NCBI GenBank assembly: GCA_001799395.1
Contig: MGTJ01000049.1
Coordinates: 1 to 55,077 of the forward strand
DNA: 55,077 nt
Direction of reading: 5' to 3'
Source of the DNA: Desulfobacterales bacterium RIFOXYA12_FULL_46_15
GTDB lineage: Bacteria; Desulfobacterota; Desulfobacteria; Desulfobacterales; Desulfobacteraceae
The notes under the pieces were generated by a model, which was not told where the DNA came from, did no database searches, and was given only the letters and a program-made list of their open reading frames with translations. A program made the translations under genes and the position numbers. This document shows, piece after piece, positions 1-55,077 of this stretch; positions within the stretch are counted from its first letter, which is position 1; each line of letters opens with the position of its first letter.

Positions 1-278
1 AAAATATTTAAAATTTATTTCATGAAAAATAAATCAGACTTTTTGCTGAAACTCCACTCCTCAGCGCCTGCTATTTTTCACCGGGAATTGCTGATTAAAT
101 TCTTTGCCTGTGCTCTATATGAAATATGTAATTTTCATATGCCTTTGGGTGAGAAGCCAGGAGGGAAGATACCAGGGCTTCATCTTTAAATCAAAAAAAA
201 TCCGGCTTTACAATTTTATATGCTATCCATTATATATTAGAGACGATTGTAAAACCCTATAACCATCAGGAAAAAAAT
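1..278. other. Left-edge intergenic region, no gene seen
   Basis: No convincing reading frame or RNA gene is visible. The stretch is AT-rich and presumably carries the promoter of the downstream ATPase gene. An 8-bp inverted repeat (ATATGAAA at 117-124, TTTCATAT at 133-140) could be an operator or simply AT-rich sequence. The upstream gene lies outside the window. Confidence 0.5.
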
Positions 279-2096
279 ATGCAGATGCAAAAGGATAAAA
301 GATTTTCCTCTCAGAATATCTGTAAGGCACTTATGGCTGCCCGGTTGATTTCAAGGGAACAGGCCCAGGATCTTTTAAAAAAAGAAAACAGGGTACGAAC
401 TATTCTTTTAAAACAAAAGACCAGAGGAGAGGAGGCTTCATTATCCAGGGAACAACAGGCTGATCTGATATCGTTTATAGACGTTATTCTGTATTTGAAA
501 CCGGAAAGAGACAATGAGCCTGGCAAAATTATTGACGAAGACTTGATTTATTCAACCCTGGCTGAATCATGGAAGGTTCCTTATAGAAAAATCGATCCGT
601 TGAAGCTGGAACTTAATCTTGTCACAGGGACCATATCAAAATCTTTTGCCGCCAAACACCTGCTTTTACCATTGATGATTGAGGAAGGTAAATTGATTGT
701 GGCAACACCTGATCCATTCAATTATGAAATAATTAAAGATGTTGAAATGGTGTCAAAGCTCAAGGTAAAAATTGTTCTAAGCTCAAAAACGGATATTGAA
801 AAGCTTATCAGCGAATTCTTCGGATTCAGACATTCCATTGCGGCAGCAGAAGATCTTTTTTCTTCAAAAGGGATAGATATCGGTAATCTTGAGCAGTTTG
901 TCAGTTTAAAATCTTCTGATGATTTTCCCTCCACCGACCAGCATATTGTTAATGCGGTAAATCATCTTTTCAGCTATTCTTTTGACCAGCAGGCAAGCGA
1001 TATCCATATCGAGCCCAAGCGGGATGTCTGCCTTGTCAGGATGCGGATTGACGGTGTGCTTCACACAGTTTACAAACTTCCAAAAAAATTACACAATGCC
1101 GTGGTCAGCAGGATCAAATCACTTTCCAGACTCGATATGGCAGAAAAAAGAAGGCCCCAGGACGGCAGGATCAAAATGGAAAAGGATGATAAAGAGGTCG
1201 AAATCAGGGTTTCGACAATTCCTGTGGCATTTGGCGAAAAAGTAGTTTTAAGGATCATGGACCCGGATATTCTCTTCCAGGATCTTGAACATCTCGGTTT
1301 TTTTGAAGAAGATTTTGAAAGATATAAAAAACTCATCACAATGCCTTTCGGTATTGTTCTCGTGACAGGCCCAACAGGTTCCGGCAAGTCCACAACCCTT
1401 TATTCAAGCCTGAGAATGCTGTCTTCACCTGAAGTCAACATCACGACAATAGAGGACCCCATTGAAATGATTCACGAAGAGTTTAATCAAATCGCAGTTC
1501 AGGCAGCCGTTAATGTGACCTTTGGTTCAGTATTGAGAAATATCCTCCGCCAGGACCCGGATATTATTATGGTTGGTGAAATCAGAGACCTTGAAACCGC
1601 CCAGGCAGCAGTTCAGGCTGCCCTGACAGGGCATCTGGTGCTCTCCACCCTCCATACCAATGATGCTGTCACAACGATTTTCAGGCTTCTTGACCTGGGA
1701 ATTCCACCTTATCTGATCCAGTCTTCTTTAAATGGGGTTGTGGCTCAGAGGCTTGTGAGGAAAATATGTCCATATTGTGCCCAGGATTTTGAAATGGATA
1801 CCAGGGAGCTGGCAGATCTTGGCCTGGGAATTGACCCCCGGGGTGTTGTCAACCTTAAACATGGCAAGGGGTGTTCAAAATGCAGGAATACCGGTTATAA
1901 GGGCCGAACCGGGATTTATGAAATCATGCCCTATTCAGAATCGCTTAAGCTTTTAACGGCAAATGGCTCAGGTTTGGATAAACTCAGAAAAAAAGCAGTT
2001 GAAGAGGGGCTTGTCCTCCTGCGCGAGAATGGTATCAGAAAGATGCTGAACGGTCAGACAACTTACCAGGAGATTTTAAGGGTAACATGGGATTAG
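279..2096 (+). CDS. GspE/PilB-type secretion or type IV pilus assembly ATPase
   Basis: A hexameric cytoplasmic ATPase that would power type II secretion or type IV pilus extension. The 605-residue length fits the GspE/PulE/PilB family. An N-terminal T2SSE_N/MshEN-like region (about residues 80-190) precedes the ATPase core. Walker A GPTGSGKST lies at residues 364-372, with Asp and His boxes following. A zinc-binding tetracysteine is formed by Cys497, Cys500, Cys532 and Cys535, as in PilB/GspE and unlike PilT. No platform or pilin gene lies beside it, so secretion versus pilus cannot be decided. A prepilin peptidase is encoded at 32438-33229. The ATG at 279 follows AGGA; an in-frame ATG two codons later is an alternative. 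Confidence 0.9.
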   Translation: MQMQKDKRFSSQNICKALMAARLISREQAQDLLKKENRVRTILLKQKTRGEEASLSREQQADLISFIDVILYLKPERDNEPGKIIDEDLIYSTLAESWKVPYRKIDPLKLELNLVTGTISKSFAAKHLLLPLMIEEGKLIVATPDPFNYEIIKDVEMVSKLKVKIVLSSKTDIEKLISEFFGFRHSIAAAEDLFSSKGIDIGNLEQFVSLKSSDDFPSTDQHIVNAVNHLFSYSFDQQASDIHIEPKRDVCLVRMRIDGVLHTVYKLPKKLHNAVVSRIKSLSRLDMAEKRRPQDGRIKMEKDDKEVEIRVSTIPVAFGEKVVLRIMDPDILFQDLEHLGFFEEDFERYKKLITMPFGIVLVTGPTGSGKSTTLYSSLRMLSSPEVNITTIEDPIEMIHEEFNQIAVQAAVNVTFGSVLRNILRQDPDIIMVGEIRDLETAQAAVQAALTGHLVLSTLHTNDAVTTIFRLLDLGIPPYLIQSSLNGVVAQRLVRKICPYCAQDFEMDTRELADLGLGIDPRGVVNLKHGKGCSKCRNTGYKGRTGIYEIMPYSESLKLLTANGSGLDKLRKKAVEEGLVLLRENGIRKMLNGQTTYQEILRVTWD

Positions 2097-2118
2097 GGGA
2101 CAACCCCTCCCATAATCC
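2090..2118 (+). terminator. Possible terminator hairpin after the ATPase gene
   Basis: GGATTA-GGGG (2090-2099) pairs with CCCC (2104-2107) and TAATCC (2113-2118) around an ACAA loop and a TCCCA bulge. The hairpin overlaps the stop codon and is followed by only a short T run, so function is uncertain. It sits between convergent genes. Confidence 0.35.
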
Positions 2119-2178
2119 TTAAGCATAACATAGACAATCGGGTTCCCCGGGAAAGATCTGAGAACGATGGGTTTGATG

Positions 2179-3210
2179 TTAATTGACAATATCATCCGGT
2201 TTGATTTCATACTTGGACGACAGGATCATTACGGTTGATGAAATATCTTCAGTATGAAGCACAATCATTTTGCCGGCTTTAATATTGTCAAATTTAACCT
2301 GATTTTTTTTATCCGGTTGCAGGATATTGTTGTTACCGGCGGTATCGATCACCCTCATGACAGAATAGATCTGCCCCGGTTTGACATGGGAGCTGCCGAT
2401 GTTGATAAAGGCAATATAATTGTCATTAATCATGAGATTATCGTCCTCAGAGCAAAGTATGTTTCCATTGATGGGAGCAGGAGTTTCGTCAACAGTCAAT
2501 ATGCTTTCCCTGTTTTTCAATGCCATGATCATGTCACCCTCGCTGATCGGTCTGTAAGAATTGACTACCATTGCTGTTGCATACGCCACTTTATGCTCAA
2601 GAATTTTAATCTTTGCATGGATAAGATGCCTTATGCCTGTGAAGGTCTGACCTTTGGTTGTCTTTTCAACCAGGCTGGTATTGAAGACATGATAGAGTTT
2701 TCCGGGGATTAATGGTTCTTTCCCGGATGGGTTTATATAGATGATATCATTGGAAGACATCATTACCTTGTTATCCTGATCCATGATGACACTGCCAAGG
2801 GACGGCTCGGCATTTTTCTTTACAAACCCGATTCGATCCATCTCGGCAAAAGAAAAAGAGGGTATTACCTTTTCAGGAGGCTTTTCTTGTTTGACTTCTT
2901 CTATTTTTGCAATTTCGGGTTTTACAACAGCACCTTCTTTCAGAAAAATCCTGATTTTTTTTCCAGGGTAAATCCAATGGGGATTTTTAATATCCTGGTT
3001 CATTTCCCATAAGCCTGGCCAGTCCCACTGGGAATTGTAGAATTTCCGGGATAAATCCCACAAGGTGTCGCCTTTTTTAATAGTATAATAAAAACCTGAG
3101 TCCTCACCCGGGACAAAATCTATATTTTCTTCAGCAAATCCGGATGAACAGAGCATAAATCCCATAATGGCCATAACAAATGCTCCGGCTAATGTTCTTC
3201 CGTTTTGCAT
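2179..3210 (-). CDS. Secreted LysM-domain protein
   Basis: A 343-residue exported protein with an N-terminal signal peptide ending near residue 26 and one LysM module at about residues 42-90 (YTIKKGDTLWDLSRKF, then NPHWIYPGKKI), which should bind peptidoglycan glycan chains in the periplasm. The remaining 230 residues form an uncharacterised, probably beta-rich region with two similar blocks around 'PGKLYHV' and 'PGQIYSV', which suggests an internal repeat. The ATG at 3210 has an excellent upstream AGGAGG. It is divergent from the HD-domain gene. LysM proteins of this architecture are common in Desulfobacterota; the role is unknown. Confidence 0.8.
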   Translation of the reverse strand: MQNGRTLAGAFVMAIMGFMLCSSGFAEENIDFVPGEDSGFYYTIKKGDTLWDLSRKFYNSQWDWPGLWEMNQDIKNPHWIYPGKKIRIFLKEGAVVKPEIAKIEEVKQEKPPEKVIPSFSFAEMDRIGFVKKNAEPSLGSVIMDQDNKVMMSSNDIIYINPSGKEPLIPGKLYHVFNTSLVEKTTKGQTFTGIRHLIHAKIKILEHKVAYATAMVVNSYRPISEGDMIMALKNRESILTVDETPAPINGNILCSEDDNLMINDNYIAFINIGSSHVKPGQIYSVMRVIDTAGNNNILQPDKKNQVKFDNIKAGKMIVLHTEDISSTVMILSSKYEIKPDDIVN

Positions 3211-3247
3211 ATGTCCTCCTGATTTATGAAAGTTTAAATTCGAATTC

Positions 3248-3277
3248 TTGACTTTATTTAAACTCCTGTTCTATAAA
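3248..3277 (+). promoter_or_regulatory. Sigma-70-like promoter for the HD-domain gene
   Basis: TTGACT (3248-3253), an 18-bp spacer and TATAAA (3272-3277). Transcription would start near 3284, between this site and the ATG at 3320. The TTG that could be read as a start codon at 3248 is therefore more likely the -35 box. Confidence 0.5.
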
Positions 3278-3319
3278 AAGTCAAGGATTGTTGCGATTAT
3301 CACGGGTATTGAAACAAAA

Positions 3320-3871
3320 ATGAAACATATTGCCAACCTGTTATTTGAAGTCAGAATATTAAAGGATATTGTAAGAAGCGGGTATGCATTTCTTGGGTCA
3401 GGAAAAGAAACCATTGCCGAACATAGCTTCATGACGGCTTTTATCTGTTTTACCATGGCCCGGCTGGACCCGGATGCCGATAGCGAGAAGCTTGTGACCA
3501 TGGCCTTGGTCCATGATATTGCCGAGGCAAGGACCGGGGATTTGAACTATGTTGAAAAAAAATACTGTACAACGGATGAAACCAAAGCCATTTCTCATCT
3601 CAAAAAGCATATCCCATTTGGTAATGACATCAAAGCCCTGGTGGATGAATTTAACCTGGGAGAATCAAAAGAAGCAAAACTTGCAAATGATGCCGATCAG
3701 ATTTCTTTTATTCTGGAATTGAAAAAGCTTATGGACACAGGCGTAAAAGGCCCTGAAAAATGGCTCCCCATTATTTGTGGAAGACTTGTAACGCAGACTG
3801 GACAAAGAATTGCCGATGCCATCCTTAAAACAGGCTGGGATGAATGGTGGATGAATGATTACTCTGAATGA
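3320..3871 (+). CDS. HD-domain phosphohydrolase, YfbR/HDDC2-like
   Basis: A 183-residue HD-superfamily metal-dependent phosphohydrolase resembling 5'-deoxynucleotidase YfbR and HDDC2. The ligand pattern is visible as AEHSF (first His), the HD pair in LVHDIAEA, and a late Asp in NDADQISF. The likely substrate is a nucleoside 5'-monophosphate, but this is inferred from family. I chose ATG 3320 over an in-frame TTG at 3248 because homologues begin near 'NLLFE..ILK' and the upstream TTG coincides with a promoter -35 element. The stop overlaps the next gene by 17 nt, which implies co-transcription with the regulator and possibly motAB. Confidence 0.8.
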   Translation: MKHIANLLFEVRILKDIVRSGYAFLGSGKETIAEHSFMTAFICFTMARLDPDADSEKLVTMALVHDIAEARTGDLNYVEKKYCTTDETKAISHLKKHIPFGNDIKALVDEFNLGESKEAKLANDADQISFILELKKLMDTGVKGPEKWLPIICGRLVTQTGQRIADAILKTGWDEWWMNDYSE

Positions 3872-5213
3872 TAAAAAGAAGCCCTTGGAATTGGTTTCTC
3901 TTTTATTTGTTCATGGTATAGCAGAAAGGGAAGATTTTAAAGGATTTTCAAAAGAGAAAGGATTTGTTCTTGAGATCTGCATGGATTTTCAATCCGCCCC
4001 GGATCTTGCAAAATTGAAACAACCGGATCTGATTATCATTGAGTCTGATGATGATGTATCTTTTGATCACCTGATCAAGGAATTGTCTGAATTAAAGTTT
4101 AATTTTAAACCGGCGGTTTATCTGTCTCTTGCCGAATACCCCGTGCCAGGGTTAAGACTGAAGTTCCTCCGGGAGGGTGTTGATGATTTTTTAATCAGAC
4201 CGTTTTCGCCAGAGGAAGTCAAAGAAAAGCTCCGCATTTCTCTTGATAGGAAAAATATCAGCCAGATAAACCATATCCTGAATCAGACCCATGTAAAAAC
4301 GACAAGCTATCTCAAACGGTTCAAAATAGAATTAAAACAGGCGAAAACAGAACTTTACGAAGAGCGCCTTGCCCTGAATAATGCCTTGAAACAGATCAAC
4401 CAGATGGCAAATGAACGAACCCGGTTGAAACGGGAGATCAAAAATCTAAAAGAAACCCTTGATGGCAATATGGAGGGTTTTTCAGAAATACTATCCGGGT
4501 TGATAAAAACAAGAATTGAAAAAAACAGGGGACATGGGGAACGAGTTGCCCAGATCGCAGGTTTTCTGGCAGAACAATTAAAAATTGATGAAAAAAAAAT
4601 GACGGATCTTCGAAAAGCTGCTATGCTACACGAAATCGGTCTGCTTTTTGTTCCGGAAGCAACGCTGCAGAAAGAGAAAGAGGAGCGCTCGGATTTTGAG
4701 AATGGCTTGTTTCTGCAGTATCCGGTTAAGGGGGCCGCACTTCTTTCATCCTGTACGGAATTTTTTAATTGTGCCGAAATTATCCGGCACATGAATGAAA
4801 ATGCAGATGGTACAGGAAAGCCGGATGGTATGAAAAAAAAATATATTCCTTTATTGTCAAGGATCTTAGCCGGAGCCGATGTGTTTGATACCTTAAGAGA
4901 GGAGCGTGTGATATCATCTCTTGAAAAATTTCTGATAAAACTGGAAGACTATTCCGGGTCAAGGCTTGATCCGATGATCGTAGCCTTGCTGGAAAAATAT
5001 GCTGTTCTTCATATGGGGTCTGATGCATATTGTATCAAAGGCAAAGGCATTCATCAATTGGAGCCTGGTATGACGCTTGGAACCGCACTTTTTACAAATA
5101 CCGGAACCAAACTTTTTTCTGCAAATACTTTACTTACTCAGGATGCTATTGATAAGATAAAAAAATACAGCAGGGAGTATCCTGTAGATGAAACTGTTTA
5201 TATAAGGGTTTAA
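3855..5213 (+). CDS. Response-regulator-like protein with degenerate HD-GYP domain
   Basis: 452 residues: an N-terminal receiver-like fold (about 1-130, with a DLIIIESDDD strand and a late FLIRPF strand), a coiled coil (about 140-215), then an HD-GYP-like domain (about 220-400). Canonical HD-GYP phosphodiesterases use HD, a distal His and an HHE...DG.GYP set to bind metals and cleave cyclic di-GMP. Here the pair is His259-Glu260 (HEIGL), HHE is replaced by HMNE and GYP by GKP. It is therefore probably a non-catalytic c-di-GMP or partner-binding module. It lies directly upstream of motA (2-nt gap), so a role in motility control is a reasonable inference. Confidence 0.75.
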   Translation: MITLNDKKKPLELVSLLFVHGIAEREDFKGFSKEKGFVLEICMDFQSAPDLAKLKQPDLIIIESDDDVSFDHLIKELSELKFNFKPAVYLSLAEYPVPGLRLKFLREGVDDFLIRPFSPEEVKEKLRISLDRKNISQINHILNQTHVKTTSYLKRFKIELKQAKTELYEERLALNNALKQINQMANERTRLKREIKNLKETLDGNMEGFSEILSGLIKTRIEKNRGHGERVAQIAGFLAEQLKIDEKKMTDLRKAAMLHEIGLLFVPEATLQKEKEERSDFENGLFLQYPVKGAALLSSCTEFFNCAEIIRHMNENADGTGKPDGMKKKYIPLLSRILAGADVFDTLREERVISSLEKFLIKLEDYSGSRLDPMIVALLEKYAVLHMGSDAYCIKGKGIHQLEPGMTLGTALFTNTGTKLFSANTLLTQDAIDKIKKYSREYPVDETVYIRV

Positions 5214-5215
5214 AT

Positions 5216-5986
<771 letters not shown>

Positions 5987-5997
5987 AAGGGATTTAG

Positions 5998-6822
5998 ATG
6001 GCTGAGGACAAAAATAGATCAGAGAGTAGTGAGGAAGAAACAAGTCTTTCACCCCCTCCTGAAGAACCCAAAAAGCAAAAATCCGGGGCACCTGAATGGA
6101 TGTGTACGTTTTCAGATCTGGTGACCCTTTTGATGTGCCTTTTTGTTCTTTTGTTCGCCATGAGTACCACCCAACAGGAATCCTATAAAGAACTCGTTCA
6201 ATCTTTAAGAAGCGCCCTGGGTGCACAGACCGTACCGGAAGCCGGTACACGGGAGGGGCTTACCATGCATCCCGTTCCTTCGGAAGAACCGACTGATAAT
6301 CAGCAGATTGATGAACTTGGCGGTATGATTGAAAAAGAGATGGAGGAAATTGTCAGCGAGGTCAGGGAGCTGGTTCTGTTTAACAAACTGGGCGGAGAGG
6401 TCAGTGTAATAAAAACCGAAGAAGGTATTGTGATCACCATGTCTGATCTTCTTTTATTTTCAGAAGGAGGCACAAAACTGTCGGATAAAGGATATGATAT
6501 CTTAAAAATGGTTGCAGCCGTTCTTTCCAAACTTGCATATCATGTAAAAATTAAAGGGCATACAGACAGTTCGCCTATTTCTTCGTCCCTATATCCTTCA
6601 AACTGGGAATTATCAAGCGCCAGGGCGTCAATGGTGGTAAGATTGCTGGTGGATAACGGAGTCCCCCCCCAGTATATTTCAGCAGAAGGGTATGCCCATT
6701 ATCATCCTGTTGCCACAAACGATACAGCCAAGGGCAGGGCATTGAACCGCCGGGTGGAAATTGTTTATGAAAGGGACAGTATCGCACGACAGTTGTCCGG
6801 CATGAACACAAGAGAAAAATAA
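5998..6822 (+). CDS. motB: Flagellar motor stator protein MotB/PomB
   Basis: A 274-residue stator subunit with a single TM (about residues 35-58) carrying the ion-binding Asp40 in the context TFSDLVTLLMCLFVLL, and a C-terminal OmpA-like peptidoglycan-binding domain (about 160-260) with GHTDSSPI and PSNWELSSARA. The F-x-D-L and LMC.FVLL pattern resembles sodium-driven PomB more than E. coli MotB (YADF); coupling-ion choice is an inference. An unusual run of eight C residues at 6663-6670 encodes part of GVPPQ. It ends a probable operon with motA and the upstream HD-GYP-like gene. Confidence 0.93.
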   Translation: MAEDKNRSESSEEETSLSPPPEEPKKQKSGAPEWMCTFSDLVTLLMCLFVLLFAMSTTQQESYKELVQSLRSALGAQTVPEAGTREGLTMHPVPSEEPTDNQQIDELGGMIEKEMEEIVSEVRELVLFNKLGGEVSVIKTEEGIVITMSDLLLFSEGGTKLSDKGYDILKMVAAVLSKLAYHVKIKGHTDSSPISSSLYPSNWELSSARASMVVRLLVDNGVPPQYISAEGYAHYHPVATNDTAKGRALNRRVEIVYERDSIARQLSGMNTREK

Positions 6823-6912
6823 TAAACCATGGAATATCCAATGGAATTAATGGAGTTTTAAAACAGGAAAATTGATGAGCTTGAGGTGATGTAGTGCCTT
6901 TTGAATATGATT

Positions 6913-7362
6913 TTAGAGAGGATTAATCTGTATATCCAATTTTTTGATGGACAGATCCAGCTTCTTTTTTTCAAGCCGTACAATTTTTTCAAGCAGTTTT
7001 TCAGGGATATCCTTTTTTATGCCAGGACATGAATTCGCCATTGTATTCCAGTTTTCCGGATGTCGGATAAGGGTTGCGATAAAAGGCCAGGCTTTGCACA
7101 TATAAGGTTTGACCGGGTGAATGGTGCATTGTTTTTCTTTGTCAAAGAAAATACAACGGCCATCCTTGCCGCACGCCAGAACATGTCTTGATCCTGATTT
7201 TTCACAATACCGCATTGCAAATTGGTCAGGGTTGAAGCTGATATACTCTGAAATGTGTATGATATCCCGGGCTGTGACATAAGTGCCGCCGAATCCTTTG
7301 CAGCAATCACCGCATTGGCGGCAGGTGAATATATCCTCTCCGGTAACCGGATCAGAATCCAT
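6913..7362 (-). CDS. YkgJ-family cysteine-cluster protein
   Basis: A 149-residue protein of the YkgJ/Fe-S-or-zinc cysteine-cluster family (UPF0153-like). The signature CRQCGDCCKG is at residues 14-23. Further cysteines occur in ACGKDGRC.FF, QCTIHPVKPYMCKAWPF and NSCPG, a pattern seen across this family and likely to bind a metal. The molecular role is not established. The ATG overlaps the end of recR by 11 nt, so it is the last gene of the tRNA-Ser-dnaX-ebfC-recR unit. Confidence 0.85.
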   Translation of the reverse strand: MDSDPVTGEDIFTCRQCGDCCKGFGGTYVTARDIIHISEYISFNPDQFAMRYCEKSGSRHVLACGKDGRCIFFDKEKQCTIHPVKPYMCKAWPFIATLIRHPENWNTMANSCPGIKKDIPEKLLEKIVRLEKKKLDLSIKKLDIQINPL

Positions 7363-7951
7363 ATCTTTTTTCCATGGCTTTTTGCATAGTTAAATGATCT
7401 ATGTATTGCAAATCCCCTCCCATGGGAATTCCGGAGGCAATTCTCGTGATCCTGATATTTGATTTTTTAAGCTTTGCCAGGATATAAGATGCAGTTGCCT
7501 CTCCTTCCACATTGGTTTTTGTTGCCAGAATGATTTCTTTGATTTTTTCAGGATCAGCTCTTCTCATCAGCTCTTTTATCCTGATATCGTCAGGTCCTAT
7601 ACCATCAATGGGAGAAAGAAGCCCGCCCAGAATATGATAGATGCCATGATAAACCTTTGATTTTTCTATGGCCGCCATATCTGTCGGATTTTCAACAACA
7701 CATATGAGGGATTTATCCCTTACAGGATCGGCGCATATCCTGCATATTTCCTGATCACTAAAGGAAAAGCAGATTTCACAAAGCCGGATACTGCTTTTAA
7801 GCCCAATAATATCTGCCGCCAAGGCCGCAGCCTCCCCGGGAGAAGCATGAAGGATGTGAAGCGTCAGTCTTTCCGCCGTCTTTTTACCTATACCGGGAAG
7901 CTTGGACAGGCTATGGATCAATTTTATAATCGGTTCCGGATAGTGTATCAT
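7352..7951 (-). CDS. recR: Recombination mediator RecR
   Basis: A 199-residue RecR, the DNA-clamp partner of RecO/RecF in gap repair. Visible parts are the helix-hairpin-helix LPGIGKKTAERL (about 18-29), a C4 zinc finger (CEIC ... CRIC, about 57-72), the Toprim segment starting at CVVENPTDM (about 82) and the C-terminal Walker-B-like SGIPMGGDLQYID. The length matches the family (about 200). It is 9 nt downstream of ebfC, and the dnaX-ebfC-recR order is widely conserved in bacteria. Confidence 0.97.
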   Translation of the reverse strand: MIHYPEPIIKLIHSLSKLPGIGKKTAERLTLHILHASPGEAAALAADIIGLKSSIRLCEICFSFSDQEICRICADPVRDKSLICVVENPTDMAAIEKSKVYHGIYHILGGLLSPIDGIGPDDIRIKELMRRADPEKIKEIILATKTNVEGEATASYILAKLKKSNIRITRIASGIPMGGDLQYIDHLTMQKAMEKRYGF

Positions 7952-7960
7952 AATGGCTTT

Positions 7961-8272
7961 TCAAAGTCCTGGGATATTTAATCCGCCGGTCAGTTTACCC
8001 ATTTCTGCCGATACCATTTCCTTGGATTTGGTCAATGCGTCATTCACAGCCGCCAGAACAAGGTCCTGAAGCATTTCAATATCATCCGGATTAACCACTT
8101 CTTTTTCAAAAACTATGGATTCGATTTTCTGGGCCCCATTGGCTACAACTTTGACCATACCGCCACCGGCAGAAGTCTCAATGGTCTTTGTTGCCAATTC
8201 CTGTTGGGTTTGAAGCATTTTTTTTTGGAGCTTCTGGGCCTGTTTCATCATTGAATGCATATTGTTCATCAT
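7961..8272 (-). CDS. ebfC: YbaB/EbfC nucleoid-associated protein
   Basis: A 103-residue YbaB/EbfC-family DNA-binding protein forming a tweezer-like dimer. The N-terminal helix is Met/Gln/Lys-rich ([12 protein letters not shown]). The conserved core reads [18 protein letters not shown] and the C-terminal half ends PGL. AAGGAG sits 10 nt before the first ATG; several ATGs follow closely (residues 2, 5, 8, 9), so the exact start is uncertain by a few codons. It lies between dnaX (12 nt away) and recR. Confidence 0.95.
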
Positions 8273-8284
8273 AATTTTACTCCT

Positions 8285-9952
8285 TTAAGAATTGATGATT
8301 TCACCATTAAACAGCCGCTTGGCTTCAATCACCAGGGGGTGATTGAAGGCCGTCTGCCGGGCTTTGATTTCATTTTTCTGTTGAAGGTTTTCATCTGTCC
8401 TGCAGGTTTGTAACAATATTCGGATAGACAGATTTTTTTTCAAAAACTCCCTGCATACCTGTTTTAATTCATTTTCTTTATTTTCAATTCTTTGTTTGTC
8501 AAAGGAAGAACAGTTTTCAAGTTCAACAGTGATTTCATTATGGGAGGTTTCTTTGACTGACCCTTTTTTGAGAAGGGCGAAAATAAAGGGCTGGGTTTGT
8601 TCAATGATTTTTAAAAATCCTTCCCAGGTTTTCTGTTCGGATGCCGCGGGAGACGCTTCTGAATTCCTTAGATCCAGAGGGGAATCCAGAGTCATGGCTG
8701 GTTCTTTTTCCGGTATCGGTTTTTTTTTCATCCCGGTTACGGGTGAAGCTGTTTTTTGTTCAGGTAATTGAACATCAGGATTTTGAGGCCATGATTCCAT
8801 GGAGCGGATCTGCCCGGCAAGAACATCCAACCGGCTGATCATATCATCAATTCCGGTCCCGGAATCAATCTGCAACAGCTTTAACAGAACCATTTCGACG
8901 GCAATCCGGGTATGAGATGAATATCGCACAATACCTTCTTCCTCTAAAAGGATTTCCAGGATTGCATGCATATGTTCGACCGGAATCCCTGAGGCGGTCT
9001 GAAGCATTGCCTCTTTTTCCGATTCCGTGATATTGATGGCCGGGCTCTCTTTCCCGCATAACCGGAGGACGTTGAAATTCCTGAAATATAAGATGATATC
9101 AGCATAGAATTTTTTAAGATCAATTCCGGAGTCATTCACTTTTTCAATAATTTCAATAATCCTTGTCCCGTTTTTTTTAAATATGGCGGAACAGATATCC
9201 TGCATCAATTGATGGTCAATGATGCCGAGGGAATTTAAGACCCATTCGGGATCAATCTCTTTTTGTGCCGTTGAAGACAATATCCTGTCAAGAAGACTTA
9301 ATCCGTCCCGTATTGAACCATCGGCTTCACGGGCAATCAGGTCGATGCTTTCTTTTTTGATAGAGAATCCTTCTTTTTCAGAAAGAAGTTTCAAACGGCT
9401 TGAAATCAATTCAAGCGGGACCCGGGTCAGATCATGCCGCTGACAGCGGGACAATATGGTCGAAGGGATTTTATGCACTTCGGTTGTGGCAAAGATGAAC
9501 ATGACATGGCCGGGCGGTTCCTCAAGGGTTTTCAGAAGGGCATTAAAGGCAGCAGTGGACAGCATATGGACTTCATCAATAATATATATTTTATATTTTG
9601 CCGATGAAGGCATATAGGTGACATTTTCCCGTAAATCCCTGACCTGGTCCACACTGTTATTGGAAGCCCCGTCAATTTCAAATACATCGGTACAGTGTCC
9701 TTCAATGATATCCTTGCAGATCCGGCAATTGTTGCAAGGGAAAGGTGAAGGACCGTTTTTGCAATTCATTGCCTTGGCCAGAATCCGGGCAATGGTTGTT
9801 TTCCCGGTTCCCCTGGGGCCTGTAAACAGAACGGCATGGGCTACCCTGTCGGAGGCAACGGCATTTTTAAGTGTAGTGGTGACATGATCCTGTCCTATCA
9901 CATCATCAAAGGTCTGAGGTCGGTATTTAAGAGCTAATACTTGATATGACAT
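8285..9952 (-). CDS. dnaX: DNA polymerase III subunits tau/gamma
   Basis: The 555-residue clamp-loader ATPase of the replisome. Walker A GPRGTGKTT is at residues 45-53 and is followed by the zinc module CKNGPSPFPCNNCRIC. Walker B is DEVHML and the sensor/arginine-finger motif is LSRCQR. Domain III ends near residue 360; a charged linker and a tau-specific C-terminal region follow. I chose ATG 9952 because the longer in-frame extension runs into the tRNA-Ser gene. The leader is 18 nt from the tRNA 3' end and lacks a clear Shine-Dalgarno. A run of nine A residues (coding strand, codons 409-411) is a candidate slippage site, described separately. Confidence 0.96.
   Translation of the reverse strand: MSYQVLALKYRPQTFDDVIGQDHVTTTLKNAVASDRVAHAVLFTGPRGTGKTTIARILAKAMNCKNGPSPFPCNNCRICKDIIEGHCTDVFEIDGASNNSVDQVRDLRENVTYMPSSAKYKIYIIDEVHMLSTAAFNALLKTLEEPPGHVMFIFATTEVHKIPSTILSRCQRHDLTRVPLELISSRLKLLSEKEGFSIKKESIDLIAREADGSIRDGLSLLDRILSSTAQKEIDPEWVLNSLGIIDHQLMQDICSAIFKKNGTRIIEIIEKVNDSGIDLKKFYADIILYFRNFNVLRLCGKESPAINITESEKEAMLQTASGIPVEHMHAILEILLEEEGIVRYSSHTRIAVEMVLLKLLQIDSGTGIDDMISRLDVLAGQIRSMESWPQNPDVQLPEQKTASPVTGMKKKPIPEKEPAMTLDSPLDLRNSEASPAASEQKTWEGFLKIIEQTQPFIFALLKKGSVKETSHNEITVELENCSSFDKQRIENKENELKQVCREFLKKNLSIRILLQTCRTDENLQQKNEIKARQTAFNHPLVIEAKRLFNGEIINS
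8720..8728 (-). promoter_or_regulatory. A9 slippery tract inside dnaX
   Basis: The coding strand reads ATG followed by nine A then CCG, giving Met408-Lys-Lys-Lys-Pro412. Losing one A (or gaining two) shifts to a frame that stops about 9 codons after the tract (CAG CCA TGA), producing a protein of about 419 residues. E. coli gamma has 431 residues, and Thermus dnaX makes gamma by slippage at an A9 run. The position just after the ATPase core fits such a role; function here is inferred. Confidence 0.5.
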
Positions 9953-9970
9953 GCTGTCCGGTATGGTTTG

Positions 9971-10062
9971 TGGCGGAGAAGGAGGGATTCGAACCCTCGG
10001 TACCCGGTTAGAGTACACACGCTTTCCAGGCGTGCACCTTCAGCCATCTCGGCCACCTCTCC
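9971..10062 (-). tRNA. tRNA-Ser (anticodon GGA)
   Basis: A complete class II tRNA read on the minus strand. The acceptor GGAGAGG pairs with CTTCTCC (one G-U), followed by discriminator G73 and an encoded CCA. The anticodon stem CACGC/GCGTG holds loop CTGGAAA, giving anticodon GGA for UCC/UCU serine codons. The long variable arm is visible as GTGTACTCTAACCGGGTACC and the T arm as GAGGGTTCGAATCCCTC. A TTGACA promoter lies just upstream and dnaX begins 18 nt downstream. Confidence 0.97.
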
Positions 10063-10082
10063 GCATTAATCTGATTCAGGGC

Positions 10083-10111
10083 AAAATAGTATCTTTTTAT
10101 AATTGTGTCAA
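10083..10111 (-). promoter_or_regulatory. Sigma-70 promoter of tRNA-Ser-dnaX unit
   Basis: On the minus strand TTGACA (10106-10111), a 17-bp spacer and TATTTT (10083-10088) lie 20 nt before the tRNA 5' end. The -35 box overlaps the stop codon of the upstream methyltransferase gene. No other promoter is obvious before dnaX, so dnaX is probably transcribed with the tRNA. Confidence 0.65.
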
Positions 10112-10866
10112 GGTCTAAACAAGGAAAGATATTCTTCGGTAAATTTATTATCCAATGTATAGATAAAAAGGGAAGAGGGCGAAGAACATTGCCTGTTACC
10201 GTTTTTTACGGCACATACGATTACGCGTGAGGCTTTTGTGTCTGCTTTAACATGGACATACCTGATAAATTCCGGAAAAAAATCATGCCGGCTCAGTGCC
10301 TGGGTCAGGTCCTGAAGTCGGTCAAATGGGAAAACGATGAATAATGATCCCTGGTTTTTGATAAGACGGCTTGAGCATTCAATAAGCATGTCAATATCAA
10401 GGGTTATTTCATGTCGAGCCATGGCTTTTTGGAAGTCAAGGTTAAGTCTGCCGGTTCCAATTTTTTTATAAGGCGGATTGGAAACTATGATATCAGCCCT
10501 GGTCCCTGTTTCTGTAAATTTAATGTTTTTGATATCGTCATGAACGACATGGATTCTTCTTTTAAAACCATTGGCAAGGACATTTTGCCGCGCAAAGGTA
10601 TATAATTCTTTTTGAATCTCAATGCCTGTAATTTCTATATCCGGATATTGATATGCAAGGACAAGACTGATAATACCGCATCCGCATCCCAGATCCATAA
10701 TTTTTTCATTTCTTTTTGGATGGATATGAGCTGATAGAATCAGTGGGTCAATGGAGAAACGATATCCTTTTTCAGGTTGGGATATGATGAGCCGATGAAT
10801 AAATGCGTTATCAGCCGAGAATTTTTCCAATTTTAAACCGGATTTTTTTGACCAGCAGCTGGTCAA
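10108..10866 (-). CDS. tRNA1(Val) adenine-37 N6-methyltransferase-like protein (TrmN6/YfiC)
   Basis: A SAM-dependent class I methyltransferase of up to 252 residues. Motif I is MDLGCGCGIISL and the catalytic motif is NPPYKK, typical of N6-adenine methylation. The family signature GYRFSIDPLIL precedes motif I, as in YfiC/TrmN6, which modifies A37 of tRNA-Val. The start is uncertain: the TTG at 10866 overlaps the preceding gene by 56 nt, while a TTG at 10830 (beginning LEKFSADN) reduces the overlap to 20 nt; neither has a strong ribosome-binding site. It is probably co-transcribed with the DciA-like gene. Confidence 0.82.
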   Translation of the reverse strand: MTSCWSKKSGLKLEKFSADNAFIHRLIISQPEKGYRFSIDPLILSAHIHPKRNEKIMDLGCGCGIISLVLAYQYPDIEITGIEIQKELYTFARQNVLANGFKRRIHVVHDDIKNIKFTETGTRADIIVSNPPYKKIGTGRLNLDFQKAMARHEITLDIDMLIECSSRLIKNQGSLFIVFPFDRLQDLTQALSRHDFFPEFIRYVHVKADTKASRVIVCAVKNGNRQCSSPSSLFIYTLDNKFTEEYLSLFRP

Positions 10867-11131
10867 CGTGTTTATTAATATTCAGAATCATTTCCTTTTC
10901 AAGAAATGTAAGCTGATGAATCCATGCAGAGCTTGATACACTCACAACGAGGATTCCGTCCTTGAAGGAATCAGGTTTTGCATTCATGGCAATGGCTTTT
11001 CCGACAGCGCTTTCCCAGATATCCCAGATCCGCGTCATCCATGTATCCTGATCCGGTCTGAATTTTCCCAGAGCTGAATTCAAGATATCGCTGATATGGA
11101 TCAGCTTGCCGTTTTTGTTCTGCTTATCCAA
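10811..11131 (-). CDS. DUF721/DciA-like protein
   Basis: A 106-residue DUF721 protein. The family includes DciA, the replicative-helicase loader or operator used by most bacteria that lack DnaC/DnaI. Seen here are the hallmark W..AVG..I...A.P..F..G.L.V.V.SS.W...L segment (about residues 34-78) and a C-terminal KIRFKIG strand. The ATG at 11131 follows an AAAGGAT-like site. The start of the tRNA methyltransferase gene overlaps its end. Assignment to DciA itself rests on family membership only. Confidence 0.8.
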   Translation of the reverse strand: MDKQNKNGKLIHISDILNSALGKFRPDQDTWMTRIWDIWESAVGKAIAMNAKPDSFKDGILVVSVSSSAWIHQLTFLEKEMILNINKHVDQLLVKKIRFKIGKILG

Positions 11132-11269
11132 ATTGATTATATCCTTTAAATTATAAGATCATTTATCCCATATCATACTATTCTTATGGAATATACTGAA
11201 ATTTATCCATGCATATGTTCGGCAACGCCTGCTCATGAGCGATTTTTAAAAAAACATTGCCTTTTCGGG

Positions 11270-11297
11270 TTGATAAATATAAATATGGCTATATTTT
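11270..11297 (+). promoter_or_regulatory. Weak candidate promoter for hflKC
   Basis: TTGATA (11270-11275), a 16-bp spacer and TATTTT (11292-11297), about 42 nt before the hflK ATG. The 207-nt gap between the divergent DciA-like gene and hflK otherwise shows no gene. Confidence 0.3.
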
Positions 11298-11338
11298 CAG
11301 GCATCACAATATAAAAATAGACTTATAGGATATTGCTT

Positions 11339-12412
11339 ATGAATTGGGATTGGGAAAAACTTAGGGAAAACCAGCAAAAATACGAGAGTAAAAAAGAAGG
11401 TGGAGGAATTGGAATGCCGAAACCGCCCCAGATGGATGAGTTGCTGGAGCGATTCAGAAATTTAAAGAAATCAGGAATTATTCCTGTTGCTTTTTTGCTT
11501 CTGGCCATTCTTTTGTCTGTTTCAAGTGTTTTTACAATCGGAACGGATGAGGTCGGGGTCATCCAAAGATTTGGGAAATATAACAGGACAGCCCAGCCCG
11601 GATTGAATTTCAAGTTTCCGGCCGGAATTGAAAAAATTACAAAGGTAAAAGTAAAAAGGGTGTATCAGGAAGAATTCGGGCTTGAGACTGAAAAAGCATC
11701 TGTCAACTACAGATCGGGAAATGACAATGCTTCCCTGGAAACACCCCTCATGTTGACCGGGGACCTGAATGTCGCAGTGGTTCCATGGATTGTTCAGTAC
11801 AGGATTTCCAACCCTCTGGATTATCTTTTTAAAATCAAGGATGTTCGGGCTATTTTACGCGATATGTCCGAAGCCACCATGAGAACTGTCGTGGGAGACA
11901 GAAGCATCAATGAGGTGATCAGTAAAAGAGAAGAAATTGCGCTTGCTGCTAAGGAAATTCTTCAAAAAGAGATGGACCGGGCCCAGTCCGGTATTGCCAT
12001 TAACACAATTGAATTAAAAAAGACAAATGTTCCTGATCCTGTTCAGCCTTCTTTTAATGAGGTGAACCAGGCTACCCAGGAAAAAGAGCAGACCATTTAT
12101 AAGGCAAGGGAAGAATATAACAAAGCAGTGCCCCTGGCCCGTGGCGAAGCTAGAAGAGTGATAAAGGATGCTGAAGGATATGCCATTGACAGGATCAACC
12201 GGTCCAAAGGGGATGCAGATAAATATACGGCAATTTATCAGGAATATGTAAGAGCCAAGGACATAACAAAAAAAAGGCTTTATCTGGAAGCGATGCTGGA
12301 GGTTTTTCCAAAACTTGGTACAAAATACATTATTGATTCCGATCAGAAAAATTTTCTGCCTTTATTAAATATGAGCGGAGGAACCTCTCTTCCACAAAAC
12401 CAGACACCTTAA
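11339..12412 (+). CDS. hflK: Membrane protease regulator HflK
   Basis: A 357-residue SPFH/band-7 protein. A cytoplasmic N-terminus is followed by one TM (about residues 45-66, GIIPVAFLLLAILLSV), then a periplasmic SPFH domain (GTDEVGVIQRFGKY, QPGLNFK) and a long helical region rich in Ala, Glu and Arg. With HflC it forms the cage that surrounds and restrains FtsH. I preferred ATG 11339 to a TTG at 11333: AGGA lies about 8 nt upstream and homologues start close to this point. The hflC gene follows 24 nt downstream. Confidence 0.95.
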   Translation: MNWDWEKLRENQQKYESKKEGGGIGMPKPPQMDELLERFRNLKKSGIIPVAFLLLAILLSVSSVFTIGTDEVGVIQRFGKYNRTAQPGLNFKFPAGIEKITKVKVKRVYQEEFGLETEKASVNYRSGNDNASLETPLMLTGDLNVAVVPWIVQYRISNPLDYLFKIKDVRAILRDMSEATMRTVVGDRSINEVISKREEIALAAKEILQKEMDRAQSGIAINTIELKKTNVPDPVQPSFNEVNQATQEKEQTIYKAREEYNKAVPLARGEARRVIKDAEGYAIDRINRSKGDADKYTAIYQEYVRAKDITKKRLYLEAMLEVFPKLGTKYIIDSDQKNFLPLLNMSGGTSLPQNQTP

Positions 12413-12436
12413 ATAAAAGAGTGGAACAGGAATAAC

Positions 12437-13372
12437 ATGATGAGAAATATAATTTTGATTGTTTTTGCAGCAGGTGTTTTTCTGGCATTCAATGCAGCCT
12501 ATGTCGTTGACGAAACTGAGCAGGTGGTTATTACTCAGTTTGGTAAGGTTGTGGGAGATCCAGTCACTGAGCCTGGGTTGAAATTCAAGCTGCCATTTCT
12601 TCAGAAAGCCAATGTTTTCGCGAAAAACCTCTTGACCTGGGATGGCATTCCAGGTCAGGTTCCGACGCAGGATAAAACCTATATTTATGTAGACAGCTTT
12701 GCAAGATGGAAAATCGTTGACCCTATCAGATTTTTCCAGACCGTGAACAATGAGGTGTCTGCCATTGACCGCTTGAATGGGATTATCGATCCAGCAGTAA
12801 GGAACCTTATCACCTCTTACCCATTGGTTGAAAGTGTCAGGAATACAGATCGGTCAATGGATACCTTTGAATATGATGTTGATGACAATGTTAAACGGGT
12901 TCAATATAAAATCAATCTGGGAAGGGACGAGATTACAAGACTGATTGTAGAACAAGCCAGTGGGAAACTGAAGGATTTCGGCATCGAACTCGTGGATGTG
13001 AAGATTAAACGGATTAATTATATTGATAATGTACGTCAGGCTGTTTATGAACGAATGATTGCAGAAAGAAGGCAGATTGCGGAAAAATACAGGGCAGAGG
13101 GAGAAGGCGAGGCAAGTAATATCCGGGGAGAAAAGGAAAAAGAACTTCAGGTCATTAAATCTCAGGCTTACCGAGATGCTCAGAAAATAAAGGGTGATGC
13201 AGATGCAGAAGCTGCAAGGATTTATGCGATTGCATATGGGGCTGATCCTGAATTCTATGCATTTTTAAAATCACTGGAAGTGTATAAGGAATCTTTGAAA
13301 AAAGATACCACACTGATCCTTTCAACAAATTCCGATGCCATGAAATATTTAAAGGGATTAGGGAAAGAGTAA
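12437..13372 (+). CDS. hflC: Membrane protease regulator HflC
   Basis: A 311-residue SPFH-domain partner of HflK. TM at residues 4-22 (IILIVFAAGVFLAFNAAYV), SPFH core from DETEQVVITQFGK, and the coiled segment EKYRAEGEGEASNIRGEKEKE typical of HflC. The length is slightly under E. coli HflC (334). A hairpin (13383-13412) lies just after the stop. Function with FtsH is established for the family; an ftsH gene is not in the window. Confidence 0.95.
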   Translation: MMRNIILIVFAAGVFLAFNAAYVVDETEQVVITQFGKVVGDPVTEPGLKFKLPFLQKANVFAKNLLTWDGIPGQVPTQDKTYIYVDSFARWKIVDPIRFFQTVNNEVSAIDRLNGIIDPAVRNLITSYPLVESVRNTDRSMDTFEYDVDDNVKRVQYKINLGRDEITRLIVEQASGKLKDFGIELVDVKIKRINYIDNVRQAVYERMIAERRQIAEKYRAEGEGEASNIRGEKEKELQVIKSQAYRDAQKIKGDADAEAARIYAIAYGADPEFYAFLKSLEVYKESLKKDTTLILSTNSDAMKYLKGLGKE

Positions 13373-13382
13373 AAAATAATTT

Positions 13383-13412
13383 GAGTATTGAGTTGTTGGC
13401 AACTCAATACTC
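13383..13412 (-). terminator. Bidirectional terminator between hflC and bS22 gene
   Basis: A perfect inverted repeat: GAGTATTGAGTT (13383-13394) and AACTCAATACTC (13401-13412), extendable by one G-C pair to leave a four-base loop. On the minus strand the stem is followed by an AT-rich tract containing six T residues, fitting termination of the bS22 mini-gene. It can also serve hflC from the other side. Confidence 0.7.
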
Positions 13413-13427
13413 CCTGTAAAGCAAAAG

Positions 13428-13523
13428 CTATTTTTTCTTTCTCTGATGTCTGGTTTTGGCAAGGAGTTTTTTGTGTTTATGTTTTCTCATCTTTTTTCTC
13501 CGCTTTTTCATTACACTGCTCAA
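13428..13523 (-). CDS. bS22-type small ribosomal subunit protein (AURKAIP1/COX24 domain)
   Basis: A 31-residue, extremely basic protein starting SSVMKKRRKKMRKHKHKKLL. It matches the AURKAIP1/COX24 domain (mitochondrial mS38) and closely resembles bS22 of the mycobacterial 30S subunit, which shares the SV-KKRRK-M-K-KH-KLL-TR-QR pattern. The TTG start at 13523 is supported by a near-perfect AAGGAGGTGA at 13529-13538 with about 8 nt spacing; an in-frame ATG at codon 5 would be too far from it. A terminator hairpin follows at 13383-13412. It is flanked by hflC (convergent) and a metalloprotease-like gene (divergent). Such short genes are easily missed. Confidence 0.85.
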   Translation of the reverse strand: MSSVMKKRRKKMRKHKHKKLLAKTRHQRKKK

Positions 13524-13636
13524 AAAAATCACCTCCTTTATTTTAGCTTATATTCTATTGATTTAATTGACTGGTCACTATAGCATAACCGCTTATCAAA
13601 TGTCCATTTTTTTATTTCCACAGGAAAAAGCACTGA

Positions 13637-14173
13637 ATGTATAGGTCAAGATATTTTAACATAGACGAACTTCAAAAAGTTGATGAGGCTGTTAAAATTT
13701 CCGAAGAGCTGGTGAATAATTTTTTTAAAATGTCATCAGGCCAATGGCTGAGGAACCGGTATGATATCAAGACAGCCAAGGATCTTGACAGGCATGAACA
13801 TGTGCATGGTCCTTTTGCCCAGGTAATTAAATATGAAGCACGTAAAAAAGAGATGCCATTGGGTTCGTCTTCTTACACGCTTTATAAAGTTTGTCTTCAG
13901 GATGATGCTATTCTTTCAACGGTTCAAAAGAAAGACCTGCTGTTGGAACCTTTTCTCTTATACATTCTCAGTCATGAGCTTGTGCATATTATAAGGTTTT
14001 CAAAATATAAACAACGCTATGAAAACAAAAATGAGTCAGATGTAACCCTGGATGAAGAAAGGCTGGTTCACCTTCTGACTTATGAAATTTTAAAGCCGTT
14101 TCCTATCTCAGGATTGGTGAAAGTATTTGAATTTTATAAAGATTGGCGTATAGTAAACAGGCTGGAATTATAG
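13637..14173 (+). CDS. Uncharacterised protein with HELVH zincin-like motif
   Basis: 178 residues, no signal peptide and no TM. A short HExxH motif, His113-Glu114-Leu-Val-His117, sits in a hydrophobic helix (LLYILSHELVHIIRF). Glu140 or Glu141 (TLDEERLVH), about 23 residues on, could be the third zinc ligand, as in gluzincins. The N-terminal half is helical and unlike any family I recognise. It lies between the bS22 mini-gene and fmdB-groESL, so a proteostasis or ribosome-linked role is possible but unproven. GGAAAAAG precedes the ATG. Confidence 0.6.
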   Translation: MYRSRYFNIDELQKVDEAVKISEELVNNFFKMSSGQWLRNRYDIKTAKDLDRHEHVHGPFAQVIKYEARKKEMPLGSSSYTLYKVCLQDDAILSTVQKKDLLLEPFLLYILSHELVHIIRFSKYKQRYENKNESDVTLDEERLVHLLTYEILKPFPISGLVKVFEFYKDWRIVNRLEL

Positions 14174-14196
14174 TTAAAAAAAATAAATATACTTTC

Positions 14197-14226
14197 TTGA
14201 CAAGAAAGAAAGGCGAGTTATTTTAT
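14197..14226 (+). promoter_or_regulatory. Sigma-70-like promoter before fmdB-groESL
   Basis: TTGACA (14197-14202), an 18-bp spacer and TTTTAT (14221-14226). The predicted transcript start (near 14233) is downstream of an ATG at 14225 and upstream of the ATG at 14270, which supports the shorter FmdB start. No CIRCE element is visible near it. Confidence 0.5.
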
Positions 14227-14269
14227 GGAAGGTTTTTCGAAAGGACCAAAAAATACGGAGAATTTTAAA

Positions 14270-14536
14270 ATGCCGGTTTATGAGTATCAATGCAAAGATT
14301 GTGGAAAAATAGAAGAAGTATTTCAAAAAATATCAGATCCGGTTTGCACAACCTGTTCACATTGCAAGGGCAGATTGAATAAGCTTATTTCACAAAGTGC
14401 ATTTCATCTTAAAGGATCAGGTTGGTATGTTACTGATTATGGTGGGGCAAAACAAGGAAGTGAAACAAAATCAGAGATAAAAAACGATACGACATCTAAC
14501 GAATCAAAAACGGCTTCTGCTAAAGATGCAGATTAA
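14270..14536 (+). CDS. FmdB-family zinc-ribbon protein
   Basis: An 88-residue FmdB-type putative regulatory protein. The zinc ribbon uses CKDCG near the N-terminus and CTTCSHCKG about 20 residues on. The conserved tail motif SAFHLKGSGWYVTDY follows, then a low-complexity Ser/Lys/Thr-rich end. I chose ATG 14270 (starting MPVYEYQC) because homologues begin exactly there and GGAG lies about 9 nt upstream; an in-frame ATG at 14225 adds 15 residues. Located 72 nt before groES in the same direction and possibly co-transcribed. Its biochemical function is not established. Confidence 0.88.
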   Translation: MPVYEYQCKDCGKIEEVFQKISDPVCTTCSHCKGRLNKLISQSAFHLKGSGWYVTDYGGAKQGSETKSEIKNDTTSNESKTASAKDAD

Positions 14537-14608
14537 ATAGCCGAAGCCGAAAGACAAATACATCAATTACATTCAAACAACAAATAGTAAGTAAAGGAGA
14601 AATTGATC

Positions 14609-16581
<1,973 letters not shown>

Positions 16582-16619
16582 TTCTTCATTAAAATGACTT
16601 TGCTCATATGATGTTATAT

Positions 16620-16650
16620 AAGCTCCTGCATGTTAATTGTGCAGGAGCTT
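16620..16650 (+). terminator. Terminator hairpin after groEL
   Basis: AAGCTCCTGCA (16620-16630) and TGCAGGAGCTT (16640-16650) form a perfect 11-bp stem with a 9-nt loop. Only a short T run follows, so it may act with other factors. Confidence 0.7.
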
Positions 16651-16717
16651 TACCATTTGGGCGGTATGAAAAACAGTAAAACCCTTCCGTCTCAAGGGAA
16701 AACTCTTTAATAAGAAC

Positions 16718-16746
16718 TTGACATGGGATGCCTGCTCGTATACTAA
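16718..16746 (+). promoter_or_regulatory. Promoter of the tol-pal operon
   Basis: TTGACA (16718-16723) with TACTAA (16741-16746) at 17-bp spacing, or TATACT (16739-16744) at 15 bp. It lies about 60 nt before tolQ. The same TTGACA/TATACTAA arrangement occurs before rplM, suggesting a strong housekeeping promoter type in this genome. Confidence 0.6.
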
Positions 16747-16805
16747 AGTTTATGATTTTTTTTATATTACAAATATCTGAAAGGTAGAGTTGTAAGAGAG
16801 GTTAT

Positions 16806-17516
16806 ATGGCCGCTGAGAGTGTTGGGCTGTTTTATATGTTGAGCGAGGCAGGTCCGATTGTCAAGTTCGTTATGCTTCTTCTTCTGTTTTTTTCAATCAC
16901 ATCATGGACGATAGTGTTTATAAAGATAAGGTATATCAGGAAGGCATTCAAAGATTCCGCCGATTTTACAGATATTTTCTGGCAGTGTCGGAATCTTGCA
17001 GATGCTTTTTCAAAGGCAAAGGCATTAAGATCAAGTCCTTTGGCTAGAATTTTCATTGCCGCTTATATGGAGATGGCAAGACCGGACGGTAAGGAGACAA
17101 AAAGAACAACCATAAACAAGACAGAAGGATCTTATTTACAGAATATTGGAAGTATCAACCGATCGTTGAAGCGAACCATGAATGTTGAAATGAGAAGATT
17201 GGTTCAGTTGGTTCCTTTTCTGGCCACCGCAGGTAATACGGCACCGTTTATCGGACTTTTCGGAACGGTCTGGGGAATTATGGACACTTTTCAGGGGATT
17301 GGTTTGAGCGGGTCGGCAAGCCTTGCCGTTGTCGCGCCCGGTATTTCTGAAGCATTGGTGGCAACCGCAGCAGGATTAGCAGTTGCCATACCAGCGGTTA
17401 TCGCATATAATTTTTTTAACGATAGAATCCGGGTCCTGGATTCTGAAATGCAGAGTTTTTCTTCAGATATTCTAAATATAATGGAACGTGACATTCAAAG
17501 CCAAATGGAGGGATAA
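16806..17516 (+). CDS. tolQ: Tol-Pal system proton channel subunit TolQ
   Basis: A 236-residue MotA/TolQ/ExbB-family inner-membrane protein. TM1 is at about residues 18-38. TM2 and TM3 carry the conserved LVPFLATAGNTAPFIGLFGTVWG and LVATAAGLAVAIPAVIAYN segments. With TolR it converts proton motive force into movement of TolA. ExbB is nearly identical in fold, but the tolR-tolA-tolB-pal-cpoB genes that follow decide the name. It shares its terminal A with the tolR ATG (1-nt overlap). Confidence 0.95.
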   Translation: MAAESVGLFYMLSEAGPIVKFVMLLLLFFSITSWTIVFIKIRYIRKAFKDSADFTDIFWQCRNLADAFSKAKALRSSPLARIFIAAYMEMARPDGKETKRTTINKTEGSYLQNIGSINRSLKRTMNVEMRRLVQLVPFLATAGNTAPFIGLFGTVWGIMDTFQGIGLSGSASLAVVAPGISEALVATAAGLAVAIPAVIAYNFFNDRIRVLDSEMQSFSSDILNIMERDIQSQMEG

Positions 17517-17932
17517 TGCAGACAGGCTCCGGTAATGGTCAATTCATGGCCGAGATTAATGTTACACCTTTTGTTGATGTAATGCTGGTGCTTCTGATAA
17601 TTTTTATGGTAACGGCACCCATGATGGTTCAGGGGATTGATGTGAATTTACCCAAGGCTACTGCAAAAGCCTTGAAAGGCAGTGAGGAACGTCTGATTGT
17701 CTCCATTGATAACGAGATGAAGGTCTATATCAATGAACAGGTTGTCAGTGTGGAGTTTCTGGCTCAAAAACTCGTTGCGATACTTGCAAATTTAGAAAGT
17801 AAAGACGTATATCTTAAAGCCGATAAACAGGTGCCCTATGGAGTAGTGGTTAATGTAATTTCCAAGATAAAAACGGCAGGAGTTGACAGTCTTGGGATGA
17901 TCACTCTGCCTGATAATGAAGATAAGTCCTGA
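17516..17932 (+). CDS. tolR: Tol-Pal system protein TolR
   Basis: A 138-residue ExbD/TolR-family protein. The N-terminal INVTPFVDVMLVLLIIFMVT contains the single TM with the proton-carrying Asp. The periplasmic domain follows, with the family element V.LKADKQVPYGVVV. It pairs with TolQ and contacts TolA. Length and gene order are typical. Confidence 0.95.
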   Translation: MQTGSGNGQFMAEINVTPFVDVMLVLLIIFMVTAPMMVQGIDVNLPKATAKALKGSEERLIVSIDNEMKVYINEQVVSVEFLAQKLVAILANLESKDVYLKADKQVPYGVVVNVISKIKTAGVDSLGMITLPDNEDKS

Positions 17933-17944
17933 TAAACAACGGGT

Positions 17945-18901
17945 ATGAGTTCTCAGGAGAGTTTCAAAAAAAGAAGAGGATCTCTTCTAAACCCAATGGA
18001 TCAGGACAGAAGAACTAAAATTATTTTTTTTATTATTTCTGTTGTGCTTCATGGTTTATTTTTTGGAGGCCTTATTTTTTTTCAGGATTTTCATTTTGCC
18101 AGATCCATGCCATCTGTTATTCAGATTGATCTTGTCTCTTTTGCACCCATGGCTGGATCAGATAAACCAGGTGGTGGTGGTGCAGCAGAGGTAAAAGAAG
18201 ACAAAAAAGAGGCAAAACAAGAAAGCACAGAGGTAAAAGAATCAGGGGAGGCAGTTCAACCGGCTGAAATAAAAAAAGAGGAGCCGGCACCTGTTATTAA
18301 ACCGGACATCAGTCTGAAGGCAAAACCGAAAAATTTAAAAGATCTTTTGGCTGAACAGGAAAAAAAGACAAAGACAGAGGAAAAGAGAAAAGAGGAAAAA
18401 ACTGATCAAAAGATAGTTAACAAAGAACTTGACACCGGAAAAACAACAGATAAACCTAATGAAAAACAGGATTCAAACAATATGTCTGCTGTGTTGGGCC
18501 GTCTTCGGAAAAAGGTAGCGGAGCAGGGGAAGTTAAGGCAAGGTGGAAGCGGTGAAGGTGGATCTGGTGAGGGCAATAAGGGTATCCCGGGGGGAATTGG
18601 AAAAGGCGGTGCCAGTGCTGAACAGCAGTTTATTTTTGGGATTGTTTCAAGAATCCAGGAAAACTGGGTGTTTAATGACAGTCTAGCAAGAATGGACCGG
18701 AACTTGGAAGTTACAATTCTAATTAAAATATTGAAGAGCGGAGAAATAAGGGATATTATTTTTGAGACGCGATCAGGGAATGCATATCTTGATGAATCTG
18801 CAAAAAAAGCGATTATGAAAGTCAATCCCTTGCCGCCATTACCGGCTGGAATGTATTCCTATGACCTGGGGTTGATTTTTACACCTCAGGGCTTGAAATA
18901 A
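17945..18901 (+). CDS. tolA: TolA-like energy transducer with TonB C-terminal domain
   Basis: 318 residues: a cytoplasmic N-terminus, one TM (about residues 25-46, IIFFIISVVLHGLFFGGLIFF), a long Lys/Glu-rich stalk (about 75-180), a Gly/Ser-rich linker, and a C-terminal TonB/TolA domain (about 225-318) with IQENW.F and YLDESAKKAIMKVNPLPPLP. It should span the periplasm and transmit TolQR energy to Pal-TolB. Low sequence conservation of TolA means the name rests on position in the operon plus architecture. Confidence 0.88.
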   Translation: MSSQESFKKRRGSLLNPMDQDRRTKIIFFIISVVLHGLFFGGLIFFQDFHFARSMPSVIQIDLVSFAPMAGSDKPGGGGAAEVKEDKKEAKQESTEVKESGEAVQPAEIKKEEPAPVIKPDISLKAKPKNLKDLLAEQEKKTKTEEKRKEEKTDQKIVNKELDTGKTTDKPNEKQDSNNMSAVLGRLRKKVAEQGKLRQGGSGEGGSGEGNKGIPGGIGKGGASAEQQFIFGIVSRIQENWVFNDSLARMDRNLEVTILIKILKSGEIRDIIFETRSGNAYLDESAKKAIMKVNPLPPLPAGMYSYDLGLIFTPQGLK

Positions 18902-18940
18902 AAATCTATATAACTAAAACGATATGGTAAGCTTTTTATT

Positions 18941-20275
18941 ATGAAAAAAATTATTCTGCAGGGGTTTTATTCCGTTTTGATTCTGGGCTGCTTCTGGATA
19001 CCGGTTTGCCACAGTGTTACATATATAAATATCAGCAACCCTTTACTGAAAAAGTCACCTGTTGCAGTGACGGACTTTAAGGCCATGAGTGGAAGTGCTG
19101 AAGAAATAACGCATGGGAAAACAGCAGTCCAGATATTAACCGAGGCATTGAATTTTACAGGCTATCTGCAAACCATGGACCCAGTTGCATTCCTGGCCAA
19201 TCCGTCACAATCCGGAATTCAGCTCTCTGAAATCAATTTCAGAGATTGGAAAGGAATCGGTGCAGACTATCTCATTACAGGCGGTGTGCTTACAGAGAGC
19301 CCAGGTAACGTCAAATTTGAATTAAGGTTTTTTGATTCAATTAATTCAAAACTTCTTGTGGGAAAAGTATATACCGGCTCTGAAACCCAGATCCGGAAAA
19401 TGATGCACATGTTTTGCAGTGAGATAGCTTTTATCCTTACCGGAAAATATGGAGTTTTCAATACTGAAATGGCTTTTGTGTCAACCGTGGACGGGAATAA
19501 AGAAATATTCACCTGTGATTTTGACGGGCAAAACATTAAACAGATCACCTTCCATAAAACTATCAGTCTCTCTCCTTCCTGGTCATCGGATGGTAAATGG
19601 CTGGCCTATGTTTCCTATGCAAAGGGGAAACCGGATATCTATATTAAAAATCTCCTTGAAAATCGGGGGGCTATAGTCAATTTAAAAGGAATGAATATCT
19701 CTCCCGACTGGATGCCAGGGCAGCTTAAACTTGCAGGAGCATTAAGTTTTTCCGGTGATCAGGAAATTTATCTATTGACCGCTAATGGAGAAGTGATTAA
19801 AAGATTAACTGACAGTTTGGGGATAGATGTGTCGCCAAAATTTTCACCAGATGGTCAGAAAATAGCGTTTACATCGAAACGTACAGGAACTCCACAAATA
19901 TTTATACAGGATATTGATTCCGGAAGTGTGAAACGGTTAACATTTAACGGCTTAAACAATACTTCACCGGCTTGGTCTCCGGATGGAAGAAAGATTGCCT
20001 ATGTGGGCATAGAAAAGAATGCTATTAATATTTTTGTGATGAGTATTGACTCAGGCGTACCGGTTCAGTTGACTGCGGATTCAGGCGATAATGAAGATCC
20101 GGTCTGGTCACCTGATGGAAGTATGCTGGCCTTTACATCAACGCGTGAAGGTGGTGTGCCAAGGATCTTTGTCATGAATGCTTCAGGAACCGACCAAAGG
20201 AGGCTTTTGAACATGAGTGGCAAGCAGACCCAGCCGGACTGGTCAATTTCAGATAGTACAAGAGAAGGTATGTAG
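18941..20275 (+). CDS. tolB: Tol-Pal system protein TolB
   Basis: A 444-residue periplasmic protein with a signal peptide (about 1-26), an N-terminal alpha/beta domain (about 30-165, VAVTDFK... DYLITGGVL) and a six-bladed beta-propeller of TolB/PD40 repeats, each with the pattern SP.WSPDG..IA. It binds Pal and is released when TolA engages. The length fits (E. coli TolB is 430). It sits 39 nt after tolA and 26 nt before pal. Confidence 0.96.
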   Translation: MKKIILQGFYSVLILGCFWIPVCHSVTYINISNPLLKKSPVAVTDFKAMSGSAEEITHGKTAVQILTEALNFTGYLQTMDPVAFLANPSQSGIQLSEINFRDWKGIGADYLITGGVLTESPGNVKFELRFFDSINSKLLVGKVYTGSETQIRKMMHMFCSEIAFILTGKYGVFNTEMAFVSTVDGNKEIFTCDFDGQNIKQITFHKTISLSPSWSSDGKWLAYVSYAKGKPDIYIKNLLENRGAIVNLKGMNISPDWMPGQLKLAGALSFSGDQEIYLLTANGEVIKRLTDSLGIDVSPKFSPDGQKIAFTSKRTGTPQIFIQDIDSGSVKRLTFNGLNNTSPAWSPDGRKIAYVGIEKNAINIFVMSIDSGVPVQLTADSGDNEDPVWSPDGSMLAFTSTREGGVPRIFVMNASGTDQRRLLNMSGKQTQPDWSISDSTREGM

Positions 20276-20301
20276 GTATTTAATAATTAAAAGGGGGAAA
20301 A

Positions 20302-20856
20302 ATGAAAAGGAAAAATTGGTTAAATGTATTATTGGTGATTCTTGTTGCAGGTCTTTTTCTTACAGTGTCATGCGCAAAACAAGGAACTGTTACTAGTGAA
20401 ACAGCTGTGAAATCAGCACCTGCTACGGATGATGCTGCCGCAAAAGCTAAAGCTGAAGCTGAAAGACTAGCAGCAGAAAAAGCTGCAAAAGAAAAAGCAG
20501 CAAAGATTGCTGCTGCTAGAAAAGCATTTGAAAACGAAGATATCCATTTTGACTATGACAGTTCAGAATTGACTGCTGCTGCTAAAACTCTGTTAAAAGA
20601 TAAAGCAGCTTGGTTGAATGAAAATGCGACCGCTGCCGTAACTGTTGAAGGTCATTGTGACGAGCGCGGTACAACCGAATACAACCTTGCGTTGGGCGAA
20701 CGTCGTGCAACCTCTGTAAAAGCATATTTGGTGGACCTTGGCATTGCCGCCGCCCGTATGAACACTGTTAGTTATGGTGAAGAAAAACCAGTGGACACTG
20801 GGAAAACCGAACTCGCCTATTCAATGAACAGGCGCGCTCATTTTGCAATTAAATAA
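20302..20856 (+). CDS. pal: Peptidoglycan-associated lipoprotein Pal
   Basis: 184 residues. The signal peptide ends in a lipobox LTVSC with Cys24 (lipidated). An Ala/Lys/Glu-rich helical linker (about 45-80) follows, then an OmpA-like domain with IHFDYDSSEL, EGHCDERGTTEYNLALGERRA and the final MNRRAHF. It anchors the outer membrane to peptidoglycan and partners TolB. AGGGGGAAAA precedes the ATG. A long hairpin (20880-20921) follows. Confidence 0.95.
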   Translation: MKRKNWLNVLLVILVAGLFLTVSCAKQGTVTSETAVKSAPATDDAAAKAKAEAERLAAEKAAKEKAAKIAAARKAFENEDIHFDYDSSELTAAAKTLLKDKAAWLNENATAAVTVEGHCDERGTTEYNLALGERRATSVKAYLVDLGIAAARMNTVSYGEEKPVDTGKTELAYSMNRRAHFAIK

Positions 20857-20879
20857 TCGATTGGATATTGGTATATAAA

Positions 20880-20921
20880 ATCAGGCGTAATACTTTTAAT
20901 AAATAAAGTATTACGCCTGAT
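20880..20921 (+). terminator. 17-bp perfect hairpin between pal and cpoB
   Basis: ATCAGGCGTAATACTTT (20880-20896) and its exact complement (20905-20921) enclose an 8-nt AT loop. No T tract follows, so it may attenuate, stabilise the pal mRNA 3' end, or terminate with a factor, setting a higher Pal level relative to cpoB and ruvCAB. Confidence 0.6.
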
Positions 20922-20954
20922 CCATTAAGGCCTTTTGGCTGTCGGAGTTTGGTT

Positions 20955-21836
20955 ATGAAAACAAATTGTCTTATTTGTATTGCAATCGGTTTCCTTCTTT
21001 TTTACGGATGTGTTGAACCACAGCAATTTGTAGCCCTTGAAAATCGAGTGGCTGCAATGGAAATGGAAAAGAAAAAGCAGGTTAATGCACAGACTGAAAA
21101 AGATAAAGAGTTTGATAGCATCCGGGAAAAAATGAAAGAAGGAATCAAACCGGAAGATTATGCAGATATGAAATATGATATTAAGATCCTTAAAGAAAAT
21201 AATCAAAGGCTTCAAGGCTCCATAGAAGAAATCAACCATAACCTTGGGAATTATAGTAAAAAGGACAGGGAAGATCTTGAGAAAAGAATCGAAAGACTTG
21301 ATAACGCTATTTCCCAGAATTATGAGAAACTGGTTGAACTTGAAAAGTATCTAGGTCTGGAGCCGTCTCGTACCACAGCTCCCTCTTCTCCCGAGAGCAC
21401 GGGTAAAAATGCTGTAGTAGCTGAAAGCAAACCTGCTTCTTCTGCTGAACCTGGAAAAGTAGATGGGGAACAGGAATTATATACGTCTGCAAAAAATTTA
21501 TTCGATCAAGGAGATAAAGCCAATGCTCGTGCTCAGTTTGAAGAATTTATAAAAAAGTATCCCAAATCTGATAATGCTGATAATGCAAGATTCTGGATTG
21601 CAGATAGCTATTTTTCCGAGAAATGGTTTGAAAAGGCAATTCTGGAATATCAGAAAGTTCTTGAAGATTATCCAAAGAGCAATAAAACAGCCGCAGCAAA
21701 ACTGAAACAAGGGTATGCATTTGCAGAGCTGGGGGAAAAAGCAAATGCCAGACTTATCCTTAATGAATTACTGAAAAAACATCCGGATTCAAATGAGGCA
21801 AAATTTGCCAAGGAAAAATTAAAAAGCTTACAATAA
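20955..21836 (+). CDS. cpoB: Tol-Pal coordinator CpoB/YbgF, lipoprotein form
   Basis: A 293-residue protein. The signal sequence ends in LLFYGC, a plausible lipobox, so this CpoB may be membrane-anchored, unlike soluble E. coli CpoB. A coiled-coil region (about 20-125) precedes a Ser/Ala-rich linker and tandem TPRs (about 175-293) with repeated LF..GD...A...F..FI.KYP.S patterns. CpoB links Tol-Pal constriction with PBP1B in E. coli. I chose ATG 20955 over TTG 20949 because CGGAG is properly spaced upstream. Confidence 0.9.
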   Translation: MKTNCLICIAIGFLLFYGCVEPQQFVALENRVAAMEMEKKKQVNAQTEKDKEFDSIREKMKEGIKPEDYADMKYDIKILKENNQRLQGSIEEINHNLGNYSKKDREDLEKRIERLDNAISQNYEKLVELEKYLGLEPSRTTAPSSPESTGKNAVVAESKPASSAEPGKVDGEQELYTSAKNLFDQGDKANARAQFEEFIKKYPKSDNADNARFWIADSYFSEKWFEKAILEYQKVLEDYPKSNKTAAAKLKQGYAFAELGEKANARLILNELLKKHPDSNEAKFAKEKLKSLQ

Positions 21837-21849
21837 ATGTTTTATTCCA

Positions 21850-22335
21850 ATGATCAAAGTCGTAGGGATTGATCCGGGGCTTGCCGGTACAGGCATTGGC
21901 GTTGTTCAGGGAAACCGGAGGGATATCCTGGGATATTCTTTTGGAACCATTGCAACAGAAGCGAAAGATCCGATTCATTTCAGACTTCATAAAATTTATT
22001 CCAAAATGCTTGAATTTCTTTGTGAGCAGAAACCTGATTATGTCATTATAGAAGATATTTACTCTCTTGAAAAATTTCCTGAATCCGGTATTATGCTCGG
22101 CAAGGTGTCAGGGGTTCTTCTGCTGGCCGCTTATAATGCAGGATTAAATATGGAAGAGATACCTGTGCGTGAGGTAAAAAAGATTATCTCCGGAAATGGA
22201 AATGCTGACAAAGATCAAATGGAACGGGCTATTCGAAATCAGTTGAACCATGATCGCCCCATCCGCCCCTTTCATGCCTCAGACGCATTGGGGCTGGCTT
22301 TAACAGGTTATTACAGGTATAAAAACATGCTATGA
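21850..22335 (+). CDS. ruvC: Holliday junction resolvase RuvC
   Basis: A 161-residue RNase-H-fold nuclease cutting Holliday junctions. The catalytic acidic residues are visible in VVGIDPGLAGTG (Asp7), VIIEDIYS (Glu) and the late HASDALGLAL (His/Asp). The length is slightly short but complete. It overlaps ruvA by 4 nt (ATGA). Order ruvC-ruvA-ruvB. Confidence 0.96.
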   Translation: MIKVVGIDPGLAGTGIGVVQGNRRDILGYSFGTIATEAKDPIHFRLHKIYSKMLEFLCEQKPDYVIIEDIYSLEKFPESGIMLGKVSGVLLLAAYNAGLNMEEIPVREVKKIISGNGNADKDQMERAIRNQLNHDRPIRPFHASDALGLALTGYYRYKNML

Positions 22336-22961
22336 TCGGATACCTTGAAGGATCCATTCTGCATTTTGAATCAGATGGTATTTTATTATTAGCCGGGCAT
22401 GTCGGTTATGAAATATTTTTGAATCCTCAAGTCCTTGAAAAAATAAGATCGCAAAATGTCCATAATGATATTATTACCCTTTATATCTATTATCATCAGA
22501 CCGAGCGTCAGCCAAAACCTGTCCTGATCGGTTTTCAATCACTTGAAGAGAAGGCATTTTTCCAGGAATTTATTACCGTAGATGCCATTGGCCCCATGAA
22601 AGCTGTAAAAGCCATGAGCCGATCCATAACCGATATTGCACTGGCCATTGAAAAAAAAGATACAAATTTTTTAGCCGGTTTGAATGGAATCGGAAAACGA
22701 ACTGCTGAGAAAATCATTGCCACCCTGAATGGGAAAGTCGAAAGATTTATCTCTGCGGTTGAAGATCAAGCTTCGGTTGCCAATCCCCATATAACGGATG
22801 GGATGCAGGACATCTGCCGGCAAGTTGAAGATGTTCTTGTAGAACAGTTGGGTCATTCCCCGGCGTCTGCAAAAAGGATGGTCAAGGAAGCATTTGAAAG
22901 AAACGGTATGATTTCAACACCTGAAGAGCTTTTTGATGAAATTTATCGGGAGAACGGATAA
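22332..22961 (+). CDS. ruvA: Holliday junction branch migration protein RuvA
   Basis: A 209-residue tetrameric junction-binding protein. The N-terminal OB fold starts [10 protein letters not shown] first HhH lies near [13 protein letters not shown] and a second at [14 protein letters not shown]-terminal domain III (about 155-205) contacts RuvB. It overlaps ruvC by 4 nt and is 2 nt from ruvB, implying translational coupling. Confidence 0.97.
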
Positions 22962-22963
22962 AT

Positions 22964-23989
22964 ATGGGTGACTCAATTATTTCATATTCTTCTGATAAAA
23001 AGGGTATTGTTACATCAAAAAGCACGGTTGATGATTTGTCCCCTGATATCATTTCTTTAAGGCCTGATAAGTTTAAGGATTATATCGGACAAAAAGATAC
23101 TGTTGAAACCTTGAAAATTGCCATACAGGCTGCCAAAATGAGGAACGAACCGCTGGAACATATTCTGCTTCACGGTCCTCCCGGGCTGGGGAAAACAACA
23201 GTATCCCATATCATTGCCAATGAAATGGAAAAAAATCTGACCGTCACTTCAGGGCCGACTCTGGAAAAAGGTGGGGATCTCATCGGTATCCTGACCAATC
23301 TTGGCGAAGGGGATATCCTTTTTATCGATGAAATTCATCGAATTCCAAAAATTGTTGAAGAATTTCTATATCCTGCCATGGAAGATTATGCCATTGATTT
23401 TGTGTTTGATAAAGGAATCCATGCAAGGAGTCATCGATATCGCCTAAAACAATTTGTCCTGATTGGGGCTACAACTCGTGTGGGCCTTTTATCCTCTCCA
23501 TTGAGAGACCGGTTCGGAATCTTTCGTACGCTCGACTTTTATACTCCGGAAGAATTGATAGTGATTGTTAAACGATCTGCTGCCATCTTAAACACGATTA
23601 TCACTGATGATGGTGCAAAAGAACTTGCCGAGAGGTCAAGAGGAACACCAAGAATTGCCAACCGGCTTTTGAAAAGAGTCAGAGATTATTCACTTGTCAA
23701 ATCACACGGGAAGGTGACTCTTGAAAGTGTAAAAGCCGCACTTAGCCTTGAAGGAATTGATCACCTGGGGTTGACAACACTTGACAGGAATTATTTAAAA
23801 ACGATAATAGATTTTTATAAAGGAGGTCCTGTCGGAATTGAAGCCATAGCAGCAACATTGCAGGAAGAAACCGACACACTTGTAGATGTGGTTGAACCGT
23901 TTTTATTGAAAATCGGACTGGTTCTTCGTACCTCCAGCGGCAGAAAGACATCGGAAAAAGCTTTTAATCACCTTAAACTCTACCCATAA
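22964..23989 (+). CDS. ruvB: Holliday junction helicase RuvB
   Basis: A 341-residue AAA+ motor. [13 protein letters not shown] opens the ATPase, followed by Walker [10 protein letters not shown], Walker [10 protein letters not shown], sensor 1 IGATTR and the arginine finger region SPLRDRFGI. The winged-helix C-terminus includes [15 protein letters not shown]. Length and motifs are complete. It ends the ruvCAB group. Confidence 0.98.
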
Positions 23990-24014
23990 TAATGAAGGTT
24001 TGTTTTAATTATTG

Positions 24015-25412
24015 ATGAAAAAGAAGACAAATTCGAATAAACAATATGTGCTGCTCCTATTCACTTTATTTGTGACGGTTTTTTTATTCTATTCAAAAGC
24101 CCCGGCAGAAGATCAGATCCGGCCATCTGCTATTATCAAGCTACCGGAAGATGAAAATGCAATTTTAGTTGACAAGAAAAATCAGACTCTTTTTCTTGTC
24201 CGCTCTAAAGCAGGAGAACTGATGGTGAGGTATAAAATGCCCTGTTCCACCGGAGAAATGGCTGGAGTGAAACAGAAAGCCGGGGACAAGAAAACCCCTG
24301 AGGGTATATATTTTTTAAAGGATGAGTATGAAGATCAATATCTGTCACCAGTATATGGGGTTAAGGCATTTCCTTTGGATTATCCTAACCTGATGGATAA
24401 GCGAACAGGCAAAGATGGTTCAGCCATCTGGATACACGGCACCAATAAAGTTTTGAAACCTATGGATTCAAACGGGTGTGTGGCTTTGGAAAATTCAAGT
24501 ATTCTAAAATTGGCTGAATATATAACTCTTGACTCAACTCCGGTCATTCTGATTGAAAAATTCAATAGAATAGATAAGGAAACGGTTGTCAAGCAGGAAC
24601 AGGAAATCAATCACTTGCTGGATCAATGGCTCAAAGCAGTTGAAAGCGGGAGCTATCATGAGTATCTGTCCTTTTATTCGGATGAATACCTTCCGGAAAT
24701 TGATTGGTGGACAAAATGGATGGAGATACGGAAAAATTCATCCGGGCCAGACTCAGGCTTTAAAATAGAAAGAGACAGGACAGGGATTTATTATCATGAT
24801 CAAGTTTTTGTTGCATTGTTTGATTATTCAGCAACACTAAATAATGAAAAATTATTATTAGGGAAAAGAAAACTGTTCCTTGAAAAAAAAGATCAGGTCT
24901 ATAAAATTATTGGAGAGGCATATCAAACTGTCTCAAAGGAATTTATGACTGGTCAAACGCCTTTGCTTGCAGCAGCATTAAAGGTTATGAAGTCTGCCTC
25001 AAAACAGGAACCGGTTGTGGAAACAAAACCGATTATCACAGCTAAACCATCCCTTGAAACAAAACCGGTTCAAGAGACAAAGTCTATTCAGGATATCGTC
25101 AACCAATGGCTGGCAGCATGGTCTACAAAAGATATGGACAAGTATGCTTCGTTTTATGCAAACAATTTTTATTCTGATGGAATGAATAAAAAAAAATGGG
25201 TTGAACGGAAAAAAAATATTGCCGGGAGAAATAATATTATCAAGGTTTCAGGTAAAAAATTTCAGATTAGGCAGACCAACGATACATGCGAGGTTACATT
25301 TTTTCAGGACTATCAATCCAGCGGATTAACAACCCAGGGTACAAAAAAGCTAAATCTTACAAACAAAGGCGGATCATGGAAGATATATCAAGAGAGCTGG
25401 AAAGAGAAATAG
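24015..25412 (+). CDS. YkuD-fold L,D-transpeptidase/carboxypeptidase with two NTF2-like domains (Csd6/Pgp2-like)
   Basis: 465 residues: a signal peptide (about 1-32), a YkuD domain (about 44-180), then two NTF2-like modules (about 195-300 and 350-465), each with a Q..NQWL.AW...D...Y..FY-type start. The YkuD active site is His141-Gly142 and Cys155 in SNGCVAL; the usual basic or Asn residue after the cysteine motif is replaced by Ala. YkuD plus NTF2-like is the architecture of Helicobacter Csd6 and Campylobacter Pgp2, which trim peptidoglycan tetrapeptides to control helical shape. The neighbours (M99 peptidase, bactofilin) fit this reading. A transpeptidase role remains possible. The second NTF2 copy is unusual. 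Confidence 0.78.
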   Translation: MKKKTNSNKQYVLLLFTLFVTVFLFYSKAPAEDQIRPSAIIKLPEDENAILVDKKNQTLFLVRSKAGELMVRYKMPCSTGEMAGVKQKAGDKKTPEGIYFLKDEYEDQYLSPVYGVKAFPLDYPNLMDKRTGKDGSAIWIHGTNKVLKPMDSNGCVALENSSILKLAEYITLDSTPVILIEKFNRIDKETVVKQEQEINHLLDQWLKAVESGSYHEYLSFYSDEYLPEIDWWTKWMEIRKNSSGPDSGFKIERDRTGIYYHDQVFVALFDYSATLNNEKLLLGKRKLFLEKKDQVYKIIGEAYQTVSKEFMTGQTPLLAAALKVMKSASKQEPVVETKPIITAKPSLETKPVQETKSIQDIVNQWLAAWSTKDMDKYASFYANNFYSDGMNKKKWVERKKNIAGRNNIIKVSGKKFQIRQTNDTCEVTFFQDYQSSGLTTQGTKKLNLTNKGGSWKIYQESWKEK

Positions 25413-26326
25413 CCAAATCTAAGCCCAAACCCTTCAGGAAAAATCGAAAAATAAAAATTCTCATCGTGGATGATTTTGGAAAAGTAATATCCGGCAATTA
25501 TATAAAAATAATATTATTAGTCCTATCCTTTATCAGTATCATAACCTTTTTAATTTCAACCTGGCTTTTTTACCACTATTCCGTTTTATCACAAGAGACC
25601 GGCTCCACAAAAAAACGTCTTCTCCTTGCTGAAAAAAAGATCAATGAATTGACAGATGAAAAAGAAGTATTGATGGCAAGATTAGTGATCCTTGGAAAAG
25701 ATCCGGGGATTAATAAAATAGTGGAAAAATCGGAAAGACCCTTAAATAATGATCTTGAGGGAAAAAAAATGATTTCTATCAAGCTGCAGGATATAAAATC
25801 CACGGCTTTGGATACTCCGGATATTCTTGATGAAGAGAAACAAAGTATTTCTCAAGGGATTGAAAAAGAAAAGACAACCGGGGATCATCCCGGTACCGGG
25901 TTAACTTCCCCAGGTGAAACGGAAACCAGGAACATAGCAGAAACCAATACTGTAAAAAAAACGATATCGATAGAGAAATTTTCCGTCATAAGAAACAAGA
26001 CAGGTAAAGACCTGCTGGTGCGATTTGATATCAGAAATGTTTCCAAGGATCAGGGAGATGTATCCGGAAGGATATTTACAATTTTAAGGCCTGATAATGA
26101 CATCGAAGATCAATGGCTCATTATACCGGCAGTTAGGTTGAAAAATGGAGTCCCTGGGGAGAGTCAGAAAGGCCAGTATTTTTCTATTTCCCACTTTAAA
26201 CCGGTGAAATTTCGAATAAAAAGTGAAGTTGATCCTGATTTTTATAAAAAGGCCTCTATTTTTATTTTTAACAGCGAGGGAATGCTGATTTTTGAGAAAT
26301 CCATCGAAATAAAAGATGCTGAATAG
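25376..26326 (+). CDS. Uncharacterised single-TM protein of the cell-shape cluster
   Basis: 316 residues. A short basic cytoplasmic N-terminus (about 1-42, with PKPFRKNRKIKI) is followed by one TM (about 43-67), a Lys/Glu-rich coiled coil (about 75-115), a low-complexity stretch and a beta-rich C-terminal domain (about 195-314) that should be periplasmic. I do not recognise the family. The topology resembles that of Csd5 in Helicobacter, which links bactofilin CcmA to the wall, but no sequence similarity is claimed. I chose ATG 25376 (after AAAGGCGGA); it overlaps the upstream gene by 37 nt. A longer in-frame extension to 25286 lies wholly in that gene. Confidence 0.65.
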   Translation: MEDISRELEREIAKSKPKPFRKNRKIKILIVDDFGKVISGNYIKIILLVLSFISIITFLISTWLFYHYSVLSQETGSTKKRLLLAEKKINELTDEKEVLMARLVILGKDPGINKIVEKSERPLNNDLEGKKMISIKLQDIKSTALDTPDILDEEKQSISQGIEKEKTTGDHPGTGLTSPGETETRNIAETNTVKKTISIEKFSVIRNKTGKDLLVRFDIRNVSKDQGDVSGRIFTILRPDNDIEDQWLIIPAVRLKNGVPGESQKGQYFSISHFKPVKFRIKSEVDPDFYKKASIFIFNSEGMLIFEKSIEIKDAE

Positions 26327-27823
26327 ATGCCCATGGAAAACGCTTTGATAATAAAGAAATTCATTACGATTCTGTTTTTCTGGTTATTTTTATTATGTAG
26401 CCAGACATCGGCCGGGCAAAAGACACATACGGTTTTTTTTGAGGGGGAAGAAAACGAACTCCATGTTTATCGGATCAAGGGTGGTCAGCCTGGAAAAACG
26501 CTACTCATCATCGGTGGAATTCAGGGCGATGAACCGGGAGGATATCTTGCCGCAGATTTCTATGCTGATTTCCTGCTTGAAAAAGGGAACCTGATTGTTG
26601 TCCCAAGGGCTAATTTCCCATCTATTTTGAAAATGGAAAGACAGATTAATCAGGATATGAATCGGAAATTTCTGGATGATGAGATTTCCAATTATGAAAC
26701 AAAGGTTGTTGGTGTCCTGAAAAAATTGATCTGCGAGAGCGATTGTTTCTTAAATCTTCATGAGGGCTCAGGTTTCTATTCTCATAATTGGGAGAATGAG
26801 GAAAAAAATCCTGGAAAATTTGGCCAGTCAATTATAATTGATGATTCGGCTCTGCAAAGAACAGGTTCTGGAGGTCTTATCAATCTTGAAGAAATAGCGG
26901 GGCTGGTTGTTGATAAGATCAATACTTATATTGACAATAAAAATCATTTTTTCCATGTTAACAACCACAGGACAAATCACGCAGACTCAATTCATAAAGA
27001 ACAGCTCAGATCGGCAACCTATTATGCCTATAACACCTGCAAGATTCCGGCTTTTGGAATAGAATCCGCCAAAATACTTCCGCTGGAACAAAAAGTCAAA
27101 CAGCATATTCATGCCATCAATGGATTCATGGAAGTTATGGATATTGTCCCAAAAAATCCGAATATTGATCTGAAAAAGCCGGAAATGCAATATATGATAA
27201 TATCCGTAAACGATTCGACTCCGGTTGTTATTGAAAAAATGCAGCGTCTAAAGATTAATAAAGGAGATACAATTAAAGTCCATGATATTATAGCAAACTA
27301 CGAACGAGGGCTCAGTGTGGATGTAATCGGGCTTGGAAATAAATTTAATGATATGAAAAATGAACTGATTGTCAATGTATCAACCCGGATTGAAGTCAAG
27401 AAAGATTTTTATAAATGCGGAAGCGTTTTTATTGATATCGATTCTCAAGGCTCAACCGAGTCAAAAAAGTTTGTAGTCACAGAAACCGGGGAAGTCAGTA
27501 TTTTAAAATATAAATTTAAAATCAATGACAAGCCGTTACTTGTCGATAACCAAAGCCATGTTAAGGTGCGCATGGGGGACCGGTTAATGATTGAAGACAT
27601 TGTCTCAGGCGCTGTTGATCCTTCTAAATATATTGTTAATTTTAAAGGATTTATCGGTAATTCGGATAATAATACGGGTGAAGACAGGGGGTATGTGATT
27701 CATATATCCGAAGGGTCACTGATGAAGCGTTACTCTGTTCAAAACAAGGGAGAATGCTACCACGTGGTAACAACATTGGATGGAAAAGAAATGGGGAAAA
27801 TTTTTATTGATATCCAGCCATAG
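26327..27823 (+). CDS. M99-family peptidoglycan carboxypeptidase (Csd4/Pgp1-like)
   Basis: A 498-residue exported protein (signal sequence about 1-30). The zinc site reads Gln66-x-x-Glu69 in GGIQGDEPGG and His145 in FLNLHEGSG; a late Glu247 in PAFGIESAK is the probable general base. The Gln/Glu/His ligand set, in place of the His/Glu/His of ordinary M14 enzymes, is characteristic of Csd4, the Helicobacter D,L-carboxypeptidase that cleaves mDAP from muramyl tripeptides. The C-terminal 200 residues form beta domains as in M99 proteins. It follows the TM protein directly (stop and start abut); bactofilin starts 19 nt after it. Confidence 0.82.
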   Translation: MPMENALIIKKFITILFFWLFLLCSQTSAGQKTHTVFFEGEENELHVYRIKGGQPGKTLLIIGGIQGDEPGGYLAADFYADFLLEKGNLIVVPRANFPSILKMERQINQDMNRKFLDDEISNYETKVVGVLKKLICESDCFLNLHEGSGFYSHNWENEEKNPGKFGQSIIIDDSALQRTGSGGLINLEEIAGLVVDKINTYIDNKNHFFHVNNHRTNHADSIHKEQLRSATYYAYNTCKIPAFGIESAKILPLEQKVKQHIHAINGFMEVMDIVPKNPNIDLKKPEMQYMIISVNDSTPVVIEKMQRLKINKGDTIKVHDIIANYERGLSVDVIGLGNKFNDMKNELIVNVSTRIEVKKDFYKCGSVFIDIDSQGSTESKKFVVTETGEVSILKYKFKINDKPLLVDNQSHVKVRMGDRLMIEDIVSGAVDPSKYIVNFKGFIGNSDNNTGEDRGYVIHISEGSLMKRYSVQNKGECYHVVTTLDGKEMGKIFIDIQP

Positions 27824-27842
27824 GCTATCGAGGAGATTTAAA

Positions 27843-28253
27843 GTGGGAATAAAAAACAGCAAGAATCTTTCAATCATTGATAAAGAGCTGAAAATTGAGG
27901 GTTCAATATCAAGCAGTGGAAAATTGATTATCAAGGGCCAGGTCACAGGAACAATTGAAGGGGATGTGGTGATTATTGCCGAAGACGGGCAGGTGAATTC
28001 CAGTTCAACAAGAGTATCAAGTATTACCATTGGGGGAAATTTTAAAGGTGAGCTGATTGCTTCAAAAGAATTAATTATTCTTTCGACCGGAACATGTGCA
28101 GGAAAAGTGGAGTGTAAAGATCTGATTGTTGAGAACGGCGGTATTTTAAATGCTGAGGTGACCTGTAAAACCACCAGCAAGATTTCTACGGACCTGGAGT
28201 CGAAACATTTTGAACCTCTTGTCATAAGAGATAAGAAACAAATAGAAATTTAA
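27843..28253 (+). CDS. Bactofilin (CcmA-like)
   Basis: A 136-residue bactofilin. The core (about residues 15-115) is a right-handed beta-helix with the spaced pattern I.GSISSSGKLIIKGQVTGTIEGDVVI ... ITIGGNFKGELIAS, flanked by short disordered tails. Bactofilins polymerise without nucleotide and scaffold wall enzymes; CcmA in Helicobacter acts with Csd proteins. I chose GTG 27843, preceded by GAGGAG (27829-27834), since the longer frame from 27780 lies inside the M99 gene. It ends the cluster. Confidence 0.9.
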   Translation: MGIKNSKNLSIIDKELKIEGSISSSGKLIIKGQVTGTIEGDVVIIAEDGQVNSSSTRVSSITIGGNFKGELIASKELIILSTGTCAGKVECKDLIVENGGILNAEVTCKTTSKISTDLESKHFEPLVIRDKKQIEI

Positions 28254-28260
28254 ATTTAGC

Positions 28261-28289
28261 TTGACAGAATTTTAAAAAAAATATACTAA
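28261..28289 (+). promoter_or_regulatory. Promoter of rplM-rpsI
   Basis: TTGACA (28261-28266) with TACTAA (28284-28289) at 17-bp spacing, or TATACT (28282-28287) at 15 bp, immediately after the bactofilin stop. It mirrors the promoter before tolQ. Confidence 0.65.
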
Positions 28290-28326
28290 TTCCGGGTTGT
28301 GTTTATGAAAAGGAGCGTTGAGGAAA

Positions 28327-28761
28327 TTGAAAAAATATACTTATAGTGCAAAAAGATCGGATAATAAAGAGAACTGGTGTATTATTGATGCCAAAGATAA
28401 AATTCTTGGGAGACTCGCATCACAGGTGGCATATCGAATTCGCGGAAAGAATAATCCTCTTTTTTCACCCCACGTTGATACTGGAGACTGGGTTATTATT
28501 ATCAATGCAGAAAAAATTCGTATGACTGGGAACAAATTGGATCAGAAGAAATATTACCGCCATTCCGGATATATCGGCGGATTAACAACTGAAACAGCAA
28601 AAGAATTGCTTGCGAAGAAACCTGAAGAGGTTATTAAAAAGGCTGTTCGAGGCATGCTTCCCAAAAATCGGTTGGGGCGAAAACTTGGCAGAAAATTGTT
28701 TGTTTACGCAGGCGATCAGCATCCCCATGCTGCTCAGAAGCCTGATGCTGTTGAAATTTAA
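28327..28761 (+). CDS. rplM: 50S ribosomal protein L13
   Basis: A 144-residue uL13. Typical motifs are [12 protein letters not shown], the [13 protein letters not shown] strand, the HSGYIGGL loop and [12 protein letters not shown], ending [13 protein letters not shown]. Two TTG codons are possible starts: 28318 is only 2 nt from AGGAG, while 28327 has 11-nt spacing and gives the expected [10 protein letters not shown] beginning and a length near E. coli L13 (142). No ATG alternative exists in frame. Followed 25 nt later by rpsI, the conserved pairing. Confidence 0.95.
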
Positions 28762-28786
28762 GGAAAAAAGGACGCGGTAATTATCA

Positions 28787-29182
28787 ATGGATAGCGGAAA
28801 CATTTTTTACGCGACTGGTAAGAGAAAAGGCTCTGTTGCCAAAGTGTGGTTAACACCTGGTAATGGAAATATTATGATTAATGATCTGGATGTTAATGAA
28901 TATTTTGAGCTGAATGTGGCAAAAGATTTATTGACGTCTCCTTTAGTGCTTACCGAAAAGAGCAGCGCTTTTGATGTGAGAGCCACAGTTATGGGTGGCG
29001 GGAAATCAGGTCAGGCGGGCGCCATTCGGCTTGGTGTTTCCAAAGCACTTGTAATCCTTGATCCTGACTTGAGAGGGGTGTTGAAAAGTGCAGGATTTCT
29101 TACAAGGGATTCTAGACAGAAAGAGCGGAAAAAATACGGAAAAAAAGGTGCAAGAGCCAGTTTCCAGTTTTCAAAAAGATAG
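28787..29182 (+). CDS. rpsI: 30S ribosomal protein S9
   Basis: A 131-residue uS9. [16 protein letters not shown] opens the fold, the core contains [17 protein letters not shown], and the basic C-terminal tail ends FQFSKR (the tail reaches the decoding site; the family usually ends SKR). It is followed by a strong terminator at 29211-29237. Confidence 0.98.
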
Positions 29183-29210
29183 TTTTTTTTTCTATATCTC
29201 AAAAACATCA

Positions 29211-29237
29211 GGGGCAATTATTCGTTGCCCCTTTTTT
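29211..29237 (+). terminator. Rho-independent terminator after rpsI
   Basis: GGGGCAA (29211-29217) and TTGCCCC (29225-29231) form a GC-rich stem followed by TTTTTT (29232-29237). This is the clearest intrinsic terminator in the window. Confidence 0.88.
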
Positions 29238-29254
29238 GTCTTTGTGTGTCAGAA

Positions 29255-30676
29255 ATGAAGACATATTTATTCTACGATATTGAAACAAGCGGCTTAAACC
29301 CTGCCTTTGATCAGATCTTGACCTTTGCCGGTATTCGTACGGATCTTCACTTCCGGGAAATCAGCAGACAGTCTGTTATAATTAGATTGCGAAAGGACAT
29401 TGTTCCTTCACCAAAAGCTTTTTTAACCCATTGGTTAAAAAACGACGATCTGACTCTTGGAATAAATGAATATGAAGCTGCACAAATAATTCATAAGATT
29501 GTAAATATGCCTGGAACCATAAGTCTTGGATATAATTCACTTGGCTTTGACGATGAATTTTTACGTTTCATGTTCTATCGTAATCTTCTTGATCCATACA
29601 GCCATCAATATGGCAATGGTTGCAGCCGGATGGATGTCCTGCCGATTACAGTTGTTTTTCGAGTGTTCCATCCTGAATCCCTCAAATGGCCTGAAGTTGA
29701 TGGAAAACCAAGTTTGAAACTTGATTTGATCACTCGTGAAAATAACCTAACCACCTCGGGCAGGGCCCATGAAGCAATGAACGATGTGGAATCGGTAATT
29801 GAGCTTAGCAAGAAATTATTTCAAGAGGAAACCATCTGGAATTATTGCCTTGATTTTTTTGATAAAACAAAGGAAGAGGCAAGAATAAACAGTATCAAAA
29901 GCGATTTTAATATTCAGGACCGGTATTTTAAAGTCTGCATAATGATTTCCTTATCTTTTGGGTCAAAGATAAATTATATGGCCCCTGTCATTCATCTGGG
30001 TCAGTCGCTGCCTTATAAAAACCAAAGTCTGTGGTTACGCCTTGATTCAGAATCTATTCCGGGTTTTGGCAACGAATTGAGCACTGACGATGCTCATGTG
30101 ATAAGAAAACGATCCGGGGATGGATTGATCATCCTGCCGGCCCTTGACAGGTTCTGGAATAAGATGCCGGTATTTTCAAAACAGTTTTCGGATGAAAATC
30201 TTGGGAAAATTCGTAAGGACTGGAAAAAGTTTTTTGATTATATCCGATACAATCTTGAATACAAATACCCTTATATCCCTGATATAGATCCGGACGCAGC
30301 ACTTTATCAGGATGGTTTTTTTTCCATAAAGGAGAAAAAACAATGCGAACTGTTTCATAAAACAAGAAATGATCTTAAACATGGAATTATAGATCAAATA
30401 CAAAGTCTTAGGATTAGAGCCCTGGTGCTTCGTATCCTTGATAGAAATTTTTTGGAAGAATCTTTTAATACAAAAAGCAAAGACTATCAACGCCATTTAA
30501 GCAGACTTCGATCCCTTTCAGAGGGAGATAAAATCAAGGGTTACAGGGGCGATACGAAATATGACCGATCCCAGGGGCTTGCCGAGCTGATAGAGCTTGA
30601 AAATACATCAACCAATTGTGATACGCATCAAAAAGAAATGATGAATTGGCTGAAAGAGTATATAAAAAAATTTTAA
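29255..30676 (+). CDS. sbcB: Exonuclease I (SbcB-type) 3'-5' ssDNA exonuclease
   Basis: A 473-residue DnaQ-like DEDDh exonuclease with exonuclease I architecture. The catalytic acids are in YDIETSGLNP (Asp/Glu), YNSLGFDDEFLRF (Asp) and the HEAMNDVES (His/Asp) motif. The C-terminal half matches the SH3-like and helical ExoI_C regions. E. coli ExoI is 475 residues. I chose ATG 29255; an upstream in-frame alternative at 29225 lies inside the terminator of rpsI. Its stop overlaps that of the convergent PilZ gene in the tetranucleotide TTAA. Confidence 0.88.
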   Translation: MKTYLFYDIETSGLNPAFDQILTFAGIRTDLHFREISRQSVIIRLRKDIVPSPKAFLTHWLKNDDLTLGINEYEAAQIIHKIVNMPGTISLGYNSLGFDDEFLRFMFYRNLLDPYSHQYGNGCSRMDVLPITVVFRVFHPESLKWPEVDGKPSLKLDLITRENNLTTSGRAHEAMNDVESVIELSKKLFQEETIWNYCLDFFDKTKEEARINSIKSDFNIQDRYFKVCIMISLSFGSKINYMAPVIHLGQSLPYKNQSLWLRLDSESIPGFGNELSTDDAHVIRKRSGDGLIILPALDRFWNKMPVFSKQFSDENLGKIRKDWKKFFDYIRYNLEYKYPYIPDIDPDAALYQDGFFSIKEKKQCELFHKTRNDLKHGIIDQIQSLRIRALVLRILDRNFLEESFNTKSKDYQRHLSRLRSLSEGDKIKGYRGDTKYDRSQGLAELIELENTSTNCDTHQKEMMNWLKEYIKKF

Positions 30677-31425
30677 TTTTTTCCGCTGAGCCTTTTTAAC
30701 TCATCAACCTGGGCATTGTGGATGAATTTGTTTAATAACACTTCATTTTGATTGGAAAGGCTGATAATTTTCAATCCTATCAATATATAAGTTTCAGAAT
30801 ATCCTGGATTGATTCGTGTGACTTGAGTGCGAATAGGAATCTTACCCAAAGGTTTGCCCTTGTCAGTATCAACCAACAGCATTCCAAACACTATTTCTTC
30901 ATTGAACTTAACGTCACAAAGAGGGTTTGACTTTTTACTATTTGTCTTGGGAATAACAATACTAATCCCGTTAAGGGAAACATCTCTGACAGAAAAATAC
31001 TCCGGACTTCGATACTCGAGATCCCTATATAAGATTTTGCTTTTTATAATGTATTTTGTACTGAGCGGCAGACGGAATGCAGACCGGATATTGGTTTCTT
31101 GAACCGGCAGTTGATATTTCAAAATTACGGCACGAACATTTGTTTTATTGGCAAGCAAGTATTGATCGATCAAGGTAAAACCATTACATTTTACACCAAA
31201 CCTGGCTTTTCTGTTTTTTTCATGGATAATGGCAGTCAAATGGAGTTCGCTGAAAGTGGTTTTTTGTGAAAAAGCCTTCAGGGGTTGGGCAATTGTAATA
31301 ATCTCTTTTTTAAAATCAACATCATAAATAATCGACGATTTGGAATAGGGTGCCAGGGAATTTATGTTAAAAACCAGATCTACCCCGACGGACGGAAGAA
31401 ATATTTTATCTATGGCAAAGGTCAC
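30673..31425 (-). CDS. PilZ-domain protein (YcgR-like)
   Basis: 250 residues, GTG start. An N-terminal YcgR/PilZN-like beta domain (about 1-110) precedes a PilZ domain with the c-di-GMP-binding signature R114-S-A-F-R118 and D148-V-S-L-N-G153, matching RxxxR and DxSxxG. YcgR-type proteins act on flagellar motors; here that is an inference. It is separated from hup by a 12-bp hairpin. Confidence 0.82.
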   Translation of the reverse strand: MTFAIDKIFLPSVGVDLVFNINSLAPYSKSSIIYDVDFKKEIITIAQPLKAFSQKTTFSELHLTAIIHEKNRKARFGVKCNGFTLIDQYLLANKTNVRAVILKYQLPVQETNIRSAFRLPLSTKYIIKSKILYRDLEYRSPEYFSVRDVSLNGISIVIPKTNSKKSNPLCDVKFNEEIVFGMLLVDTDKGKPLGKIPIRTQVTRINPGYSETYILIGLKIISLSNQNEVLLNKFIHNAQVDELKRLSGKN

Positions 31426-31435
31426 TGTGGAAATT

Positions 31436-31472
31436 ATTCAGGCAGTACCCGGTTTTCAGATACTGCCTGAAT
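31436..31472 (-). terminator. Terminator hairpin after the HU gene
   Basis: ATTCAGGCAGTA (31436-31447) and TACTGCCTGAAT (31461-31472) form a perfect 12-bp stem with a 13-nt loop, 15 nt after the hup stop on the minus strand. Only AATTT follows, so the U tract is weak. Confidence 0.65.
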
Positions 31473-31487
31473 GAATCCTTAAGGATC

Positions 31488-31766
31488 TTATTTTACAGAG
31501 TCTTTAAGTGCTTTTCCAGGAACAAATTTAGGTACATTTCTTGCAGGGATGTTAATTTCTTTTCCTGTTTGAGGATTCCTTCCTTTTCTGGCTTTTCTTT
31601 TTGCGGTTTTGAATGTGCCAAAGCCAACCAGCGTGACGGAATCATTGCTCGACAAGGCTTCAGTTATTGCTTTGATAGTGCAGTCAACCGCTGCCTGAGC
31701 ATCTTTTTTGCTGCTAAGTACTTCTGAAACCTTGTTGATTAAATCACCTTTGTTCATCTTGATCAC
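31488..31766 (-). CDS. hup: HU-family DNA-binding protein
   Basis: A 92-residue histone-like protein. The helical N-terminus starts [15 protein letters not shown] (start could be either Met). The conserved [28 protein letters not shown] arm tip and [13 protein letters not shown] end are present. HU dimers bend and compact DNA. A Shine-Dalgarno AGGAG lies upstream, and a TTGACA promoter and CGTTACGT repeats precede it. Confidence 0.96.
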
Positions 31767-31822
31767 TCCTTTTTTTAGGTTTTAGAAATTTCCAAATACT
31801 AAATTTGTTGTTAAAACACTTT

Positions 31823-31870
31823 CGTTACGTTTTATATTCACTCAAATCAGCTTTTCACGGTACGTTACGT
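31823..31870. repeat. Two CGTTACGT repeats upstream of hup
   Basis: CGTTACGT occurs at 31823-31830 and again at 31863-31870, exactly 40 bp apart (about four helical turns). The second copy spans the predicted hup -10 region; the first lies in the leader. Possibly an operator for looping or autoregulation. Confidence 0.4.
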
Positions 31871-31890
31871 CGTTGAGAAGGGCGTGTCAA
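31862..31890 (-). promoter_or_regulatory. Promoter of the HU gene
   Basis: Minus-strand TTGACA (31885-31890), 17-bp spacer, TAACGT (31862-31867). The -10 is imperfect and overlaps one of two CGTTACGT repeats. Confidence 0.45.
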
Positions 31891-31968
31891 GTCTTTATTC
31901 ATATTTTTTTAAAAAATTATTGCAGGTTTTTAATAAAAAACATAAAATTGCTTAAAAAGGAGAAAAAT

Positions 31969-32430
31969 ATGGATGCAACCCTTGTGAATCCTTTCATTGA
32001 AGGTACTTTACATATTCTTGATACCACAGCATTTGTTAAAGTGAAACCCGAGACCCCTTTCTTAAAAAAAAGCCGGAATTCTTTAGGAGACATTTCCGGC
32101 TATCTTGAAATTTCCGGCGATCTTACAGGGTCGGCTGCCGTCAGTTTCTCTGAGAAAAGTATTCTGGGAATTGTCTCTGCAATGTTTGGAGAGGATATGA
32201 CACAAATCAATGATGAGATTAAGGACGCGGTCGGTGAAATCAGTAATATGGTTGCAGGCCAAGTTACAACCAAAATTGCTGAGTTGAATAAGAAAGTGAA
32301 AGTCAAGTTCAAGGAGATCATAATGGGGCAGGATAAACTAATACCCCATATTGACGGGGCGAAATATGTACTTGCGCTTCCCTTCAGGACGACAAAAGGG
32401 AAAGTTGTGATTGAGGTAAGCTATCGCTGA
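31969..32430 (+). CDS. cheX: CheX-type chemotaxis phosphatase
   Basis: A 153-residue CheC/CheX/FliY-family protein. The single active-site motif E90-I-S-N93 (in DAVGEISNMVAGQ) fits CheX, which dephosphorylates CheY-P. Other features are an N-terminal strand and helix set and LALPFRT near the end. I chose ATG 31969, preceded by AAAAAGGAG; an in-frame extension to 31873 has no site. It stands alone, away from other che genes, so it could act on another receiver domain. Confidence 0.85.
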   Translation: MDATLVNPFIEGTLHILDTTAFVKVKPETPFLKKSRNSLGDISGYLEISGDLTGSAAVSFSEKSILGIVSAMFGEDMTQINDEIKDAVGEISNMVAGQVTTKIAELNKKVKVKFKEIIMGQDKLIPHIDGAKYVLALPFRTTKGKVVIEVSYR

Positions 32431-32437
32431 CTTGCAT

Positions 32438-33229
32438 TTAACGGCTGATAGTCCCGAAATACCATTGGATCAGCCCATCTCCAAAGAAAATATATAAAAT
32501 TGCCCCGATTGATAAAAAAGGGCCGAAAGGAATTCTGAACTTAGTATCTGATATCCTCATATAGAACATGGTTGAAATCCCTGCAACGGTTCCGAGAAGA
32601 GAGCCTGCAAAAACAGTAAAAAAAACACCTTTAATCCCTGTCGCCGCACCAATCATGGCAAGAAGCTTGATATCTCCGCCGCCCATTCCTTCCTGTTTTT
32701 TGACAAGATAATAAAACGCTGCAACCGCGTATAGAATTCCACCCCCGCTCAATATCCCCATAAAAGATTGCATGACTGTCATTTCAGGCAGGAAATAAAA
32801 GGAGGACGTAAAAGCAAATATGCCTGGGATGGATATACAGTCGGGTATGATCTGGTGATCAATATCGATAAAGGAAATGATGATCAGGACACAGATAAAA
32901 AAAAACCAGTAGATTAAAGCAAAAGTAAGGGCAAATTTGAAAAATAACAAAACGGCAAAGGCACCGGTTAAGGCTTCGACAAAAGGATATCGAATTGAAA
33001 TCGAATGATTGCAGAATTTGCATCGGCCCCATAGACAGACATAGCTCAAGATCGGGATATTGAGATAAAATGGAATGCTGCCGTGACAATCAGGACAGGA
33101 TGAACCAGGAGAGATGATGGACCGGTTTTCAGGAATCCGATAAATGCAGACATTTAAAAAACTGCCGATACAGGTTCCGAATATAAAAGCGAAAAATCCG
33201 TAAAAAATTCTATTTTCAGCCATGGTCAT
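32438..33229 (-). CDS. pilD: Prepilin peptidase (PilD/GspO)
   Basis: A 263-residue polytopic aspartyl protease and N-methyltransferase processing type IV prepilins. The N-terminal zinc cysteines are CPDC (about 46-49) and CKFC (about 71-74). The catalytic Asps are in ISFIDIDHQIIPD and GGGDIKLLAMIGA (GxGD-type). About 7-8 TMs. Starts at ATG 33229 or the second ATG two codons on. It matches the GspE/PilB ATPase at the window start, indicating a pilus or type II secretion system elsewhere. Confidence 0.95.
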   Translation of the reverse strand: MTMAENRIFYGFFAFIFGTCIGSFLNVCIYRIPENRSIISPGSSCPDCHGSIPFYLNIPILSYVCLWGRCKFCNHSISIRYPFVEALTGAFAVLLFFKFALTFALIYWFFFICVLIIISFIDIDHQIIPDCISIPGIFAFTSSFYFLPEMTVMQSFMGILSGGGILYAVAAFYYLVKKQEGMGGGDIKLLAMIGAATGIKGVFFTVFAGSLLGTVAGISTMFYMRISDTKFRIPFGPFLSIGAILYIFFGDGLIQWYFGTISR

Positions 33230-33367
33230 TCTTTTTAAAAAATTATCAGCATCCTTTATCAGCCTTTATTTTTTTTTTTGCAAGGATATTGTAAAATTTG
33301 AAATGTGTTTTATTGTACAATCACAATTCACAAGGGTTGTGGATGCTTATTAAACGGTTGACGACAG

Positions 33368-33394
33368 CGCTTGGTGAGATGAACTCACCAAGTG
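33368..33394 (+). promoter_or_regulatory. Stable hairpin in the lon 5' leader
   Basis: CTTGGTGAG (33370-33378) pairs with CTCACCAAG (33384-33392) around ATGAA; a G-T and a C-G pair extend it to 11 bp. It ends 25 nt before the lon ATG, just upstream of the AAGGAG site. It may stabilise the mRNA or act as a thermosensing or protein-binding leader; no T tract follows, so it is not an obvious terminator. Confidence 0.5.
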
Positions 33395-33419
33395 TTTATA
33401 TAGGGGCAAAGGAGTTATA

Positions 33420-35813
33420 ATGGCTGAGGCAGATATCGATGACTTGATCGAAATTATTGAGAAAGAAAGCAACATACAAACGATTCCGACAACTATTCCC
33501 ATGATGCCTGTGAGGGATGTTGTGGTATTTACCGATATGCTGCTGCCATTGTTTGTCGGAAGGGAAAAATCCATTAAAGCAGTTGAAGAAAGCTTTGAAT
33601 ATGATCGTTATATTTTCCTTACGGCGCAGAAAGATTCTGAAATTGAAAAACCGACAATTGACGATGTGTATACTGTGGGTACGGTCGGGAGAGTCCAGAA
33701 AATGATTAAATTGCCGGATGGGAGAATTAAAGCCCTGGTTCAAGGTATTGCAAAGGCAAAAGCCTTGGAATATGTTAAAAAAAGACCGTTTTTTAAAGTA
33801 CGGATTGAATTTTTAGAAGATACCGATCCCAAAATACTTACGATTGAAGATGAAGCGTTGATGAGAAACGTCAAGGAGGCCAGTGAAAAATTACTGGCAT
33901 TGAAGGGTGAACTTTCCGGGGATATTGGTGATTTGTTATCTCATATCGAATCCCCGGGTAAACTTGCAGACCTGGTTGCCTCGAATTTAAATCCAAAAGT
34001 GGAAGATGCCCAGGAGTTGCTGGAAATTATAAATGCAATTGAACGCCTGAAAAAGGTGAATGATCTGTTGGCTAGAGAATTAGACCTTTCAACGGTTCAG
34101 GCCAGAATTCAAACCGATGTTAAAGATGAAATTTCTAAAAATCAAAGGGATTATTATTTAAGGGAGCAGGTTAAGGCGATTCATAAAGAGCTTGGAGAAA
34201 ATGACGATAAATTTGCCGAGCTGCAAGAATTTCAAGTGAAAATTGAAAAATGTAAAATGCCTCCGGATTGTGAGAAAGAAGCCCAAAAGCAGCTAAAACG
34301 CCTCGAACAGATGCATTATGATTCTTCTGAGGCATCAGTGGTCCGGACATACCTTGATTGTATTGTCGAGCTGCCATGGAGCAAGACCACAAAAGATTTT
34401 CTGGATATTCCCAAAGCTCAGGAAGTTTTAGAGAAGAACCATTTCGGTTTGGATAAGGTCAAGGAAAGAATCCTTGAATATTTAAGTGTCAGAAAATTGA
34501 ACCCACAGAAAAAAGGACAGATTATCTGTTTTGTAGGTCCGCCGGGGGCCGGCAAAACTTCCCTTGGAAAGGCAATTGCAAAGGCAATGAAGCGAAAGTT
34601 TCACCGGGTATCCCTGGGAGGCATACGAGATGAGGCCGAGATCAGGGGGCATAGGCGAACCTATATCGGTTCCATGCCCGGGAGAATATTGCAGGGACTT
34701 CGTGAATGCGGTACCAATAACCCTGTATTCATGCTGGATGAAATCGATAAATTAGGGAATGATTTCAGGGGAGATCCTTCTTCTGCTCTCCTGGAAGCAC
34801 TTGATCCCGAACAGAATTTCGAATTTTCAGACCATTATCTGAATATGCCCTTTGATCTTTCCAATGTGCTTTTCATCCTGACGGCCAATATTTCCGATAC
34901 GATTCCATCGGCTTTGCTCGACAGGATGGAGGTCATAGGCATTCCGGGTTATACACGGGAAGAAAAAAAGGTCATTGCCCAAAAATATATACTTCCAAGA
35001 AAACTTAAAGATAACGGGCTTATCCGGAGGTCAGTCAATTTCAGTTCAGGCGCTATTGAATCCATCATCGCCGACTATACACTCGAAGCAGGGTTAAGAG
35101 GTCTTGAGCGTAAACTCGATGCTGTTTGCAGGAAAATAGCAAGGAAAATAGCAGAAGGTAAAAAAGGTAAATTTTTCATTACACGTCAGAATCTTACAAA
35201 ATATCTCGGCCCTCCTCAATATATAGCAGAACTGGACCAGGAAGAAAGCCAGGTGGGTCTTGCAACAGGGTTGGCATGGACAGAAGTCGGCGGTGAGCAG
35301 CTTTATATTGAAGTGTCGCTTTATCAGGGAAAAGGGGAGCTTCTGGTGACGGGCCAGATCGGTGAAGTTATGCAGGAATCTGCCAGGGCTGCACTTACCT
35401 ATGCCAAATCAAATGCCGATAAATTTGATATCAGTAAGGAAGATCTTGACAATAATGATATACATATTCATGTCCCGGCCGGAGCAATCCCAAAAGACGG
35501 CCCTTCAGCCGGGATTGCCATGGCAACGGCACTGATTTCCGCTTTTACCGGCCGTAAAGTGAATAATAAGGTCGGTATGACGGGAGAGATCTCTTTGAGG
35601 GGAAGGGTATTGCCCATTGGCGGGCTCAAGGAAAAAGCCCTTGGCGCTTTGCAAGCCGGAATTGAGCACATTATTATCCCGGAGAAAAACAGAAAGGATT
35701 TATATGATTTGCCCAAGGTGATAAAGAATAAAATGAAATTTACCTGTGTACGGGATATAAAAGAAGTGCTTGAAATCGCTTTGGAAAAAAAAGATGGGCC
35801 GAAAGACGCCTGA
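33420..35813 (+). CDS. lon: ATP-dependent protease Lon
   Basis: A 797-residue LonA. An N-terminal substrate domain (PMMPVRDVVVFTDMLLPL) and a helical region precede the AAA+ domain with Walker A GPPGAGKTS and FMLDEIDKL. The protease domain holds catalytic Ser696 (PKDGPSAG) and Lys739, the exact 43-residue spacing of E. coli Lon. It degrades misfolded and regulatory proteins. AAGGAG lies before the ATG. The start of tsaB overlaps its end by 20 nt. Confidence 0.98.
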   Translation: MAEADIDDLIEIIEKESNIQTIPTTIPMMPVRDVVVFTDMLLPLFVGREKSIKAVEESFEYDRYIFLTAQKDSEIEKPTIDDVYTVGTVGRVQKMIKLPDGRIKALVQGIAKAKALEYVKKRPFFKVRIEFLEDTDPKILTIEDEALMRNVKEASEKLLALKGELSGDIGDLLSHIESPGKLADLVASNLNPKVEDAQELLEIINAIERLKKVNDLLARELDLSTVQARIQTDVKDEISKNQRDYYLREQVKAIHKELGENDDKFAELQEFQVKIEKCKMPPDCEKEAQKQLKRLEQMHYDSSEASVVRTYLDCIVELPWSKTTKDFLDIPKAQEVLEKNHFGLDKVKERILEYLSVRKLNPQKKGQIICFVGPPGAGKTSLGKAIAKAMKRKFHRVSLGGIRDEAEIRGHRRTYIGSMPGRILQGLRECGTNNPVFMLDEIDKLGNDFRGDPSSALLEALDPEQNFEFSDHYLNMPFDLSNVLFILTANISDTIPSALLDRMEVIGIPGYTREEKKVIAQKYILPRKLKDNGLIRRSVNFSSGAIESIIADYTLEAGLRGLERKLDAVCRKIARKIAEGKKGKFFITRQNLTKYLGPPQYIAELDQEESQVGLATGLAWTEVGGEQLYIEVSLYQGKGELLVTGQIGEVMQESARAALTYAKSNADKFDISKEDLDNNDIHIHVPAGAIPKDGPSAGIAMATALISAFTGRKVNNKVGMTGEISLRGRVLPIGGLKEKALGALQAGIEHIIIPEKNRKDLYDLPKVIKNKMKFTCVRDIKEVLEIALEKKDGPKDA

Positions 35814-36504
35814 TAATTTGAAACTTCTTTCCCTGAGTACGGCAGAACAAGGGTGCAGTCTTGCAATGGTGCACGGGCCTTCGTTACTCTGTGAAGAATT
35901 CTGGACAACCAAACTGACCCATTCCAGCAGGCTCTTAAAAATGATCGAGTATATGCTTGAAAACCGGGCAGGAGCGAAGCTCAATGATATTGACGGATTT
36001 GTAGTAGCCGGGGGGCCGGGCAGTTTTACCGGACTCAGAATCGGCATCAGTGTTGTCAAGGGATTGTCCTATGCCATGAATAAGCCGGTTGCGAGCGTGT
36101 CGAGCCTTGACGGAATTGCATTTCGATTTGCCTGTTCATCGATCCCGGTGTGTGCCATGATGGATGCAAAAAGAAATGAAGTTTATTGTTCGGTTTATCA
36201 TTTTAATAATGGCAACCTGATTTCAAGGACTCCTGAAATTGTTGTCAATCCAAAAGAAGCCGTCAACATGACAAAGGGAGAATCAGCATTGTTTGCAGGC
36301 TCAGGCTCAAAAGCATATAAAGAGCTAATTGAAAAGGAAGCAAATAAACCTATTTTCACCCAGGGTTTTTCCGATAATATAAGTGCGGCAGCGCTGGTCC
36401 AGTCTCTCTATCTGAAAGACAATTATTTTTCTGTATCCGAGGATGCTCTTGTACCTAGATATATCAGGAAATCGGATGCAGAGCTGATGATTAAAAACCT
36501 ATGA
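35794..36504 (+). CDS. tsaB: tRNA t6A synthesis protein TsaB
   Basis: A 236-residue ASKHA-fold protein (YeaZ) needed with TsaD/TsaE/TsaC for threonylcarbamoyl-A37 in ANN-decoding tRNAs. Landmarks: LLSLSTAEQGCSLA near the start, VVAGGPGSFTGLRIGI, and MMDAKRNEVYCSVY. The C-terminus ends PRYIRKSDAEL, as is usual. I chose ATG 35794, inside lon; the longer frame adds only lon-overlapping residues. Coupled to lon by overlap. Confidence 0.93.
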   Translation: MGRKTPDNLKLLSLSTAEQGCSLAMVHGPSLLCEEFWTTKLTHSSRLLKMIEYMLENRAGAKLNDIDGFVVAGGPGSFTGLRIGISVVKGLSYAMNKPVASVSSLDGIAFRFACSSIPVCAMMDAKRNEVYCSVYHFNNGNLISRTPEIVVNPKEAVNMTKGESALFAGSGSKAYKELIEKEANKPIFTQGFSDNISAAALVQSLYLKDNYFSVSEDALVPRYIRKSDAELMIKNL

Positions 36505-36570
36505 TATTGACATAAAATCCATTCCTTGATATTGTAAACGCCTCATAAGTGAACTGTGGGATAAAAGACT

Positions 36571-37233
36571 ATGGATAGTTCAAAATGGCCGGCGAGGGTA
36601 ATTTTACCTGTTGCTCAGCCTGGCCTTATATTTATTTTAATTGCCATCCTTATTACAGGGATGTTTTTTTATTTTAAATGGATAGTATTTGCCTGGGTCT
36701 CTTTTGCTTTGACTCTGTTTATATGCTGGTTTTTCAGAGACCCTGACCGTGATATACCAAAAGATGGGAAAGGCCTCATATCTCCAGCAGACGGGAAGGT
36801 GATAGTGGTTGAGAAACAATCAGGCTGCGAATACTTGACCGGGCCATGCATCAAGGTCAGCATTTTTATGAATGTGTTTAATGTTCATGTGAACCGGGTT
36901 CCCTATGACGGTGTGGTTCAAAAAATTCAATACAGCCCTGGAAAATTTATTAATGCATCTTTTGATAAAGCATCTATTCATAATGAGAGAAATGCTTTGA
37001 TTGTAAAAACAGCTGATGGAAGAGATTATGCTGTTGTCCAGATTGCCGGCCTTATTGCCAGAAGGATTGTGAATTGTGTCAAGGAGAAGGAAAAAATCAT
37101 TAAGGGTGACAGGTACGGCATGATCCGGTTCGGATCCCGTCTGGATTTATATCTCCCTCAGGATTTTGAAGCTGCCGTCCAAATCGGTGAGAGGACAAAG
37201 GCAGGAGCAACCATTATCGGGTACATGAAATAA
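36571..37233 (+). CDS. psd: Phosphatidylserine decarboxylase proenzyme
   Basis: A 220-residue short (archaeal-type) Psd producing phosphatidylethanolamine. One or two N-terminal TMs (about 15-48), the catalytic ISPADGKV segment, the HVNRVPYDG motif, and the self-cleavage Gly-Ser in RFGSRLDLYLP near the C-terminus, where Ser becomes the pyruvoyl group. Followed 15 nt later by pssA, which makes its substrate. Confidence 0.96.
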   Translation: MDSSKWPARVILPVAQPGLIFILIAILITGMFFYFKWIVFAWVSFALTLFICWFFRDPDRDIPKDGKGLISPADGKVIVVEKQSGCEYLTGPCIKVSIFMNVFNVHVNRVPYDGVVQKIQYSPGKFINASFDKASIHNERNALIVKTADGRDYAVVQIAGLIARRIVNCVKEKEKIIKGDRYGMIRFGSRLDLYLPQDFEAAVQIGERTKAGATIIGYMK

Positions 37234-37248
37234 TCAGGGTAGAAAAAA

Positions 37249-37992
37249 ATGCAGAAACATAATTTTAAAAAAAGTATTTATATTCTTCCCAATCTATTTA
37301 CATCCATGAATCTATTTTGTGGCTATTATTCCATTACAGCAGCTGTTCAATTTAAATTCATTGAAGCTGCTGTTGCCATTCTCATAGGTTCCGTGTTTGA
37401 TCTTCTTGATGGAAAAATTGCCAGGGCAACCCATACGACCAGCAAATTCGGTATAGAATATGATTCTCTTGCAGATCTCATTACCTTTGGCCTGGCACCG
37501 GCTCTTCTGATGTTTCTGTGGGCTCTTCAAAGCACCGGAAGATATGGCTGGTCAGCCACTTTGTTATTTGCCGCCTGTGGTGCATTAAGGCTTGCCAGGT
37601 TTAATACCGGCACTTCATCCGGACCTGATTTTGAAGGATTGCCGATTCCGGCTGCAGCAGCTATGAACGTTTCCCTTGTTCTTTTTTTCTACCGGCTTGG
37701 AATAGAGCCTGAACCTTATAAATCTGCAATCCTGGTATTGATGTTTATCCTTTCCTTTTGTATGGTGAGTTCCTTTCCGTATAAAAGTTTAAAAAAAATA
37801 TCAATTTTTAAAAGCCTGAAATTCAACCGTTTTGTCGGTATGATTCTTGTTTTGATTTTGATTGCAACTGAACCCTATATTCTCCTGTTCATCGTATTTT
37901 TATTATATGTCCTGTCAGGCCCGGTATTGTCATTGTTTTATCATTATGCCCCAAAAGGTGGGGAAGAAAGATACATTGACGAAGAGCTTTAA
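37249..37992 (+). CDS. pssA: CDP-diacylglycerol-serine O-phosphatidyltransferase
   Basis: A 247-residue integral membrane CDP-alcohol phosphatidyltransferase. The signature runs from FDLLDGKIARAT to GIEYDSLADL and provides the catalytic and metal-binding aspartates. An opening YILPNLFTSMNLFCGYYS is typical of PssA. Multiple TMs. Together with psd it provides the phosphatidylserine to phosphatidylethanolamine route. Confidence 0.96.
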   Translation: MQKHNFKKSIYILPNLFTSMNLFCGYYSITAAVQFKFIEAAVAILIGSVFDLLDGKIARATHTTSKFGIEYDSLADLITFGLAPALLMFLWALQSTGRYGWSATLLFAACGALRLARFNTGTSSGPDFEGLPIPAAAAMNVSLVLFFYRLGIEPEPYKSAILVLMFILSFCMVSSFPYKSLKKISIFKSLKFNRFVGMILVLILIATEPYILLFIVFLLYVLSGPVLSLFYHYAPKGGEERYIDEEL

Positions 37993-38024
37993 AAAACAAA
38001 TCAAAAAACGGAGTAGACTGAAAC

Positions 38025-38492
38025 TTGGAACAAGTGCCCATTACAAAAGAAGGTTATGCTGCTTTAAAAAAAGAACTTGAAAGATTAAAAACAATCGATA
38101 GACCGGAAACCATCAGATCCATCGAAATTGCCAGGGCTCATGGGGACCTTTCTGAAAATGCCGAATACCATGCAGCAAAGGAAAGGCAATCTTTTCTGGA
38201 AGGCAGGATTGGTGAACTCAGTTATAAGATCGGGAATGCAAAAATAATCGATCCTCTGACGGTTCCAAAGGATATTGTCAGGTTTGCAAGCAGGGTTCGT
38301 GTCGAGAATATGGATTCGGAAGAAGAGGTGGAGTACATGATCGTCGGGCCTGATGAAGCAGATATCAAGCAGGGGAAAATTTCGGTTTCTTCTCCTCTAG
38401 GGAGCGCTCTTCTTGGCAAAAAGCCTGGTGATGAAGCTGTATTGCAGGCCCCGGGTGGTAGAAGAGTGTATGAGATATTGGAGATTATTTAA
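38025..38492 (+). CDS. greA: Transcript cleavage factor GreA
   Basis: A 155-residue GreA that rescues backtracked RNA polymerase. Coiled-coil tip with the acidic pair in HGDLSENAEYHAAKERQ; the C-terminal FKBP-like domain contains SPLGSALLGKKPGDEA. TTG start, with GGAG 11 nt upstream; homologues start at the same place (about 158 residues in E. coli). It begins 32 nt after pssA. Confidence 0.96.
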   Translation: MEQVPITKEGYAALKKELERLKTIDRPETIRSIEIARAHGDLSENAEYHAAKERQSFLEGRIGELSYKIGNAKIIDPLTVPKDIVRFASRVRVENMDSEEEVEYMIVGPDEADIKQGKISVSSPLGSALLGKKPGDEAVLQAPGGRRVYEILEII

Positions 38493-38512
38493 ATAAGGTG
38501 GAGGAATAAGCT

Positions 38513-38722
38513 TTGGCAAGAGTCACAATAGAAGATTGTCTGAAAAATGTGGACAACAGATTTACACTTGTTCATCTGGCAGCCAAACGAGTCAGGCAGA
38601 TAAGAGAGGGTGCCGATCTTTTGGTAAAATCATCCAAGAATGGCGATGTTGTTTCGGTTTTAAGAGAAATTGCCGCCAACCGGATTGTAATCAAAAAGCA
38701 TAAAGACCTGGATGATGAGTAA
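38513..38722 (+). CDS. rpoZ: RNA polymerase omega subunit
   Basis: A 69-residue omega. The start MARVTIEDCL, then VDNRFTLVHLAAKRVRQI, is diagnostic. TTG start behind a GGTGGAGGA site. It assists beta' folding and forms part of the ppGpp site 1. It is 20 nt after greA, so two RNA-polymerase-related genes are adjacent. Confidence 0.95.
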   Translation: MARVTIEDCLKNVDNRFTLVHLAAKRVRQIREGADLLVKSSKNGDVVSVLREIAANRIVIKKHKDLDDE

Positions 38723-38776
38723 AGGCAGAGCTGATAGCCCAAATTACAAGATGGAATTCAAAGGCCGATACCAGGG

Positions 38777-39505
38777 GTGAAGGACGGCTTTAGAAAAAAG
38801 ATTGATCATGCAGTGGGAAAGGCTATTTCCGACTGGAACATGATAGTTGACAATGAAAAAATCCTGGTCGGGATATCCGGCGGAAAAGACAGCCAGGTGC
38901 TTTTAAATATTTTATTTTCCCTGAAGAAAAAAGCACCTGTTGATTTTAAGATTTTGCCTGTGCATATTGATGCCGGGTTTGATGGTTCATTTGCAGAAGA
39001 ACTTGGCTGCTATATCAAAGAGACCTATGGCTGTTTGAAAATTGAATATAAGGAATATGGTGTCCTCGCTCATTCCCGCGAGAACACCGAAAATCCTTGT
39101 TTCCTCTGTTCTAGATTGAGAAGAAACAGACTTTTTGAAATGGCAAAAGAAGAAGGGTGCCAAAAAATTGCATTGGGCCATAATAAGGATGACATTATCG
39201 AGACATTGTTTATCAATATGTTTTATTCCGGGAAAATGGCTACAATGAAGCCTAAACAATCTTTTTTCCAAGGAACGCTTGATATCATCAGGCCGTTGTC
39301 ATATGTTGAAAAAAAAGATATTGTGCGGTTTGCTCAATCCTCTGGTTTGCCTGAGTTTAGAAATAATTGCCCAAGCGCAGACAAAACAAAGCGGACAGAG
39401 ATAAGACATATGCTGGAAGACTTATATAAACATAATAAAAATATAAAAGGCAATATATTCAGATCCTTGAGGAATATTGTTCCGGAGTATCTGTTAAACA
39501 ATTAA
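38777..39505 (+). CDS. ttcA: TtcA-type tRNA 2-thiolation ATPase
   Basis: A 242-residue PP-loop ATPase. The PP-loop is VGISGGKDSQ. Cys residues of an Fe-S site appear in NPCFLCSRLRR (CxxC) and NNCPSADKTKR; ALGHNKDDIIET is also conserved. TtcA makes 2-thiocytidine at tRNA position 32. The gene is somewhat short compared with E. coli TtcA (311). GTG start at 38777 with a weak site; no better start is in frame before a stop at 38735. Confidence 0.85.
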   Translation: MKDGFRKKIDHAVGKAISDWNMIVDNEKILVGISGGKDSQVLLNILFSLKKKAPVDFKILPVHIDAGFDGSFAEELGCYIKETYGCLKIEYKEYGVLAHSRENTENPCFLCSRLRRNRLFEMAKEEGCQKIALGHNKDDIIETLFINMFYSGKMATMKPKQSFFQGTLDIIRPLSYVEKKDIVRFAQSSGLPEFRNNCPSADKTKRTEIRHMLEDLYKHNKNIKGNIFRSLRNIVPEYLLNN

Positions 39506-39507
39506 AC

Positions 39508-40287
39508 ATGATAGATATCCAAAATCAGCCTGACTTCAGAAATATCCCCATTGATAAAGTGGGGATAAAGGGTTTGAAATACCCGGTAAAAGTATTGGAT
39601 AAGACAACGGGTCTCCAGCCGACTGTTGCACAGATCAATATGTATGTTGATCTGCCGCATCAATGCAAGGGTACCCACATGAGCAGATTTGTAGAAATTT
39701 TAAATCTGGTCAGAACTACTGTTTCCCTGGAATCTTTGACCAATATTCTGGAAGATATGAAAATAATCCTTGGAGCAAAATCTTCCCATATTGAAATCTC
39801 GTTTCCCTATTTTATTGAAAAAAAATCCCCTGCAACAGGTTCAAAAGGGCTCATGGATTATAACTGTTCCATTATCGGGTCTTCCAATGGCAAGAAAAAT
39901 ACTGATATTGTTTTGACGGTTGCCGTTCCCGTGACCTCAGTATGTCCGTGTTCAAAGGAGATCAGCGAATATGGCGCACATAATCAGCGGGGTGAGGTAC
40001 TGGTCAGCACCCGGTTTAAGAAATTCATATGGATTGAGGATATTGTTGAACTGGTTGAAGCTTCAGCATCCTGTGATATTTTTTCTGTGCTGAAAAGGGA
40101 AGATGAAAAATTTGTTACCGAAACAGCCTATAATAATCCTAAATTTGTTGAAGATATTACAAGGGATGTAGCAAAAGAGCTGATGGCAGACAAAAATATA
40201 ACCTGGTTTTCCGTAAGTGCGGAGAATTTTGAATCCATTCATAATCATAGTGCATACGCCTATATTGAAAAAGGGCCCATCTCTTAA
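39508..40287 (+). CDS. folE2: GTP cyclohydrolase FolE2
   Basis: A 259-residue type IB GTP cyclohydrolase converting GTP to dihydroneopterin triphosphate for folate and queuosine precursors. Motifs: PHQCKGTHMSRFVE and the metal-site region VCPCSKEISEYGAHNQRGEV. FolE2 is the metal-flexible alternative to FolE. It is 2 nt after ttcA. Its stop overlaps the convergent PBP4 gene in TTAA. Confidence 0.94.
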   Translation: MIDIQNQPDFRNIPIDKVGIKGLKYPVKVLDKTTGLQPTVAQINMYVDLPHQCKGTHMSRFVEILNLVRTTVSLESLTNILEDMKIILGAKSSHIEISFPYFIEKKSPATGSKGLMDYNCSIIGSSNGKKNTDIVLTVAVPVTSVCPCSKEISEYGAHNQRGEVLVSTRFKKFIWIEDIVELVEASASCDIFSVLKREDEKFVTETAYNNPKFVEDITRDVAKELMADKNITWFSVSAENFESIHNHSAYAYIEKGPIS

Positions 40288-41489
40288 TCTTTATTTTTCC
40301 CTGCTTGAATCACCATGGTTTTAAGTCGGCTAAGAATAGACTCATATCCGGTGTTCTCCTCATTTACCAGGATGACATAGGAATAAAGCCTGTCATTCTT
40401 TCCCAACAAATACCCTGCCCGGGTTCTGACACCGGTTAATGTTCCTGTTTTAAAAAAATCATTTTCTTCTTGTTTCATCAATCTATGATAGGGTTTGAAA
40501 CTGTTTACTATCTTAAGCATCTGGTCCGGGGAGATCTTATTTGATCTTGAAAGCCCCGAGCCTTCGTGAATGGTGAGGCTATCCGGATAAAAACGGCCAC
40601 GTGAGAAATCAAGAACAGCCTGTATTCCTTTTTCAAGAGTAGCCGGTTCCCCGTACGCTTTTGCCCCTGCAGATAAGAAAAGCTGATTTGCAATAAAATT
40701 ATTGGAGTATTGCAAAAGTTGCCGGATAATGGTTTTTAATCCATGGGGAGACAGAAAAACATGGGCGTTTTCATTTTTTAAGGGAAAAGCTCCAATCCGA
40801 ATAGAACCAGTGACCGGTACATTTTCTTTTTCAAAAAAATATTTTAATAATAATCCAGGGTATAAATAGCTTTGCTGCTGTGAAAGAATGATCCTCCCCT
40901 GTTTTAAATTTGTCTTTTTAATGTCGTCATGGAAAAAATCAAGCAACGGTGTCTGGGGTTCACCACTGATAAATCCTTTTAATTGATTGTCCCATTGGAA
41001 CATAATGGTATTGAAATTGGCGCATAAAGCTCCGACAGGGGCATCATAAGGGTTTAAAGAGTCGCCTTTGCCCGGGATATCAATCCGTTCTGAATAATAG
41101 GACTGATCAATAAGGATATGATGAACCTCTTTTATGTTTAATTTTCCAATGATATCGCTGCTCAGATTTTCAATAACTTCAGAAGTGAATACCGGGTCTC
41201 CGTATCCTTTGATATGAAGATTTTTAGATTTTTCATCATAATGATAATAAGTGGGAAAACGGTAATCTTCGCCCAGGCTGTGAATAGCGGCAAGGCTGGT
41301 CAGGATCTTTAGTGTAGAGGCCGGAATATATGGCTTTTCTCTGTTTTGAGCATAGAGGATATTACCCTTATCATCTGCCAATATGATCCCCGCATTCATG
41401 GTCTTTGCATAAACGAAGGGAATAATGGACAGGAGAATAAACCCGGTAAATATCCCTGAAAGGATTTGACCCGCTGTTTTTTTAATCAT
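40284..41489 (-). CDS. dacB: D-alanyl-D-alanine carboxypeptidase, PBP4/DacB type
   Basis: A 401-residue periplasmic serine peptidase (S13). Signal peptide about 1-28. Active-site SxxK is Ser58-T-L-Lys61, SxN is SNN in QYSNNFIANQ, and KTG is in FFKTGTLTG. It trims or cuts peptidoglycan peptides. It overlaps the end of the M18 gene by 8 nt on the same strand. Shorter than E. coli DacB (477), with a reduced insertion domain. Confidence 0.92.
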   Translation of the reverse strand: MIKKTAGQILSGIFTGFILLSIIPFVYAKTMNAGIILADDKGNILYAQNREKPYIPASTLKILTSLAAIHSLGEDYRFPTYYHYDEKSKNLHIKGYGDPVFTSEVIENLSSDIIGKLNIKEVHHILIDQSYYSERIDIPGKGDSLNPYDAPVGALCANFNTIMFQWDNQLKGFISGEPQTPLLDFFHDDIKKTNLKQGRIILSQQQSYLYPGLLLKYFFEKENVPVTGSIRIGAFPLKNENAHVFLSPHGLKTIIRQLLQYSNNFIANQLFLSAGAKAYGEPATLEKGIQAVLDFSRGRFYPDSLTIHEGSGLSRSNKISPDQMLKIVNSFKPYHRLMKQEENDFFKTGTLTGVRTRAGYLLGKNDRLYSYVILVNEENTGYESILSRLKTMVIQAGKNKD

Positions 41490-42909
41490 TATCGTTATAA
41501 AAGGCTTTATACGCCAGATATGTCATATATACATCGGCCTTGCTTGATATTTCAAAGGGTGAATGCATTGAAAGAAGAGCAGGGCCGCAGTCAAGGACAT
41601 TCATTCCGAATTTGGCTAGAAATTTGGCTACTGTACCTCCTCCGCCCTGGTCAATTTTCCCAAGTTCGCCTGTCTGCCAGACAATATTATTTTTATTGAA
41701 AATCCGTCTGATATTACCGACAAACTCAGAACCGGCATCACTGGCTCCTGATTTGCCGCCGACACCTGTAAATTTGGTTATGCAGATGCCAAATCCGAGT
41801 TTTGCAGCATTCATGGCCTCATGCACCTCCTTGAAGTCAGGGTCCATGGCGGCATTTACATCGGCTGAAAGGCAGGATGAGTGAATCAGGGCCTTTCTGA
41901 GGGACCGGTTATCCGTATTCCCGCCACTTATAAAAAGAAGGTCGGACATAAAATCTTCAAGGAAATTGGATTTTGCTCCACTGCTGCCCTCGCTGCCGAT
42001 TTCTTCCTTGTCAAAGAAAAGGGCAATGGCTGTTTTTTCAGGCGATTGTGAATCAAGAAACGCTTCAAGACCGGTATAGGCACAGACACGGTCATCCTGG
42101 CCATAGGCACCGATCATGGACCGGTCAAATCCGATATCTCTTGCCTTTTCCGAGGGGACGGCTTCTATCTCGGCACTGACAAAATCTTCTTCAGTAAGAC
42201 CGTATTTTTCATATAAACAGTTTAATACCCCTAGTTTGAACCGCTCTTTCTCATCATCACCACCTAAAGGCGTGCTTCCTGCGACCAGGTTTAATTTTTC
42301 ACCATCAAATACTTCTGAGATATTCTTGCTTGACTGAGTTTTTCCTGCCAGATGGGGCAGAAGATCTGTGATGGTAAAAACCGGGTCATCCTGATGTTCG
42401 CCTATGCTGATGTCAAGCCTTTCATTGTTGGATTTGATTATGGTTCCATGTAGTGCCAAAGGCAGCGCCAGCCAGTGATATTTCCGGATACCGCCATAAT
42501 AATGGGTTTTCATCAAACCTATGGACAGGTCTTCATAAATCGGGTTCTGTTTTAAATCCAGCCTGGGAGAATCAATATGGGATGCGATAATGTTTGCCCC
42601 GAGGTGAGGCAATTTTTTCCCAATAGCGGCCAGGGCCACACAACGGCCCTGGAAAATTTTATAAACTTTTTTGATATTGTTTGTGCCCCCTTCCAAAAGC
42701 GTATCAATGTCTACAAATCCTTTTTGTTTTGCAGCCTGAACAATTTGCAGAACAGCTTCCCTTTCGGTCTTGGATTGATTTAAAAAATCCTTGTATTTTT
42801 CACAGAATTGAAAAACCTGTTCTTTGTCTTTCTTATCCAGATGATCGAAAACAAGAGTTCTCTTTTTCAGCAAGATTTCTTTAATCTTTTTTATCCCGGC
42901 TTTCTTCAT
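41482..42909 (-). CDS. M18-family aminopeptidase
   Basis: A 475-residue metallo-aminopeptidase of family M18 (aspartyl or ApeB-like, dodecameric cytoplasmic enzymes). Zinc-site motifs: ASHIDSPRLDL (His), DDRVCAYTGLEAF (bridging Asp), FDKEEIGSEGSSGA (Glu catalytic pair) and a late HSPFEI. It should release acidic or other N-terminal residues from peptides. Length is typical. Confidence 0.9.
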   Translation of the reverse strand: MKKAGIKKIKEILLKKRTLVFDHLDKKDKEQVFQFCEKYKDFLNQSKTEREAVLQIVQAAKQKGFVDIDTLLEGGTNNIKKVYKIFQGRCVALAAIGKKLPHLGANIIASHIDSPRLDLKQNPIYEDLSIGLMKTHYYGGIRKYHWLALPLALHGTIIKSNNERLDISIGEHQDDPVFTITDLLPHLAGKTQSSKNISEVFDGEKLNLVAGSTPLGGDDEKERFKLGVLNCLYEKYGLTEEDFVSAEIEAVPSEKARDIGFDRSMIGAYGQDDRVCAYTGLEAFLDSQSPEKTAIALFFDKEEIGSEGSSGAKSNFLEDFMSDLLFISGGNTDNRSLRKALIHSSCLSADVNAAMDPDFKEVHEAMNAAKLGFGICITKFTGVGGKSGASDAGSEFVGNIRRIFNKNNIVWQTGELGKIDQGGGGTVAKFLAKFGMNVLDCGPALLSMHSPFEISSKADVYMTYLAYKAFYNDND

Positions 42910-42928
42910 TTAGTCCTATCCTTTCCCC

Positions 42929-43474
42929 TTATTTAAAAAATTGGAAAAAATCATTCACTAGCTCTTTTATTTTATATTTCAGATCAAGGGCTTCCCACCT
43001 GTCCGGAAAAGCAATGGGACTGAATTCAACCCCGACCTCATACATATACCCGTTTTGGTCTTCAGCATAAATATTTTTTATAATCGTTAATGGAGTGATG
43101 ATCACGCCTTCATGGCTGACAACGGTATCATAATCCTTTGTTTTTATGGATTTCAATCCGTTATTGACCAATATATTCTTTAATGCATTTTCTTTAATCC
43201 GTTTTTGAAGAGATTCATCTGATTCTCCCGGGGCGGCAGATATTACTCCTGAGATTGAAATCCGAGAAAATTTTTCCGTGCGAAAGTCATGACCGGCGGG
43301 AACCATGATTAAATTTTCATCCCGGATTTTATTTTTAGAGGATTTAATATCAAACCGGACATAAAAATAATTTATTCCCTCATCAGTGAATGCAGGCCCT
43401 GAAAAGAATGCAAGAGCGAAGGCAGAGAACAGGGCAAAAACGAAAACAGCAAAGTGCGATGATTTATCTGGCAT
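42929..43474 (-). CDS. Uncharacterised exported protein beside the LPP20 cassette
   Basis: 181 residues with a signal peptide (about 1-30). Not recognised with confidence. The middle (LQKRIKENALKNILVN and IIKNIYAEDQNGYMYEVGVEF) loosely resembles the A...A..NA...A ... V.N.....GY.YEV pattern of FlgT/LPP20-like periplasmic folds, which would fit its place next to flagella-like lipoprotein genes. It is transcribed away from that cassette, sharing a 121-nt intergenic region, and runs 19 nt ahead of the M18 gene. Confidence 0.55.
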   Translation of the reverse strand: MPDKSSHFAVFVFALFSAFALAFFSGPAFTDEGINYFYVRFDIKSSKNKIRDENLIMVPAGHDFRTEKFSRISISGVISAAPGESDESLQKRIKENALKNILVNNGLKSIKTKDYDTVVSHEGVIITPLTIIKNIYAEDQNGYMYEVGVEFSPIAFPDRWEALDLKYKIKELVNDFFQFFK

Positions 43475-43595
43475 ATTTTTTGTATATATTTTTATGTCTT
43501 GATTTTAAGATTAAACCATAATTTTAATGCCGGGCATTTTTTTGATGAAAATTACAGGGGATAATAGCAAAGATTAAAAAAAAGAGGAAACAAAA

Positions 43596-44093
43596 ATGAA
43601 AAGAAATCTGATGATGTGGGTGCTGTTCGCAGTTGTTTTCTTTCTGACAGGGTGTGCCGGGGGGTATCTGTCCGGCTCAAACTCTGCCGGTCCGTCCGGA
43701 AGTGTTCTCGGGCTAGCCGAGAAAGATGGAGGGGCAAATCAGACAGTGACGTTTGAAGTTACAGGAAAGGGTCTTGAACCGGAAACATCGATAACAAAAG
43801 GTGAAGCCATCATAATGGCTGAAAGAGCTGCAATAATGGATGGCTACCGGCAGTTTGCAGAAAAAATCCATGGTGTGTATGTCGATGCCTATATGAAATC
43901 CGGTTACGGAACAATCAATCATGACATGATTAAAACCAATACCCAATCATGGCTCAGAGGAGTTGAATTAGTTGAAATCAGACATGGAAATCACGGTATA
44001 ACCGAAGCAATTATGCATTTGAGAATCAATTTTACCAAGCAGGGAATGGTTTGGTGGCCAAGCGGTTTAGGATCGAATATAGCACCCATGTGA
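43596..44093 (+). CDS. LPP20/FlgP-like lipoprotein, copy 1
   Basis: 165 residues. Signal sequence ending in the lipobox FLTGC (Cys20). A Ser/Gly-rich linker precedes an LPP20-type domain (about 50-160) with IIMAERAAIMDGYRQFAEKI, GVYVDAYMKSGYG and TQSWLRGVE. Related lipoproteins (FlgP) build outer-membrane-proximal basal disks on flagellar motors in Vibrio and Campylobacter. About 60% of the domain matches copy 2 at 45221 by eye. AGAGGAAAC precedes the ATG. Confidence 0.8.
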   Translation: MKRNLMMWVLFAVVFFLTGCAGGYLSGSNSAGPSGSVLGLAEKDGGANQTVTFEVTGKGLEPETSITKGEAIIMAERAAIMDGYRQFAEKIHGVYVDAYMKSGYGTINHDMIKTNTQSWLRGVELVEIRHGNHGITEAIMHLRINFTKQGMVWWPSGLGSNIAPM

Positions 44094-44132
44094 CCCTCTA
44101 ATCCATATTTTATATGAAAGAATTGAGAAATC

Positions 44133-44978
44133 ATGTATTTTTGTCTTAACAGGTCGGCAATCGTTTTTTATGCATCTTTGTTTATGGCGCTTACCTTTTT
44201 CATCTTAATGAAAAGCGGTGCTGCCTCTGCAGCAGACAGGGGGTATCAGGATGTATATTCCATGGAACCAAAATCTGATTCCAATAAGGCAAAAATTGAA
44301 TTTATTCAATCGGAAATTGACAAGATCAGTCAAGATTTTGACTGGTTGTCTTCCCGTGTCAAGAAAATGGAGCTGTTTAAGCAGTTTATCCCGGACAGAA
44401 TGTATCAAAGCCTTGCGTTTAAACAGAATAAAATTAAAATTCTGAAAAAACTCAAAGCACAACTGGAGGCGGTATCAAAAAAAGATAAAAAAACAAAACC
44501 GGTCAAGAAAACCTCACCTCTTTCGAAAAAAGCAGTTGGGACTCCTTCAGGAGAGAAGAGGATCGCGGAACAAATAAAAAAATACGGGCTGGTTGACTGG
44601 CTGGAGTTGATAAAAGACAAGGATGGTGCAAGGATCGAGAATCGATTGCCGATATTGTTTGGTTCCGGAAGCGCTGAAATTGCAGAAGAATATAAAATAT
44701 TTCTGAAGAATGTGGCCATGGTTCTAAAAGAAAGCAAAGTATCGATTCAGGTTGATGGATACGCAGATACAGATCCCATTCATACTGCAAAATATCCATC
44801 AAATTCTGAATTAAGTACTGCAAGAGCTTTAAGTGTTTCCCGGGAGCTGATTAAAAACGGCATAGGCCCTGATGTTTTTAAAACAGGAGCAGCCCGGCGA
44901 CGCGGATCTGTTGAACACAAGGCATCTAAGTGGAAAGCCCTTGATAGACATGCGAATCTGACTGTTTTTTTAGAGTAA
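44133..44978 (+). CDS. Periplasmic OmpA/MotB-C-like protein, copy 1
   Basis: 281 residues. N-terminal signal sequence (cleavage near AASA, about 34), a helical/coiled-coil hairpin (about 48-120), a Lys-rich linker, and an OmpA-like domain (about 150-281) with QVDGYADTDPIHTAKYPSNSEL then STARALSV, very close to the MotB peptidoglycan-binding motif. There is no stator Asp TM, so it is not a stator. It follows the LPP20 lipoprotein by 39 nt and is repeated at 45760. Confidence 0.78.
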   Translation: MYFCLNRSAIVFYASLFMALTFFILMKSGAASAADRGYQDVYSMEPKSDSNKAKIEFIQSEIDKISQDFDWLSSRVKKMELFKQFIPDRMYQSLAFKQNKIKILKKLKAQLEAVSKKDKKTKPVKKTSPLSKKAVGTPSGEKRIAEQIKKYGLVDWLELIKDKDGARIENRLPILFGSGSAEIAEEYKIFLKNVAMVLKESKVSIQVDGYADTDPIHTAKYPSNSELSTARALSVSRELIKNGIGPDVFKTGAARRRGSVEHKASKWKALDRHANLTVFLE

Positions 44979-45220
44979 AACTTTTGACGGATTATTTCAT
45001 GCAACGCCTATTCGTAGAACAGGCTGAGGCTTTCATCAAGATCACCTGAAAACCTATCCAAAGGTATTTGAAATTTTAAAAATACATGGCCAAATACCCG
45101 TTTTTCCTATTCCATTTTTTTTAATTTAAGTTAGTATGGTTTCATGACGATCTCTTTAATTTAATGGCTGTCTGGATTTTGAAAAAAAATTTACGACATG
45201 ATTTAGATGAGGGCTATGAA
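44979..45220. other. Intergenic region between cassette copies
   Basis: No convincing gene, promoter or terminator seen. It is AT-rich with a short possible hairpin (GCCT/AGGC around 45006-45024). An in-frame extension of the next gene back to 45164 lacks a ribosome site. Confidence 0.4.
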
Positions 45221-45694
45221 ATGAAACTTTTTTTATTTTTCTGGGTCGGGGTGATTTCAGTTTTTTCACTGGCTGGTTGTGCCGGGAACCATTATCCTTC
45301 CGGGAACGTCCTTGGCAACTCAATCTCAACATCAGAGATGTACAGGGTTGTTATATTTAATGTTGTCGGTAAGGGAGTCGAACCGGAATTGTCCTTATCC
45401 AAAGGACAGGCTGTGTTGATGGCTGAAAGGGCAGCCGTTGCAGACGGATACAGGCAGTTTGTGGAAAAGATCAGAGGTGTTTACGTTGATGCCTATATGA
45501 AAGCCGGTTATGGTGCGGTTAACTGGGATGCCCTTAATACAAGCACTCAGTCATGGCTGCGGGGTGTTGAAATCATCGAGGTAAGGCAGGGACCTTTTGG
45601 CATTGTTGAAGCACATATGCAGCTTAAGGTGAATTTTGTTAACAACAATATGATCTGGTGGCCCTTTGGAACGGACAATATCCCCAAATCCTGA
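45221..45694 (+). CDS. LPP20/FlgP-like lipoprotein, copy 2
   Basis: 157 residues, lipobox SLAGC (Cys20), then the same domain as copy 1: VLMAERAAVADGYRQFVEKI, GVYVDAYMKAGYG, TQSWLRGVE and a shared WWP near the C-terminus. I chose ATG 45221 (GAGGG about 7 nt upstream) because it starts directly with the signal peptide; the in-frame ATG 45164 would add 19 charged residues before it. The pair evidently arose by tandem duplication of a lipoprotein-OmpA unit. Confidence 0.8.
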   Translation: MKLFLFFWVGVISVFSLAGCAGNHYPSGNVLGNSISTSEMYRVVIFNVVGKGVEPELSLSKGQAVLMAERAAVADGYRQFVEKIRGVYVDAYMKAGYGAVNWDALNTSTQSWLRGVEIIEVRQGPFGIVEAHMQLKVNFVNNNMIWWPFGTDNIPKS

Positions 45695-45741
45695 TAGCAG
45701 TATGATATCATTCATAATTTAAGCATCTTTGGTATGAAATG

Positions 45742-45757
45742 AAAAAAAGGGGGGGGG
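45742..45757 (+). repeat. A7G9 homopolymer at the start of the second OmpA-like gene
   Basis: Seven A then nine G lie directly after an ATG (45739) and 2 nt before another in-frame ATG (45760). Tract-length change would shift the frame from the first start and alter the ribosome-binding purine run for the second. This is the layout of a phase-variable locus. Confidence 0.6.
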
Positions 45758-45759
45758 CT

Positions 45760-46614
45760 ATGCACATTAAAAATAATTCATACATTAATCCATTGTTTTT
45801 TCTGATCGTATTTCTCTTCGGGTCATTCATTTATCCTGAGCCTGCCAGGGCTGTTCCTGATAAAAGCGACGGATCCGGCACCTATAGCCAGAAAATAATA
45901 GATGATTATCAGCACAGAGTGATTTCAACCGAAGGGGAGATTCGCGAGTTAAAAGAGAATCTGGCATGGCTGGACCTGAAGATCAAGGGGATAATCTATT
46001 CAAACCGTCCGGTTCCGCAATCAATTTATAATTCGGTACAACATAAGACAGAGAGACTAAATGCCCTGGAAAAAGAGAGGGCATATTGTATCAACCGGTT
46101 ATCCGGGTTCCTGAAACCGGAGGAACCCGCCATTACACAGAGTCAAATATCCGGGCAGGATACGGATGATCATGATTTTGTAAAAAAACTTCAATCCAGG
46201 ATTGAAAATGCACATCTTTCAGACTGGATAGCCATCGAGCATGATAAAGACGGTCGCTCATACAGGTTAAAAACAATCCTTCCTATTTTATTTTCTTCAG
46301 GAAGTGCATTGCTTTTCAAAGAGTATGATGATTTTTTAAGAAATTTTGCCCTGGTGATAAAAGACCTTGATGCTCAAATAGTAGTGGATGGGTACGCGGA
46401 TATTAATCCGATTCATACCAAGCAATACCCCTCCAATTTCGAACTCGGCGCCACACGGGCAGCCAATGTGGTTCATTCCCTGGTCAGACACGGAGTTAAG
46501 CCATCCATATTTAAAATTGCTTCCACAGGAAAATACCGATTCTTTCCCCTTAAGATGTCTGCAAATAAAACCCTGGAGAGATATGTCAATATAACTGTGT
46601 TTATCTCCGGATAA
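45760..46614 (+). CDS. Periplasmic OmpA/MotB-C-like protein, copy 2
   Basis: 284 residues from ATG 45760, or 291 from ATG 45739. Signal peptide (cleavage near PARA), helical hairpin (about 45-115) matching copy 1 (WL..K.K ... P..IY.S), and an OmpA-like domain with VVDGYADINPIHTKQYPSNFEL then GATRAANV. I favour ATG 45760, since the poly-purine run would act as its ribosome site, but either start is possible. Divergence from copy 1 is high outside the motifs. Confidence 0.75.
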   Translation: MHIKNNSYINPLFFLIVFLFGSFIYPEPARAVPDKSDGSGTYSQKIIDDYQHRVISTEGEIRELKENLAWLDLKIKGIIYSNRPVPQSIYNSVQHKTERLNALEKERAYCINRLSGFLKPEEPAITQSQISGQDTDDHDFVKKLQSRIENAHLSDWIAIEHDKDGRSYRLKTILPILFSSGSALLFKEYDDFLRNFALVIKDLDAQIVVDGYADINPIHTKQYPSNFELGATRAANVVHSLVRHGVKPSIFKIASTGKYRFFPLKMSANKTLERYVNITVFISG

Positions 46615-46783
46615 CCCGGGGAATTATCTATTATTTCAAAAAAAATGAAACATCCTTTCCACCCGCTTCAGAGCTAAACAGGATAATATATTTTTGTTAT
46701 TTGAATTTGTTTGATTGTTTTGCTATACGAAGGTGATGCGTCGTTGTGTATAAAACTGTGAGATTTTTTAAGGTGGAAACGGT

Positions 46784-47704
46784 TTGAACCTGTCAGACCC
46801 GAAATATCAGAATTATAAGATTATCTTTTTTGTCATCTTTCTCATTTCAGGATACCTGCTCTTTAATTCCGAGCTTTCATTTTCCGGTGAAGTCCCACAG
46901 ATTGCAATTGTTGTATCAAAACGGATCAAACCCTATGTGAGCATTATAGAAGGGATGACCGAGGAGCTGGAAAAAAAAGAAAAGAAATTTGAAATCTTTT
47001 TCCTTTCCGAATCAGACTCTCCTGATAGTCAACACATGACAACCCGGTTTGAAAACAGCCGGTTTGATTTATATGCCGCTGTTGGACCTGAAGCTGCAAA
47101 ACTGGTATGGTCTTTGAAAACAGAGCATCCCAAAGTCTTCACAGCAGTCCTTGATCCTGAAGTCCTGCTGGAAAGCGGAAGTTCTCAATGCGGTGTTTCA
47201 CTTAGAATTCCGGTTGAAAGGCAGGTCCGGGAAATTTCAAATGCATTTGTCAATGTCAAGAGAATCGGATTGCTGTTTGACGCCCGGATCAATGACTGGT
47301 TTTATAAGGCAGCCGATGCTGCTTCCGGGCAATACGGCATCACCATTATCCCCCTCATGGTTGAGACGAGGGCCCAGATTACCGAAGTACTGGCCCAGAA
47401 CTGGCAGAATCTGGATTGTGTCTGGATGATCCCGGACCAGACCGTTATTTCCGAAAAAATCATTGAACATATTATCAAGCTTGCCCTTTATAATTCAAAG
47501 GGCGTGATAGGGTATAATTCATTTTTTATCCGGACCGGTGCATTTTTTTCTTTTGATTTTGATTATAAAACCCTGGGGGCACAGGCTGCCCGGAAAATCG
47601 ACGGGTATTTGGGAACCGGTTTGTGTAATCAGGAGCCGCCGGAATTTCAAACCATTTTAAACCGTAAAATGATAGAGAAAATCGGTTTTAAAACAAAGGA
47701 GTGA
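46784..47704 (+). CDS. ABC_sub_bind-family periplasmic binding protein
   Basis: 306 residues, TTG start with AAGGTGG upstream. N-terminal signal or anchor segment (about 12-30), then a type I periplasmic-binding fold of the ABC_sub_bind (DUF534-like) class: IAIVVSKRIKPY, DLYAAVGPEAAKL, VFTAVLDPE, RIGLLFDAR, and GVIGYNSFFIRTGAFFSF. The ligand is unknown; related proteins bind small organic solutes. No permease or ATPase gene is adjacent; instead a histidine kinase follows at once, so a sensing role is likely. Confidence 0.82.
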   Translation: MNLSDPKYQNYKIIFFVIFLISGYLLFNSELSFSGEVPQIAIVVSKRIKPYVSIIEGMTEELEKKEKKFEIFFLSESDSPDSQHMTTRFENSRFDLYAAVGPEAAKLVWSLKTEHPKVFTAVLDPEVLLESGSSQCGVSLRIPVERQVREISNAFVNVKRIGLLFDARINDWFYKAADAASGQYGITIIPLMVETRAQITEVLAQNWQNLDCVWMIPDQTVISEKIIEHIIKLALYNSKGVIGYNSFFIRTGAFFSFDFDYKTLGAQAARKIDGYLGTGLCNQEPPEFQTILNRKMIEKIGFKTKE

Positions 47705-47707
47705 ATT

Positions 47708-49126
47708 ATTTTTAATAATATCGGCATACATGCAAGGGTCCTGTCCACTGCCGTCATTCTGATCAGTGCATCAACACTGACCTTGGGATACTGGGGGGTG
47801 AATATCATCAACCAGTTTGTCATGTCCCGGTTTAGCCAGCGGATTGATTTCATGACCCATTACCTGGCCCTTAATTCAGAACTGGGCATTTTGATTGATG
47901 AACAAAAACTTTTAAGGGGTCTTGCAAGGAATATGCTAGGGGAAGAGGACATTGCCGGGGTAATCATTGAAGATGGCCATGGCCGGGAACTCATAAGGGA
48001 AACACGGGATATCCCTGGCCCCTTTGAAACTGTCCAAAAATGGGTCTATTTATCAGAAGCAAAAGATGGGATGGTATCCATGAATCTGATCACGGATAAT
48101 AGGGATGGCGATAGAATCGGCCGGGTCGAGGTCATCTATTCCACAAGCGGAATTGAGAATCTTGCAAAACAAATGAAACAGAGGTTTTTAATCATTGCCC
48201 TGGTGTTGATTCTGATTTCCTGTTTCATATTTTATATCATATCCAGATCCCTTGTAACCCCTGTGATCTCACTTGCAAAAATTGCAAAAAAAGTATCGCT
48301 TGGCAATCATGCCATCCGCGCCCCGGAAGGCAATACGCCGGAAACTATAAAACTTGCCGGAGCCTTTAACGAAATGCTGGACTCCATTGCTTTAGGGAGG
48401 AAAACCATTGTCCAGGCCTATGAAAAAATGGCAAAGCAGGAGACCCTGGTGGAAGTTGGAAAATTCTCCATGATGATCGCCCATGAGGTAAAAAACCCGC
48501 TGGGCATCATAAAAAGCTCCCTTGAAATCCTGAAAAGGGAATTGGATATTCCTGCAGGGAATGTTGCCTTGACGTTTGCGGAAGAAGAAATTATAAGGCT
48601 GAATGATCTGATTGAAAGTTTTTTAATGTTTGCAAGGCCGGCCAGGCCGAATTTTTCCAGGACCGATCTCAACCGGATCATGTATCAGGTGGTCACGGGT
48701 TTTGAAATACAATACCAGTCCGGTCTGCTTGAGATCAGATCTTCTATTCCTGAAGCCCCCTTTTATGCCGATGCCGATTTCGACCTGTTTTCCCGGGGAA
48801 TGACCAATATCATCATGAATGCCTGTGAGGCAAACCAGGGAAAAGGGGTAATCGAGATTGCAATTGAGTGCAGGAAGAAAAAATGGCAACTTTATGTTAA
48901 AGATCAGGGTAAGGGAATTCCGGCAGAACAGTTGAAAAAGATTTTTGAACCGTTTTTTACCACCAAGGCCAAGGGGACCGGTCTTGGACTTGCATTTGCA
49001 GACCAGGTAGTCAAGGCCCATGGTGGAAAAATTGTGGCTCAGAACAGACCCGAAGGCGGTGCCCTGTTCTGCGTGACAATGTTTTCAAATATAAAAGATG
49101 ATGAAATTCAAGGAAGTTTGGAATAA
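47708..49126 (+). CDS. Membrane sensor histidine kinase, probable ATT start
   Basis: About 472 residues. TM1 (about 10-32), a periplasmic sensor (about 35-155), TM2 ([18 protein letters not shown]), HAMP, then HisKA with His259 in [10 protein letters not shown] box [11 protein letters not shown]1 DQGKGIP and G2 GTGLGLAF. The first canonical start in frame is TTG 47783, which removes TM1. The frame is open back to a stop at 47702, and ATT 47708 stands 6 nt after AAAGGAG, giving a normal N-terminus ([10 protein letters not shown]). It is followed without a gap by its response regulator. Confidence 0.82.
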
Positions 49127-50479
49127 ATGGCCCATATACTCATTGTAGATGATGAACCAAAAATGAGAATCCTTCTTTCAATGATGCTGGAAAGAAAAGG
49201 GTATCAGATTGATCAGGCAACCGATGGAAAGGATGCCTTGAAAAAGCTTTCCCTTTTGGGATATGATCTTGTGATTTCCGATATCAAGATGCCGGAAATG
49301 GATGGAAGGGAATTGATAACCAGGATGAGACAACAGGATATCGTTACTCCTGTCGTGTTCATCACTGCCTTTGCAACCATTGATTCCGCCGTTGAGATGA
49401 TGCGGCAGGGTGCTGTCGATTATGTTACCAAACCCTTTGATGAATCAAAAATCAGGATCAGTGTGGAAAGAGCCTTGAATTTTTCCCGTCTGGTGTCTGA
49501 GAATCGTGAAATGAAACTGGAACTTGAGGAATCACAGGGGCACCGGCAATTGATTTATCAATCAGACTGTATGAAGGAGGTTGTAAACCTGGTAAAAAAT
49601 GTGGCTAGTGTCGATTCGGCAGTCCTGATACTCGGAGAATCCGGTACAGGCAAGGAGCTTATCGCAAGACAGATCCATTCTAAGAGTACCCGTAGCGGTA
49701 AACGGTTTGTGCCGGTCAATTGTGCTGCCATTTCATCCAACCTGGTTGAGTCTGAATTATTCGGATATGAAAAAGGTGCTTTTACAGGTGCCGAATCCCG
49801 GAGGCGCGGCAAATTTGAGTATGCCACCGGCGGTACACTGTTTCTGGATGAAATCGGGGATATGCCCCTGGATTCCCAGGGAAAACTCCTCCGGGCCCTT
49901 CAGGAAAAAAAGTTTCAGCGGGTTGGCGGCAATGAGGAGATTCCTGTGGATGTCAGGGTGATCTGTGCCACCAACAGAAATCTTGAAACCATGGTTCATG
50001 AAAATAAATTCAGACAAGACCTTTTTTACCGGATCAATGTGTTTCCGATCCTGATACCGCCCCTTAGGGAGAGAAATGAGGATATCGTTCCTTTGGCAGA
50101 TTATTTGATCAAGACATTCCCGTTTGGAAAAGAGCATATGATCAGCGATAATGCCTGCAAAAAACTTAAAGAATATCCGTGGCCGGGAAATGTACGGGAA
50201 CTCGCCAATGTGATTGAACGATGCCTGATTTTAACACGGGATACAAAAAAAATTACATCAGACACGATTTCTTTTTTAAAGACCGCAGCACCTGCAGCGG
50301 ATGGACCGGAGGTTGTCAAGCTGCCGCCCGGAGGGGTTGCGCTCCACCAGGTCCAGTTCAGCCTGGTCAAACAGGCCCTGCAGGCAGCCGGCAATAACCA
50401 GACAACAGCGGCAAAACTTCTGGGCCTAAGCCGGTCCAAGCTCAGGGTAATCATTAAAAACATTGATGGTGATCAATAA
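49127..50479 (+). CDS. NtrC-family sigma-54-dependent response regulator
   Basis: 450 residues: receiver (1-120) with phospho-acceptor Asp52 in VISDIKMPEMDG and Lys in VTKPF; AAA+ domain (about 145-375) with Walker A GESGTGKE, GAFTGA loop and LFLDEIGDM; C-terminal Fis-type helix-turn-helix (NNQTTAAKLLGLSRSKL). All parts for sigma-54 activation are intact. It lies directly after the kinase and before the TonB receptor (0-nt spacing), so autoregulation of this unit is likely. Confidence 0.95.
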   Translation: MAHILIVDDEPKMRILLSMMLERKGYQIDQATDGKDALKKLSLLGYDLVISDIKMPEMDGRELITRMRQQDIVTPVVFITAFATIDSAVEMMRQGAVDYVTKPFDESKIRISVERALNFSRLVSENREMKLELEESQGHRQLIYQSDCMKEVVNLVKNVASVDSAVLILGESGTGKELIARQIHSKSTRSGKRFVPVNCAAISSNLVESELFGYEKGAFTGAESRRRGKFEYATGGTLFLDEIGDMPLDSQGKLLRALQEKKFQRVGGNEEIPVDVRVICATNRNLETMVHENKFRQDLFYRINVFPILIPPLRERNEDIVPLADYLIKTFPFGKEHMISDNACKKLKEYPWPGNVRELANVIERCLILTRDTKKITSDTISFLKTAAPAADGPEVVKLPPGGVALHQVQFSLVKQALQAAGNNQTTAAKLLGLSRSKLRVIIKNIDGDQ

Positions 50480-52504
50480 ATGGCATTCAGAACCTGCATC
50501 AAAATTGTGATAATGATCCTTATGACGTTGACGTCAGTCTGTCAGGTGAATGCCTCGGATACCATGCTGATGTTTGTCGGAGAGGATCTTGATGTGCTTT
50601 CCATTGCTTCTCGAAAGGAAGAAGCTGCCTGGAGTGCACCGGCCATTGCCAAAGTGATTACCGGCAAAGATATCCAGGATTCAGGGGCCCAGACCATTTC
50701 AGAAGCCATTGACGGGGTTGCAGGTTTCCATGTCGAAAAAACCAATCAAGGCTCAATTCCCTATTTAAGGGGAATATCAAATTCGGCCCTTGTCTTGTTC
50801 GATACGGTCCCGATCATTTCAGGAACAGAAAAATCCTATCATTTCATGGATTATGAAACATCACTTGTCCCCATAAAACGAATCGAAATTATAAGGGGGG
50901 CCGGGTCTGTTTTATGGGGACCGGATGCCTTTGCCGGTGTTGTAAATGCTGTCCCCTTTACCGGAAAGGATTTTTCAGGAATGGATACCGGCGTGGCCTT
51001 GTCTTCGTCAGATGAGGGCAAACAGGCATACCTTCGGTATGGAAAAGATAATGGGGACTGGGCCTCCTTTTTTTCTCTTTCCGCCCGTCAGGCCAGGGAA
51101 GATGATACGGACATCAATGTGCTCCGGTTCTGGAATGACGGTCTTACTCCATCTCCGGAAGATGAACGGTTTGGGAACAGTACGCCGGATGATTCCCACT
51201 ACCTGGAGCTGTACGGCAATGTTTCAGTTTCGGACTGGCTTGTTTTTTCGGCAAAATTGTCTGACAGCCGCAAGGCTTTTTCCGTAACCGACTGGGATGG
51301 CGAACATACCTGGGAAGAAGAGAAAGCCTACAATACAAAACTGTTCAAGCTGGAGGCAAAAAAAGAGATCGGCATTGACTCAGGCATCCGGTTTACCGGC
51401 TACTACTCGGATGTAGAACTTGAAAAATCAGTTATTGACCGCCAGTTTGACCAGGAGGAATATTCCATGTTTGGTGAGCTGATTTATGAACGGTCTCTTT
51501 TCTCTTCCGATGGATTATTGACGGTGGGAACATCCTATAAAGAAGACCATTATGATGATATCCTGGTATGGAATAGTTTTTTTCCAGGATACCTCACATC
51601 TGAAAATCTTTATTTTCTTCCGCCCTTTTCCAGGAAAGATTATGACAATACATTGGTTTCCGTTTTCAGCCAATACCGGCACAAAATTGATAATATTGAA
51701 TTCTGGGCCGGTTTAAGGAGTGATGACCATAAACAATTCCAGGATGAAATCAGTTTCAGTTCCGGGGCTGCATGGTCAATTTCTCCTGAATTCATCCTCA
51801 AGGGCAGTTACGGTTCCGGGTATCGGACACCCTTTGCCAAACAGCTTTACGAAAACACGGAAAGCCGGCTGGAGCAGATTAAAAATGTCAATATCCAACT
51901 TCAATACAAACCCAATAACCGGAGCCTGCTTTCACTGACAGCCTTTAGAAACGATATCGATGACCATGTGATCAGCGACCGGTATGAGGGAGCCGGGGTT
52001 TCGCTGCCCAACCGGCAGACCATTGACGGGATTGAACTGGAATGGGAATTTGAAGCCACAGACAATTTGTCTTTTTCCGGGAATGCCACCTTTTTGAGCA
52101 ATGACGGGCCGGATGAGGTTTTCCTGTTTAATGACTATACCTATTTTGATGATGACGGGAACGAGCAGAAGCATTACGAGAGGCTGACCCACCGTTATGA
52201 TACCGGATCTGACACTATTCTTAATTTAACCGGGGTCTGGAAAATAACGGAGAATATCAAGCTGATCCAAGAGATCAAATACTTTTCCGATCGTGAGCTA
52301 TACTATTCCGTTGACAATGAAACCCGGAAATACCCGGATGCATGGCTGTGCAATCTGCGCCTCCGCATCAACACCGGTAAATCCAGTGATATCGACCTGT
52401 TTGCCAACAACATCTTTGGCACCCGGTTTGAGACGTTTGATGCAGCCTCGGATCATAACAGCGAGTCTCTCAGTGCCGGAATAGTCTTTAAATATAAATG
52501 GTAA
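50480..52504 (+). CDS. TonB-dependent outer-membrane receptor
   Basis: 674 residues. Signal peptide (about 1-26), a TonB-box-like stretch before a plug domain (about 50-165; ISEAIDGVAGFHV, LRGISNSALVLFDTVPI, IEIIRGAGSVLWGPDAFAGVVN), then a 22-strand-type barrel ending in the aromatic C-terminus YKW. The substrate is unknown (siderophore, cobalamin or other). Coupled to the preceding binding protein, kinase and activator genes. The stop is 4 nt from the convergent AlbA-type gene. Confidence 0.92.
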   Translation: MAFRTCIKIVIMILMTLTSVCQVNASDTMLMFVGEDLDVLSIASRKEEAAWSAPAIAKVITGKDIQDSGAQTISEAIDGVAGFHVEKTNQGSIPYLRGISNSALVLFDTVPIISGTEKSYHFMDYETSLVPIKRIEIIRGAGSVLWGPDAFAGVVNAVPFTGKDFSGMDTGVALSSSDEGKQAYLRYGKDNGDWASFFSLSARQAREDDTDINVLRFWNDGLTPSPEDERFGNSTPDDSHYLELYGNVSVSDWLVFSAKLSDSRKAFSVTDWDGEHTWEEEKAYNTKLFKLEAKKEIGIDSGIRFTGYYSDVELEKSVIDRQFDQEEYSMFGELIYERSLFSSDGLLTVGTSYKEDHYDDILVWNSFFPGYLTSENLYFLPPFSRKDYDNTLVSVFSQYRHKIDNIEFWAGLRSDDHKQFQDEISFSSGAAWSISPEFILKGSYGSGYRTPFAKQLYENTESRLEQIKNVNIQLQYKPNNRSLLSLTAFRNDIDDHVISDRYEGAGVSLPNRQTIDGIELEWEFEATDNLSFSGNATFLSNDGPDEVFLFNDYTYFDDDGNEQKHYERLTHRYDTGSDTILNLTGVWKITENIKLIQEIKYFSDRELYYSVDNETRKYPDAWLCNLRLRINTGKSSDIDLFANNIFGTRFETFDAASDHNSESLSAGIVFKYKW

Positions 52505-52508
52505 GCCG

Positions 52509-53501
52509 TTATGGAAATTCAAGGGATGCTGAAAACGACTCTTCATATTCTGCAAGATGGAATTTGAATCCGGCCATTTTAATCCGGATTTTTCCCCTGA
52601 TACTGTAATCCCTGTGAACAATTGCATTAACAACGAGTTCCCTGAAAATACCTTCCGGAAAAGTGAGTTCTTCTCTTTTCAATCCTTTAATCAAGGAAGA
52701 GGTTTTCCAATTCAGCCGGATTTTATGGATGACGGCATCGACAGATTCAGGGCTGGTTTCATAACAATCAAGCCGGTCAATGATTGATCCCAAATCATCA
52801 TCTTCGTAAGCTACAAATTGTATTCCGGCATGAGGCAGATGAGTTTCCAGGGCAGATCCCAATTTTTGTTTCAGGCCAAAGAACAGAAGGCCTGAAAGAC
52901 TGGCGCACAGTCCGGCATGAAACCTGGTTGCGATACTGGCATTGACAAGCAGTGAATCAAATTCTTCCTGGTCCATGGATCTGGTTTCCAGGTCATATAC
53001 ATCCCTGAAATAAGCTGAAATCTTGTCCAGGTCCAGATCTTTTTTTTCAGAACCTGCTACCGGATTGGCGTCAATATGATAGACCCTGGCATTCTGAAAC
53101 ATTCTTAAAAGCTCTTCCCTTGAAGAATTCCTTTTGGTACTGCCAACCCGGATCATATATTTTCCGGAGGCTGTCTGGTATGGCTTTTCAATCCCTTCAG
53201 GCACTCGTATTCGTGCTATGAGTTTATCATTGAAACGGATTGTTTCAAACAAGGGAATCAATGGCGGCAGAATACTATTCCGGCAGATATTCATTGCGGT
53301 CTGTTCCAGATTTTTGATCCTTGCACTGTCAATACCCGTGACTCTCCCGTCATCTGAAACACCAATATAAATATCACCGCCCATGACATTGGCAAAAGCG
53401 GAAATTTCTTCTGCAAGGGTCTGGGGAGAAACAGAGGGTTCTTTAAATTCCGTTAAGGAGTTTTCACCATTTAAAAATATTTCTGTAAGTTCACTGTTCA
53501 T
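52509..53501 (-). CDS. AlbA_2/Schlafen-type ATP-binding protein, 3'-truncated
   Basis: 330 residues. An AlbA_2 (Schlafen/DUF4062-neighbour) domain at about 1-130 with SLTEFKEPS, ISAFANVMGGDIYIGV and a final HID. The C-terminal HATPase_c_4 segment begins FRELVVNAIVHRDYSIRG but then departs after KIRIKM and ends within about 20 residues, so the ATPase lobe is cut off, apparently at the join with the TonB receptor region. I chose ATG 53501 because homologues begin near there. Regulatory DNA- or RNA-binding role; function of the truncated form doubtful. Confidence 0.7.
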   Translation of the reverse strand: MNSELTEIFLNGENSLTEFKEPSVSPQTLAEEISAFANVMGGDIYIGVSDDGRVTGIDSARIKNLEQTAMNICRNSILPPLIPLFETIRFNDKLIARIRVPEGIEKPYQTASGKYMIRVGSTKRNSSREELLRMFQNARVYHIDANPVAGSEKKDLDLDKISAYFRDVYDLETRSMDQEEFDSLLVNASIATRFHAGLCASLSGLLFFGLKQKLGSALETHLPHAGIQFVAYEDDDLGSIIDRLDCYETSPESVDAVIHKIRLNWKTSSLIKGLKREELTFPEGIFRELVVNAIVHRDYSIRGKIRIKMAGFKFHLAEYEESFSASLEFP

Positions 53502-53517
53502 AAGGCCCTTAAGATGA

Positions 53518-53865
53518 CTAAAAAATGTCCATAACAAGTTTCAAGCCTTCGCAAACCTCATCAATTCTGTCTTTTGTAAGACTGCCGATTTTTTCTTTGA
53601 GGCTGGATTTTTCCACGGTTTTTAACTGCGTCATATTAACCACAGATTTTTTGGGAATATTTGCTTCACCTTTTTTCAGGATAACATTACCTGGCAGTTC
53701 ACCAAATTTCAAAGTTGAGGTAATTGTCACAACAATAACCGTGTTTAGTTTGCTGTCATTGAGAAGATCATTTTGAACAACAAGTCCGGGACGTCTGCCC
53801 ACAGATTCGGAACCTTTTGCAGGTGAAAAATCCACCCAATAAACAGATCCTTTTCGAATTACCAT
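53518..53865 (-). CDS. mazF: MazF/PemK-type endoribonuclease toxin
   Basis: A 115-residue PemK/MazF-fold toxin. Start IRKGSVYWVDFSPAKGSESVGRRPGLVVQND is typical, with catalytic Arg and Thr candidates in RRPGLVV and VVTITST. It cleaves mRNA when its antitoxin is lost. It overlaps the antitoxin gene by 7 nt, and the AlbA-type gene follows 16 nt later. Confidence 0.92.
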   Translation of the reverse strand: MVIRKGSVYWVDFSPAKGSESVGRRPGLVVQNDLLNDSKLNTVIVVTITSTLKFGELPGNVILKKGEANIPKKSVVNMTQLKTVEKSSLKEKIGSLTKDRIDEVCEGLKLVMDIF

Positions 53866-54113
53866 TCCTGCCCCTCTTCTGTTCCCAGGCCTTCAAACCA
53901 CATGGCAAAATTAAGTTGCTCTTCTCTTATTGCTTCGTCTGAAAAAGTCTGGTCGTAAGCGTCCTTGATATGACGATTTCGTTCAAATGTGAGTTTTTCT
54001 CTGAGTATTATAGAGATAAGTTTGCTTCTGGATATCCCTTCTTTCTTACTCATATCATCAATCATTGTAATTAATTCTTTGGGAATAGTAATAGCAACCT
54101 TTTGAGTATGCAT
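53859..54113 (-). CDS. Ribbon-helix-helix antitoxin of MazF
   Basis: 84 residues. N-terminal RHH: QKVAITIPKELITMIDDM then KKEGISRSKLI, as in CopG/MazE-like antitoxins. The acidic C-terminal tail (EEQLNFAMWFEGLGTEEGQE) should wrap the toxin. First gene of the pair; a purine-rich site precedes its ATG. Direct repeats ATACCTTTT upstream may be its operator. Confidence 0.85.
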   Translation of the reverse strand: MHTQKVAITIPKELITMIDDMSKKEGISRSKLISIILREKLTFERNRHIKDAYDQTFSDEAIREEQLNFAMWFEGLGTEEGQEW

Positions 54114-54120
54114 TAAAAAT

Positions 54121-54156
54121 ATACCTTTTTTATATGATAGTTTATAAATACCTTTT
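54121..54156. repeat. ATACCTTTT direct repeats upstream of antitoxin
   Basis: ATACCTTTT at 54121-54129 and 54148-54156, 27 bp start to start. The first copy covers the antitoxin ribosome-binding region. They could be half-sites for the RHH antitoxin; AT-rich chance is the alternative. Confidence 0.35.
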
Positions 54157-54250
54157 CATTGCTGTGTATGTCTGTCAAGTGTTTCCAACTAAAATTTTCA
54201 AGAATAAAAGGTTATACTTTCTGGTAATTAAGAAATTTTTTAAGGCTCAC

Positions 54251-54338
54251 AGATGATCATCTTTCTTGGCATCCTGACATTTAAGACCCATAATAACAAG
54301 CATTAATGAGTTTAAACCATAATATCAAAGGCATTAAT
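54251..54338. promoter_or_regulatory. Candidate operator elements upstream of hipB
   Basis: A perfect 12-bp palindrome AGATGATCATCT (54251-54262), and GCATTAAT repeated at 54300-54307 and 54331-54338 (31 bp apart, about three turns), the second covering the ribosome-binding region. The HipB consensus of E. coli (TATCC-N8-GGATA) is not seen. The 226-nt gap from 54114 to 54339 holds no other gene. Confidence 0.35.
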
Positions 54339-54339
54339 A

Positions 54340-54648
54340 ATGAAACACAAATTGCCCATTGCAGTGAGCAGCGGGTTAAAAAAACTGGCTGCCGATATCA
54401 GAAAGGCGCGTCTTCGGCGCCGGTTGAAGATAAGCGTAATTGCGGACCGGGCAGGAATTAGCCGGGAAACAGTTGCAAAAATACAAAAAGGGGATACAGG
54501 AGCCGGTATCGGCAATTATGCCGCAGTCATTTTTGCCATTGGATTGGGAGTGGACTGGATGAATCTGGCTGATATCGAAAAAGACAACATCGGCCGCATC
54601 CTTGATGAAGAAAGAATTCCCCTTAGAGCCAGGGATAATAAAGGATAA
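54340..54648 (+). CDS. hipB: XRE-family regulator, HipB-like antitoxin
   Basis: 102 residues. A single Cro/C1-type helix-turn-helix (about 18-75; ADIRKARLRRRLKISVIADR then RAGISRETVAKIQKGD). Length and position directly ahead of hipA remnants (9 nt) identify it as HipB-like. It seems intact although its partner is broken, so it might act as an orphan repressor. Confidence 0.8.
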   Translation: MKHKLPIAVSSGLKKLAADIRKARLRRRLKISVIADRAGISRETVAKIQKGDTGAGIGNYAAVIFAIGLGVDWMNLADIEKDNIGRILDEERIPLRARDNKG

Positions 54649-54656
54649 GGAAAGGT

Positions 54657-55005
54657 ATGCCGGAAAATATTTTTGTGCATATAGATTTGAAGGGGAAAAT
54701 CTTTTTTGTCGGACAATTGTGGCTGCATGAGCGCAATGGACGGCAAAGCGCCCTGCGGTTTTCAACAACTTTGGAAGGTCCTTTTCTGACCACAACACCT
54801 GATCGTCATATTCCTCCTTTAATTCACCTGGGAAAATTATTGAATGCTTCTAATCAAATCATTGCTCATACAGAATTTGGATCAGGACCTTCAAGATATG
54901 GTTGAGCCTGGCTCGTCTCTGGGTGGAGCAAGGCCCAAGGCTGCTGTTCTGGATGCCGATGCGAGGAAAATCGCAAAACAGGTGGCCATTATTAACAAAA
55001 CATGA
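54657..55005 (+). pseudogene. hipA: hipA kinase toxin remnant
   Basis: Starts like HipA (FVHIDLKGKIFFVGQLWLHE), but the text jumps after RNGRQSA to ALRFSTTLEG, consistent with an internal deletion of roughly 70 residues against recalled HipA. The first frame continues through HIPPLIHLGKLLNASNQI and ends at 54905. The HipA motif PGSSLGGARPKAAVLD lies in a different frame (54844-55005), which then stops at TGA 55003. So at least one frameshift, one deletion and a premature stop have inactivated it. The kinase core should lie beyond the stop and is not visible by the window edge. Confidence 0.85.
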
Positions 55006-55077
55006 TTTGTTGGAATACAATCGGTCAGATCCGGCAATGCATGGCTATATAATGTTTCAGCCTTTGAAACAAGCCTG

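Follow-up and report, generated by a model that had tools for sequence, protein, structure and literature searches.

Bactofilins polymerise at the cytoplasmic side of the membrane, and in the best-studied cases a bactofilin is combined with M23 endopeptidases; how bactofilins direct wall enzymes across the membrane is, to our knowledge, incompletely understood. Peptidoglycan stems are trimmed in succession by Pgp2, which removes the fourth residue, and Pgp1, which then removes the next one, and Csd4 is reportedly a curvature or helix factor. According to two reports, Bd1075, Pgp2 and Csd6 are curvature or helix factors as well (PMC8938487, PMC8038945). Contacts with the filament are described in two further sources: residues 1-38 of LmdC bind BacA (PMC10945521), and the bitopic Csd5 interacts with CcmA through its N-terminus (PMC9448923).

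The window analysed here (55,077 nucleotides of the sulfate reducer Desulfobacterales bacterium RIFOXYA12_FULL_46_15) contains four neighbouring genes, A to D, with a probable role in cell-shape control (Table 1). We think it rather likely that they constitute one transmembrane cell-wall-trimming module that is tied to a filament and shapes the cell. A preliminary description had pointed to a packed cluster of a YkuD+NTF2-like enzyme, a one-TM protein, a Gln/Glu/His peptidase and a bactofilin. This is borne out by Pfam, where the YkuD, NTF2-like, Peptidase_M99 and bactofilin profiles all score above their cut-offs, and by the gene starts. Gene A begins with ATG 24015 (alternative TTG 24012), gene B with ATG 25376, which produces the overlap with A, and gene C with ATG 26327, immediately past the stop of B; the start of gene D is most likely GTG 27843, which has GAGGAG upstream and lies 19 nt past the end of C. 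Among the 33 pairs of the family in which a single ORF holds full-length A, the A/B overlap is exactly 37 nt in 32; the remaining pair is that of the window, where the longest ORF gives 127 nt and counting from ATG 25376 gives 37. No earlier description of the operon was found in the open PMC literature, the scope of which mostly excludes subscription papers and does not include bioRxiv.

Table 1. Genes and features of the A-B-C-D cluster (positions in the window)
Feature	Position	Strand	Description	Basis
Gene A	24015..25412	+	secreted LD-carboxypeptidase-like, YkuD + NTF2-like + NTF2-like (Csd6/Pgp2/Bd1075 family)	Pfam, PDB profile search, AlphaFold/Foldseek
YkuD active-site stretch of A	24435..24479	+	HGT...DSNGC (His142, Cys156, counted from TTG 24012)	invariant 18/18
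Second NTF2-like domain of A	25068..25406	+		model elements 353-465
A/B overlap	25376..25412	+	37 nt	starts from sequence
Gene B	25376..26326	+	bitopic, 316 aa: cytoplasmic head, TM, coiled coil, disordered linker, periplasmic Ig-like domain (predicted topology)	model, hydrophobicity by eye
Conserved head of B	25376..25501	+	helix + hairpin, proposed bactofilin-binding part	mean conservation 0.72
Transmembrane helix of B	25502..25573	+	boundaries approximate	hydrophobic stretch by eye inside model helix 41-106
Ig-like beta domain of B	25952..26323	+	proposed enzyme dock	model residues 197-311
Gene C	26327..27823	+	secreted Peptidase_M99, DL-carboxypeptidase-like	Pfam, alignment, PDB match
Gln66 + Glu69 of C	26522..26533	+	QGDE, presumed zinc ligands	invariant 18/18
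His145 of C	26759..26761	+	presumed zinc ligand	invariant 18/18
Gene D	27843..28253	+	bactofilin, 136 aa	Pfam; start inferred

The product of gene A combines a YkuD domain (75 bits in Pfam, cut-off 23.4), in which the catalytic residues H142 and C156 are unchanged in 18/18 aligned relatives, with two copies of the Cds6_C-type C-terminal NTF2-like domain (69.6 bits, matched in two stretches), which places it in the Csd6/Pgp2/Bd1075 family as a putative LD-carboxypeptidase. The Csd6/Pgp2-like identity proposed beforehand stands at the level of the family, but the closest relative in a PDB profile search is Bdellovibrio Bd1075 (7o21, E 2.1e-75), before Pgp2 (6xj7, 1.3e-34) and Csd6 (4xzz, 4.9e-32). 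The AlphaFold model (pLDDT 86.1) contains both NTF2-like domains, and its top six chains in Foldseek are Bd1075, Pgp2 and Csd6. Secretion of A is predicted from an N-terminal hydrophobic stretch, judged by eye.

For gene C, Peptidase_M99 (129.9 bits in Pfam, cut-off 27) outscores every other Pfam family. Besides it, the Pfam matches to E 1 include AstE_AspA alone (34.3 bits) and no ordinary M14, which rules out an M14 or AstE enzyme. The residues Q66, E69 and H145, which we take to be the zinc-ligand set of Csd4, are unchanged in 18/18 aligned relatives, in agreement with the Gln/Glu/His set reported for the peptidase, and fall within the stretch that aligns to Csd4 in the PDB (4q6m, E 1.9e-49). 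Its designation as Csd4/Pgp1-like holds for the M99 domain and this set of residues, but C falls into an M99 class with lower scores (128-159 bits within the family, 80-162 bits across 53 examined phylum loci) than Csd4-proper, which scores 205-316 bits and is encoded elsewhere; the class of each family genome was assigned by hand from bit scores. None of the 20 Csd4-proper loci examined (0/11 in the phylum, out of 17 matches, and 0/9 in the family, again out of 17) lies near A, B or D, and nine family genomes carry both kinds of M99, told apart by score and gene context. Gene D has a bactofilin domain (70.1 bits in Pfam, cut-off 27.9) and is the sole bactofilin match of the genome. No M23 gene lies beside it: all five M23 matches of the genome are off the window's contig, C49.

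Gene B looks like the hub of the cluster. Its product is probably, as we predict, a transmembrane bridge that joins two sequential peptidoglycan carboxypeptidases to the only bactofilin of the genome. Membership of a known family was not borne out in searches of Pfam and NCBIfam, in which no family scored above its cut-off, or of the PDB, in which B has no sequence relative. Inspection by eye and the structure model (pLDDT 71.8, pTM 0.39) agree on one TM, and at the C-terminus the model has a beta sandwich larger than the SH3 domain of Csd5, for which Foldseek returned generic Ig/FnIII-like partners only (best E 5.6e-4). The head is the most conserved of the segments of B; it is retained in several genomes without A, and its first 12 residues deviate in L074, L075 and L082. 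Forms of the N half of B were found adjoining bactofilin. As to a relation with the N-termini of LmdC-type M23 proteins, a profile of this half matched two of eight M23 proteins, weakly (E ~0.02), one of the two having been fetched for having matched, and none of the three among the eight that adjoin bactofilin. In two other families (codes f61 and f27) A and a domain homologous to the Ig half of B form one ORF, with D adjacent.

In the module that we favour, D would form polymers at the inner face of the membrane. B would span the membrane once and bind D with its conserved cytoplasmic head; on the other side it would extend into the periplasm by way of a coiled coil, a flexible linker and the Ig-like domain, and hold or position A there. 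By likeness to Pgp2, A may trim the fourth residue off tetrapeptide stems, and C may then trim the next residue off the tripeptide product, as Pgp1 does. Trimming tied to a filament could be restricted to a single wall zone, giving a bent or otherwise shaped cell, by analogy to Csd5/CcmA, LmdC/BacA and Bd1075.

A possible curvature role of the module, put forward in the preliminary description, is suggested by two observations: the nearest relatives of known structure, Bd1075, Pgp2 and Csd6 for A and Csd4 for C, act in cell curvature or helical shape, and Desulfospira joergensenii, which has curved cells, carries the full A-B-C-D set. Both speak against the alternative that the module shapes the wall other than by curvature, e.g. 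through cell width or at poles, septa or a zone that bears an appendage, which we consider somewhat unlikely. Cell shapes are at hand for very few carriers, which favours that alternative, and two sources describe bactofilin modules that also act in budding and stalks (PMC10945521, PMC9448923). Literature searches yielded no shape table for carriers. Shape in print was found for one relevant species only, Desulfotignum phosphitoxidans, described as rod-shaped (PMC4046663).

Desulfamplus, like Desulfospira joergensenii, has curved cells, although its site contains A and lacks B, C and bactofilin; this counts against the module as an explanation.

The family survey comprised 72 loci (the window, 31 window-type loci and 40 other sites) from 86 family genomes, the remaining 14 genomes lying outside it. 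That the grouping exceeds chance and is conserved in relatives is evident from gene order and site: at 31/31 fetched family loci with the M99 subtype of C, A-B-C-D occupy the interval from ruvB to rplM in one constant order (to contig limits). Fully spanned sites number 59, 13 loci being excluded for want of a ruvB-to-rplM span. B and D are both present at 47 of these, both absent at 12 and alone at none; the count of 47 includes six truncated B genes, that of G031 being a 74-aa C-terminal piece. Of the 12 genomes with neither gene at the site, 11 yielded no bactofilin anywhere. Many genomes are drafts, so that absences may be gaps, and on the tree the covariation of B and D is based on three changes, below what a test needs.

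Of the 59 sites, 45 have A, which is long (two NTF2 domains) at 29 and short (second NTF2 missing) at 16, and 14 sites lack it. M99 is present in the genomes of all 29 long forms (24 linked, 5 with unlinked Csd4-proper only; in G034 and G021 the long A is split over two frames) and was found in none of those with short A or no A. G018, a 1180-contig assembly with an incompletely spanned site, has long A and no M99 was found in it. G033 and G049, with M99 at contig edges, are outside the wide-locus set, and G032, labelled Csd4-proper only, has a window-type fragment at a contig edge yet is not among the 59. On a tree of ruvA/B/C and rplM, there are 10 changes in long A and 10 in M99, all in identical rows, and 6/6 independent pairs on supported branches are concordant (p 0.031). 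Because the B gene sits between the 3' end of A and C, the joint loss of the second NTF2 domain and M99 is not a single deletion. Their co-retention suggests that this domain may serve hand-over or docking where M99 acts downstream.

Joint function of the four genes, surmised earlier, is thus well supported by the fixed order, the co-retention and co-loss on the tree, and the A-B fusions. The term 'self-contained', however, was too strong, as relatives also hold B-D alone, A-B-D or A alone. The existence of B-D without A or C implies that this pair would have a role of its own.

Beyond the family, 56 lower-scoring M99 matches of the phylum exceed the cut-off (two below it were excluded) and 53 of their loci were examined, with G436, where A-B-C is present, G477 and G165 left out. 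A and B lie within 3.5 kb of a C-type M99 at 41/53 loci, against 0/11 for Csd4-proper; D is adjacent at 16/53, and none of A, B and D is found at 6/53. At 26/53 loci A-B-C lacks a neighbouring bactofilin, and 25 of these 26 genomes have one somewhere. Bactofilin occurs in 46/46 phylum genomes with B (an overlap matched by eye) and in 199/349 without B (Fisher p 1e-10, with genomes treated as independent despite kinship). The NTF2 rule is looser outside the family, where 12/46 M99-linked A proteins have a single such domain. A-B-C(-D) recurs in many other family codes without adjoining ruvB or rplM, including fusions and split forms; B and D occur without A or C in four fetched genomes of f30, and in f49 an M23 gene adjoins bactofilin within the cluster.

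These distributions bear on the idea that the operon is conserved for upkeep of the wall in the periplasm, such as recycling or trimming under stress, with bactofilin a mere neighbour and neither filament guidance nor curvature involved. The 26 A-B-C loci are in line with it, as is A alone, without B, C and D, at 10/59 family sites (genus codes g3 and g8). Nevertheless, we regard it as unlikely considering the shared fate of B and D at 59/59 sites, the f30 genomes, the presence of bactofilin with B even where it is not adjacent, and the occurrence of N-half B next to bactofilin. That the arrangement arose by accident, through a conserved tol-pal-ruv-rplM neighbourhood combined with slow gene loss, conceivable since all spanned f1 loci are at the ruvB-rplM site and order could be inherited passively, is rejected as highly improbable, being strongly opposed by the recurrence in other families, the correlated losses on the tree and the phylum-wide linkage to C-type M99.

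A bolder version of the transmembrane module can be put forward tentatively. B may found a protein family of its own that bridges the membrane, binding bactofilin filaments through the N half and gathering LD-/DL-carboxypeptidases through the Ig half. A-B-C-D may then be a modular curvature machine that occurs across the phylum as a counterpart of the bactofilin-M23 machine, with the second NTF2 domain of A handing trimmed stems to M99. The operon brings trimming enzymes like those of Helicobacter together with a bactofilin and a protein that may physically link them, all in one short modular unit; its piecemeal loss in close relatives provides natural knock-outs for shape tests, and B is a single protein for binding tests.

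Compared with its described relatives, A resembles Csd6/Pgp2 and Bd1075 in the YkuD and NTF2-like domains, the catalytic His/Cys and the best sequence and fold matches, but has two NTF2-like domains where they have one and is encoded in an operon with B, C and D, overlapping B. C shares the catalytic domain and the Gln/Glu/His set with Csd4/Pgp1, whereas it scores lower and is gene-linked to A and B, unlike the examined Csd4-proper copies of the same phylum. On our reading B may work in the manner of Csd5, with a predicted bitopic build, a cytoplasmic N-terminus proposed to bind bactofilin and a periplasmic binding domain, which is modelled as an Ig-like sandwich in B and is SH3 in Csd5. We read A-B-C-D as a variant of the known bactofilin-M23 modules (LmdC-BacA of Hyphomonas and Rhodospirillum; csd1/csd2-ccmA of Helicobacter). 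Like these, it places genes for bactofilin and peptidoglycan hydrolase close together and includes a one-TM protein that has a coiled coil and, in the cytoplasm, a short head; in contrast, the M23 genes of this genome are on other contigs (in f49 one does adjoin bactofilin), the head and the enzymes are on separate proteins, and the enzymes are LD- and DL-carboxypeptidase-like.

The four genes, here called A to D, lie on contig C49, one of 250 contigs in an assembly of 4.74 Mb, in the order tolQRAB-pal-ybgF-ruvCAB, A-B-C-D, rplM-rpsI (names other than A-D were read from translations; similarity was used to check gene order in relatives). A and B overlap by 37 nt, C starts directly after B, and 19 nt separate C from D. 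Searches with family profiles assigned YkuD and two NTF2-like stretches to A, Peptidase_M99 to C and bactofilin to D, and connected B to no known family. A is the sole Cds6_C match, C the sole M99 and D the sole bactofilin found in the genome, where five M23 matches were obtained, none of them on C49.

The profile of A retrieved from the PDB Bd1075 (7o21, E 2.1e-75), Pgp2 (1.3e-34) and Csd6 (4.9e-32). In its AlphaFold model (pLDDT 86.1) a YkuD domain is joined by two of the NTF2-like type, and chains of these same three proteins take the first six places among the Foldseek matches. Bd1075 has been described as the curvature determinant of Bdellovibrio, targeted to the outer curve by its NTF2 domain (PMC8938487). 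C aligns with Csd4 (4q6m, E 1.9e-49), including the QGDE and H motifs, and Q66, E69 and H145 do not vary among the 18 relatives compared, which bears out the Gln/Glu/His set, presumed to bind zinc, noticed in the preliminary description.

Features with coordinates in the window and in fetched loci (L numbers)
Feature	Location	Coordinates	Strand
Four-gene cluster A-B-C-D	window	24015-28253	+
Gene A in two reading frames (assembly error or decay)	L046	6171-7469	
Gene A in two reading frames (assembly error or decay)	L044	9974-11397	
A-B(Ig) fusion plus separate B, the latter between fusion and M99	L234	6989-9354	
Small one-TM protein, bactofilin, one-TM lytic transglycosylase-like protein (last name by eye)	L315 (family f45; also L316, L317)	1026-2957	
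Small lipoprotein-like + OmpA-like pair, tandem duplicate with diverged copies (names by eye)	window	43596-44978 and 45164-46614	

Within the family an M99 is present in 42 of 86 genomes. The scores fall into two classes, window type at 128-159 bits (the fragments of genome G033 apart) and Csd4-proper at 217-316 bits. All 31 fetched window-type loci keep the order A-B-C-D between ruvB and rplM, to contig limits, with a C-D distance of 1.3 kb in L046. A, B or D was found near none of nine Csd4-proper loci (9 of 17 fetched wide). Sites that lack a window-type M99 form a graded series: A-B-D, B-D accompanied by a short A (second NTF2 domain missing), B-D alone, a short A alone, and nothing.

The association extends beyond the family. 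Among 395 genomes of the phylum, 46 matched the B profile and 73 an M99. When neighbours were counted on the same strand within 3.5 kb, 53 lower-scoring M99 loci (of 56 over the cut-off) had A in 46 cases, B in 42, both in 41, D in 16 and none in six; for the Csd4-proper loci the count was 0 of 11 (11 of 17 examined). The cluster, proposed at the outset from a single locus, is a real unit that is conserved across this and other families. Taking family and phylum loci L063-L071 and L291-L301 (many from f50), all 20 Csd4-proper M99s examined were without A, B or bactofilin nearby.

The composition of the unit varies between families. In f61 and f27 (L227, L234, L241) one ORF encodes A together with B's Ig domain, flanked by D on the upstream and C on the downstream side. 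In four fetched f30 genomes (L236, L239, L248, L256) B is paired with D, and A and C are absent; three of the four genomes fetched from f26 genus g72 carry A-B-D but no C. In f49 (L224, L230, L258) an M23 gene adjoins D, lying in the first two between C and D, which brings both kinds of bactofilin partner together in one cluster; C was not found at the L258 locus. B stood with none of A, C and D nearby at six of the 40 loci fetched for it, including L226, where it lies at a contig edge. Moreover, bactofilin occurs in 46 of 46 genomes with B versus 199 of 349 without (Fisher p 1e-10, uncorrected for kinship). Where A-B-C has no adjacent D (26 loci), a bactofilin was found elsewhere in 22 of 23 genomes searched and in the three others.

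Co-retention was followed at 72 loci of the family, 59 of which span ruvB to rplM and 13 not fully. Both B and D are found at 47 of the 59 sites and neither at 12; for 11 of these 12 no bactofilin turned up anywhere in the genome, and in the twelfth, G073, there is a weak match within a frame of 589 residues. B is truncated in six of the 47, with the N part kept in five (G041, G042, G053, G054, G016) and a 74-aa C-terminal piece in G031. Long A, with the second NTF2 domain kept, occurs at 29 of the 59 sites, in two of them in two frames (G034, G021), and every such genome has an M99, linked in 24 and represented only by an unlinked Csd4-proper in five (G023-G026, G029). Short A (16) and absence of A (14) are confined to genomes without a detected M99. 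The exception is G018, among the sites not fully spanned: it has a long A, and no M99 was found in its 1180 contigs. In a tree built from ruvA, ruvB, ruvC and rplM by a quick method, where 29 of the 56 inner branches are starred, ten changes are needed for long A and ten for M99, and on supported branches the two agree in six of six pairs (sign test p 0.031). For B and D there are three changes each, made together, a number too small for a test. Since B separates C from the 3' end of A, one deletion cannot take both the second NTF2 domain and C and yet spare B.

The model of B (316 aa; pLDDT 71.8, pTM 0.39) comprises a short helix plus hairpin, then a long helix that includes the TM and the coil, then a disordered linker, and lastly an Ig-like beta domain. 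Among these segments the head is the most conserved (0.72), followed by the Ig domain (0.66), and the linker is the least (0.26). In G041, G042 and G053, with short A and no M99, B is shortened to 113-132 aa (head, TM and coil) adjoining D. In f45 (L315-L317) a 100-101-aa protein just upstream of bactofilin is weakly similar to the N half (E 2e-5 to 4e-4, 14,455 ORF entries searched), and its surroundings possibly represent a further bactofilin cluster. Other matches were B-position proteins and two M23 proteins (E 0.012, 0.051), the remainder starting at E 0.28. Of eight M23 N-termini compared with the N half, two matched weakly (E about 0.02), and three M23 proteins adjoining bactofilins gave no match, too little to establish a homology to the heads of LmdC. 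The part fused to A elsewhere is the Ig half. From these forms, the tendency is for the N half to accompany bactofilin and for the C half to accompany the LD-carboxypeptidase. B apparently constitutes a new protein family and the part of the unit most worth testing.

Whether the unit determines curvature is another matter. Desulfospira joergensenii DSM 10085, a curved organism, has the full set, and the oval Desulfobacter latus AcRS2 and Desulfocicer vacuolatum DSM 3385 have B-D and none of the genes, respectively, in agreement with such a role; the curved Desulfamplus magnetovallimortis, with A only, disagrees. Some Desulfotignum MAGs have short A only, in keeping with D. phosphitoxidans, which is reported to be rod-shaped (PMC4046663), and others have the full set. 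So few shapes do not suffice to rank the module as a determinant of curvature. Of the self-contained curvature module envisaged in the preliminary description, the joint unit with its conserved neighbourhood, fixed order and co-retention stands, and the curvature role is tentative.

The best reading, which we consider rather probable, is that the four genes act jointly in bactofilin-guided wall trimming. B would be held by D filaments and would position A, so that A and C could trim stem peptides from tetra- to tri- to dipeptide in one zone, where a bend or other local wall shape might arise. Searches of the open PMC library gave no earlier description of the unit. Cytoplasmic residues 1-38 of LmdC bind the bactofilin BacA (KD near 15 uM), and in 226 species a bactofilin gene is the neighbour of an M23 gene (PMC10945521). 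The bitopic Csd5 interacts through its N-terminus with CcmA (PMC9448923), and the substrate of Pgp1 is the tripeptide produced by Pgp2 (PMC8038945).
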